From: Blautia sp.
GTDB lineage: Bacteria; Bacillota; Clostridia; Lachnospirales; Lachnospiraceae
DNA: 64,000 nt
Assembly: GCA_026169535.1 (NCBI GenBank)
Contig: JAPFCU010000076.1
Coordinates: forward strand, 1 to 64,000
Reading direction: 5' to 3'
In this document: piece by piece, positions 1 through 64,000 of the stretch
Layout of the letters: the number at the start of each line of letters is the position of its first letter
How positions within the stretch are numbered: position 1 is the first letter of the stretch
The notes under the pieces: generated by a model
What the model saw: the letters and a program-made list of their open reading frames with translations, nothing else
Database searches by the model: none
Told to the model about the DNA's origin: nothing
Position numbers and translations under genes: made by a program

Positions 1-58
1 CTGGAAGCTCGTCGGGCTCATAACCCGAAGGTCACAGGTTCAAATCCTGTTCCCGCTA
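1..58 (+). tRNA. tRNA-Met (CAT), 5' end missing
   Basis: Only the part from the D-arm onward lies in the window. The anticodon CAT is at 19-21 between complementary CGGG/CCCG arms. It is followed by a normal T-arm (CAGG TTCAAAT CCTG) and the 3' acceptor strand TCCCGCT with discriminator A at 58. CCA is not encoded. Because the acceptor 5' strand is missing, initiator versus elongator versus lysidine-modified Ile tRNA cannot be settled; elongator Met is the simplest reading. Confidence 0.85.
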
Positions 59-63
59 TTTAT

Positions 64-136
<73 letters not shown>

Positions 137-178
137 TTTCTTTTCGGAAAAGAGAAGAAGTTATTTATAATTTCATAT

Positions 179-251
179 GGGGTATTAGCTCAGTCGGTAG
201 AGCACTTGACTTTTAATCAAGTTGTCCGGGGTTCGAATCCCCGATGCCTCA
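179..251 (+). tRNA. tRNA-Lys (TTT)
   Basis: Complete cloverleaf: acceptor GGGGTAT paired with ATGCCTC (two G-T wobbles), anticodon stem CTTGA/TCAAG with TTT at 212-214, T-arm CGGGG TTCGAAT CCCCG, discriminator A at 251. It is the last tRNA of the cluster. Confidence 0.97.
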
Positions 252-257
252 CTAAAA

Positions 258-292
258 AGTCTTCAAGAGATTATGCTTGAAGGCTTTTTTTT
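258..292 (+). terminator. Intrinsic terminator of the tRNA cluster
   Basis: A ten-pair stem AGTCTTCAAG/CTTGAAGGCT with one G-T pair, an eight-base loop and seven T residues, seven bases after tRNA-Lys. Confidence 0.92.
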
Positions 293-313
293 GCCAGAAA
301 AGATTTATAGCAA

Positions 314-342
314 TTGACATTCAATTTATTTCGTATTACACT
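314..342 (+). promoter_or_regulatory. SigmaA promoter of the dlt-like operon
   Basis: TTGACA at 314-319 and TACACT at 337-342 with 17-base spacing. It is the only strong promoter seen between the tRNA terminator and the operon's first gene at 372. Confidence 0.65.
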
Positions 343-371
343 GATTATAAATATTTTACAGGAATGAATTT

Positions 372-1199
372 ATGAAGAAAATATTAGAACTTGATCAGTA
401 TTGGGATCTTTTGAACAAATATCAGGAAAAAATTTCGGATATGGTGTATAATCATATGATGCTTCCTGGTGAAGCGGCACCTCACATAGATGAGGGAAAA
501 TTATATTATGAAGAGCAAAAAGACGGGATTGTTTTTTCTGTAAAGGAAAGAGATTTCTGTAAGCTATATTTTTATATTTCGGAAGAGTCGGATATTGATC
601 TGCCGGAAAAAGACAGGCCACAGCTGATCGAATGCATTTATCGAGAAGAAAAAGAAGATTCTCATATACAGAAGCTAAGAAAAAAAACAGAAGCGGCGGG
701 ATTTTGTCCATATGTAAAGAATATAAGGATTCGGGCTGAAATAAAGGAAAAAGATCTAATCCCATTGGATAAGAAAAACCTGAGACAGGATCTTTTCTGG
801 AAATATGCTTCGGAAGAGGATATCCTGGCAATCTATGAGCTTTGGGAAATTATGGATATCTATAATTCTACCATACCGGAAGAAAAGAAACTGAAGGAAA
901 TGCTGGAAGAAAAAGAGCTTATCACTGTATGGAAAGAGGGAAAAATCTGTGGTGTGGCACGAGTAAAGCTGGAAAATCGCAGAACAGGTTCTATATGGCT
1001 TATAACTGTCAGCAAAGAGCTTCGGAGACAGGGAATTGCTACGGAATTATACAGGTTATGCTTTTCTATATTAAAAGAAAAGGGATGCAGATATGTGATT
1101 CAATGGTGTGATGAGAAAAATCAGGCAGTTCTTTCTGCCAGCGAAAAATTTGGATTCCAGTCTGATGGAACGATATCCCGTTCTTATATCCAGAAATAA
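372..1199 (+). CDS. GNAT-family N-acetyltransferase, first gene of a dlt-like operon
   Basis: A 275-residue protein. The C-terminal half (about residues 140-270) is a GNAT domain: a beta-strand reading 'SIWLITVSKELRRQGIATEL' holds the acetyl-CoA loop (RRQGIA), followed by a helix and the typical 'SEKFGFQ' near the C-terminus. The N-terminal 130 residues are acidic and unrecognised. No signal peptide or membrane segment is visible, so it is probably cytoplasmic. The gene starts the cluster that continues with a carrier protein, MBOAT, adenylation enzyme and SGNH protein, 66 bases upstream of the carrier gene. Canonical dlt operons have no GNAT. It might acylate the substrate, the carrier-bound amino acid or an unrelated metabolite; which one cannot be read from sequence. 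Confidence 0.8.
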   Translation: MKKILELDQYWDLLNKYQEKISDMVYNHMMLPGEAAPHIDEGKLYYEEQKDGIVFSVKERDFCKLYFYISEESDIDLPEKDRPQLIECIYREEKEDSHIQKLRKKTEAAGFCPYVKNIRIRAEIKEKDLIPLDKKNLRQDLFWKYASEEDILAIYELWEIMDIYNSTIPEEKKLKEMLEEKELITVWKEGKICGVARVKLENRRTGSIWLITVSKELRRQGIATELYRLCFSILKEKGCRYVIQWCDEKNQAVLSASEKFGFQSDGTISRSYIQK

Positions 1200-1265
1200 T
1201 AAAAGAGATTATTCGGAGAATGCAAGCTCTGAAAAAATAAAAAGAAAGAAAAAGAGGAAATGAAA

Positions 1266-1493
1266 ATGAAAGAAACAGTAATCGAAATTTTAATGGATGT
1301 ACGTCCTGACATTGATCTGAGCGAAGGTGTGAAGCTTATTGATGACGGTGAGCTGGAATCTCTGGATGTAGTAGCTCTGGTAGGTGAGCTGAATGATGAG
1401 TTTGACATCAATATTTCTGTAAAACATCTGGTTCCGGAAAATTTCAATTCTGTAGAGGCTATTGTAACGCTGATAGAATCATTACAGGAGTAA
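1266..1493 (+). CDS. Acyl/peptidyl carrier protein, DltC-like
   Basis: A small acidic carrier protein of 75 residues. The phosphopantetheine attachment Ser lies in the motif ELESLDVV (residue 32 counted from this start), at the start of helix II as in DltC and ACPs. The family shuttles an activated amino acid as a thioester from the adenylation enzyme to the membrane acyltransferase. An in-frame ATG at 1260 also exists, but GAGG at 1254-1257 is only two bases from it and eight from 1266, so 1266 is preferred. The MBOAT gene follows three bases after the stop. In standard dlt operons the carrier gene is third; here it comes before the MBOAT gene. Confidence 0.88.
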   Translation: MKETVIEILMDVRPDIDLSEGVKLIDDGELESLDVVALVGELNDEFDINISVKHLVPENFNSVEAIVTLIESLQE

Positions 1494-1496
1494 GCC

Positions 1497-3083
1497 ATGT
1501 CTTTTGTATCACTTAATTTTGTTATCTTTGTTGCGGCAGCTGCAGGAGCATATTTTTTATGTCCATCTAAATACAGATGGTGCATCCTGCTGGCTGCAAG
1601 CCAGATCTTTTATCTTTTATCCAGTCCCCATACATATGTTTTTTTGCTGTTTACAACGGCGACTACTTTTTGCGGCGGCCTGTTAATAGAAGGCCAGACA
1701 GACAAATATAAGATATATGTGAAAGAGCACAAAGCAGAACTTGACCGTAAGAAAAAGAAAGAAATAAAAGCCGGCTATGAGAAAAAGAAGAGATGGATTC
1801 TGCTGGCAGTGCTGCTGCTTAATTTGGGAATTCTTGCATTTGTCAAGTATTTTAAAATTTATATCAATATGATTTCAGAGGCACTGAATCTGGACTGGCT
1901 TCATTTTGATGCTGGAATCCTCATTCCTCTGGGTATTTCTTTTTATACTTTTCAGTCATTAGGATATTTGATCGATATTTACCGGGAACAGTATAAAGCA
2001 GACAGAAATCTGGCAAAATTTGCCCTTTTCGTATCCTGGTTCCCGCAGATCATTCAGGGGCCTATCAGCAGATACGACCAACTGGCAGAACAGCTTTATG
2101 AACCGCATTCCTTTCAATATGAAAGAGTAAAGTTTGGCATCCAGCTTATGATGTGGGGATGGTTCAAAAAACTGGTGATTGCAGACAGGGTTGCTGTTTT
2201 TGTAAATCAGGTGTTTGACCGTTATACAGAATATACGGGATTTTATGCTATCCTTGGTGTGATTGGATATACAATCCAGATATATGGAGATTTTTCCGGA
2301 GGAATGGATATAGCCAGAGGTGTTTCCCAGATATTTGGAATTGACCTTACACTCAACTTTAAGAGACCGTATTTTGCAACCAGTATTCCGGAATTCTGGA
2401 GAAGATGGCACATTACTCTGGGTGCATGGTGCAGAGATTATATTTTTTATCCCATTTCTCTGTCTAAGTTTTTTGGAAAACTGGGGAAAAATTCCAGGAA
2501 GCTTTTAGGGGACAGGATTGGAAAGCAGGTTCCGGTAATTTTTGCTCAGCTTATAACGTTCTTTGTAATCGGAGTCTGGCATGGAGCAGAATTTAAATAT
2601 ATTGCTTATGGTCTTTATCAGGCAGTTTTCATTATAGGCGGAATCCTTTTTGAGCCTTATATTGTTCGTCTGACGGAGCTTTTGCGGATCAATACAAAGG
2701 CATTCAGCTGGAAGCTGTTTCAGATCACTCGAACCTTTATATTAATCGTGATCGGAAGATTCTTTTCCAGAGGAGCCAGCTTTGGGGCGGCTGTCTGGAT
2801 GATGAGACACAGTCTTGACTTTAATCCGGGAGTTCTTTTTAACGGAGGAATTTTTACCCTGGGTCTGACACAGAAAGATTTTATTCTTCTTGGAATCTGT
2901 CTCATTTTCTGGATCATGATTAGTACAATTCAGGAATGTGGACACAGTGTCCGCGAGCTGATCGCCAGACAGAATGCAGTATTCCGCTGGATCATTTATC
3001 TTGTTGGAATATTTGCTATTATGATCTTTGGAATTTATGGAATAGGTTATGATGCAAAATCATTTATTTACAGAGGATTTTAA
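1497..3083 (+). CDS. MBOAT membrane O-acyltransferase, DltB/AlgI-like
   Basis: A 528-residue polytopic membrane protein. It carries the MBOAT family landmarks: an N-terminal hydrophobic helix pair, a Lys-rich cytoplasmic loop at about residues 75-95, the 'QGPISRYDQL' region, 'PEFWRRWHITLGAWCRDY' and the catalytic His in 'IGVWHGAEFKY'. DltB proteins (about 400 residues) move D-alanyl groups from carrier protein across the membrane, and AlgI relatives acetylate alginate; this one is longer than typical DltB and nearer AlgI in length. Ribosome binding site AGGAG at 1486-1490. The carrier protein before it and the adenylation enzyme 13 bases after it favour aminoacyl transfer over acetyl transfer. 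Confidence 0.88.
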   Translation: MSFVSLNFVIFVAAAAGAYFLCPSKYRWCILLAASQIFYLLSSPHTYVFLLFTTATTFCGGLLIEGQTDKYKIYVKEHKAELDRKKKKEIKAGYEKKKRWILLAVLLLNLGILAFVKYFKIYINMISEALNLDWLHFDAGILIPLGISFYTFQSLGYLIDIYREQYKADRNLAKFALFVSWFPQIIQGPISRYDQLAEQLYEPHSFQYERVKFGIQLMMWGWFKKLVIADRVAVFVNQVFDRYTEYTGFYAILGVIGYTIQIYGDFSGGMDIARGVSQIFGIDLTLNFKRPYFATSIPEFWRRWHITLGAWCRDYIFYPISLSKFFGKLGKNSRKLLGDRIGKQVPVIFAQLITFFVIGVWHGAEFKYIAYGLYQAVFIIGGILFEPYIVRLTELLRINTKAFSWKLFQITRTFILIVIGRFFSRGASFGAAVWMMRHSLDFNPGVLFNGGIFTLGLTQKDFILLGICLIFWIMISTIQECGHSVRELIARQNAVFRWIIYLVGIFAIMIFGIYGIGYDAKSFIYRGF

Positions 3084-3096
3084 GAGAGGACAGAGT

Positions 3097-4605
3097 ATGA
3101 TCATCAATATTTTGGAATATTTGGAGCAGGCTCAGAAGTGTTTTGCAGAAAAAGTGCTGTACAGAGATGAAAATAATGAAATCACTTTTCGCGAAGCGCT
3201 TGTGACAGCACGCAGATGGGGAAGTTTTCTTACGGAATACACTTCTCCCAGAAAGCCTGTACTTGTTATTACAGATAAAACAGTTACTACTCCGGAACTG
3301 TTTTTTGCAGTTCTTTACAGTGGATGTTTTTATGTGCCTATTGATCTGGAACTTCCGAAATATCGTCTGAAATTGATTCTGGATACAGTGCAGGCAGATA
3401 TTATGGTGACAGATGAGACATATCTCCAGGCTGCAGAAGAACTGGAATTTACAGGGAAGATTATTTCAACCAGGGATATGGAAGAAGCCAGAGAATGTCC
3501 TGAGAAGCTGGAAGCTGTCCGCAGTCAGGTAATGGATGTGGATCCGGCATATGTGATATTTACTTCTGGTTCCACTGGAATACCAAAAGGGGTAGTGGAA
3601 TCTCACAGACAGCTGATTGATTATATAGAAGCTTTTTCTGAAACTTTTGACATTGGTGAAGAGGAAATTTTTGGAAATCAGTCTCCTCTGGATTATGTAG
3701 CAGCGCTGAGGGATCTTTACCTTCCTCTGAAAACAGGAGCGTCAACAGTTCTTATTCCTAAAAAATATTTTTCAATGCCGGTCCGTCTGTTTCAGTATCT
3801 GAATGAAAATAAGGTAACAACTATATGCTGGGTAACAGGTGCTTTGACTTTATGTTCAGAATTGGGGACATTTGAGGAAATACGACCTGAATTTGTGAGA
3901 AAAGTGTTTTTTACAGGTTCTGTAATGTCCTGTAAACATCTCAGAATATGGCAGGAGAATCTTCCAGAAGCTGTTTTTGTGAATCATTATGGCCCTACAG
4001 AAATTACTGCAAGCTGTACCTGGTATGAGGTAGATCATTTAGTAACGGAAGAAGAGAACCTTCCTATTGGACAGCCATTCCGCAATACAAATATTCTTCT
4101 TATTACAGAAGACGGAAGAGAGGCAGCTTCCGGGGAAGTGGGAGAGATTTATGTGCAGGGTACTTCGCTGGCTTTGGGATATTATAGAAATCCAGAAAAA
4201 ACAAGAGAAGTATTTGTAAAAAATCCTCTGAATCCTATTTATGATGAGATCGTATATAAGACTGGTGACCTTGGCAGGATTAATGAACAGGGACAACTGA
4301 TTTTCTGCGGAAGAAAAGATGATCAGATTAAACATATGGGGCATAGAGTAGAGCTGGGCGAAATACAGGCGGCCGCGATTCTTATGCCGGAGATCCGTGA
4401 GGCTGTGTGTCTGTATAAGAAAGAGAAACAACAGATCTGGCTGTTTTACACAGGTGAAGAAATTTCTTCCAGAGAAATTGCCAGACACTTAAAGGAACGT
4501 CTGCCTAACTTTATGATACCCAGGAAGTTTTGCTATTTGGAAAATATGCCTTTGAACTTTAATGGAAAAATCAACATGAATGAATTAAGAGAAAAGATGA
4601 ATTAG
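3097..4605 (+). CDS. Amino-acid adenylation enzyme, DltA-like
   Basis: An ANL-superfamily stand-alone adenylation enzyme of 502 residues. Core motifs in order: A3 P-loop 'FTSGSTGIPKGV', A5 'NHYGPTE', A7 'YKTGDLG', A8 'GRKDDQIKHMGHRVELGE' and A10 Lys in 'NFNGKIN'. DltA activates D-alanine with ATP and loads it on DltC. The MBOAT, carrier and DltD-like neighbours support that role. The site that in DltA reads FCGE, with the Cys that discriminates D-Ala, reads FFTGSV here (encoded near 3907-3924), so the activated amino acid may not be D-alanine. An upstream ATG at 3049 overlaps the MBOAT gene; the start at 3097 has AGAGAGGA seven bases ahead and is preferred. Confidence 0.88.
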   Translation: MIINILEYLEQAQKCFAEKVLYRDENNEITFREALVTARRWGSFLTEYTSPRKPVLVITDKTVTTPELFFAVLYSGCFYVPIDLELPKYRLKLILDTVQADIMVTDETYLQAAEELEFTGKIISTRDMEEARECPEKLEAVRSQVMDVDPAYVIFTSGSTGIPKGVVESHRQLIDYIEAFSETFDIGEEEIFGNQSPLDYVAALRDLYLPLKTGASTVLIPKKYFSMPVRLFQYLNENKVTTICWVTGALTLCSELGTFEEIRPEFVRKVFFTGSVMSCKHLRIWQENLPEAVFVNHYGPTEITASCTWYEVDHLVTEEENLPIGQPFRNTNILLITEDGREAASGEVGEIYVQGTSLALGYYRNPEKTREVFVKNPLNPIYDEIVYKTGDLGRINEQGQLIFCGRKDDQIKHMGHRVELGEIQAAAILMPEIREAVCLYKKEKQQIWLFYTGEEISSREIARHLKERLPNFMIPRKFCYLENMPLNFNGKINMNELREKMN

Positions 4606-4609
4606 GGAT

Positions 4610-5671
4610 ATGTGTAAAGAAAAAAAGAACAGATGGGTTCCGGTTCGATGTACGATCGTCATAATTGCTTTTATGATGATTCTTATATTCCTTGGAAAAT
4701 TGTTTATCCCGTATTATATACAGGATACAGACCAGAACAGAACCTTTTATGAAACAGAAAAAAATACTGTAGATGTGCTGATTGCCGGAAGCAGTACGCT
4801 TTTGGTGGGATTTTCACCATTAGAATTGTGGGAGGATTATGGAATTGTAGCTCACACCCGTGCAAGTACGGTTCAGGCGCCTCCGGTGACCTGGCTGAAT
4901 ATTAAAGATGCCTACCGATATCAGAAGCCCAAGGTAGTGGTCATGGGAATTACAAGTCTTTTTCTCGAATATAATTATAATGCTTATGAGCCTTATCTGC
5001 GTAGAGGCATGGATTTTAAAAGATTTTCGTTGGATAAATTGAAAGCGATTTCTGAAATAGTGAAGAGAAGTGATTCTCAACATATGGTTGATTATATATT
5101 TCCGCTGCTCCGTTATCACGACAGGTGGAAAGAGCTTCGCTGGACAGATCTGTATAATCTGCAATACCGCCATGATATTATGAGAGGCCAGTATCCGGTT
5201 TATCGGGCAGAGAAGATTGATGCAAGAGATCATGTAGATAAAAATGTAGAGCCGGAGAAAGAGAATGAAGACTCCTGGTCTTTTTACAAGGATATTATTG
5301 AATACTGTGAATCCCAGGGATCAAAGGTTATTGTGGTGAATATGCCGGATGACCGCTGGACATATGGTCGGTATTTAACTGCGAAAAAACTGACCGAAGA
5401 ATGTGGAGCGGATTATATTGATTTTAATCTGGAAGAGCTGCTGGAAGAAATAAATATCGACTGGGAAAAAGATTTTTATGATCCACATCATCTGAATCCG
5501 GTAGGCGCGCAGAAAGCTACAAAATATCTTGGAGATTATCTCACAGAAAATTATCCGGATCTTCCACGAAATCAGTGCTCTGAGAAAACTGCAGAATTAT
5601 TAAATGCAGATTTAAAAGAATATAAAAAAGAATTAAAAGTATTTGAAGAGCAGCTGGCTTCTGAAAATTAA
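4610..5671 (+). CDS. SGNH-hydrolase-like membrane-anchored protein, DltD-like
   Basis: A 353-residue protein with one N-terminal membrane anchor (about residues 13-33) and an extracytoplasmic SGNH domain. The Ser block reads 'IAGSSTLLVGFSP' and the C-terminal Asp/His block is 'DPHHLNPVGAQKA', matching the Ser...Asp-x-x-His triad of DltD and AlgX/AlgJ-like proteins. DltD acts with DltB to hand the acyl group to lipoteichoic acid outside the membrane. The start codon follows the adenylation gene stop by four bases, so translation is probably coupled. A Glu/Lys-rich tail follows the domain. This closes the operon. Confidence 0.82.
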   Translation: MCKEKKNRWVPVRCTIVIIAFMMILIFLGKLFIPYYIQDTDQNRTFYETEKNTVDVLIAGSSTLLVGFSPLELWEDYGIVAHTRASTVQAPPVTWLNIKDAYRYQKPKVVVMGITSLFLEYNYNAYEPYLRRGMDFKRFSLDKLKAISEIVKRSDSQHMVDYIFPLLRYHDRWKELRWTDLYNLQYRHDIMRGQYPVYRAEKIDARDHVDKNVEPEKENEDSWSFYKDIIEYCESQGSKVIVVNMPDDRWTYGRYLTAKKLTEECGADYIDFNLEELLEEINIDWEKDFYDPHHLNPVGAQKATKYLGDYLTENYPDLPRNQCSEKTAELLNADLKEYKKELKVFEEQLASEN

Positions 5672-5717
5672 ATTTTCTGGTTCTATTTTTCTAAATGTCC
5701 TGCATAGAGTTATAGTA

Positions 5718-5757
5718 CCTGAAACATTGCCGGGAAGGCGCAGCCCGGTGGGACAGG
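5718..5757 (+). other. GC-rich hairpin between the dlt-like operon and a small ORF
   Basis: Nested pairing CCTG/CAGG around CCGGG/CCCGG with a nine-base loop, with no T-run after it. It is the only GC-rich patch in the 108 bases between genes. It ends 22 bases before a small ORF and could be a leader RNA element. It matches no riboswitch class I recognise. Confidence 0.35.
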
Positions 5758-5779
5758 CAGAAAAATAGGGAGGATCTTT

Positions 5780-6109
5780 ATGAGAGGATTAAAAGAGTTT
5801 TTCCGTGTGATAGTCGTTGCTGTAATCTGTTTTGGAGTCAGATTGTTTGGCGGAAATAAAAAAGAAATGGTATGTGGAGAGAACACTCTTATAAAGCAGA
5901 ATCATAATTCAGGGGTGAAAAGCCAGAAAACAATAGAAATAAGAAATAAAGGCGTATTTAGTTATGGAAGCGGTTATCGTCTTCTGTTAAAGAAAGTGAT
6001 GCCATGGAATCAGGGACCGGGAGACAGAAACAGAGAACCGCACAAAAACAAATCTCCATCCGGAACTGTGATTCTGAGGGAGATTGGAGACGGAAGCTCT
6101 TTTGGCTGA
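5780..6109 (+). CDS. Uncertain small protein with N-terminal hydrophobic segment
   Basis: A 109-residue ORF with a good ribosome binding site (AGGGAGG, seven bases before ATG). Its N-terminus looks like a signal or membrane helix (residues about 8-24, 'FRVIVVAVICFGVRLF'). The rest is basic, rich in Asn, Lys and Gly, and resembles no family I know. Codon use after residue 30 is not clearly protein-like. It could be a real secreted peptide or only a chance frame behind a leader hairpin. An intrinsic terminator follows 25 bases later, which is consistent with a transcription unit ending here. Confidence 0.35.
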   Translation: MRGLKEFFRVIVVAVICFGVRLFGGNKKEMVCGENTLIKQNHNSGVKSQKTIEIRNKGVFSYGSGYRLLLKKVMPWNQGPGDRNREPHKNKSPSGTVILREIGDGSSFG

Positions 6110-6133
6110 TGATCCAGAATAATAACAGGCTTG

Positions 6134-6171
6134 CTCCTGTCCGGTTTTTTATAAGCTGGGCAGGAGTTTTT
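6134..6171 (+). terminator. Intrinsic terminator before spoIID
   Basis: CTCCTGTCC (6134-6142) pairs with GGGCAGGAG (6158-6166) with one G-T pair, followed by five T residues. Confidence 0.75.
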
Positions 6172-6287
6172 CTGTTTCTGGAGTTTTTCAGGCTGACGTA
6201 TTGCTTCATATTCATTATCAAAAAATATTGATTATAAAACAGCAGAAAATGACATATATTAAGAAAAATACATAAGGACAAAATATT

Positions 6288-7097
6288 ATGAAAAAGAAGG
6301 AGACTTTTCGGTATTCGGTTTTGCTGTCCCTGTTTTTTGTTCCGTATCTGTTGACTATGGCAATTAACGGAATTGAAGCGGCTATTCTCAATCGCAGCCC
6401 TGATCCGGAAATGTTCATTCCGGTACTGGTATCCAGACAGATTCCGGAAGAATATCAGAGAGAAGCAATAAAGGCACAGGCTGTAATTGCAAGAACAAAT
6501 TTTTTTCGGAAAATAGAAGAGACAAATTTTTTACAGGCTCTTCAGGAAACAGGGAATGAAAAAAATTTGTGGAAAATACCGGATTCTGTATATGAAAAGG
6601 CAGCAGAAGAAACAGAAGGGCAGGTGCTGACTGCAAATGGAAAATTGAGTTTGGTTCCTTACCATGAGATCAGCGGGGGAGTAACAAGAGACGGGAGAGA
6701 GGCCTTTCATAATGAGCAGTATGCTTATTTAAAGTCAGTAGACAGCAGCGTAGATAAGGAATCTCCCTTTTATCTGAACAGTACATATATTCCTTTGCAG
6801 CAGATGCCTTCCAGTTTAAATATTAGAGAAAGAGAGTCATCCGGCTATATAAAAAGCCTTTCTGCAGACGGAAATCTTCTTGAAGGAGAGTCGTTTGCAA
6901 GAGGGATGTCACTTACTTCGACCAATTTTTCTATTCAGAAAATAGGAGAACAGATTCGATTTTTGTGTAAAGGAAGAGGACATGGGCTGGGATTTTCTCA
7001 GAATGGAGGAAATGAAATGGCAAAAAAAGGAAGTAACTGGAAGGAAATCCTGGAAACATATTTTCCAGGTATGGAACTGGCTGTTTATGAAGGATAG
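6288..7097 (+). CDS. spoIID: SpoIID-type lytic transglycosylase
   Basis: A 269-residue protein with one N-terminal membrane anchor (about residues 8-28) and a SpoIID domain. Family motifs: 'REAIKAQAVIARTN', where the Glu is the likely catalytic residue; the 'ISGGVTRDG' block; and the C-terminal 'GRGHGLGFSQNGG' with 'EILETYFPGMEL'. SpoIID cuts glycan strands from peptidoglycan lacking stem peptides and drives engulfment in the mother cell with SpoIIM and SpoIIP. It is shorter than Bacillus SpoIID (about 340 residues). The SpoIIQ-like gene next door repeats the spoIID-spoIIQ order of other spore formers. Start supported by a moderate AAGGA site. Confidence 0.87.
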   Translation: MKKKETFRYSVLLSLFFVPYLLTMAINGIEAAILNRSPDPEMFIPVLVSRQIPEEYQREAIKAQAVIARTNFFRKIEETNFLQALQETGNEKNLWKIPDSVYEKAAEETEGQVLTANGKLSLVPYHEISGGVTRDGREAFHNEQYAYLKSVDSSVDKESPFYLNSTYIPLQQMPSSLNIRERESSGYIKSLSADGNLLEGESFARGMSLTSTNFSIQKIGEQIRFLCKGRGHGLGFSQNGGNEMAKKGSNWKEILETYFPGMELAVYEG

Positions 7098-7208
7098 CTG
7101 AGAGCTTCCGGTAAAATATTGACAGAAAGCAGGGATTCTGTGTATAGACTTACATATTCTGGACACTCTATAAATACAGAAATGATTATAAGCAGAGGTG
7201 AAAGGAAT

Positions 7209-8024
7209 ATGACAAAAAACAGAATTGCAAAGTATACCGTAAATGCAGCTCTTCTGGCAGTGATTGCTGCCGCAGGAATCGGAGTTTATCAGTTTGGTAC
7301 ATCAAAGCCGGAAAAAAATGTCCGGGAAGAAAAAGAACTGGTTAGTATGGAAGAAGGCAGATCAGAAGATGCGGAAGAAGAATTTTCAGTGGATGCGGAC
7401 ACCAGTCATGTAGAAGCGGATATGGAGAATGCAGGAGGAAATATCCTGGAAGAGAAAGAAAATACAGGAACAAACAAAGAAGAGGAACAAAGTACAGATA
7501 CAGAAGTGTTACCGGATGATCAGACCCGGATTACAGAAGAAAATATGCAGGAAGTGCAGCAGGATACAGAAACGGCAGCAGGCGCTGCAGCAGCTCCTTC
7601 TCTGAACTTTTCCGAGGAGACACAGATGGAATGGCCGGTAAACGGAAATATTCTGCTGGATTATAACATGGATCAGACGGTATATTTTCCTACACTTGAC
7701 CAGTATAAACTAAATCCTGCTATTGCAGTTCAGGCGGTGGAAGGCGCTCCGGTTCTGGCATCTGTGCCGGGAACGGTTTATTCCATCGAGGAAAACGTAC
7801 AGACCGGAACGACAGTTACCATGGAGCTTGGAAGCGGCTATCAGGCTGTTTACGGACAACTGAAAGATCTGGCAGTGGAAGAGGGGCAGACAATAGAAAA
7901 AGGCGCTGTGATCGGCTATATTGCATCCCCTACCAAGTATTACAGTGAAGAGGGCAGTAATCTTTATTTTGCCATGAAAAAAGATGGGGAGCCTGTGGAT
8001 CCCATTGCTTATCTTCCAGAATAA
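7209..8024 (+). CDS. SpoIIQ-like protein with degenerate M23 (LytM) domain
   Basis: A 271-residue bitopic membrane protein: short cytoplasmic N-terminus, one membrane helix (about 12-32), a long Glu-rich linker (about 38-135) and a C-terminal M23/LytM fold (about 145-270). The fold is recognisable from 'GAPVLASVPGTVYS', 'EEGQTIEKGAVIGYI' and the final 'DPIAYLPE'. The zinc-binding motifs are gone: the position of HLHF reads NLYF and that of YxHL reads YGQL, so it is probably not a peptidase. SpoIIQ is the forespore partner of SpoIIIAH, and its place after spoIID fits. An upstream in-frame ATG at 7119 has no ribosome binding site; 7209 has AAAGG and is preferred. Confidence 0.75.
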   Translation: MTKNRIAKYTVNAALLAVIAAAGIGVYQFGTSKPEKNVREEKELVSMEEGRSEDAEEEFSVDADTSHVEADMENAGGNILEEKENTGTNKEEEQSTDTEVLPDDQTRITEENMQEVQQDTETAAGAAAAPSLNFSEETQMEWPVNGNILLDYNMDQTVYFPTLDQYKLNPAIAVQAVEGAPVLASVPGTVYSIEENVQTGTTVTMELGSGYQAVYGQLKDLAVEEGQTIEKGAVIGYIASPTKYYSEEGSNLYFAMKKDGEPVDPIAYLPE

Positions 8025-8069
8025 ACAGAGAACAGAGATTCACAAAAAATAAAAAACAACGTATAATAA

Positions 8070-8120
8070 AAGCAGGTGGGAATAAAAATCCGCAGTCGGC
8101 AGTTCTCCTACCTGCTTTTT
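8070..8120 (+). terminator. Intrinsic terminator after the SpoIIQ-like gene
   Basis: AGCAGGTGGGA pairs with TCCTACCTGCT (one G-T pair) around a 21-base loop and runs into TTTTT at 8116-8120. Confidence 0.85.
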
Positions 8121-8276
8121 CTGTATTCCCGCAATATCTTTTTTGCGAGAAATGGTTTAGGGAATAAGTGATGCACAATAATATACCGGCTGCTTGATCA
8201 TAGATGTAAAGAAATGTAATACAGGGATGGCTGCTTTAATGAAGGGCAGTTGTCCTTTACATAAAAGGAGCAGAAG

Positions 8277-8519
8277 ATGAATTATACTTATATGGTTCGA
8301 TGTGTAGACGGAAGTCTTTATACCGGGTGGACAAACTGCCTTGAAAAGCGTCTGAAAGCTCATAACGGGGACAAAAGCGGAGCGAAATATACCAGGGCGA
8401 AGCGTCCGGTAACACTTGCCTATTATGAGGGCTTTGCTACGAAAGAGGAGGCTATGAAAAGAGAGTGCCAGATTAAAAAGATGACCCGGAAACAGAAAGA
8501 CAGATTAATGGAATTTTAA
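8277..8519 (+). CDS. GIY-YIG domain protein, UPF0213 (YhbQ/YazA) family
   Basis: An 80-residue single-domain GIY-YIG protein. The signature is 'YTYMVRCVDGSLYTGWTNCLEKRLKAHN', which I quote in parts: YMVRC...SLYTGWT then the Arg helix RLKAHN; the catalytic Glu is probably in 'KEEAMKRECQIKK'. Relatives in E. coli (YhbQ) and Bacillus (YazA) are small predicted endonucleases of uncertain role. AAAGGAG precedes the ATG by seven bases. It is a single-gene unit between two terminators. Confidence 0.88.
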   Translation: MNYTYMVRCVDGSLYTGWTNCLEKRLKAHNGDKSGAKYTRAKRPVTLAYYEGFATKEEAMKRECQIKKMTRKQKDRLMEF

Positions 8520-8527
8520 AACAAAAA

Positions 8528-8577
8528 TCCCCTTACCCTTCAGGAAACAAATATGAAAGGCAAGGGGGAAGTTTTTT
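8528..8577. terminator. Bidirectional terminator between convergent genes
   Basis: CCCCTT-A-CCCTT and AAAGG-C-AAGGGG form an imperfect stem with a T-run at 8562-8567 on the plus strand and A-rich flank on the other side. It sits between the GIY-YIG gene and the convergent hemolysin III gene. Confidence 0.75.
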
Positions 8578-9238
8578 ATAAAGGCATGTTTGAGATAAAG
8601 AAATACATGACGATAAAGTGACAGGCGCTTCCAAGCATAATGAATACATGAAAAATTTCATGGGAACCGAAGCTTTTGTGCTTTGAGTTAAAGATAGGAA
8701 GCTTCAGTCCGTAAATGATTCCGCCGATGGTATAGATAATGCCGCCTGCCAGAAGCCAGTTAAAGCCTGCTGTGGGAAGAGAATGAAAGATGGGTACAAA
8801 GGCAAGTACACAGAGCCAACCCATTCCGATATACAATACGGAGGAAAGCCACTTTGGACAGTTGATCCAGAAGCCTTTCAGCAGAATGCCGGCTATGGCA
8901 ATCGTCCATACAAGTCCGCAGAGAATATAACCGACTCTGTTATGAAGGGCAATGAGACATACCGGAGTGTAGCTTCCAGCAATCATGATAAAGATCATCA
9001 TGTGATCGATTTTACGCAGTCTACGGTTGACCTTTTCCGTAGAATCTACAGAATGATAAATAGTACTGGCTGTATATAAAAGGATCATTGTCAGAATAAA
9101 TACTGCAAGTGCAGTAATATGAAGAGTATCTTCTGCACGGGCAGCTTTTATAAGAAGGGGAGCAGCTCCGGCACAGGCCAGAAGTACGGCAATACCATGT
9201 GTGATCGCGCTCCATGGGTCTTTTAGTTTCAGTTTCAT
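8576..9238 (-). CDS. Hemolysin III / PAQR family membrane protein (TrhA, YqfA type)
   Basis: A 220-residue protein with seven predicted membrane helices. PAQR family residues are present: 'HGIAVLLACAG' near the N-terminus, 'YHSV' after helix 2, 'RKIDHMMIFIMIAGSYTP' and the C-terminal 'SHEIFHVFIMLGSACHF' with metal-binding His residues. Bacterial members (TrhA) are linked to membrane fluidity homeostasis; the 'hemolysin III' name is historic. Good AGGCG-like Shine-Dalgarno sequence before the start. Its own transcription unit, divergent from the sucrose repressor gene. Confidence 0.9.
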   Translation of the reverse strand: MKLKLKDPWSAITHGIAVLLACAGAAPLLIKAARAEDTLHITALAVFILTMILLYTASTIYHSVDSTEKVNRRLRKIDHMMIFIMIAGSYTPVCLIALHNRVGYILCGLVWTIAIAGILLKGFWINCPKWLSSVLYIGMGWLCVLAFVPIFHSLPTAGFNWLLAGGIIYTIGGIIYGLKLPIFNSKHKSFGSHEIFHVFIMLGSACHFIVMYFFISNMPL

Positions 9239-9517
9239 TAGAATCGCCTCCTGAATTTAGTCTAAACATAGATGTTGGCTATACGTAGTAATAAATACTA
9301 CATATAAGATGTATGATAACTATATACTAAAAATTCATGGTTGTAAAGGGATTTCATAAATTTTTAATAAATATTTTGATATTCAAAGTTTTCTGGGACG
9401 TAAAAATTTGGCGAAATAAATATTTTGGTGGAGAAGATTGGCAATATACTGGAGAAAGACTGGTAAACAGAAGAACGATTTGGTAAGATAGACACAGAAG
9501 ACAAGGGGGGCTCCTTT
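9239..9517. promoter_or_regulatory. Divergent AT-rich intergenic region with a palindrome
   Basis: These 279 bases carry the promoters of two divergent genes. A perfect palindrome GTAGTA-ATAAA-TACTAC lies at 9285-9301, about 50 bases upstream of the PAQR gene start. Its placement suggests an operator for that gene, but I recognise no regulator. No clear -35/-10 pair stands out for the LacI gene, and no coding signal is seen. Confidence 0.35.
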
Positions 9518-10507
9518 ATGAATATTAACGAGATTGCCAGACTGGCCGGTGTTTCCAGAACAACGGTATCCAGATATTTAAATGACGGATATGTAAGTGA
9601 AGAGAAAAAAGAAAAAATCCGGAAGGTGATTCAGGAGACAGGGTATCAGCCCTCTGCTCAGGCGCAGATGCTCCGGACCAAAAAAACAAAACTGGTGGGA
9701 GTGGTTCTTCCGAAGATCAACTCAGACACCATCAGCCGCGAGGTGGCAGGCATCAGCGATGTACTGACAAAAAAAGGATATCAGATCATACTGGCAAATA
9801 CTAATAATGATATTGAAGAAGAATTAAAGTCTCTTTCTCTTTTTCGGGATAATCAGGTGGATGGAGTGGTATTTATTGCTACGATGTTTACCAGAAAGCA
9901 TAAGCAGATGCTGAAGGAATATAAAGTTCCGATCGTGATTCTGGGACAGAAGCTGGATGGATATCCTTGTGTATATCAGGACGATTATCAGGCAGCCTAT
10001 ACGATTGCAGACAAGCTTCTGGAGCATGGAAAAAATCCTGCATACATCGGAGTCACAGAAAAGGATGAAGCGGTTGGCGCAAGACGCAGAAAAGGGTTTG
10101 AGGATGCGTTGAAAAAATACAGGCTGTCCATAGCTCCGGAAATGATGGAAACAGGAACTTTTACCATGGAATCCGGATATGAATGTGCAGAAAGAATTTT
10201 TGAAAGGGATCCGGCTGTAGATTCTTTGATGTGTGCCACAGATACCATGGCAGTAGGGGCAATGACGTATGTGAAAGAAAAAGGGTTGCGGATACCGGAG
10301 GACGTGCAGGTGGTAGGAATCGGAGACGGTACGCCAGGAAAGATTATTGACCCTAAGCTGACAACTGTACATTTTTTTTATAAAACAAGCGGTATGGAGG
10401 CAGCAGCCATGCTTGTAGATTTGATGGAATCGGACAGCGGCATTAAAAAAGAAATAAAAATGGGATGTGAAATCGTTCTCAGAAAATCGCATAGAAATTC
10501 TCTGTAA
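9518..10507 (+). CDS. scrR: LacI-family repressor of the sucrose genes (ScrR-like)
   Basis: A 329-residue LacI-family regulator. The N-terminal helix-turn-helix reads 'INEIARLAGVSRTTVSRYL' and the hinge helix 'AQMLRTKKTKLVGVV'. The periplasmic-binding-like effector domain follows, ending in 'TTVHFFYKTSG'. The gene is upstream of a PTS sucrose permease and sucrose-6-phosphate hydrolase in the same direction. Two LacI-type sites lie between them, so it most likely represses scrA-scrB and is relieved by an internalised sugar such as fructose or sucrose-6-phosphate. GGGGGG serves as ribosome binding site. A terminator directly after it makes it monocistronic. Confidence 0.85.
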   Translation: MNINEIARLAGVSRTTVSRYLNDGYVSEEKKEKIRKVIQETGYQPSAQAQMLRTKKTKLVGVVLPKINSDTISREVAGISDVLTKKGYQIILANTNNDIEEELKSLSLFRDNQVDGVVFIATMFTRKHKQMLKEYKVPIVILGQKLDGYPCVYQDDYQAAYTIADKLLEHGKNPAYIGVTEKDEAVGARRRKGFEDALKKYRLSIAPEMMETGTFTMESGYECAERIFERDPAVDSLMCATDTMAVGAMTYVKEKGLRIPEDVQVVGIGDGTPGKIIDPKLTTVHFFYKTSGMEAAAMLVDLMESDSGIKKEIKMGCEIVLRKSHRNSL

Positions 10508-10510
10508 AGA

Positions 10511-10559
10511 AAGACCGGGGGGAACCAGAAAACAAAATCTGATTTCACCCGGTCTTTTT
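10511..10559 (+). terminator. Intrinsic terminator after scrR
   Basis: AAGACCGGG and CCCGGTCTT pair across about 28 bases and run into TTTTT. Confidence 0.85.
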
Positions 10560-10618
10560 AGGCGGAGTTTGTTTAATATATACAAAATAAGGGAAAGATA
10601 TTTATTACATTTTCCGTC

Positions 10619-10647
10619 TTTACAACTGAAAAACACAGGAATATAAT
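10619..10647 (+). promoter_or_regulatory. Probable scrA promoter
   Basis: TTTACA at 10619-10624 and TATAAT at 10642-10647, spacing 17. Transcription would start near 10654, just ahead of the first operator. Confidence 0.65.
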
Positions 10648-10658
10648 AAAATCAAGAT

Positions 10659-10676
10659 ATGAGAACGATTCCATAT
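10659..10676. promoter_or_regulatory. Putative ScrR operator 1
   Basis: ATGAGAACGATTCCATAT. Its reverse complement matches operator 2 at 10723-10740 in 14 of 18 positions, and the core (GGAA-CG-T) is of LacI-family type. It begins about five bases after the predicted transcription start. Confidence 0.65.
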
Positions 10677-10722
10677 AGATAAAAATAATGACAAATAAAA
10701 GCAAGTAGTTAAAGAAAATATT

Positions 10723-10740
10723 ATATGGAAACGATAACAT
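10723..10740. promoter_or_regulatory. Putative ScrR operator 2
   Basis: ATATGGAAACGATAACAT, the same site as operator 1 in inverted orientation, with centres 64 bases (about six helical turns) apart. It lies 30 bases before the scrA start codon. Confidence 0.65.
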
Positions 10741-10769
10741 AATAAAGGGAAAGAGAAAAGGAGGAAGCT

Positions 10770-12662
10770 ATGGACTATAAAAAAACAGCCCAGGAGATCT
10801 ACAATCATGTAGGAAAAAAAGACAATATTATTTCTGCAGCACACTGTGCCACACGTCTTCGTCTTGTGATCGCAGACAACAGCAAAGCAGATAAGGACGC
10901 GGTAGAAAATATCGATGGAGTAAAGGGTGTATTCTTTGCCCAGGGGCAGATGCAGATCATTCTGGGAACAGGAGTTGTTAATAAGGTTTATGATGAATTT
11001 ATCAGGATTGCCGGGATTTCCGAAAGCAGCAAGGAAGAACTGAAAAAGGTGGCGGCGTCAAAGGCAAATCCTTTCCAGAGACTGATTAAAACTCTGGGAG
11101 ATATTTTTGTTCCAATCATTCCGGCTATTGTTGCCAGCGGTTTCCTTATGGGTATCATGGAGGCTCTGAACTTCATGGTAAATAACGGATTCCTAGATAT
11201 TAATACAAGCGGATCCATTTACACATTTGCACAGATTTTCAGTAACACTGCCTATACATTCCTGCCAATCCTTATTGCATACAGTGCAGGTAAGGTTTTT
11301 GGAGCCAATCCGTATCTGGCAGCAGTGATCGGTATGATCATGATCCATCCCAATCTGCAGAATGCGTGGACCGTTGCAACAGAAGGAGTACAGATCACTC
11401 AGAAAGTATGGTTCGGGCTTTATTCTATTGATATGGTAGGCTATCAGGGGCACGTGATTCCGGTAGTGATCGCTGTATGGGTGCTGGCCCAGATTGAGAA
11501 ACGGCTTCATAAAGTAGTTCCCGCGATGCTGGATCTTTTTGTGACACCTCTTGTCAGTGTTTTTGTAACAGGTTATTTAACACTTTCCATTATCGGCCCG
11601 GTATTTGTAACACTTGAAAACGGACTTCTGGACGGCGTACAATGGCTGATCGCCCTGCCTTTCGGAATTGGAAGCTTTATCATGGGCGCTTTTTATGCGC
11701 CAACTGTAGTAGCCGGCGTCCATCATATGTATACCATCATTGATCTGGGACAGATTGCTAAGTTTGGAATGACCTTCTGGCTTCCTCTGGCATCTGCGGC
11801 AAACCTGGCACAGGGCGGCGCAGCTCTTGCAGTTGCTCTTAAGACAAAAGATCAGAAGATCAAATCCATGGCAGTTCCGTCAGCACTAAGCGCCTGCATG
11901 GGTATTACTGAGCCGGCGATCTTCGGCGTCAATCTTCGTTTTGGTAAACCTTTTATTACTGCATGTATCGGCGGCGCCTGCGGCGCACTGGCTGCTTCCA
12001 TTACCGGACTTGGCGCTACAGGAACCGGTGTGACAGGAATTTTCGGTATCCTGCTCTGCCTGAATCAGCCGGCTGCTTATCTTCTTATGATGGCAGTTTC
12101 CCTGGGAGTGTCATTTGCACTTACCTGGATGTTTGGATATAAAGATGAAGAAAAAGTTCAGAAAAAAGAAACAGCAGAAACAATAACAAAATCAGACAGT
12201 GAATCGGAATCCCCCCTTCTTTTCAGCCCTCTGGAAGGCACAGCAATTCCTATGGATCAGGTAAAGGATGAAACCTTTGCAGCAGAAGTCCTTGGAAAAG
12301 GAGTTGCTGTGATTCCAGAAAAGGGTCAGGTAAAAGCACCTTGTAATGGAGTGGTAGAAACTGTTTTTGATACAAAACATGCCATCGGGCTGAAAGCAGA
12401 CAACGGTGCGGAGCTTCTGATCCACATTGGAGTCAATACAGTAGAGCTTGGCGGAAAATATTATGAAACTCATGTAAGTGAAGGCGATCATGTAAAGGCA
12501 GGACAGCTTCTGATCACCTTTGATATGGACAGGATCAAAGAGGAAGGTTATGATGTGACAACACCTCTGATCGTAACAAATACAGATGAATATCAGGATA
12601 TAAAAGTCCTGAAAACAGGTAAAGTAAATTACAAAGATCATGTACTGGAGCTGATAAAATAA
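10770..12662 (+). CDS. scrA: PTS sucrose-type EIIBCA permease
   Basis: A 630-residue three-domain PTS transporter of the glucose/sucrose-beta-glucoside superfamily. EIIB comes first, with phosphorylated Cys26 in 'AAHCATRLRL'; then EIIC (about residues 100-450, ten membrane helices, 'GITEPAIFGVN' motif); then EIIA at about 485-630, with the His in 'LLIHIGVNTVEL'. It imports and phosphorylates its sugar at the expense of PEP. Sucrose is inferred from the ScrR-like regulator upstream and the sucrose-6-phosphate hydrolase overlapping its stop codon. The linker before EIIA is acidic and Ser-rich. AGGAGG precedes the start. Confidence 0.9.
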   Translation: MDYKKTAQEIYNHVGKKDNIISAAHCATRLRLVIADNSKADKDAVENIDGVKGVFFAQGQMQIILGTGVVNKVYDEFIRIAGISESSKEELKKVAASKANPFQRLIKTLGDIFVPIIPAIVASGFLMGIMEALNFMVNNGFLDINTSGSIYTFAQIFSNTAYTFLPILIAYSAGKVFGANPYLAAVIGMIMIHPNLQNAWTVATEGVQITQKVWFGLYSIDMVGYQGHVIPVVIAVWVLAQIEKRLHKVVPAMLDLFVTPLVSVFVTGYLTLSIIGPVFVTLENGLLDGVQWLIALPFGIGSFIMGAFYAPTVVAGVHHMYTIIDLGQIAKFGMTFWLPLASAANLAQGGAALAVALKTKDQKIKSMAVPSALSACMGITEPAIFGVNLRFGKPFITACIGGACGALAASITGLGATGTGVTGIFGILLCLNQPAAYLLMMAVSLGVSFALTWMFGYKDEEKVQKKETAETITKSDSESESPLLFSPLEGTAIPMDQVKDETFAAEVLGKGVAVIPEKGQVKAPCNGVVETVFDTKHAIGLKADNGAELLIHIGVNTVELGGKYYETHVSEGDHVKAGQLLITFDMDRIKEEGYDVTTPLIVTNTDEYQDIKVLKTGKVNYKDHVLELIK

Positions 12663-14086
12663 TGAGTACACTGACAAAGGTTCTTGCAGAAGAGATCAGA
12701 AAGATTGAAGAAACAAAATTTACGGAGATGAATCTTTTTCCCCACCGGCTGACCCACCATCTGATGCCTCCGGCCGGCTGGCTGAACGATCCTAATGGAC
12801 TGTGTTATTATAAGGGAAGGTATCATGTGTTCTTTCAGTATTCTCCTTTTGAGGTAAAGGGAGGGCTGAAATTCTGGGGACATTATTCCAGCGAGGATCT
12901 TGTCAGCTGGAGATATGAGGGTGTTCCCCTCTATCCGGACAGCCCTATGGACTGCCATGGGGTTTATTCCGGCTCTGCTCTGGCAGAGGATGATACCATG
13001 CATCTTTTTTATACCGGAAATGTAAAGCTGGACGGAGATTATGACTATATCAATAATGGACGCATCACCAGTACACTTCATGTAGAGAGTGCAGACGGGA
13101 TCCATTTCGGCGTGAAGGAAGAAGTAATCCCTGCCTCCCAGTATCCGGAAGACTATACCTGCCATATCCGGGATCCAAAAGTGTGGAAAGAAAAGGATCA
13201 ATACCATATGGTGCTTGGAGGAAGAAAGAAAAATGATCAGGGAGCTGTGTTGTTTTATCGTTCCGAAGATCTGAAAAAATGGGAATTTGACGGAGAACTG
13301 ACTACAGAAAAGCCATTTGGATATATGTGGGAATGCCCGGATGTATTTGAACTGGGCGGAGAGACGATTCTTTCTGTGTCCCCTCAGGGTGTCCGGCGGG
13401 AGAAGTACCGTTATCAGAACATTTATCTTTCCGGATATTTTGTGATGCAGGAGGGAATGGTTCAGACGGAGAATTTTCGCGAGTGGGATATGGGATTTGA
13501 TTTTTATGCCCCTCAGACTTTTCTGGATCAGAAAGGCAGAAGGATCCTTATTGGATGGATGGGAATGCCGGATGCGGACGAGGAATATCAGAACTGTACT
13601 CTGGAAGAAGGCTGGCAGCACTGTCTGACGGTTCCAAGAGAACTGAAATACCAGAACGGAAAAATATACCAGTATCCTGTAGAAGAGCTTATGAATCTCC
13701 GCCGCTGGGAAAAGAAACTGTCTCAGGAGGACAGGGAAGTGGAGACAGAAGGCGCTTTTGATCTGGAGCTTCAGCTGGAAAAAGGACCTGTGAAGGTGGT
13801 TCTCACAGATGTCTTTACACTGGAGCACAAAGACGGGATTCTGACTCTTACAATGGACGAGGAGGCAGGTGCAGGACGCAGGATCCGAAACGCCTGCGTG
13901 GAGCAGGTGAAGGATATCAGGATCCTTGCGGATACCTCGGCAGTGGAAATTTATGTAAATCAGGGGGAAGTGGTTTTCTCCTCCAGATTTTACGGAAAAT
14001 CTCCGGTGCATACGCTGAAAACAGAGGCGGATAAATTCCGGGGAGGTTTCTGGACGCTGGAAAAAATGAAGGTGACAAAAGCATAA
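12662..14086 (+). CDS. scrB: Sucrose-6-phosphate hydrolase (GH32)
   Basis: A 474-residue glycoside hydrolase family 32 enzyme. The five-blade propeller carries the nucleophile Asp in 'WLNDPNG' (about residues 40-46), the transition-state Asp in 'RDPKVW' and the acid/base Glu in 'WECPDVF'. The C-terminal beta-sandwich is short. There is no signal peptide, so it acts in the cytoplasm on sucrose-6-phosphate delivered by the PTS permease, giving glucose-6-phosphate and fructose. The start codon overlaps the scrA stop (TAATG), implying translational coupling. Confidence 0.92.
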   Translation: MSTLTKVLAEEIRKIEETKFTEMNLFPHRLTHHLMPPAGWLNDPNGLCYYKGRYHVFFQYSPFEVKGGLKFWGHYSSEDLVSWRYEGVPLYPDSPMDCHGVYSGSALAEDDTMHLFYTGNVKLDGDYDYINNGRITSTLHVESADGIHFGVKEEVIPASQYPEDYTCHIRDPKVWKEKDQYHMVLGGRKKNDQGAVLFYRSEDLKKWEFDGELTTEKPFGYMWECPDVFELGGETILSVSPQGVRREKYRYQNIYLSGYFVMQEGMVQTENFREWDMGFDFYAPQTFLDQKGRRILIGWMGMPDADEEYQNCTLEEGWQHCLTVPRELKYQNGKIYQYPVEELMNLRRWEKKLSQEDREVETEGAFDLELQLEKGPVKVVLTDVFTLEHKDGILTLTMDEEAGAGRRIRNACVEQVKDIRILADTSAVEIYVNQGEVVFSSRFYGKSPVHTLKTEADKFRGGFWTLEKMKVTKA

Positions 14087-14090
14087 AATC

Positions 14091-14119
14091 TTGTCATCTG
14101 CAATGTGCTGTGGTATAAT
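14091..14119 (+). promoter_or_regulatory. SigmaA promoter of the MFS transporter leader
   Basis: TTGTCA at 14091-14096 and TATAAT at 14114-14119 with 17-base spacing, starting five bases after the scrB stop. The transcript would start near 14126, about 250 bases before the MFS start codon, leaving a long leader. Confidence 0.75.
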
Positions 14120-14126
14120 AATAACA

Positions 14127-14161
14127 GTGTCAGCGGCGTCAGATCCGGTGCCATGTGACAC
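14127..14161 (+). other. First hairpin of the MFS leader RNA
   Basis: GTGTCA at 14127-14132 pairs with TGACAC at 14156-14161, with an inner GGC/GCC pair, at the very 5' end of the predicted transcript. The loop contains CAGATC (14140-14145), complementary to GATCTG just beyond the terminator (14288-14293). Confidence 0.5.
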
Positions 14162-14186
14162 AGGAATATCTAAAGAAATCAGAAAG

Positions 14187-14277
14187 GAGCGCAGTACGGA
14201 TGAAGTGGAAAACATGTAATCTTCAGCTTGTAAATGGATGCAGTTTTTACGCTTACAGGGATAGTGCGCTCTTTTTT
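14187..14277 (+). terminator. Leader terminator (attenuator candidate) before the MFS gene
   Basis: GAGCGCA (14187-14193) pairs with TGCGCTC (14265-14271) and is followed by TTTTTT. The 5' arm includes part of the ribosome binding site of the 29-codon leader ORF, and the 3' arm and T-run lie inside that ORF, so translation should alter folding. Confidence 0.55.
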
Positions 14278-14289
14278 AGGAATTACTGA
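14200..14289 (+). CDS. Putative 29-residue leader peptide spanning the attenuator
   Basis: An ORF of 29 codons (begins MKWKTCNLQ, ends FFRNY) with AAAGGAG ten bases before its ATG. It runs through the 3' arm and T-run of the leader terminator and stops at TGA 14287-14289. Its position between a strong promoter and a drug-efflux-type gene is that of regulatory leader peptides for antibiotic-resistance genes, where a stalled ribosome prevents terminator formation. The peptide is unlike any leader I know. A chance ORF of this length is possible; the ribosome binding site and register with the terminator are the arguments for it. Confidence 0.45.
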   Translation: MKWKTCNLQLVNGCSFYAYRDSALFFRNY

Positions 14290-14375
14290 TCTGGTTCAGG
14301 CAGATCCGGCAATTTTATAAAGACGTTTACTATCTCTTATTCATGTGTTTATTTTACAGAATAGGAGATTTTTTT

Positions 14376-15461
14376 ATGTATAAAAGACAAATAAGAAAGC
14401 TGTATCTGGCAGCGGTTTTTGAATCCTTTGCGCTGGGAAATGCTGCCTGGGTGGCGCTTTTGGCTCAGAGAGGATATTCCATTGGACAGATTGGGATATT
14501 AGAAGCAATTTTTCATGTGGTAAGTTTAAGCGGCGAGATTCCATCAGGAGTTATGGCAGATGTTCTTGGAAGAAAAAAGGTTATGATACTGAGCCGGATC
14601 ATGTCTGTGCTGTCTGCGCTGGCGATGATCTTTTCACGTTCCTTCTGGGGTATCGTCATTGCAGTAGGGATCAATGCTCTAAGCTATAATCTGGCATCCG
14701 GAACAAGAGAGTCTCTGGCTTATGAAAGCCTGAAAAATTATGGGAAGGAATCAGAATATAACCGTTTTTCTGCCACAGAAATGATGATCTACCGGATTGG
14801 GACAGCCTGTTCCACACTTCTGGCAGGTTTTTCCCTTGCGCTTGGCTATCGGAAAGCCTACAGTTTGGACGTGATTTTGGGTATTTTTGGAGTTATGACA
14901 GCCCTGGGATTGTCTGAAATGACACAGCCGGCTGGTTCTGACAAAGATGGTATCGGAATGCGCTGCAAAGCCTGTGTAACAGAAAGTGTTCTGTTTTTAA
15001 GAAAGAATCCAAAGATTATGGGACTGATCCTGGTAAATTCTTTTGTAGGAGCGGTTTCCACACTGCTTTTGTTTTTTCTTCAGGCAAAGCTTCCGGAAAC
15101 AGGACTGAACCCGTCGCTTCTTGGACCGGCGCTGTTTTTCATGCAGCTGGGAGCTGCCCTTGGGGCAAAGCTGGTACAGTACTTTTCCTGTCTCAGATTC
15201 AGGGGAATCGTGATATTCAGCATTTTCGGCATTGCAGCTGCGCTTGGATCCCTGCTTCTGGGAAATCCATATATAGTGATTGCAGGCGGATTTATGGCGG
15301 CATTTTTTGATGATTTTATGGAAGTGCGGGCAGATATCATATTAAATGAAAAAATACCCTCTCAACAGAGAGCTACATTGATATCTGTAAGCTCTTTCAG
15401 CTTTTCGGTGATTATGATCATTCTCTCACCTTTTCTGGGATGGGTTTTTGACAGAATCTAG
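14376..15461 (+). CDS. MFS transporter, drug-efflux type
   Basis: A 361-residue major facilitator protein with about 11-12 hydrophobic helices. It carries the loop 2-3 signature 'GVMADVLGRKKVM' (motif A-like) and an N-terminal 'FESFALGNAAWVALLAQRG' helix typical of putative macrolide or multidrug exporters in clostridia. It is somewhat short for the family (usually about 390-400). The substrate cannot be read. AGGAG lies seven bases before ATG 14376; an upstream in-frame ATG at 14343 lacks one. Expression appears to depend on a leader with a terminator and an upstream ORF, which favours a toxin- or antibiotic-inducible pump. Confidence 0.82.
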   Translation: MYKRQIRKLYLAAVFESFALGNAAWVALLAQRGYSIGQIGILEAIFHVVSLSGEIPSGVMADVLGRKKVMILSRIMSVLSALAMIFSRSFWGIVIAVGINALSYNLASGTRESLAYESLKNYGKESEYNRFSATEMMIYRIGTACSTLLAGFSLALGYRKAYSLDVILGIFGVMTALGLSEMTQPAGSDKDGIGMRCKACVTESVLFLRKNPKIMGLILVNSFVGAVSTLLLFFLQAKLPETGLNPSLLGPALFFMQLGAALGAKLVQYFSCLRFRGIVIFSIFGIAAALGSLLLGNPYIVIAGGFMAAFFDDFMEVRADIILNEKIPSQQRATLISVSSFSFSVIMIILSPFLGWVFDRI

Positions 15462-15478
15462 GTTTTTTGTGTGAAACA

Positions 15479-15508
15479 GGTATAAAATTCCTCCATTTAC
15501 AGATACTA
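15479..15508 (+). promoter_or_regulatory. Putative SigmaG/SigmaF promoter of spoVT
   Basis: GGTATA at 15479-15484 and GATACTA at 15502-15508 with 17-base spacing resemble the forespore SigmaG consensus (TGnATA, CATAnTA). Bacillus spoVT is SigmaG-dependent. The predicted start, near 15515, lies in the loop of the hairpin described next. Confidence 0.55.
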
Positions 15509-15548
15509 TTTCCAGAATCGGAAAGTACAGTAAATGGAGGAATTTTTA
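15487..15548 (+). terminator. 14-bp hairpin: MFS terminator that also covers the spoVT ribosome binding site
   Basis: A perfect 14-base inverted repeat, ATTCCTCCATTTAC (15487-15500) and GTAAATGGAGGAAT (15530-15543), is followed by TTTTTA. It has the form of an intrinsic terminator for the MFS gene. The GGAGG in its 3' arm is also the only Shine-Dalgarno sequence of spoVT (ATG at 15550). Confidence 0.85.
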
Positions 15549-15549
15549 T

Positions 15550-16098
15550 ATGAAAGCTACAGGAATCGTACGGAGGATCGACGACCTGGGAAGGGTGGTT
15601 ATCCCGAAAGAAATACGGCGGACTTTACGGATCAAGGAAGGTACTCCTCTGGAGATTTTTACAGACAGAGAAGGAGAGATTATTTTAAAAAAATATTCCC
15701 CTATTGGGGAATTAAGTATATTTGCAAAAGAATATGTGGAGGCTCTTGCACAGACAACCGGCTTTCTTGCCTGTATCACGGATCATGATCAGGTGGTTGC
15801 GGCAGCCGGTCATGGAAGCAGAGAAATTGCAGGAAAAGAGATCAGCAAAGAACTGGAGGAGAGTATCGCGGCCAGAGAAGCCAGATGCTTCCGGCCGGGA
15901 GAGAAAGGGAGTATTCCTGTTATATCAAACCAGAAAGAAATAGAAGGCGCGGAAATTCTGCAGCCGATCATCTGCGCCGGGGATGCCATAGGAGCAGTGA
16001 TCTTGATAGGGAAAAATGAAAAGGATGTATTTGGGGATACAGAAAGGATGCTGGTGCAGACGGCAGCAGGGTTTTTGGGAAGGCAGATGGAGCAGTAG
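15550..16098 (+). CDS. spoVT: Stage V sporulation protein T
   Basis: A 182-residue transcription regulator, close to the Bacillus length of 178. The N-terminal AbrB-type swapped-hairpin DNA-binding domain reads 'RRIDDLGRVVIPKEIRRTL', and a C-terminal GAF-like domain spans about residues 60-180. SpoVT tunes SigmaG-dependent genes in the forespore. A forespore-type promoter is visible upstream. The gene is alone between a hairpin and a bidirectional terminator. Confidence 0.93.
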   Translation: MKATGIVRRIDDLGRVVIPKEIRRTLRIKEGTPLEIFTDREGEIILKKYSPIGELSIFAKEYVEALAQTTGFLACITDHDQVVAAAGHGSREIAGKEISKELEESIAAREARCFRPGEKGSIPVISNQKEIEGAEILQPIICAGDAIGAVILIGKNEKDVFGDTERMLVQTAAGFLGRQMEQ

Positions 16099-16108
16099 CT
16101 TAAAAAGG

Positions 16109-16160
16109 CATAGAAAAACCACCCTCACAACTTTGACCAGTTTGGGTGGCATTTTCTATG
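16109..16160. terminator. Bidirectional terminator between spoVT and the DAHP synthase gene
   Basis: CATAGAAAA-ACCACCC and GGGTGGC-ATTTTCTATG form a long stem flanked by A-run and T-run, so it can serve both convergent genes. Confidence 0.85.
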
Positions 16161-17192
16161 TCAGCATTTCTCAGCGATTTCGTAGATCAGTTTTTCGGTA
16201 TCCTCCCATCCCAGACAGGGATCGGTGATGGAACAGCCGGGTATCATGTGGTCACTGATGTCCTGACGGCCTTCCAGCAGATAGCTTTCAATCATAACAC
16301 CTTTTACAAGCTTTTTCAGATCTGCATTGTAATTACGGCTGTGAAGGACTTCACTGACAATACGGATCTGTTCTTTATATTGTTTTCCGGAATTGGAATG
16401 ATTTACGTCAACAATGACAGCAGGATTTTTCAGTTCCCACTTCTGATATAATTCTGCCAGACGTACAAGCTCCTCATAATGATAGTTGGGTTGAGTCTGA
16501 CCGAATTTGTTTACACCTCCCCGGAGAATGGTGTGTGCAAGTTCATTTCCGCCAGTTTCCACATCAAAGCCCCTGTAAATGAAATGATGAGAGTGCTGAG
16601 CGGCAGTAACAGAATTCAGCATAACGGAAAGATCACCGCTGGTAGGATTTTTCATTCCCACAGGAATATCCATTCCGCTGGCTGTCAGGCGGTGCTGCTG
16701 ATTTTCTACAGACCGGGCTCCGATGGCCTCGTAGGAAAGGACATCATCCAGATAGCTGCGATTTTCCGGATAAAGCATTTCATCTGCAGTAGAAAGTCCT
16801 GTTTCCTCCAAAACGCGGATGTGCATTTTTCGGATGGCAATGATTCCGCCAAGGAGATCAGGAGCCTTGGCCGGTTCCGGCTGATGGAGCATACCTTTAT
16901 AACCGTCTCCTGTAGTGCGGGGCTTGTTTGTATAAACTCTTGGAATGATCATAAGTTTGTCAGAAACCTGATCATTTACCTTTTTCAGTCGGTTTACATA
17001 TTCACAGACGGTTTCTTCATTGTCTGCAGAGCAGGGACCAACAAGAACAACGAATTTATCAGATTCCCCGGTAAAGATCCGGCGGATTTCGTCATCTCTC
17101 CGGGTTTTGATTTTTTTCAGCTCATTGCTTAAAGGATACTGGGTTTTGAGTGTATCCGGTAAAGGAAGCTGGTGATTGATCTTCATTGACAT
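16161..17192 (-). CDS. 3-Deoxy-7-phosphoheptulonate (DAHP) synthase, AroF/AroG type
   Basis: A 343-residue class I-alpha DAHP synthase that condenses PEP and erythrose-4-phosphate, the first step of the shikimate pathway. Diagnostic motifs: 'VLVGPCSADN', 'TNKPRTTGDGYKG', 'GARSVENQQHR', 'GMKNPTSGDL' and the metal-binding 'VDVNHSNSGK'. The reading frame extends 59 codons further upstream without a ribosome binding site; ATG at 17192 has GGAGG nine bases ahead (17202-17206) and is chosen. It follows an M15 peptidase gene by 53 bases on the minus strand. No T-box or trp-type leader is visible in that short gap. Feedback specificity (Phe, Tyr or Trp) cannot be assigned. Confidence 0.93.
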   Translation of the reverse strand: MSMKINHQLPLPDTLKTQYPLSNELKKIKTRRDDEIRRIFTGESDKFVVLVGPCSADNEETVCEYVNRLKKVNDQVSDKLMIIPRVYTNKPRTTGDGYKGMLHQPEPAKAPDLLGGIIAIRKMHIRVLEETGLSTADEMLYPENRSYLDDVLSYEAIGARSVENQQHRLTASGMDIPVGMKNPTSGDLSVMLNSVTAAQHSHHFIYRGFDVETGGNELAHTILRGGVNKFGQTQPNYHYEELVRLAELYQKWELKNPAVIVDVNHSNSGKQYKEQIRIVSEVLHSRNYNADLKKLVKGVMIESYLLEGRQDISDHMIPGCSITDPCLGWEDTEKLIYEIAEKC

Positions 17193-17245
17193 AATATATT
17201 TCCTCCGTAAGTAAGATATGGCATTTTTTAAGTGTTCATAGTATA

Positions 17246-17812
17246 TCACTTTAAATCGAGAAAGTCCATAGAATTCTCCATCATATGATATTCTTCCAGA
17301 GTCAGTCCGGTAAGGGTAAGATAAGATGCAAGAGGTTTGGTCACATAACGAATATGCCAGGGTTCCCATGGAAAGCCGGTAATGTGTGTTTTATTTTCCG
17401 GATAACGGATAATAAAACCATAGAGAGGCGCATGTTTTTTCAGCCAGAGTCCCTCTTGAGTTTCCGCAAAGGCTTCTGTCAGCTCCATATGCACAGCAGG
17501 GCAGGAGAGATCAAGGGCAAGTCCGCTCTGATGTTCGCTGGTTCCCGGAGCTGCAACGTAATTATTTCCTGTATAGAGTTCTTTTTGCCGGATGTAAGAG
17601 CGATATCCGGAGATACAGTAAAGGCTCAGTCCTTCCATGCGGCTTCTTGCTGTCAGCTCCAATGCGGCATGGGCTGTTTTTTCTTCCAGAAGACGTTTTG
17701 GATCGCCTGGTATGGCGTCAAATGGTAAGCCTGTATCTATCAGATGTTCCGGTATAAAATCCGCAGGAAGCGGGTGTTTTTTATTAATAAGAATCGTGTA
17801 GTCTTTGTCCAT
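17246..17812 (-). CDS. M15 family DD-carboxypeptidase-like protein without signal peptide
   Basis: A 188-residue VanY-type (M15B) peptidase domain. Substrate and zinc motifs are intact: 'ISGYRSYIRQ', 'GTSEHQSGLALDL' (zinc His and Asp) and 'EPWHIRYV' (catalytic Glu and zinc His). The N-terminus (MDKDYTILINKKHPL) begins directly at the domain with no signal peptide or membrane anchor, which is unusual for a peptidoglycan carboxypeptidase. It may act on cytoplasmic muropeptides or D-Ala-D-Ala, like VanX. Its ribosome binding site (GAGGGGGG) lies in the 3' arm of the upstream terminator hairpin. Confidence 0.85.
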   Translation of the reverse strand: MDKDYTILINKKHPLPADFIPEHLIDTGLPFDAIPGDPKRLLEEKTAHAALELTARSRMEGLSLYCISGYRSYIRQKELYTGNNYVAAPGTSEHQSGLALDLSCPAVHMELTEAFAETQEGLWLKKHAPLYGFIIRYPENKTHITGFPWEPWHIRYVTKPLASYLTLTGLTLEEYHMMENSMDFLDLK

Positions 17813-17858
17813 AAAAATCCCCCCTCACCTTTTATGATATGAAAGGCAGCAGGGGGAT
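17813..17858 (-). terminator. Terminator after pncB that contains the next gene's ribosome binding site
   Basis: Read on the minus strand, ATCCCCC pairs with GGGGGAT, with an inner CCTTT/AAAGG pair, followed by TTTTA and then the ATG of the M15 gene. The G-run is that gene's Shine-Dalgarno sequence. Confidence 0.75.
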
Positions 17859-17865
17859 ATGACTT

Positions 17866-19329
17866 TTAGTCAAGAGCCTTTTCGCTCATTTCTTCCAGCA
17901 GGTTTTTCTTCAGGTCGTAAAGCTTCTGAGAAAGATCCACATAAACTTTCTGAGGATTGATGAGACGTCGGGACTCATCCCAGAGAGTATTTTGTTCTTT
18001 CTGGCAGTAATCCCGGATATCCATGACATCAGGAGAAGTGTAAACACGTTTTCCTTCCCGGATCACAGGGATCAGGAGTTCACGTATTTCATAGGTTCCT
18101 CCCAGAACTTTGGTCTTTTTCCAGGTATCTACAGGGTCAAAGATGATCATGGTTTCTTCAGGATCAAAAATTTCGTCAGCAAGACAGATAAGGTCTGCCT
18201 TGATCTTTCCGGTGGTTTTGCTGTAGATACGATAAACGGTTTTATTTCCCGGATTGGTGACCTTTTCGGTATTTTCAGAAAGCTTGATCTTGGGAATGAA
18301 ATTATTGCTGTCAGCGTCCTTTACCGCAGCCAGTTTATATACACCGCCAAAGGCTGGATTGTCTTTGCTGGTGATCAGATTGGTTCCTACACCCCAGGAA
18401 TTGATCTTGGCATCCTGAGTTTTCAGACTGTCGATCAAATATTCATCCAGGTCGCTGGAGGCAGCGATGGTGGCATCATCAAAACCGGCAGCAGCCAGCA
18501 TTTTGTAGGCTTCTTTGGACAGATAAGCCAGATCTCCGCTGTCGATGCGGATGCCATATTTTGTCAGTTTGATTCCCTCTTCACGCATTTCCTCAAATAC
18601 ACGTATGGCATTGGGAACACCGGATTTTAATACGTCATAGGTATCTACAAGAAGTGTACAGGAATCAGGATACATTTTTGCATAGGTTTTAAAGGCGGTA
18701 TACTCATCCGGGAAACTCATGATCCAGCTGTGGGCATGGGTACCGAGAACCGGAACATGGAACATCTGACCGGTAAGTACATTGGATGTTCCTACACAGC
18801 CTGCGATCACGGCTGCGCGAGCTCCGTAAATGCCGGCATCCGGTCCCTGGGCGCGGCGAAGTCCGAATTCCATTACACCGTCTCCGCGGGCTGCATAGCA
18901 GACTCTGGCGGCCTTGGTGGCAATGAGACTCTGATGATTAATAATATTCAGGATCGCAGTTTCTACAAGCTGAGCTTCCATGATAGGAGCGATTACTTTG
19001 ACAATGGGTTCACGGGGGAAAACAACCGTTCCTTCCGGAATGGCATAGATATCACCGGTAAAGTGGAAAGTACTCAGATAGTCCAGAAAATCTTCCTGAA
19101 ACATATCCAGGCTTCTTAAGTATTCTATATCTTCTTCTGTAAAACGTAGATTTTCGATATATTCGATCATCTGTTCCAGGCCTGCCGCAATTGCAAAGCT
19201 TCCTCCGCATGGATTGTTACGGTAAAACATGTCAAAAATAACAGTTTGATTTGTGGGGTTTTTAAAATAACCCTGCATCATGGTCAGTTCATAGAGATCA
19301 GTGAGCAGAGTAAGATTGTTTGCTCTCAT
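17866..19329 (-). CDS. pncB: Nicotinate phosphoribosyltransferase
   Basis: A 487-residue type II nicotinate phosphoribosyltransferase of the NAD salvage (Preiss-Handler) pathway, making nicotinate mononucleotide from nicotinate and PRPP with ATP. Motifs: 'LLTDLYELTMMQGYF' at the N-terminus, 'EFGLRRAQGPD' with the active-site Arg, 'GTHAHSWIM' with the phospho-accepting His, and 'GIRIDSGDL'. The long frame extends upstream, but ATG 19329 has AAGGAG seven bases ahead. An inverted repeat at 19377-19409 upstream could bind an NAD-linked regulator. Confidence 0.95.
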   Translation of the reverse strand: MRANNLTLLTDLYELTMMQGYFKNPTNQTVIFDMFYRNNPCGGSFAIAAGLEQMIEYIENLRFTEEDIEYLRSLDMFQEDFLDYLSTFHFTGDIYAIPEGTVVFPREPIVKVIAPIMEAQLVETAILNIINHQSLIATKAARVCYAARGDGVMEFGLRRAQGPDAGIYGARAAVIAGCVGTSNVLTGQMFHVPVLGTHAHSWIMSFPDEYTAFKTYAKMYPDSCTLLVDTYDVLKSGVPNAIRVFEEMREEGIKLTKYGIRIDSGDLAYLSKEAYKMLAAAGFDDATIAASSDLDEYLIDSLKTQDAKINSWGVGTNLITSKDNPAFGGVYKLAAVKDADSNNFIPKIKLSENTEKVTNPGNKTVYRIYSKTTGKIKADLICLADEIFDPEETMIIFDPVDTWKKTKVLGGTYEIRELLIPVIREGKRVYTSPDVMDIRDYCQKEQNTLWDESRRLINPQKVYVDLSQKLYDLKKNLLEEMSEKALD

Positions 19330-19376
19330 ATAATGTCTCCTTCTATAAATACTACTGCAGCAAATATAAATCAACG

Positions 19377-19409
19377 GATGCATTTACCGGTATTTTACGT
19401 GAATGCATC
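19377..19409. promoter_or_regulatory. Inverted repeat upstream of pncB
   Basis: GATGCATT and AATGCATC, perfect eight-base arms separated by 17 bases, about 50-80 bases before the pncB start in the divergent region shared with the antiporter gene. It has the form of an operator for a dimeric regulator (NiaR or NrtR are candidates by function only). Confidence 0.4.
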
Positions 19410-19537
19410 AGAAATTTATTATTTGGTGTGTTAGATACAATTTTTTGCTTATTGCTTTATTATATGAAGAATTATATTATAAAAAGGAATTTGTTTCAAT
19501 AAATCTTTATTAAATTGTATTTATTGGAGGGGCATAT

Positions 19538-20737
19538 ATGCTGACATCTTTATCACTTATTATTTTAGCCGGTCTTGCGATGGGCGCAGTCTGTGCGAAA
19601 TTAAAGCTGCCTAAAATTATTGGCATGCTGGCAACAGGCATTGTTCTTGGACCTTATGTTCTAAATCTTCTTGATCCGACAATTTTATCTGTTTCAGCGG
19701 AACTGCGTAAAATTGCTCTGATCATTATTTTGCTGAAAGCAGGATTGTCTCTGGATCTGGATGACCTAAAAAAGGTGGGGAGACCTGCCATATTGCTGTC
19801 GTTTGTTCCGGCATCCTGTGAAATGCTCGCGTATGTATTATTTGCACCTGAAATACTGGGAGTTACAAAAGCGGAGGCAGCTGTTATGGGAGCAGTACTC
19901 AGCGCAGTGTCACCTGCTGTTGTTGTTCCGAGAATGGTGCAGTATATAGATACGAAATGGGGAACGAAAAAGGCAATTCCGCAAATGATCATGGCAGGAG
20001 CATCATGTGACGATATTTTTGTAATTGTGTTATTTACAACATTTTTAGGAGTGGTACAGGGTGGAAATGCCAATCTCAAAGCGTTTGCGGATATTCCTAT
20101 CTCAATTTTAACAGGGATCACGGCAGGCTGTATTATGGGAGGGCTGCTTTACCTGTTTTTTGAAACGGCATATGCCCGCAAAAATTATGTACGAAACAGT
20201 ATGAAAGTAATTATAATATTAGGAGCAGCATTTCTTTTAAATTCCATTGAGGAGCAATTAGATGGGGTTGTAGCATTATCCGGATTATTGGCGGTGGTCA
20301 GTATGGCATGTGTTTTGAAAAAGAAGAGCCCGGTATTTGTTTCTAAAAGATTATCTGAAAAATTTGGAAAACTATGGCTTGCTGCTGAAGTTGTATTATT
20401 TGTACTTGTAGGAGCCGCCGTAGATATAAGATATACAGTAGTTGCGGGATTTTCCTCTGTTGTGATGATTTTGACAGCATTGCTTATAAGGTCAGCCGGA
20501 GTTTTACTTTGTACTGTCAAGACAGATCTTTCCTGGAAAGAGCGAATATTTTGCGTGATTGCATATTTACCGAAAGCAACAGTGCAGGCAGCAATTGGAT
20601 CGGTTCCTTTGGCGGCAGGTCTTTCATGTGGGAAAATAGTTTTATCAGTTGCGGTTATGGCAATTGTTATTACTGCACCGTTAGGAGCATTAGGCATGGA
20701 CTGTTCCTATAAAAAGTTACTTGAAAAAGAAAACTGA
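19538..20737 (+). CDS. Cation:proton antiporter (CPA family)
   Basis: A 399-residue integral membrane protein with about 11-12 helices of the Na+/H+ exchanger domain. Family features: 'LKLPKIIGMLATGIVLGP' in helix 2, 'LLKAGLSLDL', 'GAVLSAVSPAVVVPRM', the acidic pair 'ASCDDIFVIVLF' expected in the ion-binding helix, and 'LFVLVGAAVDI'. It exchanges Na+ or K+ for H+. There is no C-terminal TrkA domain. AGGGG lies about eight bases before the start. Divergent from pncB; no operon partner. Confidence 0.9.
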   Translation: MLTSLSLIILAGLAMGAVCAKLKLPKIIGMLATGIVLGPYVLNLLDPTILSVSAELRKIALIIILLKAGLSLDLDDLKKVGRPAILLSFVPASCEMLAYVLFAPEILGVTKAEAAVMGAVLSAVSPAVVVPRMVQYIDTKWGTKKAIPQMIMAGASCDDIFVIVLFTTFLGVVQGGNANLKAFADIPISILTGITAGCIMGGLLYLFFETAYARKNYVRNSMKVIIILGAAFLLNSIEEQLDGVVALSGLLAVVSMACVLKKKSPVFVSKRLSEKFGKLWLAAEVVLFVLVGAAVDIRYTVVAGFSSVVMILTALLIRSAGVLLCTVKTDLSWKERIFCVIAYLPKATVQAAIGSVPLAAGLSCGKIVLSVAVMAIVITAPLGALGMDCSYKKLLEKEN

Positions 20738-20759
20738 TATAATTTTCGAAAATAGCAGC

Positions 20760-20787
20760 TACCCCGGACTCGCAGGTTACCGGGGTA
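20760..20787. terminator. Palindromic stem after the antiporter gene
   Basis: TACCCCGG and CCGGGGTA, perfect eight-base arms with a 12-base loop, 22 bases after the stop codon. No T-run follows, so it may be a processing or stability element rather than a true terminator. Confidence 0.45.
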
Positions 20788-20907
20788 AGATTGGTATTGT
20801 TATATAGGGATAACTGTCTTTGGAATATATAAAAACAGTATTTATATTGGCGGATTTGAAGAAAAAATAAAAAATGCAAAAAAAATAAAAAAATTTAAAA
20901 AAAGGGC

Positions 20908-20936
20908 TTGCATTTTTCTGGAGACTATTATATAAT
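20908..20936 (+). promoter_or_regulatory. Strong promoter of tRNA-Gln
   Basis: TTGCAT at 20908-20913 and TATAAT at 20931-20936 with 17-base spacing. An A/T-tract region upstream (20874-20903) resembles an UP element. Confidence 0.85.
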
Positions 20937-20969
20937 ACCACTTGTCGCAAGCGAAAAGCGAAAACATAA

Positions 20970-21041
20970 AGGGCTATCGCCAAACGGTAAGGCAACGGAC
21001 TCTGACTCCGTCATTTCAAGGTTCGAATCCTTGTAGCCCTG
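20970..21041 (+). tRNA. tRNA-Gln (CTG)
   Basis: Complete cloverleaf: acceptor AGGGCTA/TAGCCCT, D-arm GCC/GGC, anticodon arm ACGGA/TCCGT with CTG at 21002-21004, T-arm CAAGG/CCTTG, discriminator G. A lone tRNA gene with its own promoter and terminator. Confidence 0.96.
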
Positions 21042-21045
21042 CTGA

Positions 21046-21074
21046 GAGCACTTCAAAAGAAGTGCTCTTTTTTT
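21046..21074 (+). terminator. Terminator of tRNA-Gln
   Basis: GAGCACTTC-AAAA-GAAGTGCTC stem-loop followed by seven T residues. It also lies at the 3' end of the convergent LysR gene. Confidence 0.92.
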
Positions 21075-22023
21075 ATTTCTTACTCATTTTCAGGAATTCT
21101 TCCATAGCACGGCTTAAGTAGCGGCCTTTTTTCCAGTAAAAGCAGATATTACGGCAATTATCTTTTAGAGGGAGCTTATAGTAAACAACATTTGGGTCAG
21201 GACTGACTTTAGAAACCATGATATCTCCGATAAATGAGATTCCCATTCCGGAGCAGGTAACATTATAGGAAGTCATCTGCTGATCCATTTCAAATACCAC
21301 TACGGGATCGAAATTATTTTCCCGGCAGATATTTATTGCTCTTTTTCCGGTATCATTTTCCTGTTTCAGCATGATGAAGGGTTCGTTGCGGAATCGGGAA
21401 AAGGGAACAGAGGGAAAATCAGATCCCAGAAATTTTCCAGTCTGGATATCACATACAGAAAGCTGAAATTCTTTCAAATCTTTGTTGATGGAAAAAGATC
21501 TGGGGACTGCAAGGATCAGATGCTCTTCCTGATAAAGTCTGTTGTCAAAAATTTCAGGATCCAGATATGTATTGTCCAGGATCAGGTCGATCATTCCTCT
21601 TTGGAGTAATTTTGTCAGTTTGACTGTGGATTCTTCTACCAATTGGATCTGAATATGTGGATAACGTGCTGCAAAGGCTGCAATCATAGGAGGAAGAAAC
21701 CAGGAGGAAAACAGGTTGCTTCCTCCAAGAACAAGACTTCCGGTTTTTAGTCCTTCCCAGTCATTGATAAAATCAGAAAAGTCACGTTCAATATTCATGA
21801 TGCGTTCTACACATTGCATGTACTGTTTTCCACATTCGGTCAGACCTAATGGTTTGGTACTGCGGTCAAAAATAGGATATCCGATCCGATTTTCCACCCT
21901 TCTGACATTGGCACTGAGAGAAGGCTGAGAAATAAACAGGTTTGCAGCAGCTTTAGAAAAGCTTTTTTCTTTATAAACTTCATAAACATATTCCATTCCC
22001 TGAAACATAAGATTCTCCTTCAT
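21073..22023 (-). CDS. LysR-family transcriptional regulator
   Basis: A 316-residue regulator. The N-terminal winged helix-turn-helix reads 'SFSKAAANLFISQPSLSANV', and the effector-binding domain covers about residues 90-300 ('LKTGSLVLGGSNLFSSWFLPP' start). It is divergent from the aspartase gene with a 146-base shared intergenic region, so aspA is its most probable target and aspartate, fumarate or a related acid its possible co-inducer. GGAG lies before the start. Effector identity is inference from position only. Confidence 0.88.
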   Translation of the reverse strand: MKENLMFQGMEYVYEVYKEKSFSKAAANLFISQPSLSANVRRVENRIGYPIFDRSTKPLGLTECGKQYMQCVERIMNIERDFSDFINDWEGLKTGSLVLGGSNLFSSWFLPPMIAAFAARYPHIQIQLVEESTVKLTKLLQRGMIDLILDNTYLDPEIFDNRLYQEEHLILAVPRSFSINKDLKEFQLSVCDIQTGKFLGSDFPSVPFSRFRNEPFIMLKQENDTGKRAINICRENNFDPVVVFEMDQQMTSYNVTCSGMGISFIGDIMVSKVSPDPNVVYYKLPLKDNCRNICFYWKKGRYLSRAMEEFLKMSKK

Positions 22024-22044
22024 AAATATAGTTTTAAAATTATA

Positions 22045-22060
22045 ATAATTATAAAATTAT
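22045..22060. promoter_or_regulatory. AT-rich dyad in the LysR/aspA intergenic region
   Basis: ATAATT-ATAA-AATTAT, an AT-rich interrupted dyad of LysR-box type, 22 bases before the LysR start. In such AT-rich DNA this could arise by chance. Confidence 0.3.
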
Positions 22061-22169
22061 ATGTATTTGATTATATTATATCATGTCATTATAATAAGGA
22101 CAATGAATAGATACAGAGAAAGAACGGAAAGCAACATATAAAACAGGAAAAAGAAAAGGGAGAAGGAAA

Positions 22170-23612
22170 ATGGGAGACGTACAGAAGAAACAGGATTTTC
22201 GTGTGGAAAAGGATTCGATTGGAACAAAAGATGTTCCTCAGAATGTTTATTATGGAGTGCAGTCCCTTCGTGCAGCGGAAAATTTTCACATTACAGGACT
22301 GAATATGCATCCGGAGATCATCAACAGCCTTGCTTACATAAAAAAGGCAGCAGCCATTACCAACTGTGAGGTAGGGATTCTTGACAAAAAGAAAGCAAAG
22401 GCCATTGTTCAGGCATGTGATGAAATCCTGGAGGGAAAGCTTCATGGAGATTTTATTGTAGATCCCATTCAGGGAGGCGCAGGAACTTCTTTGAATATGA
22501 ATGCAAATGAAGTAATTGCCAATCGGGCCATCGAAATTCTGGGCGGAGAAAAAGGAGATTATTCCATTATCAATCCCAATGATGATGTAAACTGCGGACA
22601 GTCTACTAATGATGTCATTCCCACTGCAGGAAAGATGACATCGCTTCGTCTTCTTAAAAATCTGAAAAAAGAGCTTCTTCGTTTACACAAAGCTCTTTGT
22701 GAGAAGGCAAAGGAATTTGACCATGTGATTAAAATGGGACGTACTCAGATGCAGGATGCAGTTCCGATTCGCCTTGGACAGGAATTTAATGCATATTCAG
22801 TTGCCATTATGCGCGATATCCACAGAATGGACCGGGCAATGGAAGAGATGTGCACCCTGAATATGGGAGGAACTGCTGTCGGAACAGGAATCAATGCGGA
22901 CGAGGCGTATCTCCGCCGGATCGTACCGAATCTTGTAGAAGTTTCTGATATGGAATTTGTACAGGCTTATGATCTGATTGATGCCACACAGAACCTGGAT
23001 TCTTTTGTATCTGTTTCCGGTGCGGTAAAAGCCTGTGCAGTGACCCTTTCTAAAATTGCCAATGACCTGCGGCTTATGTCCTCCGGTCCGAGAGCCGGAT
23101 TTGGAGAAATCAATCTTCCGGCAAAACAGAATGGTTCTTCTATTATGCCGGGAAAGGTGAATCCGGTTATTCCGGAAGTTGTAAATCAGGTGGCTTTTAA
23201 TATCATTGGAAATGATGTGACGATCACCATGGCAGCAGAAGCGGGTCAGCTGGAGCTGAATGCCTTTGAACCGATTGTATTTTACTGCATGTTCCAGTCC
23301 ATTGATACACTGGCTTATGCGGTGCAGACCTTTGTTGATAACTGTGTGACAGGAATCACAGCAAATGAGACACGCTGCCGATACCTTGTGGAAAACAGTG
23401 TAGGGATTATTACTGCTATCTGTCCTCATGTGGGATATCAGAAAGCAGCAGATATTGCGAAAAAAGCTATCAAAACAGGTGAATCTGTGCGAAATCTTAT
23501 CCTTCAGGAAGGAATCCTTACGGAAGAACAGATGGATCATATTCTTGATCCGGTAAATATGACAGAACCGGGAATTTCAGGCAAAGAACTTTTAATGGCT
23601 GGAGATAAATAA
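22170..23612 (+). CDS. aspA: Aspartate ammonia-lyase
   Basis: A 480-residue member of the aspartase/fumarase superfamily that deaminates L-aspartate to fumarate and ammonia. Signatures: 'YYGVQSLRA', 'GGAGTSLNMNANEVIANRA', 'VNCGQSTNDVIPTA', 'GRTQMQDAVPI' and the flexible SS loop 'NGSSIMPGKVNP'. Class II fumarase shares the fold, but the GGAGTS and the LNMN context read as aspartase. It feeds fumarate to anaerobic reduction. Transcribed alone, divergent from a LysR regulator, with a terminator 50 bases downstream. Confidence 0.92.
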   Translation: MGDVQKKQDFRVEKDSIGTKDVPQNVYYGVQSLRAAENFHITGLNMHPEIINSLAYIKKAAAITNCEVGILDKKKAKAIVQACDEILEGKLHGDFIVDPIQGGAGTSLNMNANEVIANRAIEILGGEKGDYSIINPNDDVNCGQSTNDVIPTAGKMTSLRLLKNLKKELLRLHKALCEKAKEFDHVIKMGRTQMQDAVPIRLGQEFNAYSVAIMRDIHRMDRAMEEMCTLNMGGTAVGTGINADEAYLRRIVPNLVEVSDMEFVQAYDLIDATQNLDSFVSVSGAVKACAVTLSKIANDLRLMSSGPRAGFGEINLPAKQNGSSIMPGKVNPVIPEVVNQVAFNIIGNDVTITMAAEAGQLELNAFEPIVFYCMFQSIDTLAYAVQTFVDNCVTGITANETRCRYLVENSVGIITAICPHVGYQKAADIAKKAIKTGESVRNLILQEGILTEEQMDHILDPVNMTEPGISGKELLMAGDK

Positions 23613-23661
23613 AAATACAGACAGAAAAGCAGCAGAAATATATAAAACTGCCCTCACACTT

Positions 23662-23706
23662 CCTCTGACAGGTATTTATTTAGATACCTGCCAGGGGATT
23701 TTTTTG
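23662..23706 (+). terminator. Terminator after aspA
   Basis: CCTCTG-A-CAGGTAT and ATACCTG-C-CAGGGG form a two-part stem followed by seven T residues. Confidence 0.88.
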
Positions 23707-23768
23707 TTGCGGCATAAAAAATGAAAAGTTATAATAAAGGCAGATATACGCAGAAAAGGGGAATAAAA

Positions 23769-24476
23769 ATGTCATATAGTTTCAGTGGAAGAGTCCGCTA
23801 CAGCGAAACAGGAGAAAACGGACTGCTTACTTTGCCGGGAATCCTGAATTACTTTCAGGACTGCAGTACATTTCATTCGGAGGAAATAGGGAATGGAATG
23901 AAGATTTTGAAAGAGAAAAACAAGTTCTGGGTTCTTTCTGCCTGGCAGGTTGTGGTTAATCGATATCCGGCTCTGGGAGAAGAAGTCGTTACATCTACAT
24001 GGCCTTATAGTTTTCGGGGATTTATGGGACAGCGTAATTTCACAATGGATACAAAAGAAGGGGAAAGGCTGGCCTACGCCAATACTTTCTGGACTTTTAT
24101 TGATGGAAAAAACGGTTTTCCCTGTAAGCTCAAACCGGAGGATACAGAAGGTTATGAACTGGAAGAAAAACTGGATATGGAATATGCTTCCAGGAAGATT
24201 ATGATGCCGGCCGGATTTTTGCCGGAAGAATCGTTTACGATCCAGAAGCATCATCTGGATACCAATCATCATGTGAACAACTGTCAGTATATCCAGATGG
24301 CAATGGACTATCTTCCAGCAGACTTTCCTCTCCGTCAGATGCGGGCAGAATATAAACAGCAGGCAAGACTTTCGGATGTGATTTGTCCGGAGGTATCTGC
24401 GGATGCGGATAAGGTTGTGGTCAGCCTTAATGATATACACGGGGAACCTTATGCGGTGGTGGAGTTTATAAGGTAA
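23769..24476 (+). CDS. Acyl-ACP thioesterase
   Basis: A 235-residue double hot-dog protein of the FatA/FatB-like acyl-ACP thioesterase family, which releases fatty acids from acyl carrier protein. The N-terminal hot-dog begins 'RVRYSETGENGLLTLPGIL'; the second contains 'HHLDTNHHVNNCQYI', whose Asn and His are the expected catalytic residues (DxNxHxN-type motif). Bacterial members are common in clostridia, and free fatty acid release is their assumed role. A further upstream ATG at 23721 has no ribosome binding site. The AroE-like gene follows by 37 bases with its own AGGAGG. Confidence 0.88.
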   Translation: MSYSFSGRVRYSETGENGLLTLPGILNYFQDCSTFHSEEIGNGMKILKEKNKFWVLSAWQVVVNRYPALGEEVVTSTWPYSFRGFMGQRNFTMDTKEGERLAYANTFWTFIDGKNGFPCKLKPEDTEGYELEEKLDMEYASRKIMMPAGFLPEESFTIQKHHLDTNHHVNNCQYIQMAMDYLPADFPLRQMRAEYKQQARLSDVICPEVSADADKVVVSLNDIHGEPYAVVEFIR

Positions 24477-24513
24477 AAGCTATAAGAAGAATAAAAACAG
24501 GAGGTATTACAAA

Positions 24514-25371
24514 ATGGGGAAATCTTATCAGAAACAGTGGACGGGTGTATTTGGAGATCCAGTAGACGATAATCCTACAGTGGTTATGGAGCAGGCTGCT
24601 TTTGATGCAGCAGGAATTCCTATGGAGTATTTGACTATTCAGGTAAAAAAAGGACAGCTTGAAGCTGCAATACAGGGAATGCGAGCAATGAATTTTACAG
24701 GTATTAATATTACTATGCCTCATAAAGGAGAGGTCCTGAAATATCTGGATGAAATATCAGAGAGCGCCCGTACTATGGGAGCAGTGAATACTGTTTATTG
24801 GAAAAATGAAAAACTTGTCGGTGAGAATACAGATGGTAAGGGGTTTTTAAAAAGTTTACAGGATGAAAAAATTTCAATAGAAGGAAAAAAAGCAATGATA
24901 CTGGGTGCAGGGGGTGCGGCTAGAGCCATAGCAGTGGAATTGGCAGGAGCAGGTATTCAGACAATTGTGATCATTAATGGAAATGAGAAACATGGACAGG
25001 CACTAGTGGATATTATTAATGAGAAAACCAGCACAGAGGGAGTTTTTGTCCCCTGGAAGGGCGACGTTCATATTCCGGAAGACACAGATATTCTCGTAAA
25101 TGCGACACCGATAGGATTTGTGGATGACAAGAAGCCGGCAATTGTATATGATGATCTGAAAGAAGGAATGATTGTTTGTGATGTGATACCAAATAAAGCA
25201 TGGACAGGATTTCTTCTGGAGGCAAGAGACAGAGGACTTAAGACTTTTAATGGACTTCAGATGCTGATCAATCAGGGAGTAATTGCATATGAACTGTGGA
25301 CAGGTAAGAAGGCACCTGTTTCTGTAATGCGTGAGGCAATGGAAAGAGAGTATGGGGTAAGGCTTTCTTGA
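24514..25371 (+). CDS. Shikimate-dehydrogenase-like NAD(P)-dependent oxidoreductase
   Basis: A 285-residue AroE-family protein. The N-terminal substrate domain has the catalytic Lys in 'NITMPHKGEV' and Asp in 'GENTDGKGF'. The Rossmann domain has 'ILGAGGAARAI' followed by 'VIINGN' instead of the usual basic NADP motif (N-R-T/S), and the C-terminus has 'NGLQMLINQG'. The AroE shikimate-carboxylate motif (two Ser in H-S-x-S-P) is absent: the sequence is 'VFGDPVDDNPTVVMEQ'. This makes a true shikimate role doubtful and suggests another polyol or cyclic substrate. It sits just upstream of a LacI regulator and a sugar operon rather than aromatic genes. AGGAGG precedes the ATG. Confidence 0.85.
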   Translation: MGKSYQKQWTGVFGDPVDDNPTVVMEQAAFDAAGIPMEYLTIQVKKGQLEAAIQGMRAMNFTGINITMPHKGEVLKYLDEISESARTMGAVNTVYWKNEKLVGENTDGKGFLKSLQDEKISIEGKKAMILGAGGAARAIAVELAGAGIQTIVIINGNEKHGQALVDIINEKTSTEGVFVPWKGDVHIPEDTDILVNATPIGFVDDKKPAIVYDDLKEGMIVCDVIPNKAWTGFLLEARDRGLKTFNGLQMLINQGVIAYELWTGKKAPVSVMREAMEREYGVRLS

Positions 25372-25424
25372 ATAGAAAATTGGAAAATTTTTGAAGTGTT
25401 TATCATTTTTCTAAAGAGTTGTTA

Positions 25425-25453
25425 TTGTACCACGCTAAAGAATTTCGTATAAT
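25425..25453 (+). promoter_or_regulatory. Promoter of the LacI regulator gene
   Basis: TTGTAC at 25425-25430 and TATAAT at 25448-25453, spacing 17. Confidence 0.65.
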
Positions 25454-25463
25454 TTAAAAAATA

Positions 25464-25490
25464 AATATTTCCATGTGAATTGGAAATATT
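25464..25490. promoter_or_regulatory. Inverted repeat downstream of the LacI gene promoter
   Basis: AATATTTCC and GGAAATATT, perfect nine-base arms with a nine-base spacer, beginning about four bases after the predicted transcription start. It could be an autoregulatory operator or a leader hairpin. A second small hairpin, CTGCTG-GGATA-CAGCAG at 25514-25530, precedes the ribosome binding site. Confidence 0.4.
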
Positions 25491-25550
25491 ATTAAAATAG
25501 ACAAAAGAGGGAGCTGCTGGGATACAGCAGATATAGAAAAAGGTGAAACC

Positions 25551-26633
25551 ATGAGCGGTATTAAAGATGTGGCAAAAAGGGCAGGAGTTTCGATTTCCAC
25601 AGTTTCCAATGTATTAAACAAATCGAAATATGTTAGTCCGGAACTGGTAAAGAAGGTAGAACAGGCAGTGAAAGAACTGTCTTATGAAGCAAATCCTATT
25701 GCACGAAGTATGAAAAATAATAAAACAGGGACAATTGGTGTGATCACCGAGGATATGTGTGGGGTTTTTTATCCTTATGTTGTGAGAGGAATCAATTCAG
25801 TGGCAGTAGAAAAGGGATACCAGATTGTAGTATGCGATGCGCAGGGTACATACGGAGACCGTCATGCGATCAAAAGGGAAAAAGAACTGTTCAGCCGTTT
25901 GATCGCAAATAGAGTAGATGGTATTATTTTTGCATCAACAGTATCCATTGAAAATAAAGAGAAATATATCGGTCAGATTAAAAAACTGGCAAATAAATAC
26001 AAGAAAATCCCCTTGGTAAGTATAGAAAGAGATTTTACCGATGTGGGAATTGATTCTGTTTATTTTGATGGTTATACAAATGCAAAGACAGCAGTAAGTC
26101 ATCTTATAAACTGCGGCTGCAAAAAAATCTGTCATATTTCAGGCCCTATGGAAATGGAGATTGTCAGGGAGCGAGTTATAGGATATAAAGCCTGTCTGGA
26201 GGAGAATCAGCTGTTTTTTGACGAAAGCAAGATGGTAATTCATGGAGATTACAGCCATCAGAGCGGGTATACGGTTATGAAACAGCTTATGATGCAGGTA
26301 CCGGATTTAGATGGTGTTTTTTGTGGGAACGATCAGATGGCTATTGGTGTGCTGAAGTTTTTAAAGGAAAACGGGAAACGTGTTCCGGAAGATGTGAAGG
26401 TTATCGGATATGATGATGTGTTTATTGCCAGTGTAGTAGAACCTGCTTTATCGTCTATCCATGTAAGAAAGCGTCATGCAGGAATAGAATCAGCCAGAAT
26501 GCTGTTCCAGAGAATTGAAAATTCTGATGAAGAAAGTATAAAACCAATAGGCATAAAAATGGATGCAAAGCTTGTAGTACGTCAGTCTACAGTAAGCAGT
26601 GCATCAGAAGACTGGAATTTGGTAGACTGGTAA
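25551..26633 (+). CDS. LacI-family regulator of the downstream sugar operon
   Basis: A 360-residue LacI-family regulator. Helix-turn-helix 'IKDVAKRAGVSISTVSNVLN', hinge 'PIARSMKNNKTGTIGVI', then a ribose-binding-protein-like effector domain ('VDGIIFAST', 'GVFCGNDQMAIGVLKFL', 'DDVFIASVVEPALSSI'). It is separated by a terminator from a 12 kb sugar-catabolic operon whose promoter region holds three AAAACGTTTT-type sites, the core bound by many LacI proteins. The effector is presumably the sugar imported by the operon's ABC system. Confidence 0.87.
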   Translation: MSGIKDVAKRAGVSISTVSNVLNKSKYVSPELVKKVEQAVKELSYEANPIARSMKNNKTGTIGVITEDMCGVFYPYVVRGINSVAVEKGYQIVVCDAQGTYGDRHAIKREKELFSRLIANRVDGIIFASTVSIENKEKYIGQIKKLANKYKKIPLVSIERDFTDVGIDSVYFDGYTNAKTAVSHLINCGCKKICHISGPMEMEIVRERVIGYKACLEENQLFFDESKMVIHGDYSHQSGYTVMKQLMMQVPDLDGVFCGNDQMAIGVLKFLKENGKRVPEDVKVIGYDDVFIASVVEPALSSIHVRKRHAGIESARMLFQRIENSDEESIKPIGIKMDAKLVVRQSTVSSASEDWNLVDW

Positions 26634-26663
26634 AAGAGAGGCGTAATTTGCCTCTCTTTTTTT
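26633..26663 (+). terminator. Terminator after the LacI regulator gene
   Basis: AAAGAGAGGC and GCCTCTCTTT with a seven-base loop and a run of T residues, starting at the stop codon. Confidence 0.92.
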
Positions 26664-26782
26664 ACTTGAAAAATCCAAATGAATATACAAATTTTGCAAA
26701 TAACTATAGTTACAAATGTTTTTCCAGAAGTGATGTGGGAAATCAGTATATGACAATGTACACATTGCACAAAAATATAATA

Positions 26783-26797
26783 GAAAAACGTTTAAAC
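26783..26797. promoter_or_regulatory. LacI-type operator 1 of the sugar operon
   Basis: GAAAAACGTTTAAAC, sharing the AAACGTTT core with sites at 26835 and 26948; it lies 34 bases upstream of the -35 box. Confidence 0.55.
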
Positions 26798-26830
26798 ATG
26801 CACAAAAAACGATTTTTTAAGGAAATATAA

Positions 26831-26859
26831 TTGACAAAAACGTTTTTCTGGATTATAGT
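26831..26859 (+). promoter_or_regulatory. SigmaA promoter of the sugar operon
   Basis: TTGACA at 26831-26836 and TATAGT at 26854-26859 with 17-base spacing. The start would be near 26866, leaving a leader of about 125 bases. Confidence 0.8.
26835..26848. promoter_or_regulatory. LacI-type operator 2, inside the promoter spacer
   Basis: CAAAAACGTTTTTC, a near-perfect palindrome overlapping the -35 box and the spacer, so bound repressor would exclude polymerase. Confidence 0.65.
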
Positions 26860-26892
26860 GTAATCACCTTGAACAACAAATATTTAAAATTT

Positions 26893-26939
26893 TAAATCCA
26901 TATAGTACAAATACACAAAAAATATGGATTTATTTTTTT
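26893..26939 (+). terminator. Terminator-like hairpin in the sugar operon leader
   Basis: AAATCCATAT (26893-26902) and ATATGGATTT (26922-26931), perfect ten-base arms, followed by ATTTTTTTA. It lies between the promoter and the first gene, so it could attenuate the operon. The stem is AT-rich and perhaps weak. Confidence 0.5.
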
Positions 26940-26947
26940 AAGACTTA

Positions 26948-26961
26948 GAAAAACGTTTTAC
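26948..26961. promoter_or_regulatory. LacI-type operator 3 of the sugar operon
   Basis: GAAAAACGTTTTAC, the third copy of the AAAACGTTTT core, about 80 bases downstream of the predicted start and before the ribosome binding site. Confidence 0.55.
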
Positions 26962-26989
26962 TAGAAAACGGAGAAAGAGAGGGAGACAG

Positions 26990-28204
26990 ATGGAACAGAA
27001 AAAGAGACTCTCGGAACAGGCAATGGAACAGGGCAGTGGGATTTTGAGGCTGGCACCTACATGGGTTCCCCGTTCTTTTTGCAGACCGGGTAAACGTATT
27101 AAGCTTCATCCCGATGATTATTTTATTCTCGGACAGAGAGGCGGAATCGATGAAAGATGGTTTTCCTCAACTACATGGGCTGAGAATGGCCCGGGAACTC
27201 CGGAAGACGAAGGGCTGAGTTATGTAGTTGTAGATGAAGAAGGAAAAGAAAAAGTTCTTTTGAGAGATGTGGTTGAACTTCTTGGATCAGAGGTGATTGG
27301 AGAAGCACTTTGGAATAAATATCATCGTTGGGCAATGTTTTCTAAATTTTTTGATAACGCAGGTCCTCTTCCGCATCATATTCATCATAGGACAGAACAT
27401 GCAGCCCGGGTAGGAGCATCTGGAAAACCGGAAATGTATTTCTTCCCATCTCAGATGAATAATCATGGCGGAGAATTTCCATTTACATTTTTTGGGTTTA
27501 ATCCGGAAACGACAAAGGAAGAGGTATTAGAAGCACTGAAAAAATTCACCAAAGGCGATAATCAGATTCTTTCCCTGGCAATGGCATATAAGCTGGATCT
27601 TGATACTGGATGGGATGTTCCTCCAGGAGTGATGCATGCACCAGGAAGTCTCTGTACATATGAACCTCAGTTTGCTTCCGATGTCTATGCAATGTATCAG
27701 TCCGTTTTAATGAACGGACAGATTGTGGGGGAAGATCTTCTCTGGAAAAATACTCCGGAAGAAGAAATTGGAAATTATGAATATCTTTTAGATGTAATTG
27801 ATTGGGAGCGAAATGTAGACCCTGATTTCCATAAAAATCGCTTTATGAAGCCAATTCCGGTAAGACCGTTGGAAGATATGATGGCAGACGGTTATATCGA
27901 GGAATGGATTTGTTATAAATGTGAAACTGTTTCAGCAAAGCGTCTTACGATTCTTCCGGGACGCAGCGTGACCATTAAAGACAATGCACCATATGGTCTG
28001 ATCTGTCTGGAAGGACATGGAAGTTTTGGAAAATGGCAGATCGAATCACCGGCACTGATCCGCTATGGTCAGCTGACACATGATGAATATTTTGTTACTG
28101 AAAAAGCAGCAAAAGAGGGTGTGGTAATCACCAACTCGTCTCTTACTGACCCGATCGTGATCCTGAAACATTTTTCAGAGAATCCTGATCTGGTGATCAA
28201 ATAA
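26990..28204 (+). CDS. Cupin / phosphomannose-isomerase-like protein, paralogue 1
   Basis: A 404-residue soluble protein of the cupin superfamily, with the look of type I mannose-6-phosphate isomerases. The metal site is probably formed by 'HIHHRTE' (HxHxxxE, about residue 130) and the His in 'PPGVMHAPGS' (about residue 215). A second cupin-like barrel near the C-terminus has 'LTILPGRSVTIKD' and 'GLICLEGHGSFG'. A paralogue lies at 33414-34718 in the same operon. In this setting it is most likely an aldose-ketose isomerase for a free pentose or a related sugar; that is inference, as I know no characterised close relative. First gene of the operon, AGAGAGGGAG ribosome binding site. Confidence 0.75.
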   Translation: MEQKKRLSEQAMEQGSGILRLAPTWVPRSFCRPGKRIKLHPDDYFILGQRGGIDERWFSSTTWAENGPGTPEDEGLSYVVVDEEGKEKVLLRDVVELLGSEVIGEALWNKYHRWAMFSKFFDNAGPLPHHIHHRTEHAARVGASGKPEMYFFPSQMNNHGGEFPFTFFGFNPETTKEEVLEALKKFTKGDNQILSLAMAYKLDLDTGWDVPPGVMHAPGSLCTYEPQFASDVYAMYQSVLMNGQIVGEDLLWKNTPEEEIGNYEYLLDVIDWERNVDPDFHKNRFMKPIPVRPLEDMMADGYIEEWICYKCETVSAKRLTILPGRSVTIKDNAPYGLICLEGHGSFGKWQIESPALIRYGQLTHDEYFVTEKAAKEGVVITNSSLTDPIVILKHFSENPDLVIK

Positions 28205-28228
28205 AAGAATTTAAAGGAGGAGAAAAAC

Positions 28229-29737
28229 TTGGCAGGTAAATATGTACTGGAAGCCACAGGAATCGCAAAATCTTTCTCCGGAGTAACCGTCCTGAACGGG
28301 GCAGAGCTTTGTATTGAACCAGGTGAGCTTCATGCTCTTATGGGAGAGAACGGAGCAGGAAAATCTACCCTTATGAAGATTATTATGGGAATTTACACAA
28401 AAGATGCAGGAAAAGTAGTACTGGATGGAAAAGAAGTTGAATTCAAATCCGCCAGAGATGCTCTTGATGCAGGAATTTCCATGATCCATCAGGAATTGAG
28501 TCCAATCCCGGAAATGACTGTTGCTGAGAATGTTTTTCTTGGCAGAGAACAGAAAAAGTTTAAAGGTTTACCGTTTGTAGATAAGAAGGAACTGAATGGA
28601 AAAACCCAGGAACTTCTGAAGGAATATGATCTGGATCAGTTTATCAGTCCAACTATGAAAATGAAGGATCTGAATATTGCACAGATTCAGATGATGGAAA
28701 TTATTAAAGCTGTTTCCTACAATTCCAAAGTAATTATTATGGATGAGCCGACTTCCTCTCTTTCGGAGAAGGAAACGGAAACCTTGTTCCGCATTATCGA
28801 CAGCCTTCGCAAAAAGAATGTAGGAATTATCTATATTTCTCATCGAATGGAAGAAGTTTTCCAGCTGGCAGATCGTGTTTCTGTTCTTCGTGACGGACAG
28901 TTTATCGGTTGTGTAAAAGTTGCTGAGGCATCCAGGGAACAGCTGATCAACATGATGGTAGGTCGTGAACTGGAAGGAGGCTATCCTCATAATACAGCCC
29001 AAAAAGGCGATGTTGTACTGGAACTGAAGAACTTTACCAGAAAAGGTGTTTTTGAAAATGTAAATCTCAAGGTTCATGCAGGAGAGATCCTTGGTATGGC
29101 TGGTTTGGTAGGTGCAGGACGAAGTGAGGTTATGAAAGCGCTGGTAGGATATGATCCGCTGGATTCCGGAGAAATATATCTGGAAGGACAGAAGATTACT
29201 ATTAAACATCCCAATGATGCGATCAAACATCATATTGTAATGGCATCTGAGGACAGAAAAGAGTTAGGTCTTGTCCTTTGCCGAAGCATCAAAGAGAACG
29301 TATCTCTCCAGAATTTTGACAAGCTTTCTAAAGGCTCCTTTATTCAGAAGCTAAAAGAGAGAAAGATGGCTGGTGAATATACAGAAAAGATGGCTACCAA
29401 AATGAATGGGATCGATGATCTGGTATCCAGTCTTTCTGGAGGAAATCAGCAAAAAGTAGTTCTTGCAAAGTGTCTGTTGTCAGAGCCAAAGGTACTGATC
29501 ATGGATGAGCCTACCAGAGGTATTGATGTAGGTGCAAAAGCTGCGATCTATAACATTATGGTGGGACTGGCAAAACAGGGAATTGCAATCATTATGATCT
29601 CCTCAGAAATGCCGGAGCTGATTGGAATGAGTGACAGGATCATAGTCATGTCAGGCGGTCAGGTCAAAGGTGAGCTTGAAGGAGCAGAAGCGCAGTCTCA
29701 GCAGACGATCATGAATTTAGCATTTGGAGGAGAATAA
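28229..29737 (+). CDS. Sugar ABC transporter ATPase, RbsA type (two ATPase domains)
   Basis: A 502-residue fused double ATPase of the ribose/xylose/galactose (CUT2) importer family. Domain 1 has Walker A 'GENGAGKST', signature 'LNIAQIQMMEI' and Walker B 'VIIMDEP'. Domain 2 has a degenerate Walker A 'GLVGAGRSEV', the signature 'LSGGNQQKV' and 'VLIMDEPTRGIDVG'. It powers the permease and binding protein encoded next. The start codon is TTG at 28229 with AAGGAGG eight bases ahead; no better start exists in the frame. Confidence 0.93.
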   Translation: MAGKYVLEATGIAKSFSGVTVLNGAELCIEPGELHALMGENGAGKSTLMKIIMGIYTKDAGKVVLDGKEVEFKSARDALDAGISMIHQELSPIPEMTVAENVFLGREQKKFKGLPFVDKKELNGKTQELLKEYDLDQFISPTMKMKDLNIAQIQMMEIIKAVSYNSKVIIMDEPTSSLSEKETETLFRIIDSLRKKNVGIIYISHRMEEVFQLADRVSVLRDGQFIGCVKVAEASREQLINMMVGRELEGGYPHNTAQKGDVVLELKNFTRKGVFENVNLKVHAGEILGMAGLVGAGRSEVMKALVGYDPLDSGEIYLEGQKITIKHPNDAIKHHIVMASEDRKELGLVLCRSIKENVSLQNFDKLSKGSFIQKLKERKMAGEYTEKMATKMNGIDDLVSSLSGGNQQKVVLAKCLLSEPKVLIMDEPTRGIDVGAKAAIYNIMVGLAKQGIAIIMISSEMPELIGMSDRIIVMSGGQVKGELEGAEAQSQQTIMNLAFGGE

Positions 29738-29738
29738 G

Positions 29739-30686
29739 ATGACACAGAAAAAAGATATGGGCAAGATTCTGAGACAGTTTGGTCTTGTGATAGTTGCTCT
29801 CATCATCATTGTTTTTATGAGTTTTACATCTGATGTGTTCCTGACAAGCCAGAACATCATCAATATTTTGAGGCAGATTTCTATTAACGGTATTCTTGCG
29901 GTTGGTATGACCTTTGTTATTCTGACTGGCGGAATCGACCTTTCTGTTGGTTCAGTAGTTGCTATTACAGGCGTTATTGTGGGATCTCTTTTAAAGGGAG
30001 GTACAAACTGGTTTATTGCAAGCCTTGCAGCTCTTGCTATTTCCATGGTGTGCGGCGCTATCAATGGATGGCTTATCGCCTATGTAGGATTCCAGCCGTT
30101 TATTGCAACTCTGTCAACTATGACCATCGGACGTGGATTTGCACAGGTTTACTCTAACGGAAAACCGTACATTATTTCAGATCCAAGTTTTAAAGTAATT
30201 GGCCAGGGATACTTTTTCGGAATACCGGTTCCCATTATCCTGCTTGTTATCTTCTGCGTTCTTGGCTTGGTAGTTCTGTCAATGACCACATTTGGACGTT
30301 ATGTATTTGCTATTGGTGGAAATAAGAGTGCAGCAAAACTTTCAGGTGTAAGAACTCAGAGAGTGCAGCTTATGGTTTATGTTTTGTCATCTATTTGTGC
30401 ATGGATGGTAGGTCTGATCCTGGCGGCTCGTATCAGTTCCGGACAGCCTACAGCAGGTGAATCTTATGAGATGGATGCGATTGCCGCAACTGCTATCGGC
30501 GGAACAAGTATGAATGGAGGGATTGGTTCTCTGACTGGTACAATCTGTGGTTTCGTAATCCTGGGACTTCTGCAGAACTCCATGAACCTTATGAATATCA
30601 ACTCTTTCTGGCAGCAGATCGTAAAAGGACTTCTGATCATTATTGCAGTATTCCTTGATATGAGAACAAAAGGAAAGAAGAATTAA
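29739..30686 (+). CDS. Sugar ABC transporter permease, RbsC type
   Basis: A 315-residue CUT2 permease with eight to ten membrane helices. Family motifs: 'GMTFVILTGGIDLSVGS' and 'GRYVFAIGGNKSAAKLSGV', then 'AATAIGGTSMNGGIGS'. The start at 29739 follows the ATPase stop by one base and has GGAGG eight bases ahead; an in-frame ATG 15 bases upstream overlaps the ATPase gene and is less likely. A single permease gene implies a homodimeric channel, normal for CUT2 systems. Confidence 0.94.
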   Translation: MTQKKDMGKILRQFGLVIVALIIIVFMSFTSDVFLTSQNIINILRQISINGILAVGMTFVILTGGIDLSVGSVVAITGVIVGSLLKGGTNWFIASLAALAISMVCGAINGWLIAYVGFQPFIATLSTMTIGRGFAQVYSNGKPYIISDPSFKVIGQGYFFGIPVPIILLVIFCVLGLVVLSMTTFGRYVFAIGGNKSAAKLSGVRTQRVQLMVYVLSSICAWMVGLILAARISSGQPTAGESYEMDAIAATAIGGTSMNGGIGSLTGTICGFVILGLLQNSMNLMNINSFWQQIVKGLLIIIAVFLDMRTKGKKN

Positions 30687-30758
30687 ACAAAAAATAAAGA
30701 ACTTTAATATCACGGAGATATTAAAAATAAGAAATTAAATTTTAAGGAGGAACAAAAA

Positions 30759-31787
30759 ATGAAGAAACAGATTATCAGTGGTTTATTAGCAGTATCTATG
30801 GTGGCATCTCTGGGAGCAGTGAATGTTGCAGCAGAGGGAAAAGACAATGCAGACATTAAGATTGGATTCTCTTCCAAAGACAACAGTGATGTTTTTGTTG
30901 CAAATATTGCTGATGCAGCAGAGGAAAGAGCAAAAGAACTGGGCGTAGAGCTTCTTATGTATGATGCAGGCGGAGACGTAAACAAACAGATCAGTGACTG
31001 TGAAACTCTTCTTGCAGCTGGTGTGGATGCTCTTGTGGTTATTCCTCAGAGTGTAGAAGGAAGTGCTCCTGTTGTAAGTATGGCAAATGATGCAGGTGTT
31101 CCGATCATCATTGATAATGGTGACATTGCTGACACAAATTATACTGCATTTGTAGGCTGTACAGATCAGGAGTCCGGTGAGCTGCTGGGTAAATGGTTTG
31201 TTGAAGAATCTGGTCTGAAAGAAGGCGATAAGGTTGCTATCATCGAAGGACCAATGGGACAGTCCGGACAGGTTGGACGTATGGCAGGATTTGAGGCTGT
31301 AGGAATGCTTGATTATTTTGATGTTGTTGCAACTCAGACTGCAAACTGGAAACGTGATGAAGCAATGGCACTTGCAGAAGACTGGATCACAACTTATGGC
31401 GAAGATCTGAAAGCGATCATCTGCGAGAACGATGATATGGGTATGGGAGCTCTTTCAGCAGCACAGGCAGCAGGAAGAGACGACATCATTATCGGTGGTG
31501 TAGATGGAATTGAAGATGCAGTACAGGCTGTTAAAGACGGTGTATATGGTGTAAGTGTTCTTCAGGACTCTGCAGGACAGGGAGCTACAGGTGTTGATGT
31601 TGCACTGGCAGCAGCAAAAGGTGAGGAATTTGAAAAGGATACAAGAATTCCATTCCGTCCGATCACAAAAGATAATGTTGATGCTTACCTTGAGGGCGGC
31701 GTAGAAGCTATCTCCGGTGATGATGCAGCAGAAGAGAAAACTGAAGAAGCAGCAGAGGAAACAGCAGAAGAGGAAGCTGCAGAATAA
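30759..31787 (+). CDS. Sugar ABC transporter substrate-binding protein, RbsB type, without lipobox
   Basis: A 342-residue periplasmic-binding-protein type I sugar receptor ('KIGFSSKDNSDVFVANIADA', 'DALVVIPQSVEGSAPVV', 'IICENDDMGMGALSA'). The signal peptide (about residues 1-25) ends in 'NVAAEG', a signal peptidase I site with no Cys, so the protein is not a lipoprotein as written. That is unusual in a Gram-positive. The C-terminus has an acidic Glu/Ala tail of about 22 residues. AAGGAGG precedes the start. A strong hairpin follows the gene and may stabilise its transcript. Confidence 0.92.
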   Translation: MKKQIISGLLAVSMVASLGAVNVAAEGKDNADIKIGFSSKDNSDVFVANIADAAEERAKELGVELLMYDAGGDVNKQISDCETLLAAGVDALVVIPQSVEGSAPVVSMANDAGVPIIIDNGDIADTNYTAFVGCTDQESGELLGKWFVEESGLKEGDKVAIIEGPMGQSGQVGRMAGFEAVGMLDYFDVVATQTANWKRDEAMALAEDWITTYGEDLKAIICENDDMGMGALSAAQAAGRDDIIIGGVDGIEDAVQAVKDGVYGVSVLQDSAGQGATGVDVALAAAKGEEFEKDTRIPFRPITKDNVDAYLEGGVEAISGDDAAEEKTEEAAEETAEEEAAE

Positions 31788-31823
31788 TTGACTGAAAATT
31801 GAGACTGGAATAACAGGAGCAAG

Positions 31824-31867
31824 GCACCGCTGGCAAAGAAATAATAGAAAGGACTTTGCGGCGGTGC
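31824..31867 (+). other. Intercistronic hairpin after the binding-protein gene
   Basis: GCACCGC-TG-GCAAAG and CTTTGC-G-GCGGTGC form a strong stem of 13 pairs around a 14-base loop. Only three T residues follow, so full termination is unlikely; protection of the upstream binding-protein mRNA, as in other sugar ABC operons, is more likely. Confidence 0.7.
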
Positions 31868-31923
31868 TTTGTGCGCTTAAAATCCGGAAAATCTCACCGG
31901 ATAATAGAGAAAGGAGATGCAAA

Positions 31924-32352
31924 ATGCTTAGAAATATACCTAAAATCCTTCCACCGGAACTTGTAAAGACCATGATGGAAATGGGGCATTCAGATGTATT
32001 GATTATTGCAGACGCTAATTTCCCGGGAACTGCACATGCAAAAAAGATGATTCGTATGGATGGAATCATGATTCCGGAGCTTCTTGAAGCAGTGCTGCAG
32101 TTGTTCCCGTTGGATAATTTTATTGATGATCCGGTACGTCTTATGAGAAACCTTCCTACAGAGCCGGTTCCAGAAATTTGGGAAACCTATCGTGAACTTT
32201 TGAAAAAATATGATAAAGACGACGCATTCCATGATTTTACATTTATTGACAGACTGCCATTTTATAAAACAGCAGAAGAAGCGTTTGTGATCGTTCAGAC
32301 AGGTGATGAATCCCGCTATGGAAACATCATTCTTCAGAAAGGAGTCTGCTGA
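31924..32352 (+). CDS. RbsD/FucU-family sugar mutarotase
   Basis: A 142-residue protein of the RbsD/FucU family, which interconverts anomers of free sugars such as ribose and L-fucose. Family features: 'LPPELVKTMMEMGHSDVLIIADANFP' at the N-terminus (catalytic His within 'MGHSD') and the C-terminal 'VIVQTGDESRYGNIILQKGV', closer to FucU than RbsD. AAAGGAG lies before ATG 31924; the frame stays open further upstream through the hairpin, without ribosome binding site. It indicates that the operon handles a free, unphosphorylated aldose. Confidence 0.9.
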   Translation: MLRNIPKILPPELVKTMMEMGHSDVLIIADANFPGTAHAKKMIRMDGIMIPELLEAVLQLFPLDNFIDDPVRLMRNLPTEPVPEIWETYRELLKKYDKDDAFHDFTFIDRLPFYKTAEEAFVIVQTGDESRYGNIILQKGVC

Positions 32353-32358
32353 GGGTCT

Positions 32359-33390
32359 ATGAATTATCAGGAAGAAAAAAAGTATATCGGAAACCGTGAC
32401 CAGCTTATTCGTGTGAAACGGCTCAAAATGCAGGAGGGAAAGGCTGCAGGCGTAGAAATGCTGGATGTACAGAACCGTTCAGGAATGCATTTTGACGTAA
32501 ATGTAAGCAGGGGAATGGATATCCCGTATCTGGATTTCTGTGGAGAGAATGTAGGGTTTATTTCCCCTTGTGGTGTGGTAGCTCCGGAATATTTTGATGA
32601 TAAGGAACTGGGATTTCTCAAAAGTTTTACAGCAGGTTTTCTTACAACATGCGGATTAAAGGTGGCAGGAGCTCCTTGTGAATATGAAGGAGCTGAATAT
32701 GGACTCCACGGCAATCTTTCTCATACTCCGGCAGAAGAAGTAAGTGCTGTGATTGAAGAAGGTGGAGATACACCATGTGCGGTAATTCGTGGAAAAATCC
32801 GCGATGCGGTGATTTTTGGCGACAAGATGTGTCTGGAGCGTGAAATAAGGTGCTTTTATAAAGAAAGAAAATTTACGCTCAGAGATAAGGTGACAAATGA
32901 AGGATATAAAAAAGTACGCCAGATGATTCTGTATCACTGCAATATTGGTTATCCAATTTTGAGTCCTGAAAGTGAAGTTTATATTCCTGCGCTGGAAACA
33001 AAGGCGCGTAATGCACATGCACAGGAAGGCATTGACAGCTGGATGAAGACGCAGATGGCTGATCCGAACTATGAGGAAATGTGTTATTACCACAAACTGA
33101 AGCCGGATGAAAAGAATCATTCCATAGCAGCAATCTACAACCCGGATCTTGAACTGGGGATTGCCATTGAGATCGATCTGAGTACACTGGATTATTTTGT
33201 ACAGTGGAAAATGATGGGAGCAGGGGATTATGTAATGGGTCTGGAACCTTCTAATTCAACCATTGACGGAATTAAAGATGCAGTGGATAACGGGTCTATG
33301 AAATATCTGAAACCTGGAGAAACCAGAGAATATAACCTTACATTCCATATTCTGAAAGGCAGAGAGGAATTTGAGGCAGTAAAACGATGA
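32359..33390 (+). CDS. DUF4432 aldose-1-epimerase-like protein
   Basis: A 343-residue protein of the galactose-mutarotase-like beta-sandwich superfamily, DUF4432 group. Visible landmarks are 'VNVSRGMDIPYLDFCGENVGF', quoted as VNVSRGMDI and FCGENVGF, 'EYGLHGNLSHTPAE' (His near the usual catalytic position), 'ILYHCNIGYPIL' and 'GLEPSNST'. Members are thought to be sugar epimerases of unknown substrate. It begins six bases after the FucU-like gene, so the operon encodes two different mutarotase-type enzymes. Confidence 0.82.
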   Translation: MNYQEEKKYIGNRDQLIRVKRLKMQEGKAAGVEMLDVQNRSGMHFDVNVSRGMDIPYLDFCGENVGFISPCGVVAPEYFDDKELGFLKSFTAGFLTTCGLKVAGAPCEYEGAEYGLHGNLSHTPAEEVSAVIEEGGDTPCAVIRGKIRDAVIFGDKMCLEREIRCFYKERKFTLRDKVTNEGYKKVRQMILYHCNIGYPILSPESEVYIPALETKARNAHAQEGIDSWMKTQMADPNYEEMCYYHKLKPDEKNHSIAAIYNPDLELGIAIEIDLSTLDYFVQWKMMGAGDYVMGLEPSNSTIDGIKDAVDNGSMKYLKPGETREYNLTFHILKGREEFEAVKR

Positions 33391-33413
33391 CAGAAATTTA
33401 AGGAGGCATAAAA

Positions 33414-34718
33414 ATGACAGAGAAAGAATTGATCATCAAGGCAGGCGAAGAACTGGATGCAAAGCTTGCAGAAGCAAAGAAAACAGGAAACCTTGTAGTT
33501 AAGGATGCAACTGAAGATGAAGGTGTGATCCGTTCTACATTTGAAAAAGGAGAAGGGATTTTCCGTTTGTTCCCGGCTTTTGTACCTAGAAGATTTGGAA
33601 AAGCAGGACGCAGATTGAAACTTCATCCAGATGATTATTTCGCATTTGGTATGGCAAGAGGATCCATTACTGAGAGATGGTTTGCATCTACCATTGCGGC
33701 ACAGAATGGTGAAACAGCAAAAGCGGATGAAGGTATGGCTTATGTTTGCGTAGATTATAACAGTGATGAAAAGTTTTCTTTAAGAGATGCAGTAAAAGTT
33801 TTAGGAGAAGAACTTGTAGGTAAGGAATTAATGGAGAAATACAATGGATGGCCAATGTATTCTAAGTTCTTTGATAATGAGAACCCTCTGTTCCATCATC
33901 TGCACCTTACATTTGAAGATGCTGCGCGTGTAGGAAAGCTTGGAAAACCGGAGTGCTATTATTTTCCAAAACAGCTGAATAACTATTTTGGTGAAGCAAA
34001 TTATACATATTTTGGATTTGACCCGGATGTGGATCCAGAGGAAATCAAAGACAGAATCCGTAACTTTAAGGATGATGATACGAGAATTACAGACCTTTCC
34101 AGAGCATACAGGATCGAACTTGGAACCGGCTGGTACACACCGGCAGGCGTGATCCATGCACCGGCTTCTGTTCTGACTTATGAGCCTCAGTGGAATTCAG
34201 ATGTAAACTCTGTTTATGAGAATATTGTTTCTGGAGAAGTTTATCCGCCGGAAATGTTGGATGAGGAACTTCCTGAAGGTCAGAAGGATGTTGAGGATGT
34301 ATTTAAGCTTCTTGACTGGGATAAAAATGTGGATCCTCATTACAGAAAACACTATTTCCGCAAACCGATCGTAGAAACTGAGACTGAGCAGTATGTACAG
34401 AAATGGATCACATATGCAAATCCATATATTGCCGCAAAAGAACTGACTGTAAATCCAGGTCAGACAGTAACTATCAGTGACGGTGCTGCATATGGATGTA
34501 TTTTTGTTCAGGGCCATGGAAAATTTGGTGTTTATGATGCAGAAGCTCCGACACTGCTTCATTTTGGACAGCAGAGCACAGATGAATTCTTTGTATCTGA
34601 GCAGGCATCTGTAAAAGGAGTGACTATTACAAATACAAGTCAGGTTGAGCCTCTTGTTGTACTGAAGCATTTTGGACCAAATTGCCCGGGTGTACCGCAG
34701 GAAGTGCCGGAAAATTAA
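33414..34718 (+). CDS. Cupin / phosphomannose-isomerase-like protein, paralogue 2
   Basis: A 434-residue paralogue of the cupin at 26990-28204. Shared landmarks in the same order include 'RLKLHPDDYFAFG' (first: RIKLHPDDYFILG), 'MYSKFFDN', 'HLHLTFE' (HxHxxxE), 'ARVG-GKPE', 'GVIHAP' and the C-terminal 'VLKHF'. It has about 25 extra residues at the N-terminus and an acidic insertion around residue 285. The metal ligands look intact in both copies, so neither is obviously a dead subunit. Isomerase activity on a free sugar is inferred. AAGGAGG ribosome binding site. Confidence 0.75.
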   Translation: MTEKELIIKAGEELDAKLAEAKKTGNLVVKDATEDEGVIRSTFEKGEGIFRLFPAFVPRRFGKAGRRLKLHPDDYFAFGMARGSITERWFASTIAAQNGETAKADEGMAYVCVDYNSDEKFSLRDAVKVLGEELVGKELMEKYNGWPMYSKFFDNENPLFHHLHLTFEDAARVGKLGKPECYYFPKQLNNYFGEANYTYFGFDPDVDPEEIKDRIRNFKDDDTRITDLSRAYRIELGTGWYTPAGVIHAPASVLTYEPQWNSDVNSVYENIVSGEVYPPEMLDEELPEGQKDVEDVFKLLDWDKNVDPHYRKHYFRKPIVETETEQYVQKWITYANPYIAAKELTVNPGQTVTISDGAAYGCIFVQGHGKFGVYDAEAPTLLHFGQQSTDEFFVSEQASVKGVTITNTSQVEPLVVLKHFGPNCPGVPQEVPEN

Positions 34719-34766
34719 GAGCAGCGTCAAATGAGGTTCCTGTACAGGTAATGTCATTTTGAAAAA

Positions 34767-34806
34767 ACAGCCCGGGATACCAGGAAAATCATGTATTCCG
34801 GGCTGT
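34767..34806 (+). other. Intercistronic hairpin before the L-xylulose kinase gene
   Basis: ACAGCCCGG-G-ATAC and GTAT-T-CCGGGCTGT make 13 pairs with one mismatch around a 14-base loop. Only a short T-rich stretch (CTTTAT) follows. It may act as a partial terminator or mRNA end-stabiliser within the operon. Confidence 0.65.
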
Positions 34807-34827
34807 CTTTATCATCGGGAGGAAAAT

Positions 34828-36342
34828 ATGAAATATTTAGTAGGAATAGATAATGGAGGAACCTTTTCAAAAGCAGCTATTTTTGATGAAGAGGGAAATC
34901 AGATCTCTGTTGCCAGTGTTCCGACAGAGACGTTGACTCCAAAACCAGGATATACAGAAAAAGATCTGGACGAACTGTGGGAGGTTAATGCACAGGCAGT
35001 TCGCAAGGCAGTGGAAAAAAGCGGAATCGATCCGTCAGATATTGCCGGAGTTTCTTTTTCTGGTGCAGGAAAAGGTCTTTATATGATCGGTTATGATGGA
35101 AGACCGTCCTATCACGGAATCATGTCTACAGATACAAGAGCCTGGGCGCAGGTGGAAAAATGGTATCAGGATGGAACCAATAAAAAAGTTTACGAAAAAA
35201 CTTTCCAGGAAATTCTTGCTGTACAGCCAGTAAGTCTCCTTGCCTGGTTCCGTGATAACCAGCCGGAGGTTCTGGAGCGCACAAAATATATTTTTGCAGT
35301 AAAAGATTATATTCGCTACATGCTTACAGGAGAGGCATACAGCGAGTATACAGACTGCTCTGGAGGCAATCTTGTAAATATGGTCACAAAACAGCATGAC
35401 AGAGAACTGATGGCGCTTTATGGTCTGGAGGACTGTTATGAAAAGCTTCCGCCTTTGAAGTACTCTGCGGAAATTTGTGGGTATGTGACAAAAGAGGCCA
35501 GTGAAAAAACTCTGCTTCCGGAAGGAACACCTGTTGCAGCAGGAATGTTCGATGTAAATGCCTGTGGTATTGCATCCGGTCTTTCTGATGAAGAACAGAT
35601 GTGTATGATCGCCGGAACCTGGAGCATCAATGAATTTATCGGAAAAGCACCGGTTACCAATGGTACGGTTGCACTAAACTCTATGTTCTGCATGCCAGGA
35701 TATTTTCTTATTGAGGAGAGCAGTCCTACATCTGCCGGAAACATGGAATGGTTTATCCGTAATCTGATGAATTACGAAAAAGAAGAAGCCAAAGCAAATG
35801 GCGGTTCTGTATATGACATCACAAATGAGTGGGTTGCTTCTATTGAACCTCAGGACAGCAATATTATATTTCTGCCGTTTTTGAACGGTTCAAATGAAGC
35901 TGCATTGGCTAAAGGAACTTTTGTGGGTCTGACTGCTTACCACAGCAAAAAACATATGCTCCGTGCCGTATATGAGGGAATTGTCTTTTCACATGTCACA
36001 CATGTAAAGAAACTTTTAAGAAACAGAGAAGTACCAAAGAGCATCCGGCTTTCCGGAGGTGCAGCAAATTCCGACGTATGGATACAGATCTTTGCGGATG
36101 CGCTGCAGATTCCTATCGATGTAATCGCAGATAAAGAGCTTGGTGCACAGGGAGCAGCTATGGCGGCAGGTATTGCGGCAGGTATTTATAAGGATTACCA
36201 GGAAGCGATCAGCAGAACGGTGACAATTACAAAGACCATCAATCCGCGTCCGGAATATAAAGAAATTTATGAAGAAAAATATGCAACTTATCGTGCTGTA
36301 ATCGATGGATTAAGCAGTGCGTGGGAGCATTTCAAAAATTAA
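34828..36342 (+). CDS. lyxK: FGGY-family L-xylulose kinase (LyxK-like)
   Basis: A 504-residue FGGY sugar kinase. ATP-binding landmarks are 'VGIDNGGTFSKAAIFD' and the C-terminal 'LSGGAANSDVWIQIFAD'. Several stretches match E. coli LyxK as I recall it rather than XylB or AraB: 'GKGLYMI', 'PVSLLAWF', 'SAEICGYVT', 'GTPVAAGMFDV', 'EESSPTSAGNMEWF' and 'EGIVFSHVTHVKKL'. LyxK phosphorylates L-xylulose to L-xylulose-5-phosphate, the substrate of the UlaE-type 3-epimerase encoded downstream. GGGAGG lies before ATG 34828; an upstream in-frame ATG at 34759 would run through the hairpin and is rejected. Confidence 0.85.
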   Translation: MKYLVGIDNGGTFSKAAIFDEEGNQISVASVPTETLTPKPGYTEKDLDELWEVNAQAVRKAVEKSGIDPSDIAGVSFSGAGKGLYMIGYDGRPSYHGIMSTDTRAWAQVEKWYQDGTNKKVYEKTFQEILAVQPVSLLAWFRDNQPEVLERTKYIFAVKDYIRYMLTGEAYSEYTDCSGGNLVNMVTKQHDRELMALYGLEDCYEKLPPLKYSAEICGYVTKEASEKTLLPEGTPVAAGMFDVNACGIASGLSDEEQMCMIAGTWSINEFIGKAPVTNGTVALNSMFCMPGYFLIEESSPTSAGNMEWFIRNLMNYEKEEAKANGGSVYDITNEWVASIEPQDSNIIFLPFLNGSNEAALAKGTFVGLTAYHSKKHMLRAVYEGIVFSHVTHVKKLLRNREVPKSIRLSGGAANSDVWIQIFADALQIPIDVIADKELGAQGAAMAAGIAAGIYKDYQEAISRTVTITKTINPRPEYKEIYEEKYATYRAVIDGLSSAWEHFKN

Positions 36343-36369
36343 ATCAAGAGAGAAAGAGAGGAAATAATT

Positions 36370-37341
36370 ATGTTTAAAATGGCAATCTTAGGAGCTGGAG
36401 CAATCGCTCATAAAATGTCCGCTACTATTCGCGGTTTGGAAGAGGTAGAACCTTATATTATCTGTGACACAACTATTGAAAAGGCAGAAGCTCTGGCAAA
36501 AGAGTACGGCTACACAAAAGTATGCAGTTCATATGAAGATATTTTGGCAGACGATGAAGTTGATCTGGTGTATATCGCTGTGCCGCATTCTCTTCACTAT
36601 AAGTTTACAAAGATTATGCTGGAAGGGGGGAAAAATGTTCTCTGTGAAAAATCTTTTACAGTCAATGCGGATCAGGCAAAAGAGATTCTTGCATTGGCGG
36701 AGGAGAAAAAGCTTCTCCTTCAGGAAGCAATCTGGACCAGGTATATGCCGTCCAGAAAGATTATTGATGATGTTCTTAAAAGTGGTGTGATTGGTGAGGT
36801 GACCTCTATTGATGCAAATCTTGGATATGAGTTAAGTGCAGTTCCGAGAATCTGGGATGTGAATTTTGCCGGTGGAGCTCTTCTTGATGTAGGAGTTTAT
36901 CTGATTCATTTTGCACGTATGATTTTTGGAGATAATATTACTGATATTAATACATCTGCGGTATTTAAAAATGGAGTAGATATGATTGATATGATTAATC
37001 TGACTTTTGATGATAATAAGATGGCTACACTGCAGAGCAATGTCCATGCAGCGCAAAATCGTACAGCATCAATTTTTGGAACAAAAGGATATATCGAGAT
37101 TACAAATATCAACAATCCGGAAAAAATAAAAGTGTTTAATGATCAGTACGAAGAAATTGCTTCTTATGATGTTCCGGAACAGATCACTGGTTATGAGTAC
37201 GAAGTTTTGGCATGTATGCGTGCACTGAAAAATGGAGAAATTGAATGCCCGGAAGCCCCGCACAGTGAGACTATCAAGGTTATGGAGACTATGGACAGTA
37301 TCCGCAGATCCTGGGGATATGAGATTCCACTGATTGGTTAA
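36370..37341 (+). CDS. Gfo/Idh/MocA-family oxidoreductase
   Basis: A 323-residue NAD(P)-dependent dehydrogenase. The N-terminal Rossmann fold has 'AILGAGAIAHKMS', and the family motif appears as 'NVLCEKSFTVN' (EKP-type Lys, with Ser replacing Pro). The C-terminal domain has 'GGALLDVGVYLIHFARMIFG' with the usual Asp and His. It resembles xylose/dihydrodiol dehydrogenase types. It may oxidise or epimerise a sugar of this pathway; which one is unknown. It stands between kinase and 3-epimerase genes with 27- and 10-base gaps. Confidence 0.87.
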   Translation: MFKMAILGAGAIAHKMSATIRGLEEVEPYIICDTTIEKAEALAKEYGYTKVCSSYEDILADDEVDLVYIAVPHSLHYKFTKIMLEGGKNVLCEKSFTVNADQAKEILALAEEKKLLLQEAIWTRYMPSRKIIDDVLKSGVIGEVTSIDANLGYELSAVPRIWDVNFAGGALLDVGVYLIHFARMIFGDNITDINTSAVFKNGVDMIDMINLTFDDNKMATLQSNVHAAQNRTASIFGTKGYIEITNINNPEKIKVFNDQYEEIASYDVPEQITGYEYEVLACMRALKNGEIECPEAPHSETIKVMETMDSIRRSWGYEIPLIG

Positions 37342-37351
37342 GGAGCAGCCT

Positions 37352-38197
37352 ATGAAAGCATATACATTGGGGCTGTATGAAAAGGCCATGCCAAAGGAAT
37401 TAAACTGGAAAGAAAAACTGGAAACAGCAAAGGCTACAGGTTATGATTTTGTAGAAATCAGTATTGATGAGACAGATGAGAAGCTTGCACGCCTTGACTG
37501 GAGTAAAGAGGAACGTCGGGAACTGGTAGACCTGATGTATCAGATTGGAGTCCCTATTCGCACCATGTGTCTCAGCGGTCATAGAAAGTATCCCATTGGA
37601 AGCAATGATCCAAAGATATGTGCAAGAGGAATGGAAATTATGGAAAAAGCGATTCAGCTTGCAGATGATCTTGGAATTCGAATTATACAGCTTGCAGGAT
37701 ATGATGTTTATTATGAAGAATCTACATCGGAAACAGTACAGAGGTTTGGGGAAAATCTGAAAAAATGTGAAAGAATGGCAGCCAGGGCTGGAATTGTTTT
37801 GGGTTTTGAGACAATGGAAACAGAGTTTATGAACACTGTGGAAAAGGCCATGAGATATGTAAACAAAATTGACTCTCCTTATCTTGGGGTTTATCCGGAC
37901 ATGGGAAATATTACAAATGCTGCAAAAGAATATGGCACGGATGTACTGGAAGACATCAGAACGGGCACAGGACATCTGGATGCGGTACATTTAAAGGAAA
38001 CAGTACCGGGAGTGTTCCGGGAGGTGCGCTTTGGAACAGGACATGTGGATTTTCCGTCTGTGATCCATGAAACCTGGAAAGCAGGTGTACGCAGATATGT
38101 AACAGAATTCTGGTATACGGGAGATCCTGAATGGAAAAAGGATCTGGATTTCGCAGTAGGAATGATGCGTCCTCTTCTGGATGCGCAGGAAGCATAA
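37352..38197 (+). CDS. L-ribulose-5-phosphate 3-epimerase (UlaE/SgbU type)
   Basis: A 281-residue TIM-barrel enzyme that interconverts L-xylulose-5-phosphate and L-ribulose-5-phosphate. It follows E. coli UlaE/SgbU closely: 'LGLYEKAMP', 'YDFVEISIDETDEKLARLDW', 'MCLSGHRKYPIGS', 'RIIQLAGYDVYYEE' and 'VHLKETVPGVFREVRFGTG'. Metal ligands expected in the family (Glu, Asp, His, Glu) are present. AGGAG lies before ATG 37352; an in-frame ATG at 37334 overlaps the previous gene's end and has no ribosome binding site. Confidence 0.92.
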   Translation: MKAYTLGLYEKAMPKELNWKEKLETAKATGYDFVEISIDETDEKLARLDWSKEERRELVDLMYQIGVPIRTMCLSGHRKYPIGSNDPKICARGMEIMEKAIQLADDLGIRIIQLAGYDVYYEESTSETVQRFGENLKKCERMAARAGIVLGFETMETEFMNTVEKAMRYVNKIDSPYLGVYPDMGNITNAAKEYGTDVLEDIRTGTGHLDAVHLKETVPGVFREVRFGTGHVDFPSVIHETWKAGVRRYVTEFWYTGDPEWKKDLDFAVGMMRPLLDAQEA

Positions 38198-38259
38198 TGA
38201 GCAGAAGTGCTTTTTGAAAAATACCTTGGCTTATGGAGCAGATAAGTATATACTATAGA

Positions 38260-38304
38260 TAGCGCCGAGTTGCTTCTTTGTATACCGACGCTAGGGTGTT
38301 TTTT
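38260..38304 (+). other. Hairpin with T-run before the 4-epimerase gene
   Basis: TAGCG-C-CG and CG-A-CGCTA pair around an 18-base loop, followed by GGGTGTTTTTT. It is a possible partial terminator in the 139-base gap between the two epimerase genes. Confidence 0.55.
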
Positions 38305-38336
38305 GAGAAAAGTTTATAATAAGAGGAGAGAGAACT

Positions 38337-39032
38337 ATGCTGGAGAAATTAAAAGAGGAAGTTTACAAAGCAAACATGGATCTTCCTAAATATGGTCTTG
38401 TAACTTTTACCTGGGGAAATGTAAGCGGGATTGACAGAGAAAAAGGTTTGTTTGTCATCAAACCAAGTGGCGTGGATTATGATAAACTGACTCCGGAAGA
38501 TATGGTGGTAGTAGATCTGCAGGGAAATAAAGTGGAGGGAAAATATAATCCTTCTTCTGATACGGCTACCCATGTTGTCCTTTATAATGCGTTCCCAAAT
38601 ATAGGAGGTATTGTTCATACACATTCTTCATGGGCAACAAGCTGGGCACAGGCAGGCAGAGGAATCCCTTGTTATGGAACAACACATGCCGATTATATCT
38701 ATGGAGAAGTTCCTTGTGTGCGTAATCTTACAAAGGAAGAAATCGAAGAAGCATATGAGAAAAATACAGGTGTTCTCATTGCAGATTATTTTAAGGACAA
38801 AGATTATGAGGCTGTCCCCGCAGTTCTCTGCAAGAATCATGGACCATTTACCTGGGGAAAAGATGCTCATGAGGCAGTACATAATGCGGTTGTTCTGGAA
38901 GAGGTTGCAAAAATGGCGACTCGTTGTGAACAGATCAATCCGCAGGTAAAACCAGCTCCGCAGGAGCTTCAGGATAAGCATTATTACAGAAAACATGGGG
39001 CAAATGCTTATTATGGACAGAATACAAAATAA
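38337..39032 (+). CDS. L-ribulose-5-phosphate 4-epimerase (AraD/UlaF type)
   Basis: A 231-residue class II aldolase-fold enzyme converting L-ribulose-5-phosphate to D-xylulose-5-phosphate, the entry to the pentose phosphate pathway. Motifs: '[11 protein letters not shown]', '[11 protein letters not shown]', '[12 protein letters not shown]', zinc ligands in '[11 protein letters not shown]' and 'NHGPFTWG', and the C-terminal '[14 protein letters not shown]' typical of AraD. It completes the pathway from the L-xylulose kinase. A terminator follows at once, so it is the operon's last gene. Confidence 0.94.
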
Positions 39033-39045
39033 AATCTAAAATAAA

Positions 39046-39079
39046 ACTCCTGTCAGTTATTATGCGGACAGGAGTTTTT
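39046..39079 (+). terminator. Terminator of the sugar operon
   Basis: ACTCCTGTC and GACAGGAGT with a 12-base loop and TTTTTA. Confidence 0.9.
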
Positions 39080-39142
39080 ATATGCTCTGACCTTTAACTC
39101 GTGAGAAAACAGGGGATGCTGTTTTCAGTGAGATGAGTGAGT

Positions 39143-39643
39143 TTATTCTGGAAGTGTATACGGAAAGTTTGGTGCTTCCGGACAATTCAAAAAGTCTTTA
39201 AGACAATTGATAATAAATTCATGATCGGCAACGTGATACAGATTAGAAGAAATGATAGCTCCGATTGCCGTACTGTTTCCTTTGATACGGATAGGAAAAC
39301 CGCCGCCGCATAAAGCATAGTCAGAGGTGGAAAGGGCATGAGTGTCCAGAGTATCCCCATCTTTTTCGAAGGTCAGGGCAGAAAGAAGAGAGCTTCTCTC
39401 CATAAGTTTTACAGTGTTGAATTTTCGTTCCATCCATTTCTGGTTTAAGAGATTAGTCCCGTCAGGACAATGCTGGAATAAGATACAGCCATTATTCATA
39501 CGTATAGATACTGCAATGGTAATACTATTTTTTTGAGCATAATCCACCATAAAGGTACCAAGCTTATAGGCTGTGTTATGATCGAAATGAGTAAACTGAA
39601 GAAGTTCTTCCTGTTTTTTGAGAATATTGAGAGTTTCTGCCAT
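39143..39643 (-). CDS. Heme-degrading-domain / GlcG-HbpS family protein
   Basis: A 166-residue protein of the GlcG/HbpS-like fold, in the group annotated as heme-degrading domain (UPF0303-like). Landmarks: 'IAVSIRMNNGCILFQHC' and 'LCGGGFPIRIKG'. Members occur beside sugar and dicarboxylate catabolic genes with no settled function. It converges on the sugar operon and has its own AAGGAGG. Whether it belongs to the same pathway is unknown. Confidence 0.75.
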   Translation of the reverse strand: MAETLNILKKQEELLQFTHFDHNTAYKLGTFMVDYAQKNSITIAVSIRMNNGCILFQHCPDGTNLLNQKWMERKFNTVKLMERSSLLSALTFEKDGDTLDTHALSTSDYALCGGGFPIRIKGNSTAIGAIISSNLYHVADHEFIINCLKDFLNCPEAPNFPYTLPE

Positions 39644-39768
39644 AATAAAATCCTCCTTGTTTGTAAATCGTAAAATCGTTGTCCGGAAACCTAGAAAAAG
39701 GTTTTTTTAGGTATATTATACATGTAAAAGATAAGAATTGGCAACAAAAAATTCCCCCTATGCTGAGT

Positions 39769-39801
39769 ATTAACACATATTTTTTCTCTGCATATGTTAA
39801 T
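39769..39801. promoter_or_regulatory. Inverted repeat upstream of the XRE regulator gene
   Basis: ATTAAC-AC-ATAT (39769-39780) and ATATGTTAAT (39792-39801) form a dyad 46 bases before the XRE start. A related half (TATTAGCATATAT) occurs at 39820-39832. This is the pattern of an autoregulatory operator. Confidence 0.4.
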
Positions 39802-39846
39802 GTCAGGAAAATTACTGATTATTAGCATATATCGGGGAGTTTTGGT

Positions 39847-40101
39847 ATGAAGATTTATGATTATCAGGGGAGAAAAAATGTCAGCGGAGAAAGAATAAGA
39901 GAGCTGCGGATAAAAAGACGGATGTCTCAGAGCGAGCTGGCGGCAAGACTGCAGGTGGAAGGTGTGATACTGGAAAGAGACAGCATCAGCAGGATTGAAA
40001 GTGGCGCAAGGTTTGTAGCAGACTATGAATTGTATATATTCGCAAAGATTTTAGGGGTAGATATGATGTCTCTCGTGGAGTTTCAGCCCCAGGATAATTA
40101 G
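39847..40101 (+). CDS. Small XRE-family helix-turn-helix regulator
   Basis: An 84-residue DNA-binding protein consisting of one Cro/CI-type domain: 'RIRELRIKRRMSQSELAARL' then 'ILERDSISRIESGARFVADYEL', and a short C-terminal helix. No effector domain. GGGGAG lies before the start. It has its own terminator and an upstream dyad, so it is probably an autoregulated single gene. Its targets are not apparent from the neighbours. Confidence 0.88.
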   Translation: MKIYDYQGRKNVSGERIRELRIKRRMSQSELAARLQVEGVILERDSISRIESGARFVADYELYIFAKILGVDMMSLVEFQPQDN

Positions 40102-40122
40102 AAAAAATATTTATGTGGAAAG

Positions 40123-40145
40123 ACTGCCTTAAGGGCAGTTTTTTA
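40123..40145 (+). terminator. Terminator after the XRE gene
   Basis: ACTGCC-TTAA-GGGCAGT stem followed by TTTTTT. Confidence 0.9.
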
Positions 40146-40218
40146 CTATTATTCAATAGTTTTTTGTGTTACAATGTGTCATATCAAAAAGTTGGATTCG
40201 ATAGAGTGGAGGATCAGG

Positions 40219-41064
40219 ATGATTGAATTAGGTAAGAAACAGACACTGACTGTAATGAAGACTGTGGAATTTGGAATATATCTGGCAGAAAACAAGGAGG
40301 CAGATGCGAAAAATCGTGTTCTTCTGCCTGCAAAGCAGGTGCCTCAGGGAACAAAGGAAGGAGACCGTCTGGAGGTTTTTATTTATAAAGATTCTCAGGA
40401 TCGTCTTATTTCTACCACAAGAGAGCCAGTGATCACAGTGGGACAGACTGCTCTTCTGAAGGTTCGTCAGGTGACAAAAATAGGAGCATTTCTTGACTGG
40501 GGTCTGGAGAAGGATCTTCTCCTTCCTTATCATGAGCAGACCGTACGTGTCAGGGAGGGACAGGAGTGTCTGGTAGCTCTCTATGTGGATAAAAGCAGCC
40601 GCCTTTGTGCAACAATGAAAGTATATCCATATCTTCTGAAAAAGTCTCCCTATCAGGTGGGAGACCAGGTAAGAGGAAGGGTTTACCAGATCAGTGATAA
40701 TTTTGGTGTATTTGTGGCTGTAGACGATAAATTTTCTGCATTGATTCCTGCAAGAGAGGCAGCAGGAAAATATCGTCCGGGAACGGTTCTTGATCTTCGG
40801 GTATCTGAGGTGAAGGAGGATGGAAAGCTGAATGTTTCCGACCGTCAGAAAGCATATATCCAGATTAATGAGGACGCGGAAAACGTTCTTCAGATCATTG
40901 AAGAATTTGCAGGCGTACTGCCATTTGACGATAAGGCTTCTCCGGAAGTTATTAAAAGGGAATTCGGTCTCAGCAAGAATGCCTTTAAACGTGCAGTAGG
41001 CCATCTTCTGAAAGAAGGAAAGGTAGAAATAAGAGACCGGAGGATTTATCAGGTAAAAAAATAA
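40219..41064 (+). CDS. cvfB: S1-domain RNA-binding protein, CvfB family
   Basis: A 281-residue protein with tandem S1-type RNA-binding domains and a C-terminal winged helix, the CvfB layout. Visible parts: 'VEFGIYLAENK' (first OB fold), 'TKIGAFLDWGLEKDLLLP' (second), 'ISDNFGVFVAVDDKFSALIP' (third) and the winged-helix end 'FGLSKNAFKRAVGHLLKEGK'. CvfB affects virulence and stress gene expression in Staphylococcus and binds RNA. GGAGG precedes ATG 40219; an earlier in-frame ATG at 40174 lacks one. The dnaE gene follows by 10 bases. Confidence 0.9.
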   Translation: MIELGKKQTLTVMKTVEFGIYLAENKEADAKNRVLLPAKQVPQGTKEGDRLEVFIYKDSQDRLISTTREPVITVGQTALLKVRQVTKIGAFLDWGLEKDLLLPYHEQTVRVREGQECLVALYVDKSSRLCATMKVYPYLLKKSPYQVGDQVRGRVYQISDNFGVFVAVDDKFSALIPAREAAGKYRPGTVLDLRVSEVKEDGKLNVSDRQKAYIQINEDAENVLQIIEEFAGVLPFDDKASPEVIKREFGLSKNAFKRAVGHLLKEGKVEIRDRRIYQVKK

Positions 41065-41074
41065 GGAGCGTACT

Positions 41075-44000
41075 ATGAATTTTACACATCTTCATGTCCA
41101 TACAGAATACAGTCTTCTGGACGGTTCCAATAAGATCCAGGAGTATGTGTCCAGAGTGAAGGAACTTGGAATGGACAGTGCGGCTATTACGGACCATGGT
41201 GTTATGTATGGTGTGATCGATTTTTACAGAGCATGTAAAGCCGCAGGAATTAATCCGATACTGGGCTGTGAGGTTTATGTGGCTCCGGGTTCCAGATTTG
41301 AAAAGGAAACGGGAACAGGTGATGACCGTTATTATCATCTGGTACTTCTTGCAGAAAATAATCAGGGTTACAGCAATCTGATGAAGATTGTTTCCAAAGG
41401 ATTTGTAGAGGGATTTTATTATAAACCGAGAGTGGATCTGGAGATTCTGGAAAAATATCACGAAGGGATCATTGCTTTAAGTGCCTGCCTTGCAGGAGAG
41501 GTGGCCAAGTATCTTATCAGAGGAATGTATGAGGATGCAAAGGCAGCGGCTCTCCGTTATCAGGATATTTTTGGAAAAGGAAATTTCTTTCTGGAAATGC
41601 AGGATCATGGAATTCCTGAACAGCAGACAGTGAACCAGCAGCTTCTTAAAATGCATAAGGAAACAGGCATCGATCTGGTGGTGACCAATGACGTCCATTA
41701 TACACTTGCGGAGGATGCGCAGCCTCATGATGTACTTCTTTGCCTTCAAACAGGAAAGAAGCTTGCAGATGAGGATCGTATGCGGTATGAGGGTGGCCAG
41801 TATTATGTGAAATCTCCTCAGGAGATGGAAATGCTCTTTCCCTATGCCACAGAGGCTTTGGAAAATACACATAAGATTTCAGAAAGATGCCATGTAGAGA
41901 TTGAGTTTGGTGTGACTAAGCTTCCAAAATATGATGTGCCAGAGGGTTATACCTCATGGGAATATTTGAATAAACTCTGCTTTGAGGGTCTGGAAGAGCG
42001 TTATGAGCCTGTTACAGAGGAACTTCGGGAAAGACTGGATTACGAGCTGTCCACCATAAAAAACATGGGATATGTGGACTATTTTCTGATTGTATGGGAT
42101 TTTATCAAATATGCCCGGGATCATGACATTATGGTAGGTCCGGGACGTGGATCTGCAGCAGGAAGCCTTGTGGCGTATACACTGGGGATCACTCAGCTTG
42201 ATCCGATTCGATACGATCTTCTTTTTGAACGTTTCCTGAATCCGGAACGAGTTTCCATGCCGGATATTGATGTGGATTTCTGTTTTGAAAGACGACAGGA
42301 AGTTATTGATTATGTTGTCCGTAAATATGGCAAGGACCGGGTGGTTCAGATCGTTACCTTTGGTACGCTTGCGGCAAGAGGTGTAATCCGCGATGTAGGC
42401 CGTGTTCTGGACATGCCTTATGCTCAGGTGGACATTATTGCAAAAATGATCCCTCAGGAACTGAATATCACCATAGATAAAGCGCTTCAGATGAATCCGG
42501 AACTGCGTAAGGCATATGAGGAGCAGGAGGATATCCACAGCCTTATAGATACTGCCAAGCGCCTGGAGGGGCTTCCCCGTCATACGTCCATGCATGCGGC
42601 AGGGGTGGTGATCAGCCAGAAGGATGTAGATGAATATGTGCCGTTATCCAGAGCTCAGGACGGCTCTATTACCACCCAGTTTACTATGACAACTCTGGAG
42701 GAACTGGGACTTCTGAAAATGGACTTTCTGGGACTTCGTACCCTCACAGTAATTCAAAACGCAGTGCAGCAAATTCAGCGCAGTACAGGTGTCCTGCTGG
42801 ATATGCAGAAAATCGATTATAACGATAAGAAGGTATTGGATTCTCTGGGAACCGGCAGATCTGATGGAGTGTTTCAGCTGGAAAGTGCGGGAATGAAAAA
42901 TTTCATGAAAGAATTGAAACCTCAGAGTCTTGAGGATGTGATCGCAGGAATTTCTCTGTACCGTCCGGGCCCCATGGATTTTATTCCTCAGTATATTCGG
43001 GGCAAAAACCGCCCGGACACCATTAAGTATGACTGTCCTCAGCTGGAACCGATACTGAAGCCTACCTATGGATGCATTGTATATCAGGAGCAGGTTATGC
43101 AGATTGTACGTAATCTGGCAGGCTATACTCTTGGGCGAAGTGATCTGGTGCGTCGTGCCATGTCTAAAAAGAAAGCCTCTGTTATGGAAAAAGAGAGGCA
43201 GAATTTTGTGTACGGCAATCCGGAAGAAGGAGTTCCCGGCTGTATTGCCAATGGAATTTCGGAAAAGGTGGCAAACAAGATCTATGACGACATGATCGAT
43301 TTTGCCAAATATGCATTTAACAAATCTCATGCGGCAGCTTATGCGGTGGTTTCTTATCAGACTGCGTATCTGAAGTATTACTATCCGGTGGAATTTATGG
43401 CAGCTCTTATGACGTCAGTGATCGAAATGCCAAATAAGGTTTCAGAATATATTCAGGTATGCCGTCAGATGGGGATCCGGATCCTTCCGCCGGATGTAAA
43501 CAGGGGAAGATATGGATTTTCTGTGGATAACGGAGCTATCCGTTATGGACTTTCTGCAATTAAAAGCGTCGGACGTCCGGTGATTGAAGCCCTTGTAGAG
43601 GAGCGGGAAGAAAGAGGAGAATATACTTCGCTGAAAGATTTTGTTCAGAGGCTGACCGGAGTTGTAAATAAACGTGCTATCGAAAACTTCATCAAAGCAG
43701 GGGCTCTGGACTGCCTGGAAGGCAATCGCCGCCAGAAAATGACTGTTTACAGTCAGATTGTGGACAGCATTGCACAGGACAAAAAGACAACGATAGCAGG
43801 GCAGATGAGTCTGTTTGATTTTGCGGAAGAGGATGTAAAAAAGGATTTTGAGATTCGAATGCCGAATGTAGGAGAGTATGATAAGGAAACACTTCTTTCC
43901 TATGAAAAGGAGGTACTTGGAATTTACCTCAGCGGACATCCTCTGGAGCAGTATCGGGATGTTATGGAAAAAACTATTTCTGCCAGAACAACAGACCTTC

Positions 44001-44542
44001 AGCCAGAAGAGGAAAGCGGCATTGCCAGGATCACAGATGGACAGAAAGTGATCATTGGTGGAATGATCGTGGATAAAACGATCAAATATACAAAGAATAA
44101 TAAGGTCATGGCCTTTTTCACCCTGGAAGATCTGGTGGGAACAGCAGAAGTGGTAGTGTTCCCAAGAGACTATGAAAAATGGCAGCGGTATCTGAATGAA
44201 GAGGCAAAGCTTTTTGTCCAGGGACGGGTAGATGCAGGCGATGACAGAGGGGCAAAGATCATTTTGGAAAAAGTAAGGTCTTTTGAGGAAATACCCAGGG
44301 AACTGTGGATCCAGTTTAAAGATCGGGAGGATTATGGACGGCAAGAAGCCGGACTTCTGGAGGATCTGCGAAAATCTCCGGGTACCAGCAGTGTGGTTAT
44401 TTATCTGAAAGATGTAAATGCCATGAAGCGTCTGCCTGCCGGATATCAGGTACAGATCAGTGAAGCCTGGGAGCAGGAGATGGCGCAAAAATATGGATCA
44501 TCCAATATTAAAGTTGTGCAAAGAGTATTGAAAAACTTGTAA
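41075..44542 (+). CDS. dnaE: DNA polymerase III alpha subunit, DnaE type
   Basis: A 1155-residue replicative polymerase subunit of the DnaE (not PolC) class. The N-terminal PHP domain starts 'HLHVHTEYSLLDG'; the palm has catalytic Asp residues in 'PDIDVDFCFERR', with 'GPGRGSAAGSLVAY' before it and 'SMHAAGVVIS' after; then the beta-clamp-binding and OB-fold region ('VIIGGMIVDKTIKYTKNNK'). In clostridia with PolC it usually extends primers on the lagging strand. AAGGAG precedes the start. It ends 91 bases before pfkA, the common dnaE-pfkA neighbourhood of Firmicutes. Confidence 0.97.
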   Translation: MNFTHLHVHTEYSLLDGSNKIQEYVSRVKELGMDSAAITDHGVMYGVIDFYRACKAAGINPILGCEVYVAPGSRFEKETGTGDDRYYHLVLLAENNQGYSNLMKIVSKGFVEGFYYKPRVDLEILEKYHEGIIALSACLAGEVAKYLIRGMYEDAKAAALRYQDIFGKGNFFLEMQDHGIPEQQTVNQQLLKMHKETGIDLVVTNDVHYTLAEDAQPHDVLLCLQTGKKLADEDRMRYEGGQYYVKSPQEMEMLFPYATEALENTHKISERCHVEIEFGVTKLPKYDVPEGYTSWEYLNKLCFEGLEERYEPVTEELRERLDYELSTIKNMGYVDYFLIVWDFIKYARDHDIMVGPGRGSAAGSLVAYTLGITQLDPIRYDLLFERFLNPERVSMPDIDVDFCFERRQEVIDYVVRKYGKDRVVQIVTFGTLAARGVIRDVGRVLDMPYAQVDIIAKMIPQELNITIDKALQMNPELRKAYEEQEDIHSLIDTAKRLEGLPRHTSMHAAGVVISQKDVDEYVPLSRAQDGSITTQFTMTTLEELGLLKMDFLGLRTLTVIQNAVQQIQRSTGVLLDMQKIDYNDKKVLDSLGTGRSDGVFQLESAGMKNFMKELKPQSLEDVIAGISLYRPGPMDFIPQYIRGKNRPDTIKYDCPQLEPILKPTYGCIVYQEQVMQIVRNLAGYTLGRSDLVRRAMSKKKASVMEKERQNFVYGNPEEGVPGCIANGISEKVANKIYDDMIDFAKYAFNKSHAAAYAVVSYQTAYLKYYYPVEFMAALMTSVIEMPNKVSEYIQVCRQMGIRILPPDVNRGRYGFSVDNGAIRYGLSAIKSVGRPVIEALVEEREERGEYTSLKDFVQRLTGVVNKRAIENFIKAGALDCLEGNRRQKMTVYSQIVDSIAQDKKTTIAGQMSLFDFAEEDVKKDFEIRMPNVGEYDKETLLSYEKEVLGIYLSGHPLEQYRDVMEKTISARTTDLQPEEESGIARITDGQKVIIGGMIVDKTIKYTKNNKVMAFFTLEDLVGTAEVVVFPRDYEKWQRYLNEEAKLFVQGRVDAGDDRGAKIILEKVRSFEEIPRELWIQFKDREDYGRQEAGLLEDLRKSPGTSSVVIYLKDVNAMKRLPAGYQVQISEAWEQEMAQKYGSSNIKVVQRVLKNL

Positions 44543-44582
44543 AAATGCTATAAACTATAACCGAATATGTGTAAAACAGATG

Positions 44583-44611
44583 AGATTTTCTGCACTGGCA
44601 GCAGAAAATCT
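44583..44611. other. Perfect hairpin between dnaE and pfkA
   Basis: AGATTTTCTGC-ACTGGCA-GCAGAAAATCT, 11-base perfect arms without a T-run. It ends eight bases before the pfkA ribosome binding site and could influence pfkA expression or transcript stability. Confidence 0.6.
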
Positions 44612-44632
44612 GGAAAATGGAGGAATAAAATC

Positions 44633-45625
44633 ATGGCAGAAAACAAGATCAAAACCATTGGTGTATTGACCAGCGGCGGTGATGCGCCGGGAATGAATGC
44701 TGCGATTCGTGCTGTAGTCAGAAGAGGTTTGAGCAGCGGATTGAATGTAAAAGGTATTTATAAAGGTTATAATGGGCTTTTAAACGAGGAAATCATAGAT
44801 ATGTCTGCCAAAGATGTATCAGATACCATTGAGCGCGGAGGTACCATCCTGTATACTGCACGCTGTGCAGAGTTCCGTACTCCGGAAGGACAGGAGCGTG
44901 GTGCAAAAATCTGCAGAAAGCATGGGATCGACGGCCTTGTTGTAATCGGTGGAGACGGTTCCTTTGCAGGTGCTCAGAAGCTTGCAAACCTGGGAATTAA
45001 TACCATCGGCGTTCCGGGAACCATTGACCTGGACATTGCCTGTACTGAGTATACCATTGGCTTTGATACAGCCGTGAATACAGCTATGGAAGCAATTGAT
45101 AAAGTCCGGGATACTTCAACTTCCCATGAGAGATGCAGTATTATTGAGGTTATGGGACGTAATGCAGGATATCTTGCCATGTGGTGCGGTATTGCCAACG
45201 GTGCAGAAGATGTTCTGATTCCGGAGAAGTATGATTATGATGAGCAGAAGCTGATCAACAATATCATTGCCAGCCGTAAGGCGGGAAAGAAGCATCATAT
45301 CATTGTAAATGCAGAGGGTATCGGCCATTCAGAGGCCATGGCAAAGCGTATTGAAGCGGCTACAGGAATTGAAACACGTGCCACTATTCTTGGCCACATG
45401 CAGCGCGGCGGAAGTCCTACATGTAAAGACCGTGTTTATGCTTCCATGATGGGAGCGCTTGCCGTGGATCTTCTGGTACAGGGCAAAACCTGTCGTGTAG
45501 TAGGATATCGTCATGGAGAGTTTATTGATTTTGATATCAATGAGGCTCTTGCAATGAAGAAGGACGTTTCTCCGTATATGTGGGAAGTATGCAATTCTCT
45601 TTCTCATAATTACAAAAAACAGTAA
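44633..45625 (+). CDS. pfkA: 6-phosphofructokinase
   Basis: A 330-residue ATP-dependent phosphofructokinase, the committed step of glycolysis. Motifs: 'TSGGDAPGMNAAIRA', 'VIGGDGSFAGA' and 'VPGTIDLDIACTEYTIGFDTA', quoted as PGTIDLDI and TIGFDTA. The catalytic Asp residues of the TIDxD motif are kept, while the usual Asn between them is Leu. The Gly after GGDG, typical of ATP- rather than PPi-dependent enzymes, is present. GGAGG lies ahead of ATG 44633; an upstream ATG at 44567 would read through the hairpin. Confidence 0.95.
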   Translation: MAENKIKTIGVLTSGGDAPGMNAAIRAVVRRGLSSGLNVKGIYKGYNGLLNEEIIDMSAKDVSDTIERGGTILYTARCAEFRTPEGQERGAKICRKHGIDGLVVIGGDGSFAGAQKLANLGINTIGVPGTIDLDIACTEYTIGFDTAVNTAMEAIDKVRDTSTSHERCSIIEVMGRNAGYLAMWCGIANGAEDVLIPEKYDYDEQKLINNIIASRKAGKKHHIIVNAEGIGHSEAMAKRIEAATGIETRATILGHMQRGGSPTCKDRVYASMMGALAVDLLVQGKTCRVVGYRHGEFIDFDINEALAMKKDVSPYMWEVCNSLSHNYKKQ

Positions 45626-45626
45626 G

Positions 45627-45665
45627 CAAGATACAACGGAGGTCACCATCAGGGGGCCTCTCTTG
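45627..45665. other. Hairpin between pfkA and the rRNA methyltransferase gene
   Basis: CAAGA...GGAGG and CCTC-TCTTG can pair around a central loop with internal mismatches, ending just before AAAGGAG of the next gene. No proper T-run follows. Confidence 0.4.
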
Positions 45666-45685
45666 TGTATAAAGGAGTTTTACGA

Positions 45686-46462
45686 ATGATCACCAGTTTG
45701 CAGAATAGTCAGGTAAAAAATATCATTAAGCTGAATCAGAAGGCAAAGGCCCGGAAAGACCAGGGACTTTTTATTGCAGAAGGAAGGAAGATGTTTCTGG
45801 AGGCACCGCTTTCCTGGATCGATAAAGTTTATGTGGCAGAATCCATGGAAGAGGATTCTGAAGTAATGGAAAAGGCGTCCAAAACATCCTGGGAGACGGT
45901 TGCAGATTCTGTTTTCCGCCAGATGAGTGATACGCAGACTCCTCAGGGGGTGCTGACAGTTCTGCGTAAGCCGGCCTATCGTATTGAGGACATTGTGGAA
46001 AAAGAAAATCCTATGATCGTAGTCCTGGAAGACCTTCAGGATCCGGGAAATGCGGGAACTATTTTCCGAACAGCAGAAGGGGCTGGTGTTGATGGAGTAT
46101 TTCTTACAAAAACCTGTGTGGATATTACCAATCCAAAGGTGATCCGTGCAACCATGGGTTCTGTGTACAGAATGCCTTTTGTATATGTAGAAGATGTGGT
46201 ATCATTAAAAGAAAAACTTCAGGGCAGAGGTATCCGCTTTTTTGCTGCACATCTACAGGGCAAAAATGCATATCATGAGGAATCTTATCAGAAAGGAACG
46301 GCATTTCTTATTGGAAATGAAGGAAAGGGTCTGACAGAACAGGCTGCGGAAGCAGCAGACTGTCTGATACGGATTCCTATGTGCGGTCAGCTGGAATCTC
46401 TTAATGCAGCCATGGCAGCTGGGATATTGATGTACGAGGCTGCAAGACAGAGAAGAGGGTAA
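45686..46462 (+). CDS. TrmH/SpoU-family RNA 2'-O-methyltransferase
   Basis: A 258-residue SPOUT methyltransferase. The N-terminal substrate-binding domain begins 'ITSLQNSQVKNIIKLNQKAKAR', and the knotted domain has the three SpoU motifs: 'LQDPGNAGTIFRTAEGAG', 'FLIGNEGKGL' and 'IPMCGQLESLNAAMAAGILMYE'. Its relatives modify 23S rRNA (RlmB or AviRb-like) or tRNA; the exact nucleotide cannot be assigned. AAAGGAG lies eight bases ahead of ATG 45686. Probably in the pfkA-nfeD transcription unit. Confidence 0.92.
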   Translation: MITSLQNSQVKNIIKLNQKAKARKDQGLFIAEGRKMFLEAPLSWIDKVYVAESMEEDSEVMEKASKTSWETVADSVFRQMSDTQTPQGVLTVLRKPAYRIEDIVEKENPMIVVLEDLQDPGNAGTIFRTAEGAGVDGVFLTKTCVDITNPKVIRATMGSVYRMPFVYVEDVVSLKEKLQGRGIRFFAAHLQGKNAYHEESYQKGTAFLIGNEGKGLTEQAAEAADCLIRIPMCGQLESLNAAMAAGILMYEAARQRRG

Positions 46463-46511
46463 GATTTATCAGCCTGTGCTATCTGAAATATTTTTGGAAA
46501 GGAGGAGCTTT

Positions 46512-46961
46512 ATGGACTTTGTTATGGGGCCTTTTATATGGCTGGGACTTGTTGCAGTTCTTCTGGTCATTGAAGCACTTACCGTAGGCCTGACTACCAT
46601 CTGGTTTGCCGGAGGGGCACTTGCAGCAGCAATTGCCGCATGGGCAGGAGCCGGACAGATTGTACAGTGGATTCTGTTCATAGTGGTGTCTTTGGTGCTT
46701 CTGATCTTTACCAGACCGGTTGCAGTCCGGTATATGAACAGAGGAGTAGAAAAGACTAATGTGGAACGTCTGATCGGACAAAAAGCAATTGTTATCCAAA
46801 AAGTAGATAATCTGGCTCAGACAGGACAGGTCAGAGTTGGTGATGTGGAATGGATGGCAAGAACAAAGTCTGATGATGTTCAGATTCCGGAGAAAGCAGT
46901 TGCAGTGATCAAAGAAGTACAGGGTGTAAAATTAATTGTAGAAGAAGTTAAGGAGGGTTAA
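46512..46961 (+). CDS. NfeD-like membrane protein
   Basis: A 149-residue short NfeD protein. Two or three N-terminal membrane helices (residues about 5-75: 'WLGLVAVLLVIEALTVG', 'WFAGGALAAAIAAWAGAG', 'ILFIVVSLVLLIF') are followed by a soluble OB-fold domain ('LIGQKAIVIQKVDNLAQTGQVRVGDVEWMA' region). Short NfeD proteins pair with SPFH/stomatin proteins, and the stomatin gene here starts three bases after this one. AAAGGAGG ribosome binding site. The pair is linked to membrane microdomain organisation. Confidence 0.9.
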   Translation: MDFVMGPFIWLGLVAVLLVIEALTVGLTTIWFAGGALAAAIAAWAGAGQIVQWILFIVVSLVLLIFTRPVAVRYMNRGVEKTNVERLIGQKAIVIQKVDNLAQTGQVRVGDVEWMARTKSDDVQIPEKAVAVIKEVQGVKLIVEEVKEG

Positions 46962-46964
46962 ATT

Positions 46965-47930
46965 ATGGGATTTTTGATTTTTGTTATCATTGTAGGAATT
47001 CTTGCGCTGCTTGTTGCAGCTTCCTGTATCAAAATCGTGCCTCAGGCATATGCAATCGTCCTGGAACGTCTGGGTGCTTACAAAACAACCTGGAATACAG
47101 GAATCCATTTTAAAATGCCTTTTATTGAGCGTGTTGCCCGTAAAGTAAACCTGAAAGAGCAGGTAGTGGATTTCCCGCCTCAGCCGGTTATTACCAAGGA
47201 TAATGTTACTATGCAGATCGATACAGTTGTATTTTTCCAGATCACAGATCCGAAGCTTTTTGCCTATGGAGTGGAAAATCCTATTATGGCAATTGAGAAT
47301 CTTTCTGCTACAACGCTTAGAAATATCATCGGCGACATGGAACTTGACGAAACGCTTACTTCCCGAGAGGTGATCAACACAAGAATGAGAGCGTCTCTGG
47401 ATGTTGCTACAGACCCATGGGGTATCAAGGTAAACCGTGTGGAGCTTAAAAATATCATTCCTCCGGCAGCAATCCAGGATGCTATGGAGAAACAGATGAA
47501 GGCAGAACGTGAACGCCGTGAAGCAATTCTTATTGCAGAAGGTGAGAAGAGATCCACAATTCTTGTTGCAGAAGGTAAGAAACAGTCGGCTATTTTGGAT
47601 GCAGAGGCAGAAAAACAGGCGGCGATCCTTCGTGCAGAAGCTCAGAAAGAACGTATGATCAAGGAAGCAGAAGGCCAGGCAGAGGCAGTGCTTAAAGTGC
47701 AGAATGCCAATGCGGAAGGTATTCGTATGATCAGAGAGGCCGGTGCAGATCAGGCGGTTCTTACTTTGAAGAGTCTGGAAGCATTTGCAAAGGCTGCTGA
47801 CGGAAGAGCGACCAAGATCATTATTCCTTCAGAACTGCAGGGAATAGCAGGTCTTGCAGCATCTCTGAAAGAATTTGTGACAGACGATAAAAAAGAGCTG
47901 TTAGAAAAGACAACTCCGGATCAGAAGTAA
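46965..47930 (+). CDS. SPFH/band 7 stomatin-like protein (QmcA type)
   Basis: A 321-residue membrane-anchored protein: one N-terminal helix (residues about 3-22), the SPFH domain (about 25-190, '[19 protein letters not shown]', '[20 protein letters not shown]'), then a long Ala/Glu-rich coiled coil (about 190-255, repeated 'ILxAEGEK' units) that oligomerises, and a C-terminal tail. The NfeD-stomatin operon is conserved across bacteria. It forms large rings or microdomain scaffolds and may regulate membrane proteases. Confidence 0.93.
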
Positions 47931-47977
47931 AAAGAACTTCGAATCACAGTTGTTTAAGGTATGAGGAGAGGATTATT

Positions 47978-48979
47978 ATGAACTTAAAGGGAAGAAATTT
48001 TTTAACACTGAAGGACTTTACATCGGATGAGATCACATATCTTATCGATCTTGCTGCAGATCTTAAGGCAAAGAAAAAGGCTGGGGAACTTCACGAATAT
48101 TATAAGGGAAAAAATATCGCTTTGATCTTTGAGAAAACAAGTACCAGAACCCGCTGTGCTTTTGAGGTTGCGGCTCATGATCTTGGAATGGGAAGTACCT
48201 ATCTGGATCCTTCGGGATCTCAGATCGGTAAAAAAGAAAGTATTGCCGATACGGCAAGAGTTCTTGGAAGAATGTATGACGGGATCGAATACAGAGGATT
48301 TGGGCAGGAGATCGTGGAAGATCTGGCAAAATATGCAGGAGTTCCTGTATGGAATGGTCTTACCAATGAATATCATCCGACCCAGATGCTTGCAGATATG
48401 CTGACTATCCGTGAACATTTCGGACATCTGGAAGGTATCCGACTGGTATATATGGGCGATGCTCGTTATAATATGGGAAATTCTCTGATGATCGCCTGCG
48501 CGAAACTGGGTATGCATTTTGTGGCATGTACTACGGAGAAATATTTTCCTAATGAGGAACTTGTGGAGCTTTGCAAAGGCTATGCGGCACAGTCCGGCGG
48601 AAGCATTACACTTACTGAGGATGTGGAAAAAGGAACAAAAGGCGCTGATGTGATCTATACAGATGTATGGGTATCCATGGGAGAGCCGGATGAAGTGTGG
48701 GAAGAACGTATCCGTGAGCTGACACCTTATAAGGTAACAAAGGATGTTATGGAGAACGCAGGTGAAAAGGCTATTTTCCTTCACTGCCTTCCGGCATTCC
48801 ATGATCTGAAAACAAAGATCGGCAAGGAAATGGGAGAAAGATTCCATCTGACAGATATGGAAGTGACAGACGAGGTTTTTGAGTCTGCTCAGTCTCATGT
48901 GTTTGATGAAGCAGAAAACCGTATGCACACCATCAAAGCTGTGATGGTGGCTACTCTGGGAGAGCCGGAGAACAGATAA
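47978..48979 (+). CDS. argF: Ornithine carbamoyltransferase
   Basis: A 333-residue catalytic OTCase forming citrulline from ornithine and carbamoyl phosphate. Motifs: '[13 protein letters not shown]' (carbamoyl-phosphate binding STRTR), '[13 protein letters not shown]', 'DVWVSMGE' (SMG loop for ornithine) and '[10 protein letters not shown]'. No arginine biosynthetic partners are in the window; the neighbours are stomatin and birA genes, so a catabolic role is not indicated either way. Its stop codon overlaps the birA start. Confidence 0.95.
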
Positions 48980-49773
48980 TGTACGATCAGAAAACAATTT
49001 TAAAAAAGATCAGAACAAAATGGGCGGGCAACACCGTCCATTTTGCAAAAGAAACAGATTCTACAAATGAATGGATCAAAAGACTGTCACAGAACGGGGC
49101 ACCGCATGGTACTTTGGCTGTGACAGAATTTCAGTTAGCAGGAAAAGGTCGTCTGGGAAGAAGCTGGCAGGCTGGAGCTGGAAGTTCTGTTATGATGTCA
49201 CTGCTGTTAAGACCGGATTTTGAACCACAGAATGCTTCTATGCTGACTCTGGTTATGGGAGTAAGTGTGGCGCAGGCGATAGAAAAACTGGGAGTTGATG
49301 TTTCTATCAAATGGCCAAATGACGTGGTGGTTTCCCGCAAAAAGATCTGTGGGATCCTGACAGAAATGCGTCTGGATGGAATGAAAATACGGGATGTGAT
49401 CATTGGTACGGGAATCAATGTGGATCAGGAGTACATAGCTCCGGAACTTCAGGATAAAGCGACTTCTCTTTATCTGGAAACGGGAAAACATTATGAACGC
49501 ACTGATCTGATCAGCCTTGTAATGGAAGCGTTTGAAGAAAATTATGAAAAGTTTATACAAACCTGTGATCTCTCTGAAATGCTTAATGAATATAACCGCC
49601 TTTTGGCCAACAGAGATCAGCAGGTGCGAATTCTTGATCAGAAAGAGCCATGGGAGGGGACTGCTATGGGAATCAATGAGCAGGGTGAACTTTTGGTGAA
49701 GGATAGAGAAGACAGAATAAGAACAGTCAGGGCAGGAGAGGTTTCAGTAAGAGGATTGTATTCTTATGTATAA
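48979..49773 (+). CDS. birA: Biotin-[acetyl-CoA-carboxylase] ligase
   Basis: A 264-residue biotin protein ligase of the short class. Catalytic motifs: 'KETDSTNEW', 'AGKGRLGRSWQAG' (biotinyl-AMP loop, GRGRxGR type) and 'IKWPNDVVV' with the catalytic Lys later in 'KKICGILTEM'. The N-terminal helix-turn-helix of regulatory BirA is missing, so it attaches biotin but should not repress biotin genes. The start overlaps the argF stop by one base (TAATG), so translation is coupled. Confidence 0.94.
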   Translation: MYDQKTILKKIRTKWAGNTVHFAKETDSTNEWIKRLSQNGAPHGTLAVTEFQLAGKGRLGRSWQAGAGSSVMMSLLLRPDFEPQNASMLTLVMGVSVAQAIEKLGVDVSIKWPNDVVVSRKKICGILTEMRLDGMKIRDVIIGTGINVDQEYIAPELQDKATSLYLETGKHYERTDLISLVMEAFEENYEKFIQTCDLSEMLNEYNRLLANRDQQVRILDQKEPWEGTAMGINEQGELLVKDREDRIRTVRAGEVSVRGLYSYV

Positions 49774-49850
49774 GTCTGTTGTGAGGCCGACTGCCTGGAA
49801 ATCTGTATTATTTATAGATGTTTTGACAGATAAAGGAGGCATGTTTAATT

Positions 49851-50252
49851 ATGTATCAGGATAAGATCGTGCTCTGCGGCGCAAGTGCCTATGAGCAAAA
49901 ATATTATTTTAATCAGGATTTTAACTCTCTTCCCGAGGCAGTAAAGCAAGAACTTCAGATTATGTGTGTTCTTTATACAGAAGAGATTGGTGGAATCCTG
50001 ACATTGGAATTTGATGATGATGGAAATCTTCAGTTTAAAACAGAAGCACTGGATGCAGATGCCATGTATGATGAGATTGGAAGTGTTTTGAAGATCAAGA
50101 AGATTCAGGAAGAGAAAAGGGAGCTTCTGGAATCTCTGGAAATGTATTATCGTGTTTTCTTTCTGGGAGAAACACCGGAAGAAAATGGTTTAGAAGAGAA
50201 ATCCACAGACAGCGGAAAGCTTTTCGGGGATTCTGTGGATAACGGAGTCTGA
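49851..50252 (+). CDS. Conserved Lachnospiraceae protein of unknown function (DUF6145-like)
   Basis: A 133-residue acidic protein. The N-terminus 'KIVLCGASAYEQKYYFN' and 'LYTEEIGGILTLEFDDDG' recall a family I know only as a domain of unknown function in Lachnospiraceae (DUF6145, from memory). No signal peptide, membrane helix or catalytic motif is visible. The Glu/Ser-rich C-terminal 20 residues look disordered. AAGGAGG precedes the start, and the dusB gene begins three bases after the stop, so the two are probably translated together. Confidence 0.75.
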   Translation: MYQDKIVLCGASAYEQKYYFNQDFNSLPEAVKQELQIMCVLYTEEIGGILTLEFDDDGNLQFKTEALDADAMYDEIGSVLKIKKIQEEKRELLESLEMYYRVFFLGETPEENGLEEKSTDSGKLFGDSVDNGV

Positions 50253-50255
50253 TTT

Positions 50256-51224
50256 ATGGAAATGCGGTGGAAAATCGGCGGTGTAGAAATAGATAATCCA
50301 TTTGTGCTGGCTCCAATGGCAGGGGTGACAGATCTGCCTTTTCGTAAACTCTGTAAAGAACAGGGGGCAGGTCTGATCTGTACAGAAATGGTCAGTGCGA
50401 AAGCAATTTCTTTCCATAACAAAAACACAGAAGCGCTGATGGAAATCGATCCCTCAGAGCATCCGGTGTCTCTTCAGCTGTTTGGCAGTGAACCGGAGCT
50501 GATGGCAGAGGTTGCCAAAAGTATAGAGGACAGACCTTTTGAGATCCTGGATATCAATATGGGATGCCCGGTGCCTAAGGTAGTCAATAATGGAGAAGGA
50601 TCAGCTCTTTTGAAGGATCCGAAGTTAATCGGAAAAATTATAAAGGCAGTATCAGGTGCAGTGCAAAAGCCGGTGACGGCAAAGATGCGTATTGGATTTG
50701 AAGGATATCCTGTAGATCCGGTGGAAATTGCAAAGATCATGGAAGATTCCGGTGCGGCAGCGATTGCTGTTCACGGAAGAACCCGACAGCAATATTATTC
50801 CGGTCAGGCAGATTGGGATACCATACGAAAAGTAAAAGAAGCTGTCCGGATACCGGTGATTGGAAACGGGGATGTGGATTCTCCGGAAAAAGCAGAAGCT
50901 CTTTTGAAAGAAACCGGATGTGATGGGGTAATGATCGGTCGTGCAGTAAGAGGAAATCCTTGGATTTTTCGTGAATTGAATCATTATTTTCAGACAGGAG
51001 AAAAGCTTCAGCGGCCTTCTGCAGAAGAAATCAGGGAGATGATCTTGCGACATGCCCGTATGCAGATCGAAAAGAAAGGTGAGTTTACCGGAATACGGGA
51101 AATGCGTAAGCATGTAGCCTGGTATACGGCAGGTATGCGCCACAGCGCAGCTCTTCGCAGAGAATCAAATTTAATTGCGGATTATCGGGAGCTGGAAGTG
51201 CTGCTTGATCATCTGAAAGATTAA
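50256..51224 (+). CDS. dusB: tRNA-dihydrouridine synthase, DusB type
   Basis: A 322-residue FMN-dependent TIM-barrel enzyme reducing uridine to dihydrouridine in the tRNA D-loop. Motifs: 'LAPMAGVTDLPFRKLC', 'LQLFGSEPE', 'DINMGCPVPKVVNNGEGSAL' with the catalytic Cys, 'KMRIGF', 'AIAVHGRTRQQYYSG' and 'IGNGDVDSPEKA', 'MIGRAVRGNPWIF'. Length and motifs fit the DusB subfamily common in Firmicutes. A bidirectional terminator follows. Confidence 0.94.
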   Translation: MEMRWKIGGVEIDNPFVLAPMAGVTDLPFRKLCKEQGAGLICTEMVSAKAISFHNKNTEALMEIDPSEHPVSLQLFGSEPELMAEVAKSIEDRPFEILDINMGCPVPKVVNNGEGSALLKDPKLIGKIIKAVSGAVQKPVTAKMRIGFEGYPVDPVEIAKIMEDSGAAAIAVHGRTRQQYYSGQADWDTIRKVKEAVRIPVIGNGDVDSPEKAEALLKETGCDGVMIGRAVRGNPWIFRELNHYFQTGEKLQRPSAEEIREMILRHARMQIEKKGEFTGIREMRKHVAWYTAGMRHSAALRRESNLIADYRELEVLLDHLKD

Positions 51225-51225
51225 A

Positions 51226-51260
51226 AAAACAGCCGTCGGTTATTGCCGATGGCTGTTTTT
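51226..51260. terminator. Bidirectional terminator between dusB and queT
   Basis: AAAAACAGCC-G-TCGG and CCGA-T-GGCTGTTTTT form a stem with A- and T-runs on both sides. Confidence 0.92.
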
Positions 51261-51267
51261 AAATATT

Positions 51268-51762
51268 TTAGATACCTGATGTAAGGAAGATCCTGCGATT
51301 GTATTTTTTCAGGACAACGGCTAAAATACTTCCAAGAACTCCGCAGGAAATAATTTCTCCAATTCCTACAGTTGCCATTAAAAACGGGATAGGGAGAAGA
51401 ACTCCGTAGGCAAATCGGAGAACAAAAGGAACTACCAGAGTGTTTGCCAGGATAGGAGGCAGTACCGCCAGCTTCTGGAAATGATTTCTCATGGCATAAG
51501 TTCCAACAGCACCGATTAGAGTTGCGAGACTTCCGCAGATGATATCCGGCAGAACGGCTCCTCCGAGGATGTTGCCAATCAGACATCCCACAAACAGTCC
51601 GGGGATGGCTGCCGGAGTAAAGATTGGAAGGATCGTCAGCATTTCTGCAATACGGATCTGAATTTCTCCGAAGCTGATAGGGGCAAACAGTGCTGTGAGC
51701 ACCACATAGATGGCTGCGATCATGGCAGCCTGGGTCAGGTAAGATACATTTTTGTCTTTCAT
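51268..51762 (-). CDS. queT: QueT-family queuosine-precursor transporter (ECF S component)
   Basis: A 164-residue membrane protein with five or six helices. 'AAMIAAIYVVLTALFAPISFGEIQIRIAEML' is the QueT-family N-terminal stretch (quoted here as FGEIQIRIAEML), followed by 'GLFVGCLIGNILGG' and 'ANTLVVPFVLRFAYG'. QueT is the substrate-binding component of an ECF importer for preQ1 or a related 7-deazaguanine. A structured leader upstream with features of a preQ1 riboswitch supports that substrate. AAAGGAGAG lies ahead of the start. The energising ECF module is encoded elsewhere. Confidence 0.92.
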   Translation of the reverse strand: MKDKNVSYLTQAAMIAAIYVVLTALFAPISFGEIQIRIAEMLTILPIFTPAAIPGLFVGCLIGNILGGAVLPDIICGSLATLIGAVGTYAMRNHFQKLAVLPPILANTLVVPFVLRFAYGVLLPIPFLMATVGIGEIISCGVLGSILAVVLKKYNRRIFLTSGI

Positions 51763-51793
51763 ATTCTGTTTTCTCTCCTTTAGTTTTGTTTTA

Positions 51794-51876
51794 CGTGTGG
51801 AAGGTCACGAACACACGATTCATTTTACGCCGGGAATCGGCGAAAGCCCTGTAAGACCTTGTTTTTGCGGGCTTTT
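51794..51876 (-). ncRNA. Probable preQ1-type riboswitch in the queT leader
   Basis: On the minus strand: stem P1 AAAGCCC (51875-51869) with GGGCTTT (51849-51843); small hairpin CGCCG/CGGCG (51842-51838, 51832-51828); stem CGTGTG/CACACG (51817-51812, 51799-51794). AAGGTC in the P1 loop (51860-51855) is complementary to GACCTT in the last loop (51806-51801), giving a pseudoknot. The element ends about 15 bases before the Shine-Dalgarno sequence. The pseudoknotted form and the queT gene suggest preQ1 class II or III, or a relative. I cannot run the covariance models, so the class is open. Confidence 0.65.
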
Positions 51877-51886
51877 AACGTGAGCT

Positions 51887-51915
51887 AGTATAGCACAGAT
51901 TTTTGGTGGATGCAA
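51887..51915 (-). promoter_or_regulatory. Promoter of the queT leader
   Basis: On the minus strand, TTGCAT (51915-51910) and TATACT (51892-51887) with 17-base spacing. The start falls just before riboswitch stem P1. Confidence 0.75.
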
Positions 51916-51975
51916 GGAGCTGACAAAAGAAAAACACAGTTATCCTTCTGAACGTTAAACTCCCGGGTTTTATGC

Positions 51976-52004
51976 TTGACAATAAAGGCAGATTTGGGTA
52001 TAAT
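51976..52004 (+). promoter_or_regulatory. Consensus promoter of greA
   Basis: TTGACA at 51976-51981 and TATAAT at 51999-52004 with 17-base spacing, a full consensus match. The start is near 52011, giving a leader of about 100 bases. Confidence 0.9.
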
Positions 52005-52108
52005 ACTAAAATTGTGAATATCCTAGAATAATACTGCCTTTCAGGCGGTAAAATGTATCTGGGAGTAAGGTCCAATAGCACTATAGATATGAAAGGGAGT
52101 AAGGTAAT

Positions 52109-52591
52109 ATGGAAGAAAAGAAAAACTTACTAACCTATGCAGGACTTAAAAAATTAGAGGAAGAGCTGCATGATTTAAAGGTAGTAAAAAGAAAAGAAGT
52201 AGCAGAAAAGATCAAAGAAGCCAGAGAGCAGGGTGATCTTTCTGAGAATGCTGAATACGATGCAGCGAAGGATGAGCAGAGAGATATCGAGGCACGTATT
52301 GAAGAGATTGAAAAAATCCTCAAAAACGCAGAAGTGGTTGTAGAAGATGAAGTAGATCTGGATCGAATCAACGTTGGCTGCAAGGTCAAGGTCTATGATT
52401 ATGAATTTGAAGAAGAAATGGAACTGAAGATTGTAGGTTCCACAGAAGCAAACAGTCTGGAAGGCAAGATTTCCAATGAATCTCCTGTAGGAAAAGCGCT
52501 GATCGGTGCACATACAGGTGATGAAGTAGAAGTTGAGATGCCAACTGGAATCATGAAATACAAAGTGCTTGAAATCCAGAGAAATGTGTAG
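52109..52591 (+). CDS. greA: Transcription elongation factor GreA
   Basis: A 160-residue Gre factor that enters the RNA polymerase secondary channel and triggers cleavage of backtracked transcripts. The N-terminal coiled coil (about residues 1-75) carries the tip acidic residues in '[16 protein letters not shown]', and the C-terminal FKBP-like domain ends '[22 protein letters not shown]'-style (seen as [18 protein letters not shown]). Its length is normal. lysS follows after a 181-base spacer with repeats, the common greA-lysS order in clostridia. Confidence 0.97.
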
Positions 52592-52592
52592 C

Positions 52593-52614
52593 GAGGAAGA
52601 AAAGAAAGCACGAA
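52593..52614 (+). repeat. 22-bp direct repeat, copy 1 (greA-lysS spacer)
   Basis: The sequence from GAGGAAGAAAAG to AAAGCACGAA occurs here and again, identical over 22 bases, at 52708-52729. The match continues imperfectly for about a dozen bases (GAAGTnAnTA). This copy begins one base after the greA stop codon. Confidence 0.85.
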
Positions 52615-52662
52615 CGAAGTGAGTATTTTCTTTTACCCGAGCGTACATCGACGAAATAAGAA

Positions 52663-52692
52663 GTCCGTAAGGACGACCCCTGCGAAGCAGGG
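52663..52692 (+). other. Two small hairpins in the greA-lysS spacer
   Basis: GTCC-GTAA-GGAC (52663-52674) and CCCTGC-GAA-GCAGGG (52678-52692), both with stable small loops, lie between the two copies of a 22-bp repeat. No T-run follows. Confidence 0.6.
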
Positions 52693-52707
52693 AGATTTTG
52701 GAGATGA

Positions 52708-52729
52708 GAGGAAGAAAAGAAAGCACGAA
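52708..52729 (+). repeat. 22-bp direct repeat, copy 2 (greA-lysS spacer)
   Basis: Identical to copy 1 at 52593-52614. It ends 30 bases before the lysS ribosome binding site. Confidence 0.85.
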
Positions 52730-52772
52730 GGAAGTAAATACAGAATATTTATAAAAACAAGGAGGCACGGAA

Positions 52773-54698
52773 GTGGCAGAACAGAAGAAGCAGCAGGAGC
52801 AGGATCTGAACCAGTTGCTGAAGGTCCGCCGGGAAAAGCTGGCAGATCTGCAGGCAAACGGAAAAGACCCGTTCAAAATCGTAAAATATGATGTGACACA
52901 TCATAGCCAGGAAATTAAAGATCATTTTGAAGAGCTTGAAAATCAGACAGTTACAATAGCTGGCCGAATGATGTCCAAACGTGTAATGGGTAAAGCTTCT
53001 TTTTGTCATGTGCAGGATCTGGAAGGAAGTATCCAGTCCTATGTGGCAAGAGACAGTCTGGGAGAGGAAGCTTATAAGGATTTCAAAAAACTTGACGTAG
53101 GTGATGTGATCGGCATCAGAGGAGAAGTTTTCCGCACAAAAACAGGGGAAATCTCCATTCACGCTTCAGAAGTGACTCTGCTGTCCAAGAGCCTCCAGAT
53201 TCTTCCGGAAAAATTCCATGGTCTGACAAACACAGATCTCCGCTATCGTCAGAGATATGTAGACCTTATTATGAATCCGGAAGTAAAGGATACATTTATC
53301 AAACGTTCTAAAATTCTTAGTGCGATCCGTACCTATCTGGCAGGAGAAGGCTTTATGGAGGTAGAAACTCCTATGCTGGTTTCCAATGCAGGCGGCGCTG
53401 CAGCAAGACCGTTTGAAACACATTTCAACGCTCTTGATGAGGATTTGAAGCTTCGTATTTCTCTGGAACTTTATCTGAAGCGTCTGATCGTAGGCGGACT
53501 TGAAAAAGTATATGAAATTGGTCGTGTATTCCGTAATGAGGGTCTTGATACCCGTCATAATCCGGAGTTTACATTGATGGAACTTTACCAGGCATACACA
53601 GATTATCACGGCATGATGGATCTGACAGAAAATCTTTATCGTTATGTAGCTCAGACTGTTCTTGGAACAACAAAGATCGTATACAACGGTATTGAGATGG
53701 ATCTGGGCAAGCCTTTTGAACGGATTACTATGCTTGATGCAGTTAAGAAATATTCCGGTGTGGATTTCAATGAGATTCATACTCTGGAAGAGGCAAGAGC
53801 AGCTGCAGATGAGCATCATGTTGCATATGAGGAACGCCATAAAAAAGGTGATATCCTGAACCTTTTCTTTGAGGAATTTGTTGAAGATCACCTGATTCAG
53901 CCTACTTTTGTTATGGATCATCCGGTTGAGATTTCTCCTCTTACCAAGAAGAAACCGGACAACCCGGATTATGTAGAGCGTTTTGAGTTCTTTATGAACG
54001 GCTGGGAAATGGCAAACGCTTATTCCGAGCTGAACGACCCGATCGACCAGCGTGAGCGATTCAAAGCGCAGGAAGAGCTTCTGGCACAGGGTGATGAAGA
54101 AGCAAATACAACAGACGAAGACTTTATGCATGCACTTGAGCTTGGTATGCCGCCTACAGGTGGTATCGGCTTTGGTATCGACCGTATGTGTATGCTTCTG
54201 ACTGACAGCCAGGCGATCAGAGACGTTCTTCTGTTCCCGACAATGAAGACTCTTGGCGGTGCAGAGAACAAAAAAGCGTCCAAGGCTGATGCAAAAACCG
54301 AAGAAAAACCAGCGGAAAAAATTGATTTTTCCAAGGTGAAGGTGGAGCCTCTGTTTGAGGAGTTTGTTGATTTTGAAACTTTCAGTAAGTCTGATTTCAG
54401 AGCAGTTAAGGTAAAAGCATGCGAAGCAGTTCCGAAGTCTAAGAAGCTTCTGAAGTTTGTATTAGATGACGGAAGCGGGGAAGATCGTGTGATCTTAAGC
54501 GGAATTCATGAGTATTATGAGCCGGAAGAACTGGTTGGAAAGACCTGTATCGCGATCACAAACTTACCGCCAAGACCGATGATGGGAATTGATTCCTGTG
54601 GTATGCTGATTTCTGCAGTACATGAGGAGGACGGTCATGAAGGCCTGAACCTGCTGATGGTAGATGACAGAATCCCGGCAGGAGCAAAGCTGTACTAA
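52773..54698 (+). CDS. lysS: Lysyl-tRNA synthetase (class II) with C-terminal tRNA-binding domain
   Basis: A 641-residue class II LysRS. The OB-fold anticodon domain comes first (about 55-180: '[18 protein letters not shown]' region). The catalytic domain follows, with motif 2 around '[20 protein letters not shown]' and motif 3 '[15 protein letters not shown]', ending near residue 500. A Lys/Ala/Glu linker of about 30 residues leads to an extra EMAP/Trbp111-type tRNA-binding domain (about 535-641: '[20 protein letters not shown]', '[18 protein letters not shown]'). Ordinary bacterial LysRS is about 500 residues. The start codon is GTG with AAGGAGG eight bases ahead. Confidence 0.95.
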
Positions 54699-54722
54699 AA
54701 TTAAATATAAAATCGAAACAAG

Positions 54723-54757
54723 AGCACTTCTTAGAGTTGATCTAAGAGGTGCTTTTC
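54723..54757 (+). terminator. Terminator after lysS
   Basis: AGCACTTCTTAGA and TCTAAGAGGTGCT with a five-base loop, followed by TTTCT. After it a 9-codon frame with a ribosome binding site (ATG at 54778, MGKSYKLI) is present, too short to call a gene. Confidence 0.85.
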
Positions 54758-54830
54758 TAATTTTGGAGGAAAATATCATGGGTAAAAGTTATAAACTAAT
54801 TTGAAGCATACAGGAACAAGCAAAATTGGA

Positions 54831-54859
54831 TTGACAGAAAATACAGAAAAACATATCAT
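54831..54859 (+). promoter_or_regulatory. Promoter of the second alpha-glucoside-locus regulator gene
   Basis: TTGACA at 54831-54836 and TATCAT at 54854-54859 with 17-base spacing. Confidence 0.75.
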
Positions 54860-54903
54860 GATAACAAAACAGATTAGCTTGTAAAAAAGAGGAGAGTGAA
54901 CAG

Positions 54904-55911
54904 ATGATCCGTCTTCAGGATATTGCGGATATGGCAGGTGTAAGCAGGACAACAGTATCCAATGTTATCAACGGAAATACAAAACGGGTTTCTCAGGCAA
55001 CGATAGATAAAATCACAGCAATACTGAAAGAACAGAATTATGTGCCGCATATGGGGTCAGTGATGCTGTCAGGCCATGGCTCAAAGATCATTGGCGCTGT
55101 TCTGGGATTTGAACGTGCCCATGGGATGCAGGCATTACAGGATCCTTTTGTTGGAGAGCTGATAGGAACCCTTCAGATGGAAGCGGAAGAAAAGGGTTAT
55201 TATGTTATGCTCATAGGCGGGGAAGATATTCAGAATGTAGTTGATATTGCGTCCAGATGGAATGTGGAAGGGCTGATCGTTCTTGGCTATGATGAAGACC
55301 GTTACAGACAGCTGTCCCGAAAGCTGAATAAAAAGATGATCCTGATCGATACATATCCCAAGGGGGCTTATGATTTTCAGAATGTAGGCGTAGATGATTA
55401 TTCAGGTGGATATCAGATTGGAGAATATCTGGACAGCTGTGGATATCATAAAGCGCTGTTTATTTCAGAAACAGGCAAGGACAGTGACTATTATCGATGG
55501 ATGGGTTTTAAACAGGCAATGGAAAAAAACGGACGCTTTTGCAGTAAGTCCCGTCTGATGGTGGTGTCCAGTAAAAGAATGCAAAGACTTCATGAATATG
55601 AAGAATTACTCCCTCGTTTTCTGGAAGCAAAAGCACTTGCGTTTTCTTCTGATTTTTCCGCAATAGAGGCAATTAATTTTTTTGTAGATCATAAGATCAG
55701 CATTCCTGATCAGATATCGGTTACCGGATTTGACGACAGCATTTATGCCAGCCTGGTACGTCCCAAACTGACCACTGTTCATCAGGATGTTTCGCAAAAG
55801 GCACATATTGCTTTAAAAAGACTTATGAAATTAATACATGGAGATACATTGGAAGAAATGAACGTAAAAAGTCCGGTGTATCTGGTTAAGAGAGACTCTG
55901 TCAGAGAATGA
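54904..55911 (+). CDS. LacI-family regulator of the alpha-glucosidase genes
   Basis: A 335-residue LacI-family protein. Helix-turn-helix 'LQDIADMAGVSRTTVSNVIN', hinge 'HMGSVMLSGHGSKIIGAVL' and an effector domain ending 'TGFDDSIYASLVRPKLTTVHQ'. It lies directly upstream of GH13 and GH31 alpha-glucosidase genes, and a perfect palindrome at 55973-55986 sits at their promoter. It is therefore probably a MalR-like repressor responding to maltose, isomaltose or their phosphates. GAGGAGAG precedes the start. Its terminator overlaps the stop codon. Confidence 0.87.
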   Translation: MIRLQDIADMAGVSRTTVSNVINGNTKRVSQATIDKITAILKEQNYVPHMGSVMLSGHGSKIIGAVLGFERAHGMQALQDPFVGELIGTLQMEAEEKGYYVMLIGGEDIQNVVDIASRWNVEGLIVLGYDEDRYRQLSRKLNKKMILIDTYPKGAYDFQNVGVDDYSGGYQIGEYLDSCGYHKALFISETGKDSDYYRWMGFKQAMEKNGRFCSKSRLMVVSSKRMQRLHEYEELLPRFLEAKALAFSSDFSAIEAINFFVDHKISIPDQISVTGFDDSIYASLVRPKLTTVHQDVSQKAHIALKRLMKLIHGDTLEEMNVKSPVYLVKRDSVRE

Positions 55912-55924
55912 CAGAGTTTTTCTT
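55894..55924 (+). terminator. Terminator overlapping the end of the LacI gene
   Basis: GACTCTGTC and GACAGAGTT with a seven-base loop, then TTTCTTTT. The 5' arm is coding and the stop codon TGA is at the foot of the 3' arm. Confidence 0.85.
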
Positions 55925-55972
55925 TTGTTCAATATGCATAAAATCATTGAATAAAGTTTGGATAAAATATTA

Positions 55973-55986
55973 GTTTCTCGAGAAAC
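55973..55986. promoter_or_regulatory. Palindromic operator before the GH13-GH31 operon
   Basis: GTTTCTCGAGAAAC, a perfect 14-base palindrome ending four bases before the -35 box of the promoter. Candidate site for the adjacent LacI protein. Confidence 0.6.
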
Positions 55987-55989
55987 CTA

Positions 55990-56019
55990 TTGATTTTACA
56001 GGGAAATCTGATTTATAGT
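55990..56019 (+). promoter_or_regulatory. Promoter of the GH13-GH31 operon
   Basis: TTGATT at 55990-55995 and TATAGT at 56014-56019 with 18-base spacing. Transcription would start near 56026, about 110 bases before the GH13 gene. Confidence 0.6.
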
Positions 56020-56137
56020 AAAACTACCAGAAGGAAACAGGACAGATATTTATATTTTCTGTCAGAAATGGATCATGAATGGTGTTGTCGCTGGTGCAGT
56101 GAAGTAAAATAAATATAGAAATAACAGGAGGCTCAAC

Positions 56138-57808
56138 ATGGAGAAAAAATGGTGGAAAGAAAGCGTAGTCTATCAGATCTACCCAAAAAGCTTTAAAGAC
56201 AGCAACGGAGACGGCATTGGAGACATTAAAGGAATTATAGAAAAGCTTGATTATCTGAAAGAACTTGGCGTAAATGTGCTGTGGATCTCGCCAATGCTTG
56301 AGTCTCCTCAGGACGATAACGGATATGACATTTCGGATTACCGCAGGATATATGAAGACTACGGAACTATGGAAGATTATGAAGAAATGCTTTCAGAGGC
56401 ACATAAAAGGGACATTAAAGTTTTGATGGATCTGGTAGTCAATCATACGTCTGACGAACATAACTGGTTTATAGAAAGCCGTAAATCCAAGGATAATCCG
56501 TACCGTGACTATTATATCTGGAAAGACCCGGTCAACGGAAAAGAACCAAATAACTGGGGCGGAGTATTCGGCGGTTCTGCATGGGAATATGATGAGAAGA
56601 CGCAGATGTATTATCTGCATCTGTTTTCAAAGAAGCAGCCGGATCTTAACTGGGAAAATGAAAAGGTGCGCCGGGAAGTTTATGATATGATGACTTTCTG
56701 GTGTGAAAAAGGGATTGATGGCTTCCGAATGGATGTTATCAGTATGATCTCAAAAAATCAGGCATTTCCGGATGGAGAGGTTAAGAACGGGCTTTATGGG
56801 GATTTTAATCCATATTGTGTGCATGGCCCAAGAATCCACGAATTTCTGCAGGAAATGAATAAAGAAGTGCTTTCCAGGTATGATATAATGACGGTTGGTG
56901 AGACTTCCGGTGTTACCATTGAAGAAGCTCAGAAGTATGCCGGAGAAGATCGGAATGAGTTAAACATGGTATTTCAGTTTGAGCATGTAGAAGATGCCTG
57001 CGGTGATCATGGAAAGTGGACAACGGCAAAATTTAACTTCAGGGATTTTAAAAAGACCATGATCAAATGGCAGGAAGAACTGCAGGGAAAGGCATGGAAC
57101 AGCCTGTTTCTGGGAAATCATGACCAGCCAAGAAGTGTCAGCAGATTTGGAAATGATAACCCTGCCTACAGAGAAACATCTGCAAAAATGCTGGCAACCT
57201 GTCTGCACATGATGCAGGGAACTCCGTATGTATATCAGGGAGAAGAGCTTGGAATGACCAATGCGTACTTTGATAAACTGGAAGATTATCGTGACATTGA
57301 AAGCATAAATTTCTTTACAGAGCTGACAGAAGCAGGGATTATGACACCTGAATATATGATGAAATGCCTGATGCTCAGAAGCCGTGACAATGCAAGGACG
57401 CCTATGCAGTGGGATGATTCTGCGCAGGGCGGCTTTACAAGTGGGGAACCATGGATCAGAATAAATCCCAACTATAAGGAAATCAATGCGGTGCAGCAGC
57501 TGGGTGATCCGGATTCAGTTTTTCATTATTATCAGAAACTGATCCGCCTTCGTAAAGAAAAAGATATCATTGTTTATGGAGATTTTGAGGCTCTTTGTCG
57601 TGATGACGATAAGATTTTTGCTTATACAAGAAAACTGGATCAAAAAAAACTTCTGACAGTCTGCAATTTCAGTGATCAGAATGCAGAAATGGATATTCCG
57701 GAAGAATTTGCAGGAGCGCAGTGTCTGATTACGAATCTGGGAAGAACTGTATTTGACAGAAATTTTGTTTTGAGACCTTATGAAGCATTTGTATTATATA
57801 AAGAATGA
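56138..57808 (+). CDS. malL: GH13 oligo-1,6-glucosidase / alpha-glucosidase
   Basis: A 556-residue cytoplasmic GH13 enzyme of the oligo-1,6-glucosidase/sucrase-isomaltase-like subfamily. Landmarks: 'SVVYQIYPKSFKDSNGDGIGD', seen as VYQIYPKSF and SNGDGIGD; 'DLVVNHTSDEH'; nucleophile Asp in 'GFRMDVISMI'; acid/base Glu in 'TVGETSGVT'; and 'FLGNHDQPR'. The residue after the nucleophile is Val ('DVI'), typical of alpha-1,6-preferring enzymes rather than alpha-1,4 ones. No signal peptide, so it cleaves imported isomalto-oligosaccharides. The GH31 gene follows after 15 bases. AGGAGG ribosome binding site. Confidence 0.9.
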   Translation: MEKKWWKESVVYQIYPKSFKDSNGDGIGDIKGIIEKLDYLKELGVNVLWISPMLESPQDDNGYDISDYRRIYEDYGTMEDYEEMLSEAHKRDIKVLMDLVVNHTSDEHNWFIESRKSKDNPYRDYYIWKDPVNGKEPNNWGGVFGGSAWEYDEKTQMYYLHLFSKKQPDLNWENEKVRREVYDMMTFWCEKGIDGFRMDVISMISKNQAFPDGEVKNGLYGDFNPYCVHGPRIHEFLQEMNKEVLSRYDIMTVGETSGVTIEEAQKYAGEDRNELNMVFQFEHVEDACGDHGKWTTAKFNFRDFKKTMIKWQEELQGKAWNSLFLGNHDQPRSVSRFGNDNPAYRETSAKMLATCLHMMQGTPYVYQGEELGMTNAYFDKLEDYRDIESINFFTELTEAGIMTPEYMMKCLMLRSRDNARTPMQWDDSAQGGFTSGEPWIRINPNYKEINAVQQLGDPDSVFHYYQKLIRLRKEKDIIVYGDFEALCRDDDKIFAYTRKLDQKKLLTVCNFSDQNAEMDIPEEFAGAQCLITNLGRTVFDRNFVLRPYEAFVLYKE

Positions 57809-57823
57809 AAGGAATATTGTGAA

Positions 57824-59815
57824 ATGATCAGAAAGTACAGGTATGGTACACCTTTTGATACAGAGGCACTGACGGAAAAAATCGGGACGGCAGAGGGCGG
57901 TTTCCCTTATGGTAAAATCAGTCTGGAAAATGGATTTGCTTTTACCTATATCATGGATGAAGAGGATATTGTTTATGGTCTTGGAGAATCCAACCGTGGA
58001 ATCAACAAGAGAGGCTACTGTTATATCAGCAACTGTACAGATGATCCGGAGCATACAGAAGACAAACGATCCCTGTATGGGGCGCACAATTTCATTATTG
58101 TAAGCGGAAAAACAACGTTTGGACTGTTTTTTGATTATCCGGGAAAGCTGACGTTTGATATCGGCTATACCAGAATGGATACAATGAAAATTTTCTGTGA
58201 AAATGCAGATCTGGATATTTATGTAATTGAGGGAGAAACTGCACACGACATTGTGAAACAGTTTCGCCATGTGATCGGACACAGCTATATCCCGCCAAAG
58301 TTTGCTTTTGGCTTTGGACAGAGCCGTTGGGGATACACGACAAAAGAAGATTTCCGCAAAGTTGCAAAAGGATACCGTGAGAATCATATTCCTATCGATA
58401 TGATCTATATGGATATTGATTATATGCAGGATTTCAAGGATTTTACAGTAAATGAAAAAAATTTCCCGGATTTTCAGGGCTTTGTTCAGGAAATGAAGGA
58501 TCAGGAAATCCGTATGATCCCCATTATTGATGCCGGAGTCAAGGTAGAACCTGGATATGAAGTTTATGAAGAAGGCGTCAAAAACGACTACTTCTGCAAA
58601 AGGGAAGACGGAAGTGATTTTGTGGCGGCAGTATGGCCCGGTGATACACATTTTCCGGATGTATTGAACAAAGATGCCAGGAAATGGTTTGGCAACAAAT
58701 ATCGTTTCCTTACAGATCAGGGAATCGAAGGCTTTTGGAATGACATGAACGAGCCTGCAATCTTTTATTCTGCAGAAGGACTGGCGGAGGCAAAGAATCT
58801 TGCGGCAGAATTTGCAGAAGATACCGAGGGCAGAGTCCATGCATGGACCATGCAGGCAAAAATGAAAGATCTTGCAAATAATCCGGAGGATTACAGAAGG
58901 TTTTATCATAATGTGGACGGCAGAAAGATCCGTCATGACAGGGTACATAATCTTTTTGGATTTAATATGACAAGAGCAGCTGGAGAGGCATTTGAACGAA
59001 TTGATCCGGACAGACGTTTTCTGATGTTTTCCAGATCCTCCTATATTGGAATGCACCGCTATGGCGGGATCTGGACAGGAGACAACAAATCCTGGTGGTC
59101 ACATATTCTCCTTAATCTGAAAATGCTGCCGTCTCTCAATATGTGTGGATTTCTGTATACAGGCGCGGATCTTGGAGGATTTGGAGCGGATACCACCAGA
59201 GATCTTCTGCTCCGTTTCCTGGCGCTTGGCGTCTTTACCCCATTGATGCGCGATCATGCAGCTGCGGGAACAAGAGAACAGGAGTGCTATCAGTTTGAAA
59301 ACATAGAAGATTTCCGTCATGTGATCGGAGTGAGGTATCGTCTTATTCCTTATCTGTACAGCGAATATATGAAAGCGGCGCTGAATGATGATATGTACTT
59401 CAGGCCAATGGGATTTGTCTATCCGGATGATAAAATGGCAGTTCGTGTGGAAGATCAGCTGATACTTGGGAATGAGATTATGATCGCGCCGGTTTATGAA
59501 CAGAATGCAAGGGGACGTTATGTTTACCTGCCGGAAGAGATGAAATTTGTTAAATTTCTGCCGGATGGAACTATTTCAGAAGAAATTCTTGAAAAAGGAG
59601 TCCATTATGTGGAGGTGGCTCTGAACGAAGTACCGCTTTTTGTCCGCAGTGGAAAATGCATTCCGATCGCAGAAGCAGCAGAATGTGTAAAAGAGATTGA
59701 TACAGAGCATCTGCAGCTGATCGGATATGAGGAAAGCAGTTATACTTTATATGAAGATGACGGAATCCATAAAGAGTATGATAAAAAAGAGAATTACAGG
59801 GTGCTGAAGAGTTAA
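57824..59815 (+). CDS. GH31 alpha-glucosidase, close to the R. obeum enzyme
   Basis: A 663-residue GH31 enzyme. Numbering follows the structurally characterised Ruminococcus obeum alpha-glucosidase as I recall it: nucleophile Asp307 in 'GFWNDMNEP', acid/base Asp420 at 'IWTGD', and Trp169 in 'SRWGY', the residue whose replacement by Tyr was reported to shift preference from isomaltose to maltose. Trp here predicts alpha-1,6 preference. No signal peptide. With the GH13 enzyme it forms a two-gene operon giving glucose from isomaltose- and maltose-type oligosaccharides. The very high identity is the best clue that the genome is Blautia. Confidence 0.94.
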   Translation: MIRKYRYGTPFDTEALTEKIGTAEGGFPYGKISLENGFAFTYIMDEEDIVYGLGESNRGINKRGYCYISNCTDDPEHTEDKRSLYGAHNFIIVSGKTTFGLFFDYPGKLTFDIGYTRMDTMKIFCENADLDIYVIEGETAHDIVKQFRHVIGHSYIPPKFAFGFGQSRWGYTTKEDFRKVAKGYRENHIPIDMIYMDIDYMQDFKDFTVNEKNFPDFQGFVQEMKDQEIRMIPIIDAGVKVEPGYEVYEEGVKNDYFCKREDGSDFVAAVWPGDTHFPDVLNKDARKWFGNKYRFLTDQGIEGFWNDMNEPAIFYSAEGLAEAKNLAAEFAEDTEGRVHAWTMQAKMKDLANNPEDYRRFYHNVDGRKIRHDRVHNLFGFNMTRAAGEAFERIDPDRRFLMFSRSSYIGMHRYGGIWTGDNKSWWSHILLNLKMLPSLNMCGFLYTGADLGGFGADTTRDLLLRFLALGVFTPLMRDHAAAGTREQECYQFENIEDFRHVIGVRYRLIPYLYSEYMKAALNDDMYFRPMGFVYPDDKMAVRVEDQLILGNEIMIAPVYEQNARGRYVYLPEEMKFVKFLPDGTISEEILEKGVHYVEVALNEVPLFVRSGKCIPIAEAAECVKEIDTEHLQLIGYEESSYTLYEDDGIHKEYDKKENYRVLKS

Positions 59816-59858
59816 ATACAGTTTTGAGAAATACTTAGTCCTCTGAAAATTATTTTGC

Positions 59859-59917
59859 TCTCTTTCAGCCATCAGGTGAACGACAAAAATCCTGCTGTCT
59901 GGAAGGGAGCATTTTGC
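59859..59917 (+). terminator. Long hairpin after the GH31 gene
   Basis: GCTCTCTTTCAG (59859-59870) and CTGGAAGGGAGC (59899-59910) pair over 12 positions with two G-T pairs, enclosing a further partial stem; ATTTTG follows. Probable terminator with a weak T-run. Confidence 0.6.
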
Positions 59918-59926
59918 TCAAAAATA

Positions 59927-59940
59927 TGTTAGCGCTTTCA
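59927..59940. promoter_or_regulatory. cre site 1 (CcpA-type)
   Basis: TGTTAGCGCTTTCA matches the catabolite-response consensus TGWNANCGNTNWCA at every defined position. It is about 100 bases upstream of the permease promoter. Confidence 0.7.
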
Positions 59941-60042
59941 TACACAGTGCTGAAAAAACAGAATTCAACTTTGAATTTTACACAAAAATAACAATATAAA
60001 ATTGTATAATACGTCGAAATATATATAAATTTGAGAAAAGCA

Positions 60043-60070
60043 TTGACTTTTATTGGCTAAAAAGTATAAT
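60043..60070 (+). promoter_or_regulatory. Promoter of the permease-hydantoinase operon
   Basis: TTGACT at 60043-60048 and TATAAT at 60065-60070 with 16-base spacing. The start falls near 60077, at the edge of the second cre site. Confidence 0.75.
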
Positions 60071-60078
60071 CGAAAATA

Positions 60079-60092
60079 TGAAAGCGCTTGCA
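60079..60092. promoter_or_regulatory. cre site 2 (CcpA-type), at the transcription start
   Basis: TGAAAGCGCTTGCA matches the cre consensus with one mismatch. Position +3 to +16 relative to the predicted start is typical for CcpA repression. The distance to site 1 is 152 bases. Confidence 0.75.
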
Positions 60093-60162
60093 GAAAATGG
60101 AACGTTTCTGGAAAATTACATCAAACATGAAAAGACAAGGAAAGAGGATAAGGAGGGCTATT

Positions 60163-61515
60163 ATGGAGTATGTAATAGGAATATTATTATTGGTTTCGTT
60201 CTTTGGGCTTGTGGTATACGCAGTACGTGGCGGAAACCTGATGCTTGGAATTTTTGTAATGGGTATCATCTGGACGGTTTTGCCTATGGTTGGCAACATG
60301 CTTGTTACAAATCCTGATTTTATAGCAGCCAATAAAGAGGCAATCAGTATTACATGGACAGAAGCTTTGCAGAAAGTATTTCAGAGCGGTCCGGAAGGAT
60401 GGGGATCTGTACTTGTAAATGTTGTATTTGGTGCATGGTTTGGCCGTGTTCTTATGAAAACAGGAATCGCATCAACATTGATCCGTACCACGACAGAACT
60501 TGGCGGAGATAAACCAGCTATCACCTGTATTTTACTTTGTATTGTAACAACGGCATGTTTCTCCTCTATTTTTGGAGCAGGAGCAGTAGTAGCCATCGGA
60601 GTGATTGTACTTCCGATCTTTATGTCACTTGGAATTCCGAAAGTGCTTGCAACCTGTGCTTTTATGCTTAGTGTAGGTGCCGGAATGTTTGTAAATCCGG
60701 TCCTTTACGGACAGTATTCTGCTTTCTTCCTTGGAGAAGACGGAAAGACTCTGTATCCATATGAACAGCATGTATCCTGGGGCATTTATGCACTGCTTAT
60801 CCAAGTAGCGGTAGTGATCATTATGGTAGCTGTTTTAAGCAGAGAAAAGAAGGTTCACAGCTGGGCGGCTACAGCGCCGGCATCAGCAAAAAAACGTCGT
60901 GGAGACAATGCACCGGGAATCGCTCTTATTGCCCCGATCATACCGGTACTGCTTCTGATCGTGTTTAAGGTACCGATCATCCTTGGGTTTATCATCGGTA
61001 GTTTTTATGCATTATTTACCTGTGGAAAAATTAAAAACTGGAGTCAGACCTGTCGGATGGTCAACAAAGATTTCTTTGATGGTGTAGTAGATACTGCTCC
61101 GCTGGTAGGATTCCTTTTAATGCTTCCGATGTTTAATAAAGCGGCAGAGCTTTGTGTTCCGTATTTTAATGCACTGCTGGGAGGAATCATTCCAAACAAT
61201 ACACTGGTGATCAGCATTGTATTTGCCGTACTTGCACCGCTTGGAATGTTCCGTGGTCCATTTACTTTATTTGGATGCGGAGCTGCAACTCTTGGTATCT
61301 TAAAAGGAATCGGATTTTCTACAGCATACCTTGCACCACTTATCATTATACCAAGTACGGTTATGAACGTGTCCTGCTGTATCACACAGTCCTGGATCAT
61401 ATGGGGTGTAAATTATACAAAAGTATCTACAAAAGAATATTTGAAACTGAGTACAGTAGTTGGATGGATCATCTGCATCATCCTTCAGATTATGGTTTAT
61501 GTAATGTTTGGTTAA
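60163..61515 (+). CDS. Ion-transporter-superfamily permease linked to a hydantoinase
   Basis: A 450-residue membrane protein with about 12 helices, of the broad CitM/GntP/dicarboxylate type. Recurrent features are 'VFGAWFGRVLMKTGIASTLI', 'FSSIFGAGAVVAIGVIVLPI' (a hairpin re-entrant-like stretch) and 'APLGMFRGPFTLFGCGAA'. No exact family can be named. The gene is followed by a HyuA-like hydantoinase/oxoprolinase gene 30 bases later, so the substrate may be a hydantoin, oxoproline or other cyclic amide or acid. AAGGAGG lies seven bases before ATG 60163; the frame opens further upstream, from 60088, through the cre site and is not the start. Confidence 0.8.
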   Translation: MEYVIGILLLVSFFGLVVYAVRGGNLMLGIFVMGIIWTVLPMVGNMLVTNPDFIAANKEAISITWTEALQKVFQSGPEGWGSVLVNVVFGAWFGRVLMKTGIASTLIRTTTELGGDKPAITCILLCIVTTACFSSIFGAGAVVAIGVIVLPIFMSLGIPKVLATCAFMLSVGAGMFVNPVLYGQYSAFFLGEDGKTLYPYEQHVSWGIYALLIQVAVVIIMVAVLSREKKVHSWAATAPASAKKRRGDNAPGIALIAPIIPVLLLIVFKVPIILGFIIGSFYALFTCGKIKNWSQTCRMVNKDFFDGVVDTAPLVGFLLMLPMFNKAAELCVPYFNALLGGIIPNNTLVISIVFAVLAPLGMFRGPFTLFGCGAATLGILKGIGFSTAYLAPLIIIPSTVMNVSCCITQSWIIWGVNYTKVSTKEYLKLSTVVGWIICIILQIMVYVMFG

Positions 61516-61545
61516 CTGGTGTGAGACGGATGGAGGCGAAGACAA

Positions 61546-63675
61546 ATGAGTGATAGAAAAGTAAGAATGGGAATCGACGTAGGAGGAACTCATACAAAGG
61601 CGGTAGCGATCGACAATGCCACACAGAAGATCATTGGAAAATCCTCTGTAAAAACGACACATGATGATAAATCAGGAGTGGCAGCCGGAGTTGTGCAGGC
61701 ATTTGAGAACTGCCTGAAAGAAAACAATATTGATCCGGAAGATGTTGTGTTTGTAGCTCACAGTACCACACAGGCTACCAATGCCCTGATTGAAGGTGAT
61801 GTTGCAAAGGTTGGAGTGATCGGAAGCTCTCAGGGAGGTCTGGAAGGTATCCTGGCAAAAGCACAGACAAAGCTTAAGGACATTGATCTGGGATCCGGAA
61901 GAAAGATTGAGATATGCAACGAGTTTATCAAAGAGAACAATCTGAATCATGATTCGATCAGGAAGGCGGCAGAAAAACTGAAAGCTGAGGGAGCACAGGT
62001 ATTTGTTGCATCAGAAGCCTTTGGTGTAGACGATATGAGTGCAGAACAGCAGATTTATGACGTGACAAAAGGCGAGATGGGTATGGAGACCAGTATTGCA
62101 TCAGACATTACCAAGCTTTATGGTCTTACCAGACGTACCAGAACAGCGGCCATCAATGCAAGTATCCTTCCTAAAATGCTGAATACAGCCAATCAGACAG
62201 AACAGTCTGTAAGAGGAGCAGGAGTTAAGGTTCCACTGATGATCATGCGTGGAGACGGCGGTGTTATGGAGATCAATGAGATGAAAAAACGTCCGGTTTT
62301 AACCATGCTTTCCGGTCCGGCAGCTTCTGTTATGGGATCTCTCATGTATCTTCGCGCATCGAATGGAGTTTATTTTGAGGTCGGAGGAACTACTACGAAT
62401 ATTGGTGTTATCAAGAACGGACGTCCGGCGATTGACTATTCGGTAGTAGGAGGACACCGAACCTATATCACCTCTCTTGATGTAAGAGTTTTGGGTGTGG
62501 CAGGCGGCAGTATGATCCGTCTGAATAAAAACGGAGTGGCGGATGTGGGACCTCGATCCGCACATATCGCAGGACTGGATTACGCTGTTTTTACCCCGGA
62601 GGAAGAAATTGTAGATCCGCAGCTTGAACTGTTTTCTCCGAAAGAAGGAGATCCTTCCGATTATGTTGCAATTAAATTAAAGAGTGGAAAAAGGATCACG
62701 ATCACAAACTCCTGTGCAGCTAATGTACTGGGGCTGGTAAAGCCGGAACATTTTTCCTATGGAAATGCAAACGCAGCACGAAAAGCCATGAAACCTGTTG
62801 CAGACTATCTTGGTGTTACAGTGGAAGAAGTGGCAACGCAGATTCTTACCAGAGCGTATGAGAAAATAAGTCCGGTTATCCTGGAGCTGGCGGATAAATA
62901 TAAGCTGGAGCATGACCAGATTTCTCTGGTAGGAGTAGGCGGAGGCGCCACCTCCCTGATTGGATTCTGCGCAAAAAAGATGAACATTAATTACAGTGTA
63001 CCGGAGAATGCAGAAGTTATTTCTTCAATTGGAGTAGCCCTTGCCATGGTCAGGGATGTAGTGGAAAGAGTTGTGCCAAATCCTACGGCAGAGGATATTC
63101 GCAGCATTAAGGCAGAGGCTGTTAATAAAGCAGTGGAAAGCGGTGCATCTCCGGAGACAGTAGAAGTTCATATTGAGATAGATGCACAGACCTCTAAGCT
63201 GACTGCCATCGCACTTGGATCAACAGAAGTCAAAACGGCAGACCTGATGACAGAATGTACAGAGAAAGAAGCCAGATCTATTGCAGCTGCGGATATGCGT
63301 AAAAAAGAAAATGAAATTGAACTGGTATGTCAGATTCCGAATTTCTATGTATATCAGGCAGAAGAAAAAGACAGGAAACTGGTTCGTATTCTGGATAAAA
63401 AGGGATTTATCAAAGTACAGAGGACAGATGGTACTACTGTAAGTACAAAGGCTGCTTCGTACAGAAGCGCTGTTTCAAAATTATGGGAAGAGCTTGCAGT
63501 GTATAAGGCAGATGCGATCTTACGACCGGATTATTATATCTGTGCCGGAGCAAGAGTTATGGATTTTAATGGTTCAGATGAACTGGAACAGGTACTGATG
63601 CTTATGGATGTAGAAATGCAGAGTCTGGATCCAAACACTGAGATTATCGTAGTAGGAGCGAAGAGTCAGATATAA
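61546..63675 (+). CDS. Hydantoinase/oxoprolinase family protein (HyuA-like)
   Basis: A 709-residue ATP-dependent cyclic-amide hydrolase of the hydantoinase A/oxoprolinase family, with the ASKHA-type fold. Landmarks: N-terminal 'MGIDVGGTHTKAVAID', 'AHSTTQATNALIEGDVAKVG', seen as HSTTQATNAL, 'RGDGGVMEINE', 'LSGPAASVMGSL' and 'FEVGGTTTNIGVI'. The typical HyuB partner is not next; instead an unrecognised gene overlaps the stop codon. HyuA enzymes open hydantoins or 5-oxoproline with ATP, or carboxylate acetone or acetophenone in related complexes, so the substrate is undetermined. GGAGG ribosome binding site. Confidence 0.88.
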   Translation: MSDRKVRMGIDVGGTHTKAVAIDNATQKIIGKSSVKTTHDDKSGVAAGVVQAFENCLKENNIDPEDVVFVAHSTTQATNALIEGDVAKVGVIGSSQGGLEGILAKAQTKLKDIDLGSGRKIEICNEFIKENNLNHDSIRKAAEKLKAEGAQVFVASEAFGVDDMSAEQQIYDVTKGEMGMETSIASDITKLYGLTRRTRTAAINASILPKMLNTANQTEQSVRGAGVKVPLMIMRGDGGVMEINEMKKRPVLTMLSGPAASVMGSLMYLRASNGVYFEVGGTTTNIGVIKNGRPAIDYSVVGGHRTYITSLDVRVLGVAGGSMIRLNKNGVADVGPRSAHIAGLDYAVFTPEEEIVDPQLELFSPKEGDPSDYVAIKLKSGKRITITNSCAANVLGLVKPEHFSYGNANAARKAMKPVADYLGVTVEEVATQILTRAYEKISPVILELADKYKLEHDQISLVGVGGGATSLIGFCAKKMNINYSVPENAEVISSIGVALAMVRDVVERVVPNPTAEDIRSIKAEAVNKAVESGASPETVEVHIEIDAQTSKLTAIALGSTEVKTADLMTECTEKEARSIAAADMRKKENEIELVCQIPNFYVYQAEEKDRKLVRILDKKGFIKVQRTDGTTVSTKAASYRSAVSKLWEELAVYKADAILRPDYYICAGARVMDFNGSDELEQVLMLMDVEMQSLDPNTEIIVVGAKSQI

Positions 63676-64000
63676 TGAAGTATGTGATTTCAGAAATGAT
63701 GGAAGAACTCATAAAATTAGACGCTATGGAGTGGGGCGGTTATGCGTTTTACCATGAACCGTTGGAGCGGAAATTTACAGAGGAACAGAAAAAAGTATAT
63801 ATCAGAAAGGCAAATGCCTGCGGAGAACAGGAAGCAGAAGAGCTTCTGAAGGAATATCCGGACACAGGAATCAAAGCACTGGCAGAGGACATGGGATTTA
63901 CTGTAAAAATGCCAAAAACACCTGCCGGCGGAGGTCATGTTATTTTTGCCCAGTATGTAGAGCCAAAAGAGATCACGGTTTTTACTGACTGTGTGGAAAA
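63675..64000 (+). CDS. Unrecognised protein overlapping hyuA, truncated by window end
   Basis: The start codon shares one base with the hyuA stop (TAATG), which implies coupled translation. The first 108 residues are visible: MKYVISEMMEELIKL, then 'WGGYAFYHEPLERKF', a Glu/Lys-rich helix, 'LAEDMGFTVKMPKTPAGGGH' and 'VIFAQYVEPKEITVFTDCVE'. No signal peptide or membrane helix, and I recognise no family. Its tight link to a hydantoinase-like gene suggests a partner protein. The frame is open to the edge of the window, so length and stop are unknown. Confidence 0.7.
   Translation, partial: MKYVISEMMEELIKLDAMEWGGYAFYHEPLERKFTEEQKKVYIRKANACGEQEAEELLKEYPDTGIKALAEDMGFTVKMPKTPAGGGHVIFAQYVEPKEITVFTDCVE

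Follow-up and report, generated by a model that had tools for sequence, protein, structure and literature searches.

The E. coli L-lyxose route (RhaA, LyxK), taken together with SgbU and SgbE, is among the closest described counterparts of the locus reported here. L-xylulose kinase and L-lyxose were reportedly the subject of work by Sanchez in 1994, and RhaA, which acts on the free sugar, is said to have been used to make L-lyxose and L-xylose by Granstrom in 2005. Free pentoses are also isomerised by cupins, namely D-lyxose isomerase (PF07385) and L-ribose isomerase, which are single-cupin, shorter proteins. In class I PMI, the metal ligands are Gln, His, Glu and His, accompanied by catalytic Lys.

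The operon considered here lies in a 64,000-nucleotide stretch of Blautia sp. DNA, hereafter the window; the source bacterium is a relative of gut species. It has the kinase, 3-epimerase and 4-epimerase families in common with the E. coli route. It differs in having PMI-fold cupins instead of RhaA, in its additional CUT2 importer, FucU and DUF4432 genes, and in forming a single operon preceded by lacI, in which neither the SgbH decarboxylase nor a 2,3-diketogulonate importer was seen.

Gene content and regulatory sites

The named operon genes all run in the + direction and span 26990 to 39032. CUP1 (26990..28204, 404 aa) encodes a cupin with a predicted class I PMI fold and is a proposed aldose isomerase. 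The CUT2 sugar importer follows, with an RbsA-like ATPase (28229..29737) and an RbsC-like permease (29724..30686), both assigned by eye from ORFs and sequence, and an RbsB-like substrate-binding protein (30759..31787), for which NCBIfam RbsB was the best model (132 bits against a cut-off of 337). Homologues of the ATPase adjoin cupins elsewhere, and the permease has an 87% identical copy in locus L088. The FucU/RbsD-type mutarotase (31924..32352; Pfam RbsD_FucU) scores 106 bits with the L-fucose mutarotase model, against a cut-off of 141, and is followed by a DUF4432 protein (32359..33390; Pfam DUF4432, 319 bits), which we take to be aldose 1-epimerase-like. CUP2 (33414..34718, 434 aa), a paralogue of CUP1, is likewise a proposed aldose isomerase. 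The remaining genes encode a LyxK-like FGGY kinase (34828..36342), a Gfo/Idh/MocA oxidoreductase recognised by Pfam (36370..37341) with a presumably auxiliary role, a UlaE/SgbU-type pentulose-5-P 3-epimerase (37352..38197; 46% identical to SgbU) and an AraD/SgbE-type L-ribulose-5-P 4-epimerase (38337..39032; 57% identical to SgbE). Beyond these, on the - strand, lies a possible accessory gene for an HbpS/GlcG-like protein (39143..39643; Pfam HbpS-like). Such a gene is within the operon in L091, a locus of Konateibacter massiliensis, adjoins the kinase in L199 and is one gene away from CUP1 in L058.

The gene set named in the original prediction is borne out, with both epimerases above their NCBIfam cut-offs (UlaE, PRK13210, 370 bits against 200; AraD, TIGR00760, 391 against 389) and the kinase nearest LyxK. 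Against E. coli LyxK the kinase scores 332 bits at 34% identity, against XylB 110 bits at 24%, and a tree with five E. coli references places it closest to LyxK (branch 93/88, with long branches). A PDB sequence search returned an AI-2 kinase at the top and no entry under the name L-xylulose kinase. L-xylulose is the substrate suggested by the 34% identity, a level that does not fix specificity. Kinase, 3-epimerase and 4-epimerase together form, within the operon, a putative module from L-xylulose to D-xylulose-5-P. A 2011 survey confines LyxK to some Gammaproteobacteria (PMC3245297), which weighs against the kinase assignment.

An L-ascorbate/diketogulonate (ula/yia) operon was also considered and rejected: neither 3-keto-L-gulonate-6-P decarboxylase nor an acid importer was seen in the operon. 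The nearest match to the decarboxylase in the genome (28%, C26:66862) is an OMPdecase/HUMPS-family gene adjoining a SIS-domain gene.

A LacI-family regulator (25551..26633, +; Pfam LacI, Peripla_BP_3) is the probable repressor of the operon, and copies of its gene, 57-70% identical, adjoin the same genes in L054, L055, L064, L088 and L089. A terminator-like hairpin 3' of lacI (26632..26660, +) has a 12-pair stem followed by a T run. The promoter-like site TTGACA-17-TATAGT (26831..26859, +) is recognised by consensus match only (11/12) and is among the two best of the 39 consensus-level sites in the region, where shuffles give 36.2. Within its spacer falls a candidate LacI-type operator, AAAACGTTTT (26837..26846), and a second candidate, the identical 10-mer, lies at 26950..26959 and is repeated ahead of the corresponding genes at several related loci. 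The window holds these two matches against 0.14 expected. The 10-mer is missing from L091, L123, L126, L161 and L164, and is also found in eight loci without the kinase.

The cupins and their linkage across genomes

CUP2 is 47% identical to CUP1, with metal residues in common. Neither protein matched a Pfam or NCBIfam model at E 0.001, PMI models and PF07385 included, and relaxing the Pfam search to E 10 added just two matches for CUP2, both below threshold and attributable to chance. H130, H132, K146, E148 and H216 are invariant in all 86 alignment rows; the cupin tree kept 86 of 119 rows (11 of 44 Gfo/TIM rows), with matches below 150 bits left out. Among the papers listed by searches of the open-licence PMC literature, none deals with sugar use by these cupins. 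With a predicted PMI-like fold and a place in an operon that lacks a sugar isomerase, CUP1 and CUP2 are promising candidates for a novel type of enzyme acting on rare L-pentoses.

Among 299 genomes of the bacterial family the same kinase (at least 60% identical, adjacent) is present in 6/6 with a CUP2-type cupin and in 8/293 others (Fisher p = 3e-9, with kinship of genomes left uncorrected and the CUP2-type cut, at least 67% to CUP2, set after contexts were seen). The observed co-occurrence of cupin and kinase exceeds chance, and linkage of the cupins to LyxK and UlaE recurs. A chance gathering of unrelated genes is rejected on the linkage together with the operator data. An obligate pairing of the two cupins is not supported: among the 12 other LyxK+cupin loci, CUP2 is alone in three and CUP1 in four. 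In some sister loci RhaA occupies the cupin slot, with other genes between RhaA and the kinase in L232. Of 16 kinase neighbourhoods that have no cupin, six (L231, L235, L236, L237, L238 and L244) show none of the front ends considered in this work. The neighbourhood survey covered 22 of 26 kinase places, all but G251, G038:C8, G104:523944 and G238, and 34 homologue places, with most weak matches (about E 1e-4 and worse) left out.

The original prediction held that no known aldose isomerase gene is present. This is correct for the operon, where ORF calls, Pfam and NCBIfam gave none, and incorrect for the genome, which has an AraA and a FucI homologue. XylA, AraA and FucI were rejected as in-operon ketose sources: none was seen in the operon, and the AraA and FucI homologues are on other contigs. 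The usual products of AraA and FucI are not known to include L-xylulose. RhaA was not found in the genome, which is 89.75% complete, with a model that gave matches in 3 of 14 control genomes; the E. coli XylA query likewise had no match there, in a search without positive control. Across 115 loci, four of which (L084-L087) carry distant PMI-like homologues only, E. coli XylA, AraA, FucI and RhaA gave one match of at least 60 bits (FucI, L071, 80 bits). From the metal residues, fold, LyxK+UlaE linkage and RhaA slot we infer, with good support, that the missing L-xylulose-making isomerase is replaced by the cupins, as first proposed.

The proposed route and its alternatives

The reading that we favour, and consider moderately probable, is a LacI-repressed operon for the import and use of a rare free L-aldopentose via cupin isomerases. 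LacI would repress the operon, the CUT2 importer would take up the free sugar, and FucU and DUF4432 would equilibrate its anomers. CUP1 and CUP2, as metal-dependent PMI-fold enzymes, would convert the free aldose to L-xylulose, which the LyxK-like kinase would phosphorylate to L-xylulose-5-P. UlaE would then yield L-ribulose-5-P and AraD D-xylulose-5-P, feeding the pentose phosphate pathway. By analogy, the substrate is most likely L-lyxose, because at some sister loci the position of the cupin is taken by L-rhamnose isomerase, with L-xylose second. A variant of this reading with L-xylose instead of L-lyxose and the same downstream route seems rather unlikely. The operon has FucU (also present in L054, L055, L088, L089 and L091) where RhaM-type loci have RhaM, so its aldose may differ from L-lyxose, and CUP1 and CUP2 may each take one of the two C2 epimers. 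However, RhaA can yield both L-lyxose and L-xylose, so a separate enzyme would not be required.

Neighbouring genes also bring 6-deoxyhexoses into consideration. RhaA, RhaM, RhaS-like binding proteins (scoring under the RhaS cut-off) and GH78 rhamnosidase occur near kinases 44-81% identical to that of the window, one cupin locus is flanked by RhaM, and some cupins adjoin GH95 and GHL6 genes. On this basis the operon might serve an L-rhamnose- or L-fucose-like 6-deoxyhexose or an L-hexose, with a rhamnulokinase-like kinase and cupins that isomerise the deoxyhexose. We regard this as unlikely, given that UlaE and AraD, which have no known place in L-rhamnose catabolism, exceed NCBIfam cut-offs for pentulose-5-P epimerases, and that transaldolase and transketolase close one of the operons. 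ORFs, Pfam and NCBIfam revealed no RhaD- or FucA-type aldolase in the operon, which has neither hallmark of an L-rhamnose operon, rhamnulose-1-P aldolase and RhaA. Oxidation of a polyol (xylitol or L-arabinitol) to L-xylulose by the Gfo/Idh enzyme, with the cupins as accessories, had also been suggested and is now disfavoured as improbable. L199, which has no cupin, does combine kinase, HbpS and Gfo/Idh, and in L239-L241 the kinase is found together with Zn-alcohol dehydrogenases, but the dehydrogenase of such polyol-type loci belongs to a different family. A close Gfo/Idh copy is present in just 3 of the 12 other LyxK+cupin loci (L054, L088 and L091; L089 stops short of where one could lie), and the importer and mutarotase-type genes imply an aldose as substrate. 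Least probable is that the cupins act, like PMI, on a phosphorylated intermediate. Such an activity would agree with the class I PMI fold and with the PMI residues that are conserved, but the single operon kinase is of a ketose-5-P-making type, no aldose kinase was seen, and RhaA, a free-sugar enzyme, fills that place at some sister loci.

The wider family and known enzymes

At least 575 candidate stretches encoding a relative were found in one scan. CUP1 relatives, mostly 62-66% identical, also occur in cassettes of Bacteroidota and Planctomycetes that have no LyxK-type kinase, and others adjoin GHL6/alpha-L-fucosidase-like, GH95 or GH38 genes, which indicates other substrates. It is a tentative possibility that CUP1 and CUP2 come from a large PMI-superfamily branch, as yet without a name, whose members form a general toolkit of free-aldose isomerases, with sub-branches matched to different back ends. 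These could be LyxK/UlaE/AraD or 3-epimerase/AraB/AraD for L-pentoses, DhaK/RpiB for tetroses, and a Gfo/TIM-barrel cassette in Bacteroidota and Planctomycetes. Vitamin C breakdown may leave L-lyxose, L-xylose and L-threose, which gut pentose and tetrose versions could salvage; nothing relevant to this link was found among the papers listed from the open-licence PMC literature. If these proposals are true, a gap in pentose metabolism would be filled by a family without a Pfam or NCBIfam name, and many genes now without a name would receive a substrate prediction. They would also provide one more case of unrelated enzymes at one step (PMI-fold cupin and RhaA), and isomerases potentially useful for rare L-sugar production.

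Among known enzymes, the class I PMI ManA has the His/Glu metal motif and two lysines in common with the CUPs, and the two-cupin fold in common with the CUP1 model. Of the PMI metal and catalytic set, His, Glu, His and two Lys are retained, whereas Gln, presumably a metal ligand in PMI, is replaced by His. The CUP1 model is 13-16% identical to PMI by structure alignment; the likeness was not found by single-sequence search, but a profile search does link the cupins to PMI. The CUPs further differ from ManA in matching no PMI model and in their free-sugar operon context. Some cupin relatives, with DhaK-linked L066 as one example, are accompanied by DhaK and RpiB, as in tetritol/erythrulose pathways, and in three loci by a ketose 3-epimerase-like TIM barrel too. 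To our knowledge, a cupin of this type is not part of the described tetritol/erythrulose pathways; in these loci the cupin takes the position at which a tetrose isomerase acting on the free sugar would be required.

Operon structure and predicted pathway

All genes named in the original prediction are present on the + strand at 26990-39032: CUP1 (404 aa, 26990..28204), a three-gene CUT2 importer, FucU, DUF4432, CUP2 (434 aa, 33414..34718), a LyxK-like FGGY kinase (34828..36342), Gfo/Idh, UlaE and AraD, in that order. CUP1 and CUP2 are paralogous cupins; the structural model of CUP1 has the class I phosphomannose isomerase (PMI) fold. Upstream, the end of a LacI gene (25551-26633, +) carries a terminator-like hairpin (26632-26660); between it and CUP1 lies a promoter-like site (TTGACA-17-TATAGT, 26831-26859). 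The palindrome AAAACGTTTT has two copies in the 64-kb window vs 0.14 expected, both between lacI and CUP1.

Among 12 related loci (L-numbers, in other genomes or contigs) that join a LyxK-like kinase to a cupin, AAAACGTTTT occurs in seven (L054, L055, L061, L062, L064, L088, L089) and is absent from five (L091, L123, L126, L161, L164). It is also found, mostly as a single copy, in eight cupin loci lacking such a kinase. In L055 it lies upstream of CUP1 and again upstream of a kinase-UlaE-LacI unit, and in L089 upstream of CUP1 and of the importer unit. For the near relatives, these positions suggest a single regulon that takes in importer, mutarotase, cupins, kinase and UlaE. The nearest named operon relative among the matches listed is L088, from the MAG Candidatus Blautia excrementipullorum (CUP1 91%, kinase 94%), so a Blautia-like member of the Lachnospiraceae is the probable host of the window operon. 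An HbpS/GlcG-like gene (39143-39643, -) recurs with a LyxK-like kinase or near CUP1 in L091, L199 and L058.

The window kinase matches E. coli LyxK at 34% identity (332 bits) vs 24% (110 bits) for XylB. A tree that includes five E. coli FGGY references, whose branches are long, groups it with LyxK (93/88). UlaE (46% identical to SgbU) and AraD (57% to SgbE) both exceed their NCBIfam cut-offs. In Konateibacter L091, the same operon runs on past AraD into a transaldolase and a split transketolase, the exit expected for a pentose route. In L164 (1860-3872), the kinase frame extends into a D-2-hydroxyacid dehydrogenase-like part, a candidate fusion or frame run-on.

Linkage of the cupins with the kinase

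The sample of 115 loci comprised 35 around homologues (L029, L054-L087), four of which (L084-L087) hold distant PMI-like proteins only, and 80 named loci kept from a genome scan that gave at least 575 candidate stretches encoding relatives. By their titles, these 80 include Firmicutes, Bacteroidota, Spirochaetes, Planctomycetes and Lentisphaerae. A kinase scoring at least 300 bits to that of the window was found in 12 of the 115 (L054, L055, L061, L062, L064, L088, L089, L091, L123, L126, L161, L164), CUT2 being present in 11 and UlaE in 10; the other two (L061, L164) stop at contig edges. Both cupins are present in five of the 12. CUP2 stands alone in three (L061, L062, L064) and CUP1 in four from Spirochaetes and Family XIII (L123, L126, L161, L164), so a single cupin of either type seems to be enough. 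In L138 (2069-9684), an importer is followed by adjoining CUP1-like and CUP2-like genes, with no FGGY kinase found within the locus.

The cupin tree puts these loci at four separate positions: within the CUP2 clade, among Lachnospiraceae CUP1, in Family XIII and in Spirochaetes. The LyxK+UlaE label needs nine changes, at least four forced by well-supported branches, with gains indistinguishable from losses. Across 299 genomes of the window's family, the kinase (at least 60% identity) occurs in 6/6 with a CUP2-type cupin vs 8/293 others (Fisher p = 3e-9, uncorrected for shared ancestry). CUP2-type means at least 67% identity to CUP2, a threshold set after the contexts were seen; this leaves out relatives with 48-54% identity, most of which are of the DhaK kind.

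Replacement of the cupins and the likely substrate

The best clue to the cupin reaction comes from kinase copies without a cupin, of which 16 of 20 neighbourhoods were examined. UlaE is present in 12 of these and RhaA in three, on the kinase's strand and a few genes away in L242 and L243, and separated from it by other genes, one on the opposite strand, in L232. RhaM occurs in L230 and L234, RhaS-like binding proteins scoring below the RhaS model cut-off in L230, L233 and L234, a GH78 rhamnosidase about 4 kb from the kinase in L229, and a Zn-alcohol dehydrogenase in L239-L241. None of these five was found in the remaining six (L231, L235, L236, L237, L238, L244). In another sample, L200 combines kinase, UlaE, AraD, a YiaL-like gene and an MFS transporter (named by eye) without a cupin. 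L199 (6261-10476) holds Gfo/Idh, HbpS, kinase (74-75% identical) and LacI, with no cupin or importer.

Across the 115 cupin-sample loci, RhaA occurs in none and RhaM in one (L055/L245), where importer-RhaS-like-RhaM is followed on one strand by kinase-UlaE-LacI-CUP1-importer-FucU-DUF4432-CUP2. Kinases of cupin and rhamnose-type loci are intermixed in a single clade, suggesting that the front end has been exchanged repeatedly. RhaA interconverts L-lyxose and L-xylulose; the work of Granstrom (2005) and Sanchez (1994) reportedly agrees, judging by titles. The E. coli transporter RhaT has a rhamnose/lyxose symporter annotation. The cupins thus occupy, ahead of the L-xylulose module, the slot taken by RhaA in some sister loci.

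By this slot logic, the aldose may be L-lyxose; L-xylose is the other candidate because FucU takes the place held by RhaM in other loci. The strongest rival, a route for a rhamnose-like hexose instead of an L-pentose, is weakened by the presence of UlaE and AraD. RhaA was not found in the window's genome, an absence that is provisional at 89.75% completeness, and a XylA search there, run without a positive control, gave no match; AraA and FucI homologues are present elsewhere in it. Another contig of this genome (L215, 853-5198) carries in series YiaL-family, LacI-like, PfkB-like, OMPdecase/HUMPS-family (26% to SgbH), SIS-domain and KDPG-aldolase-like genes, the LacI, PfkB and aldolase being named by eye.

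A second wiring occurs in L078 and L079, ordered LacI-CUT2-CUP1-TIM barrel-AraB-AraD, with an Fe-ADH family gene (AraM-like by eye) between AraB and AraD in L078. This TIM barrel shares 26-27% identity with another that, among NCBIfam models, fits D-psicose 3-epimerase best, at a score below cut-off. The route would run from L-xylulose through L-ribulose and L-ribulose-5-P to D-xylulose-5-P, the same path as in the window operon, but with epimerisation preceding the kinase. As both wirings would need a C3 epimerase, this fits a cupin yielding L-xylulose, not L-ribulose.

Other cupin cassettes and the wider family

A conserved cassette in Bacteroidota and Planctomycetes holds CUP1 relatives (mostly 62-66% identical), often with PF06439 and a cytochrome c protein. 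DUF4432, a 345-aa TIM barrel and Gfo/Idh stand together in 36 of the 80 named loci (e.g. L118, L121, L128, L132, L145), 32 of which also encode a protein from one further cluster; the two members of that cluster that were tested are both PF06439 (3-keto-disaccharide hydrolase, formerly DUF1080). The cassette Gfo/Idh scores 341 bits to levoglucosan dehydrogenase, for which the cut-off is 650, and across the 115 loci no Gfo/TIM cassette has a LyxK-type kinase of at least 300 bits. Elsewhere, a CUP1-type cupin adjoins or lies near a GHL6/alpha-L-fucosidase-like protein (L094, L096, L098, L099, L102-L106, L108, L142, L146, L159, L059, L060), and GH95 proteins lie close to CUP1 in L054 and L059. 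Of 119 cupin rows, 44 were labelled Gfo/TIM cassette and 15 GHL6. L-lyxose alone explains neither cassette, so either further specificities must exist within the family or the proposed substrate is drawn too narrowly. In L074, L077 and L107, a CUP1-type cupin has LarA-type (lactate racemase family) genes nearby.

Seven loci pair a cupin relative with a DhaK-type kinase (DhaK or DhaK/DhaL): L066, L067 and L070, which add RpiB and a 3-epimerase-like TIM barrel, and L029, L063, L069 and L071. The Arthrobacter plasmid locus L029 holds CUT2, a dihydroxyacetone-kinase-family protein, RpiB-like and triose-phosphate-isomerase-like genes, an alcohol dehydrogenase and the cupin. These look like putative tetrose operons with routes through tetrulose, in which the cupin would sit at the aldose isomerase position.

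In summary, the core of the original prediction, that the cupins supply L-xylulose, is the best available reading, with independent support from linkage and slot replacement. The L-xylulose module is known; its feeder is most likely a branch of the phosphomannose isomerase superfamily that had not been named before.
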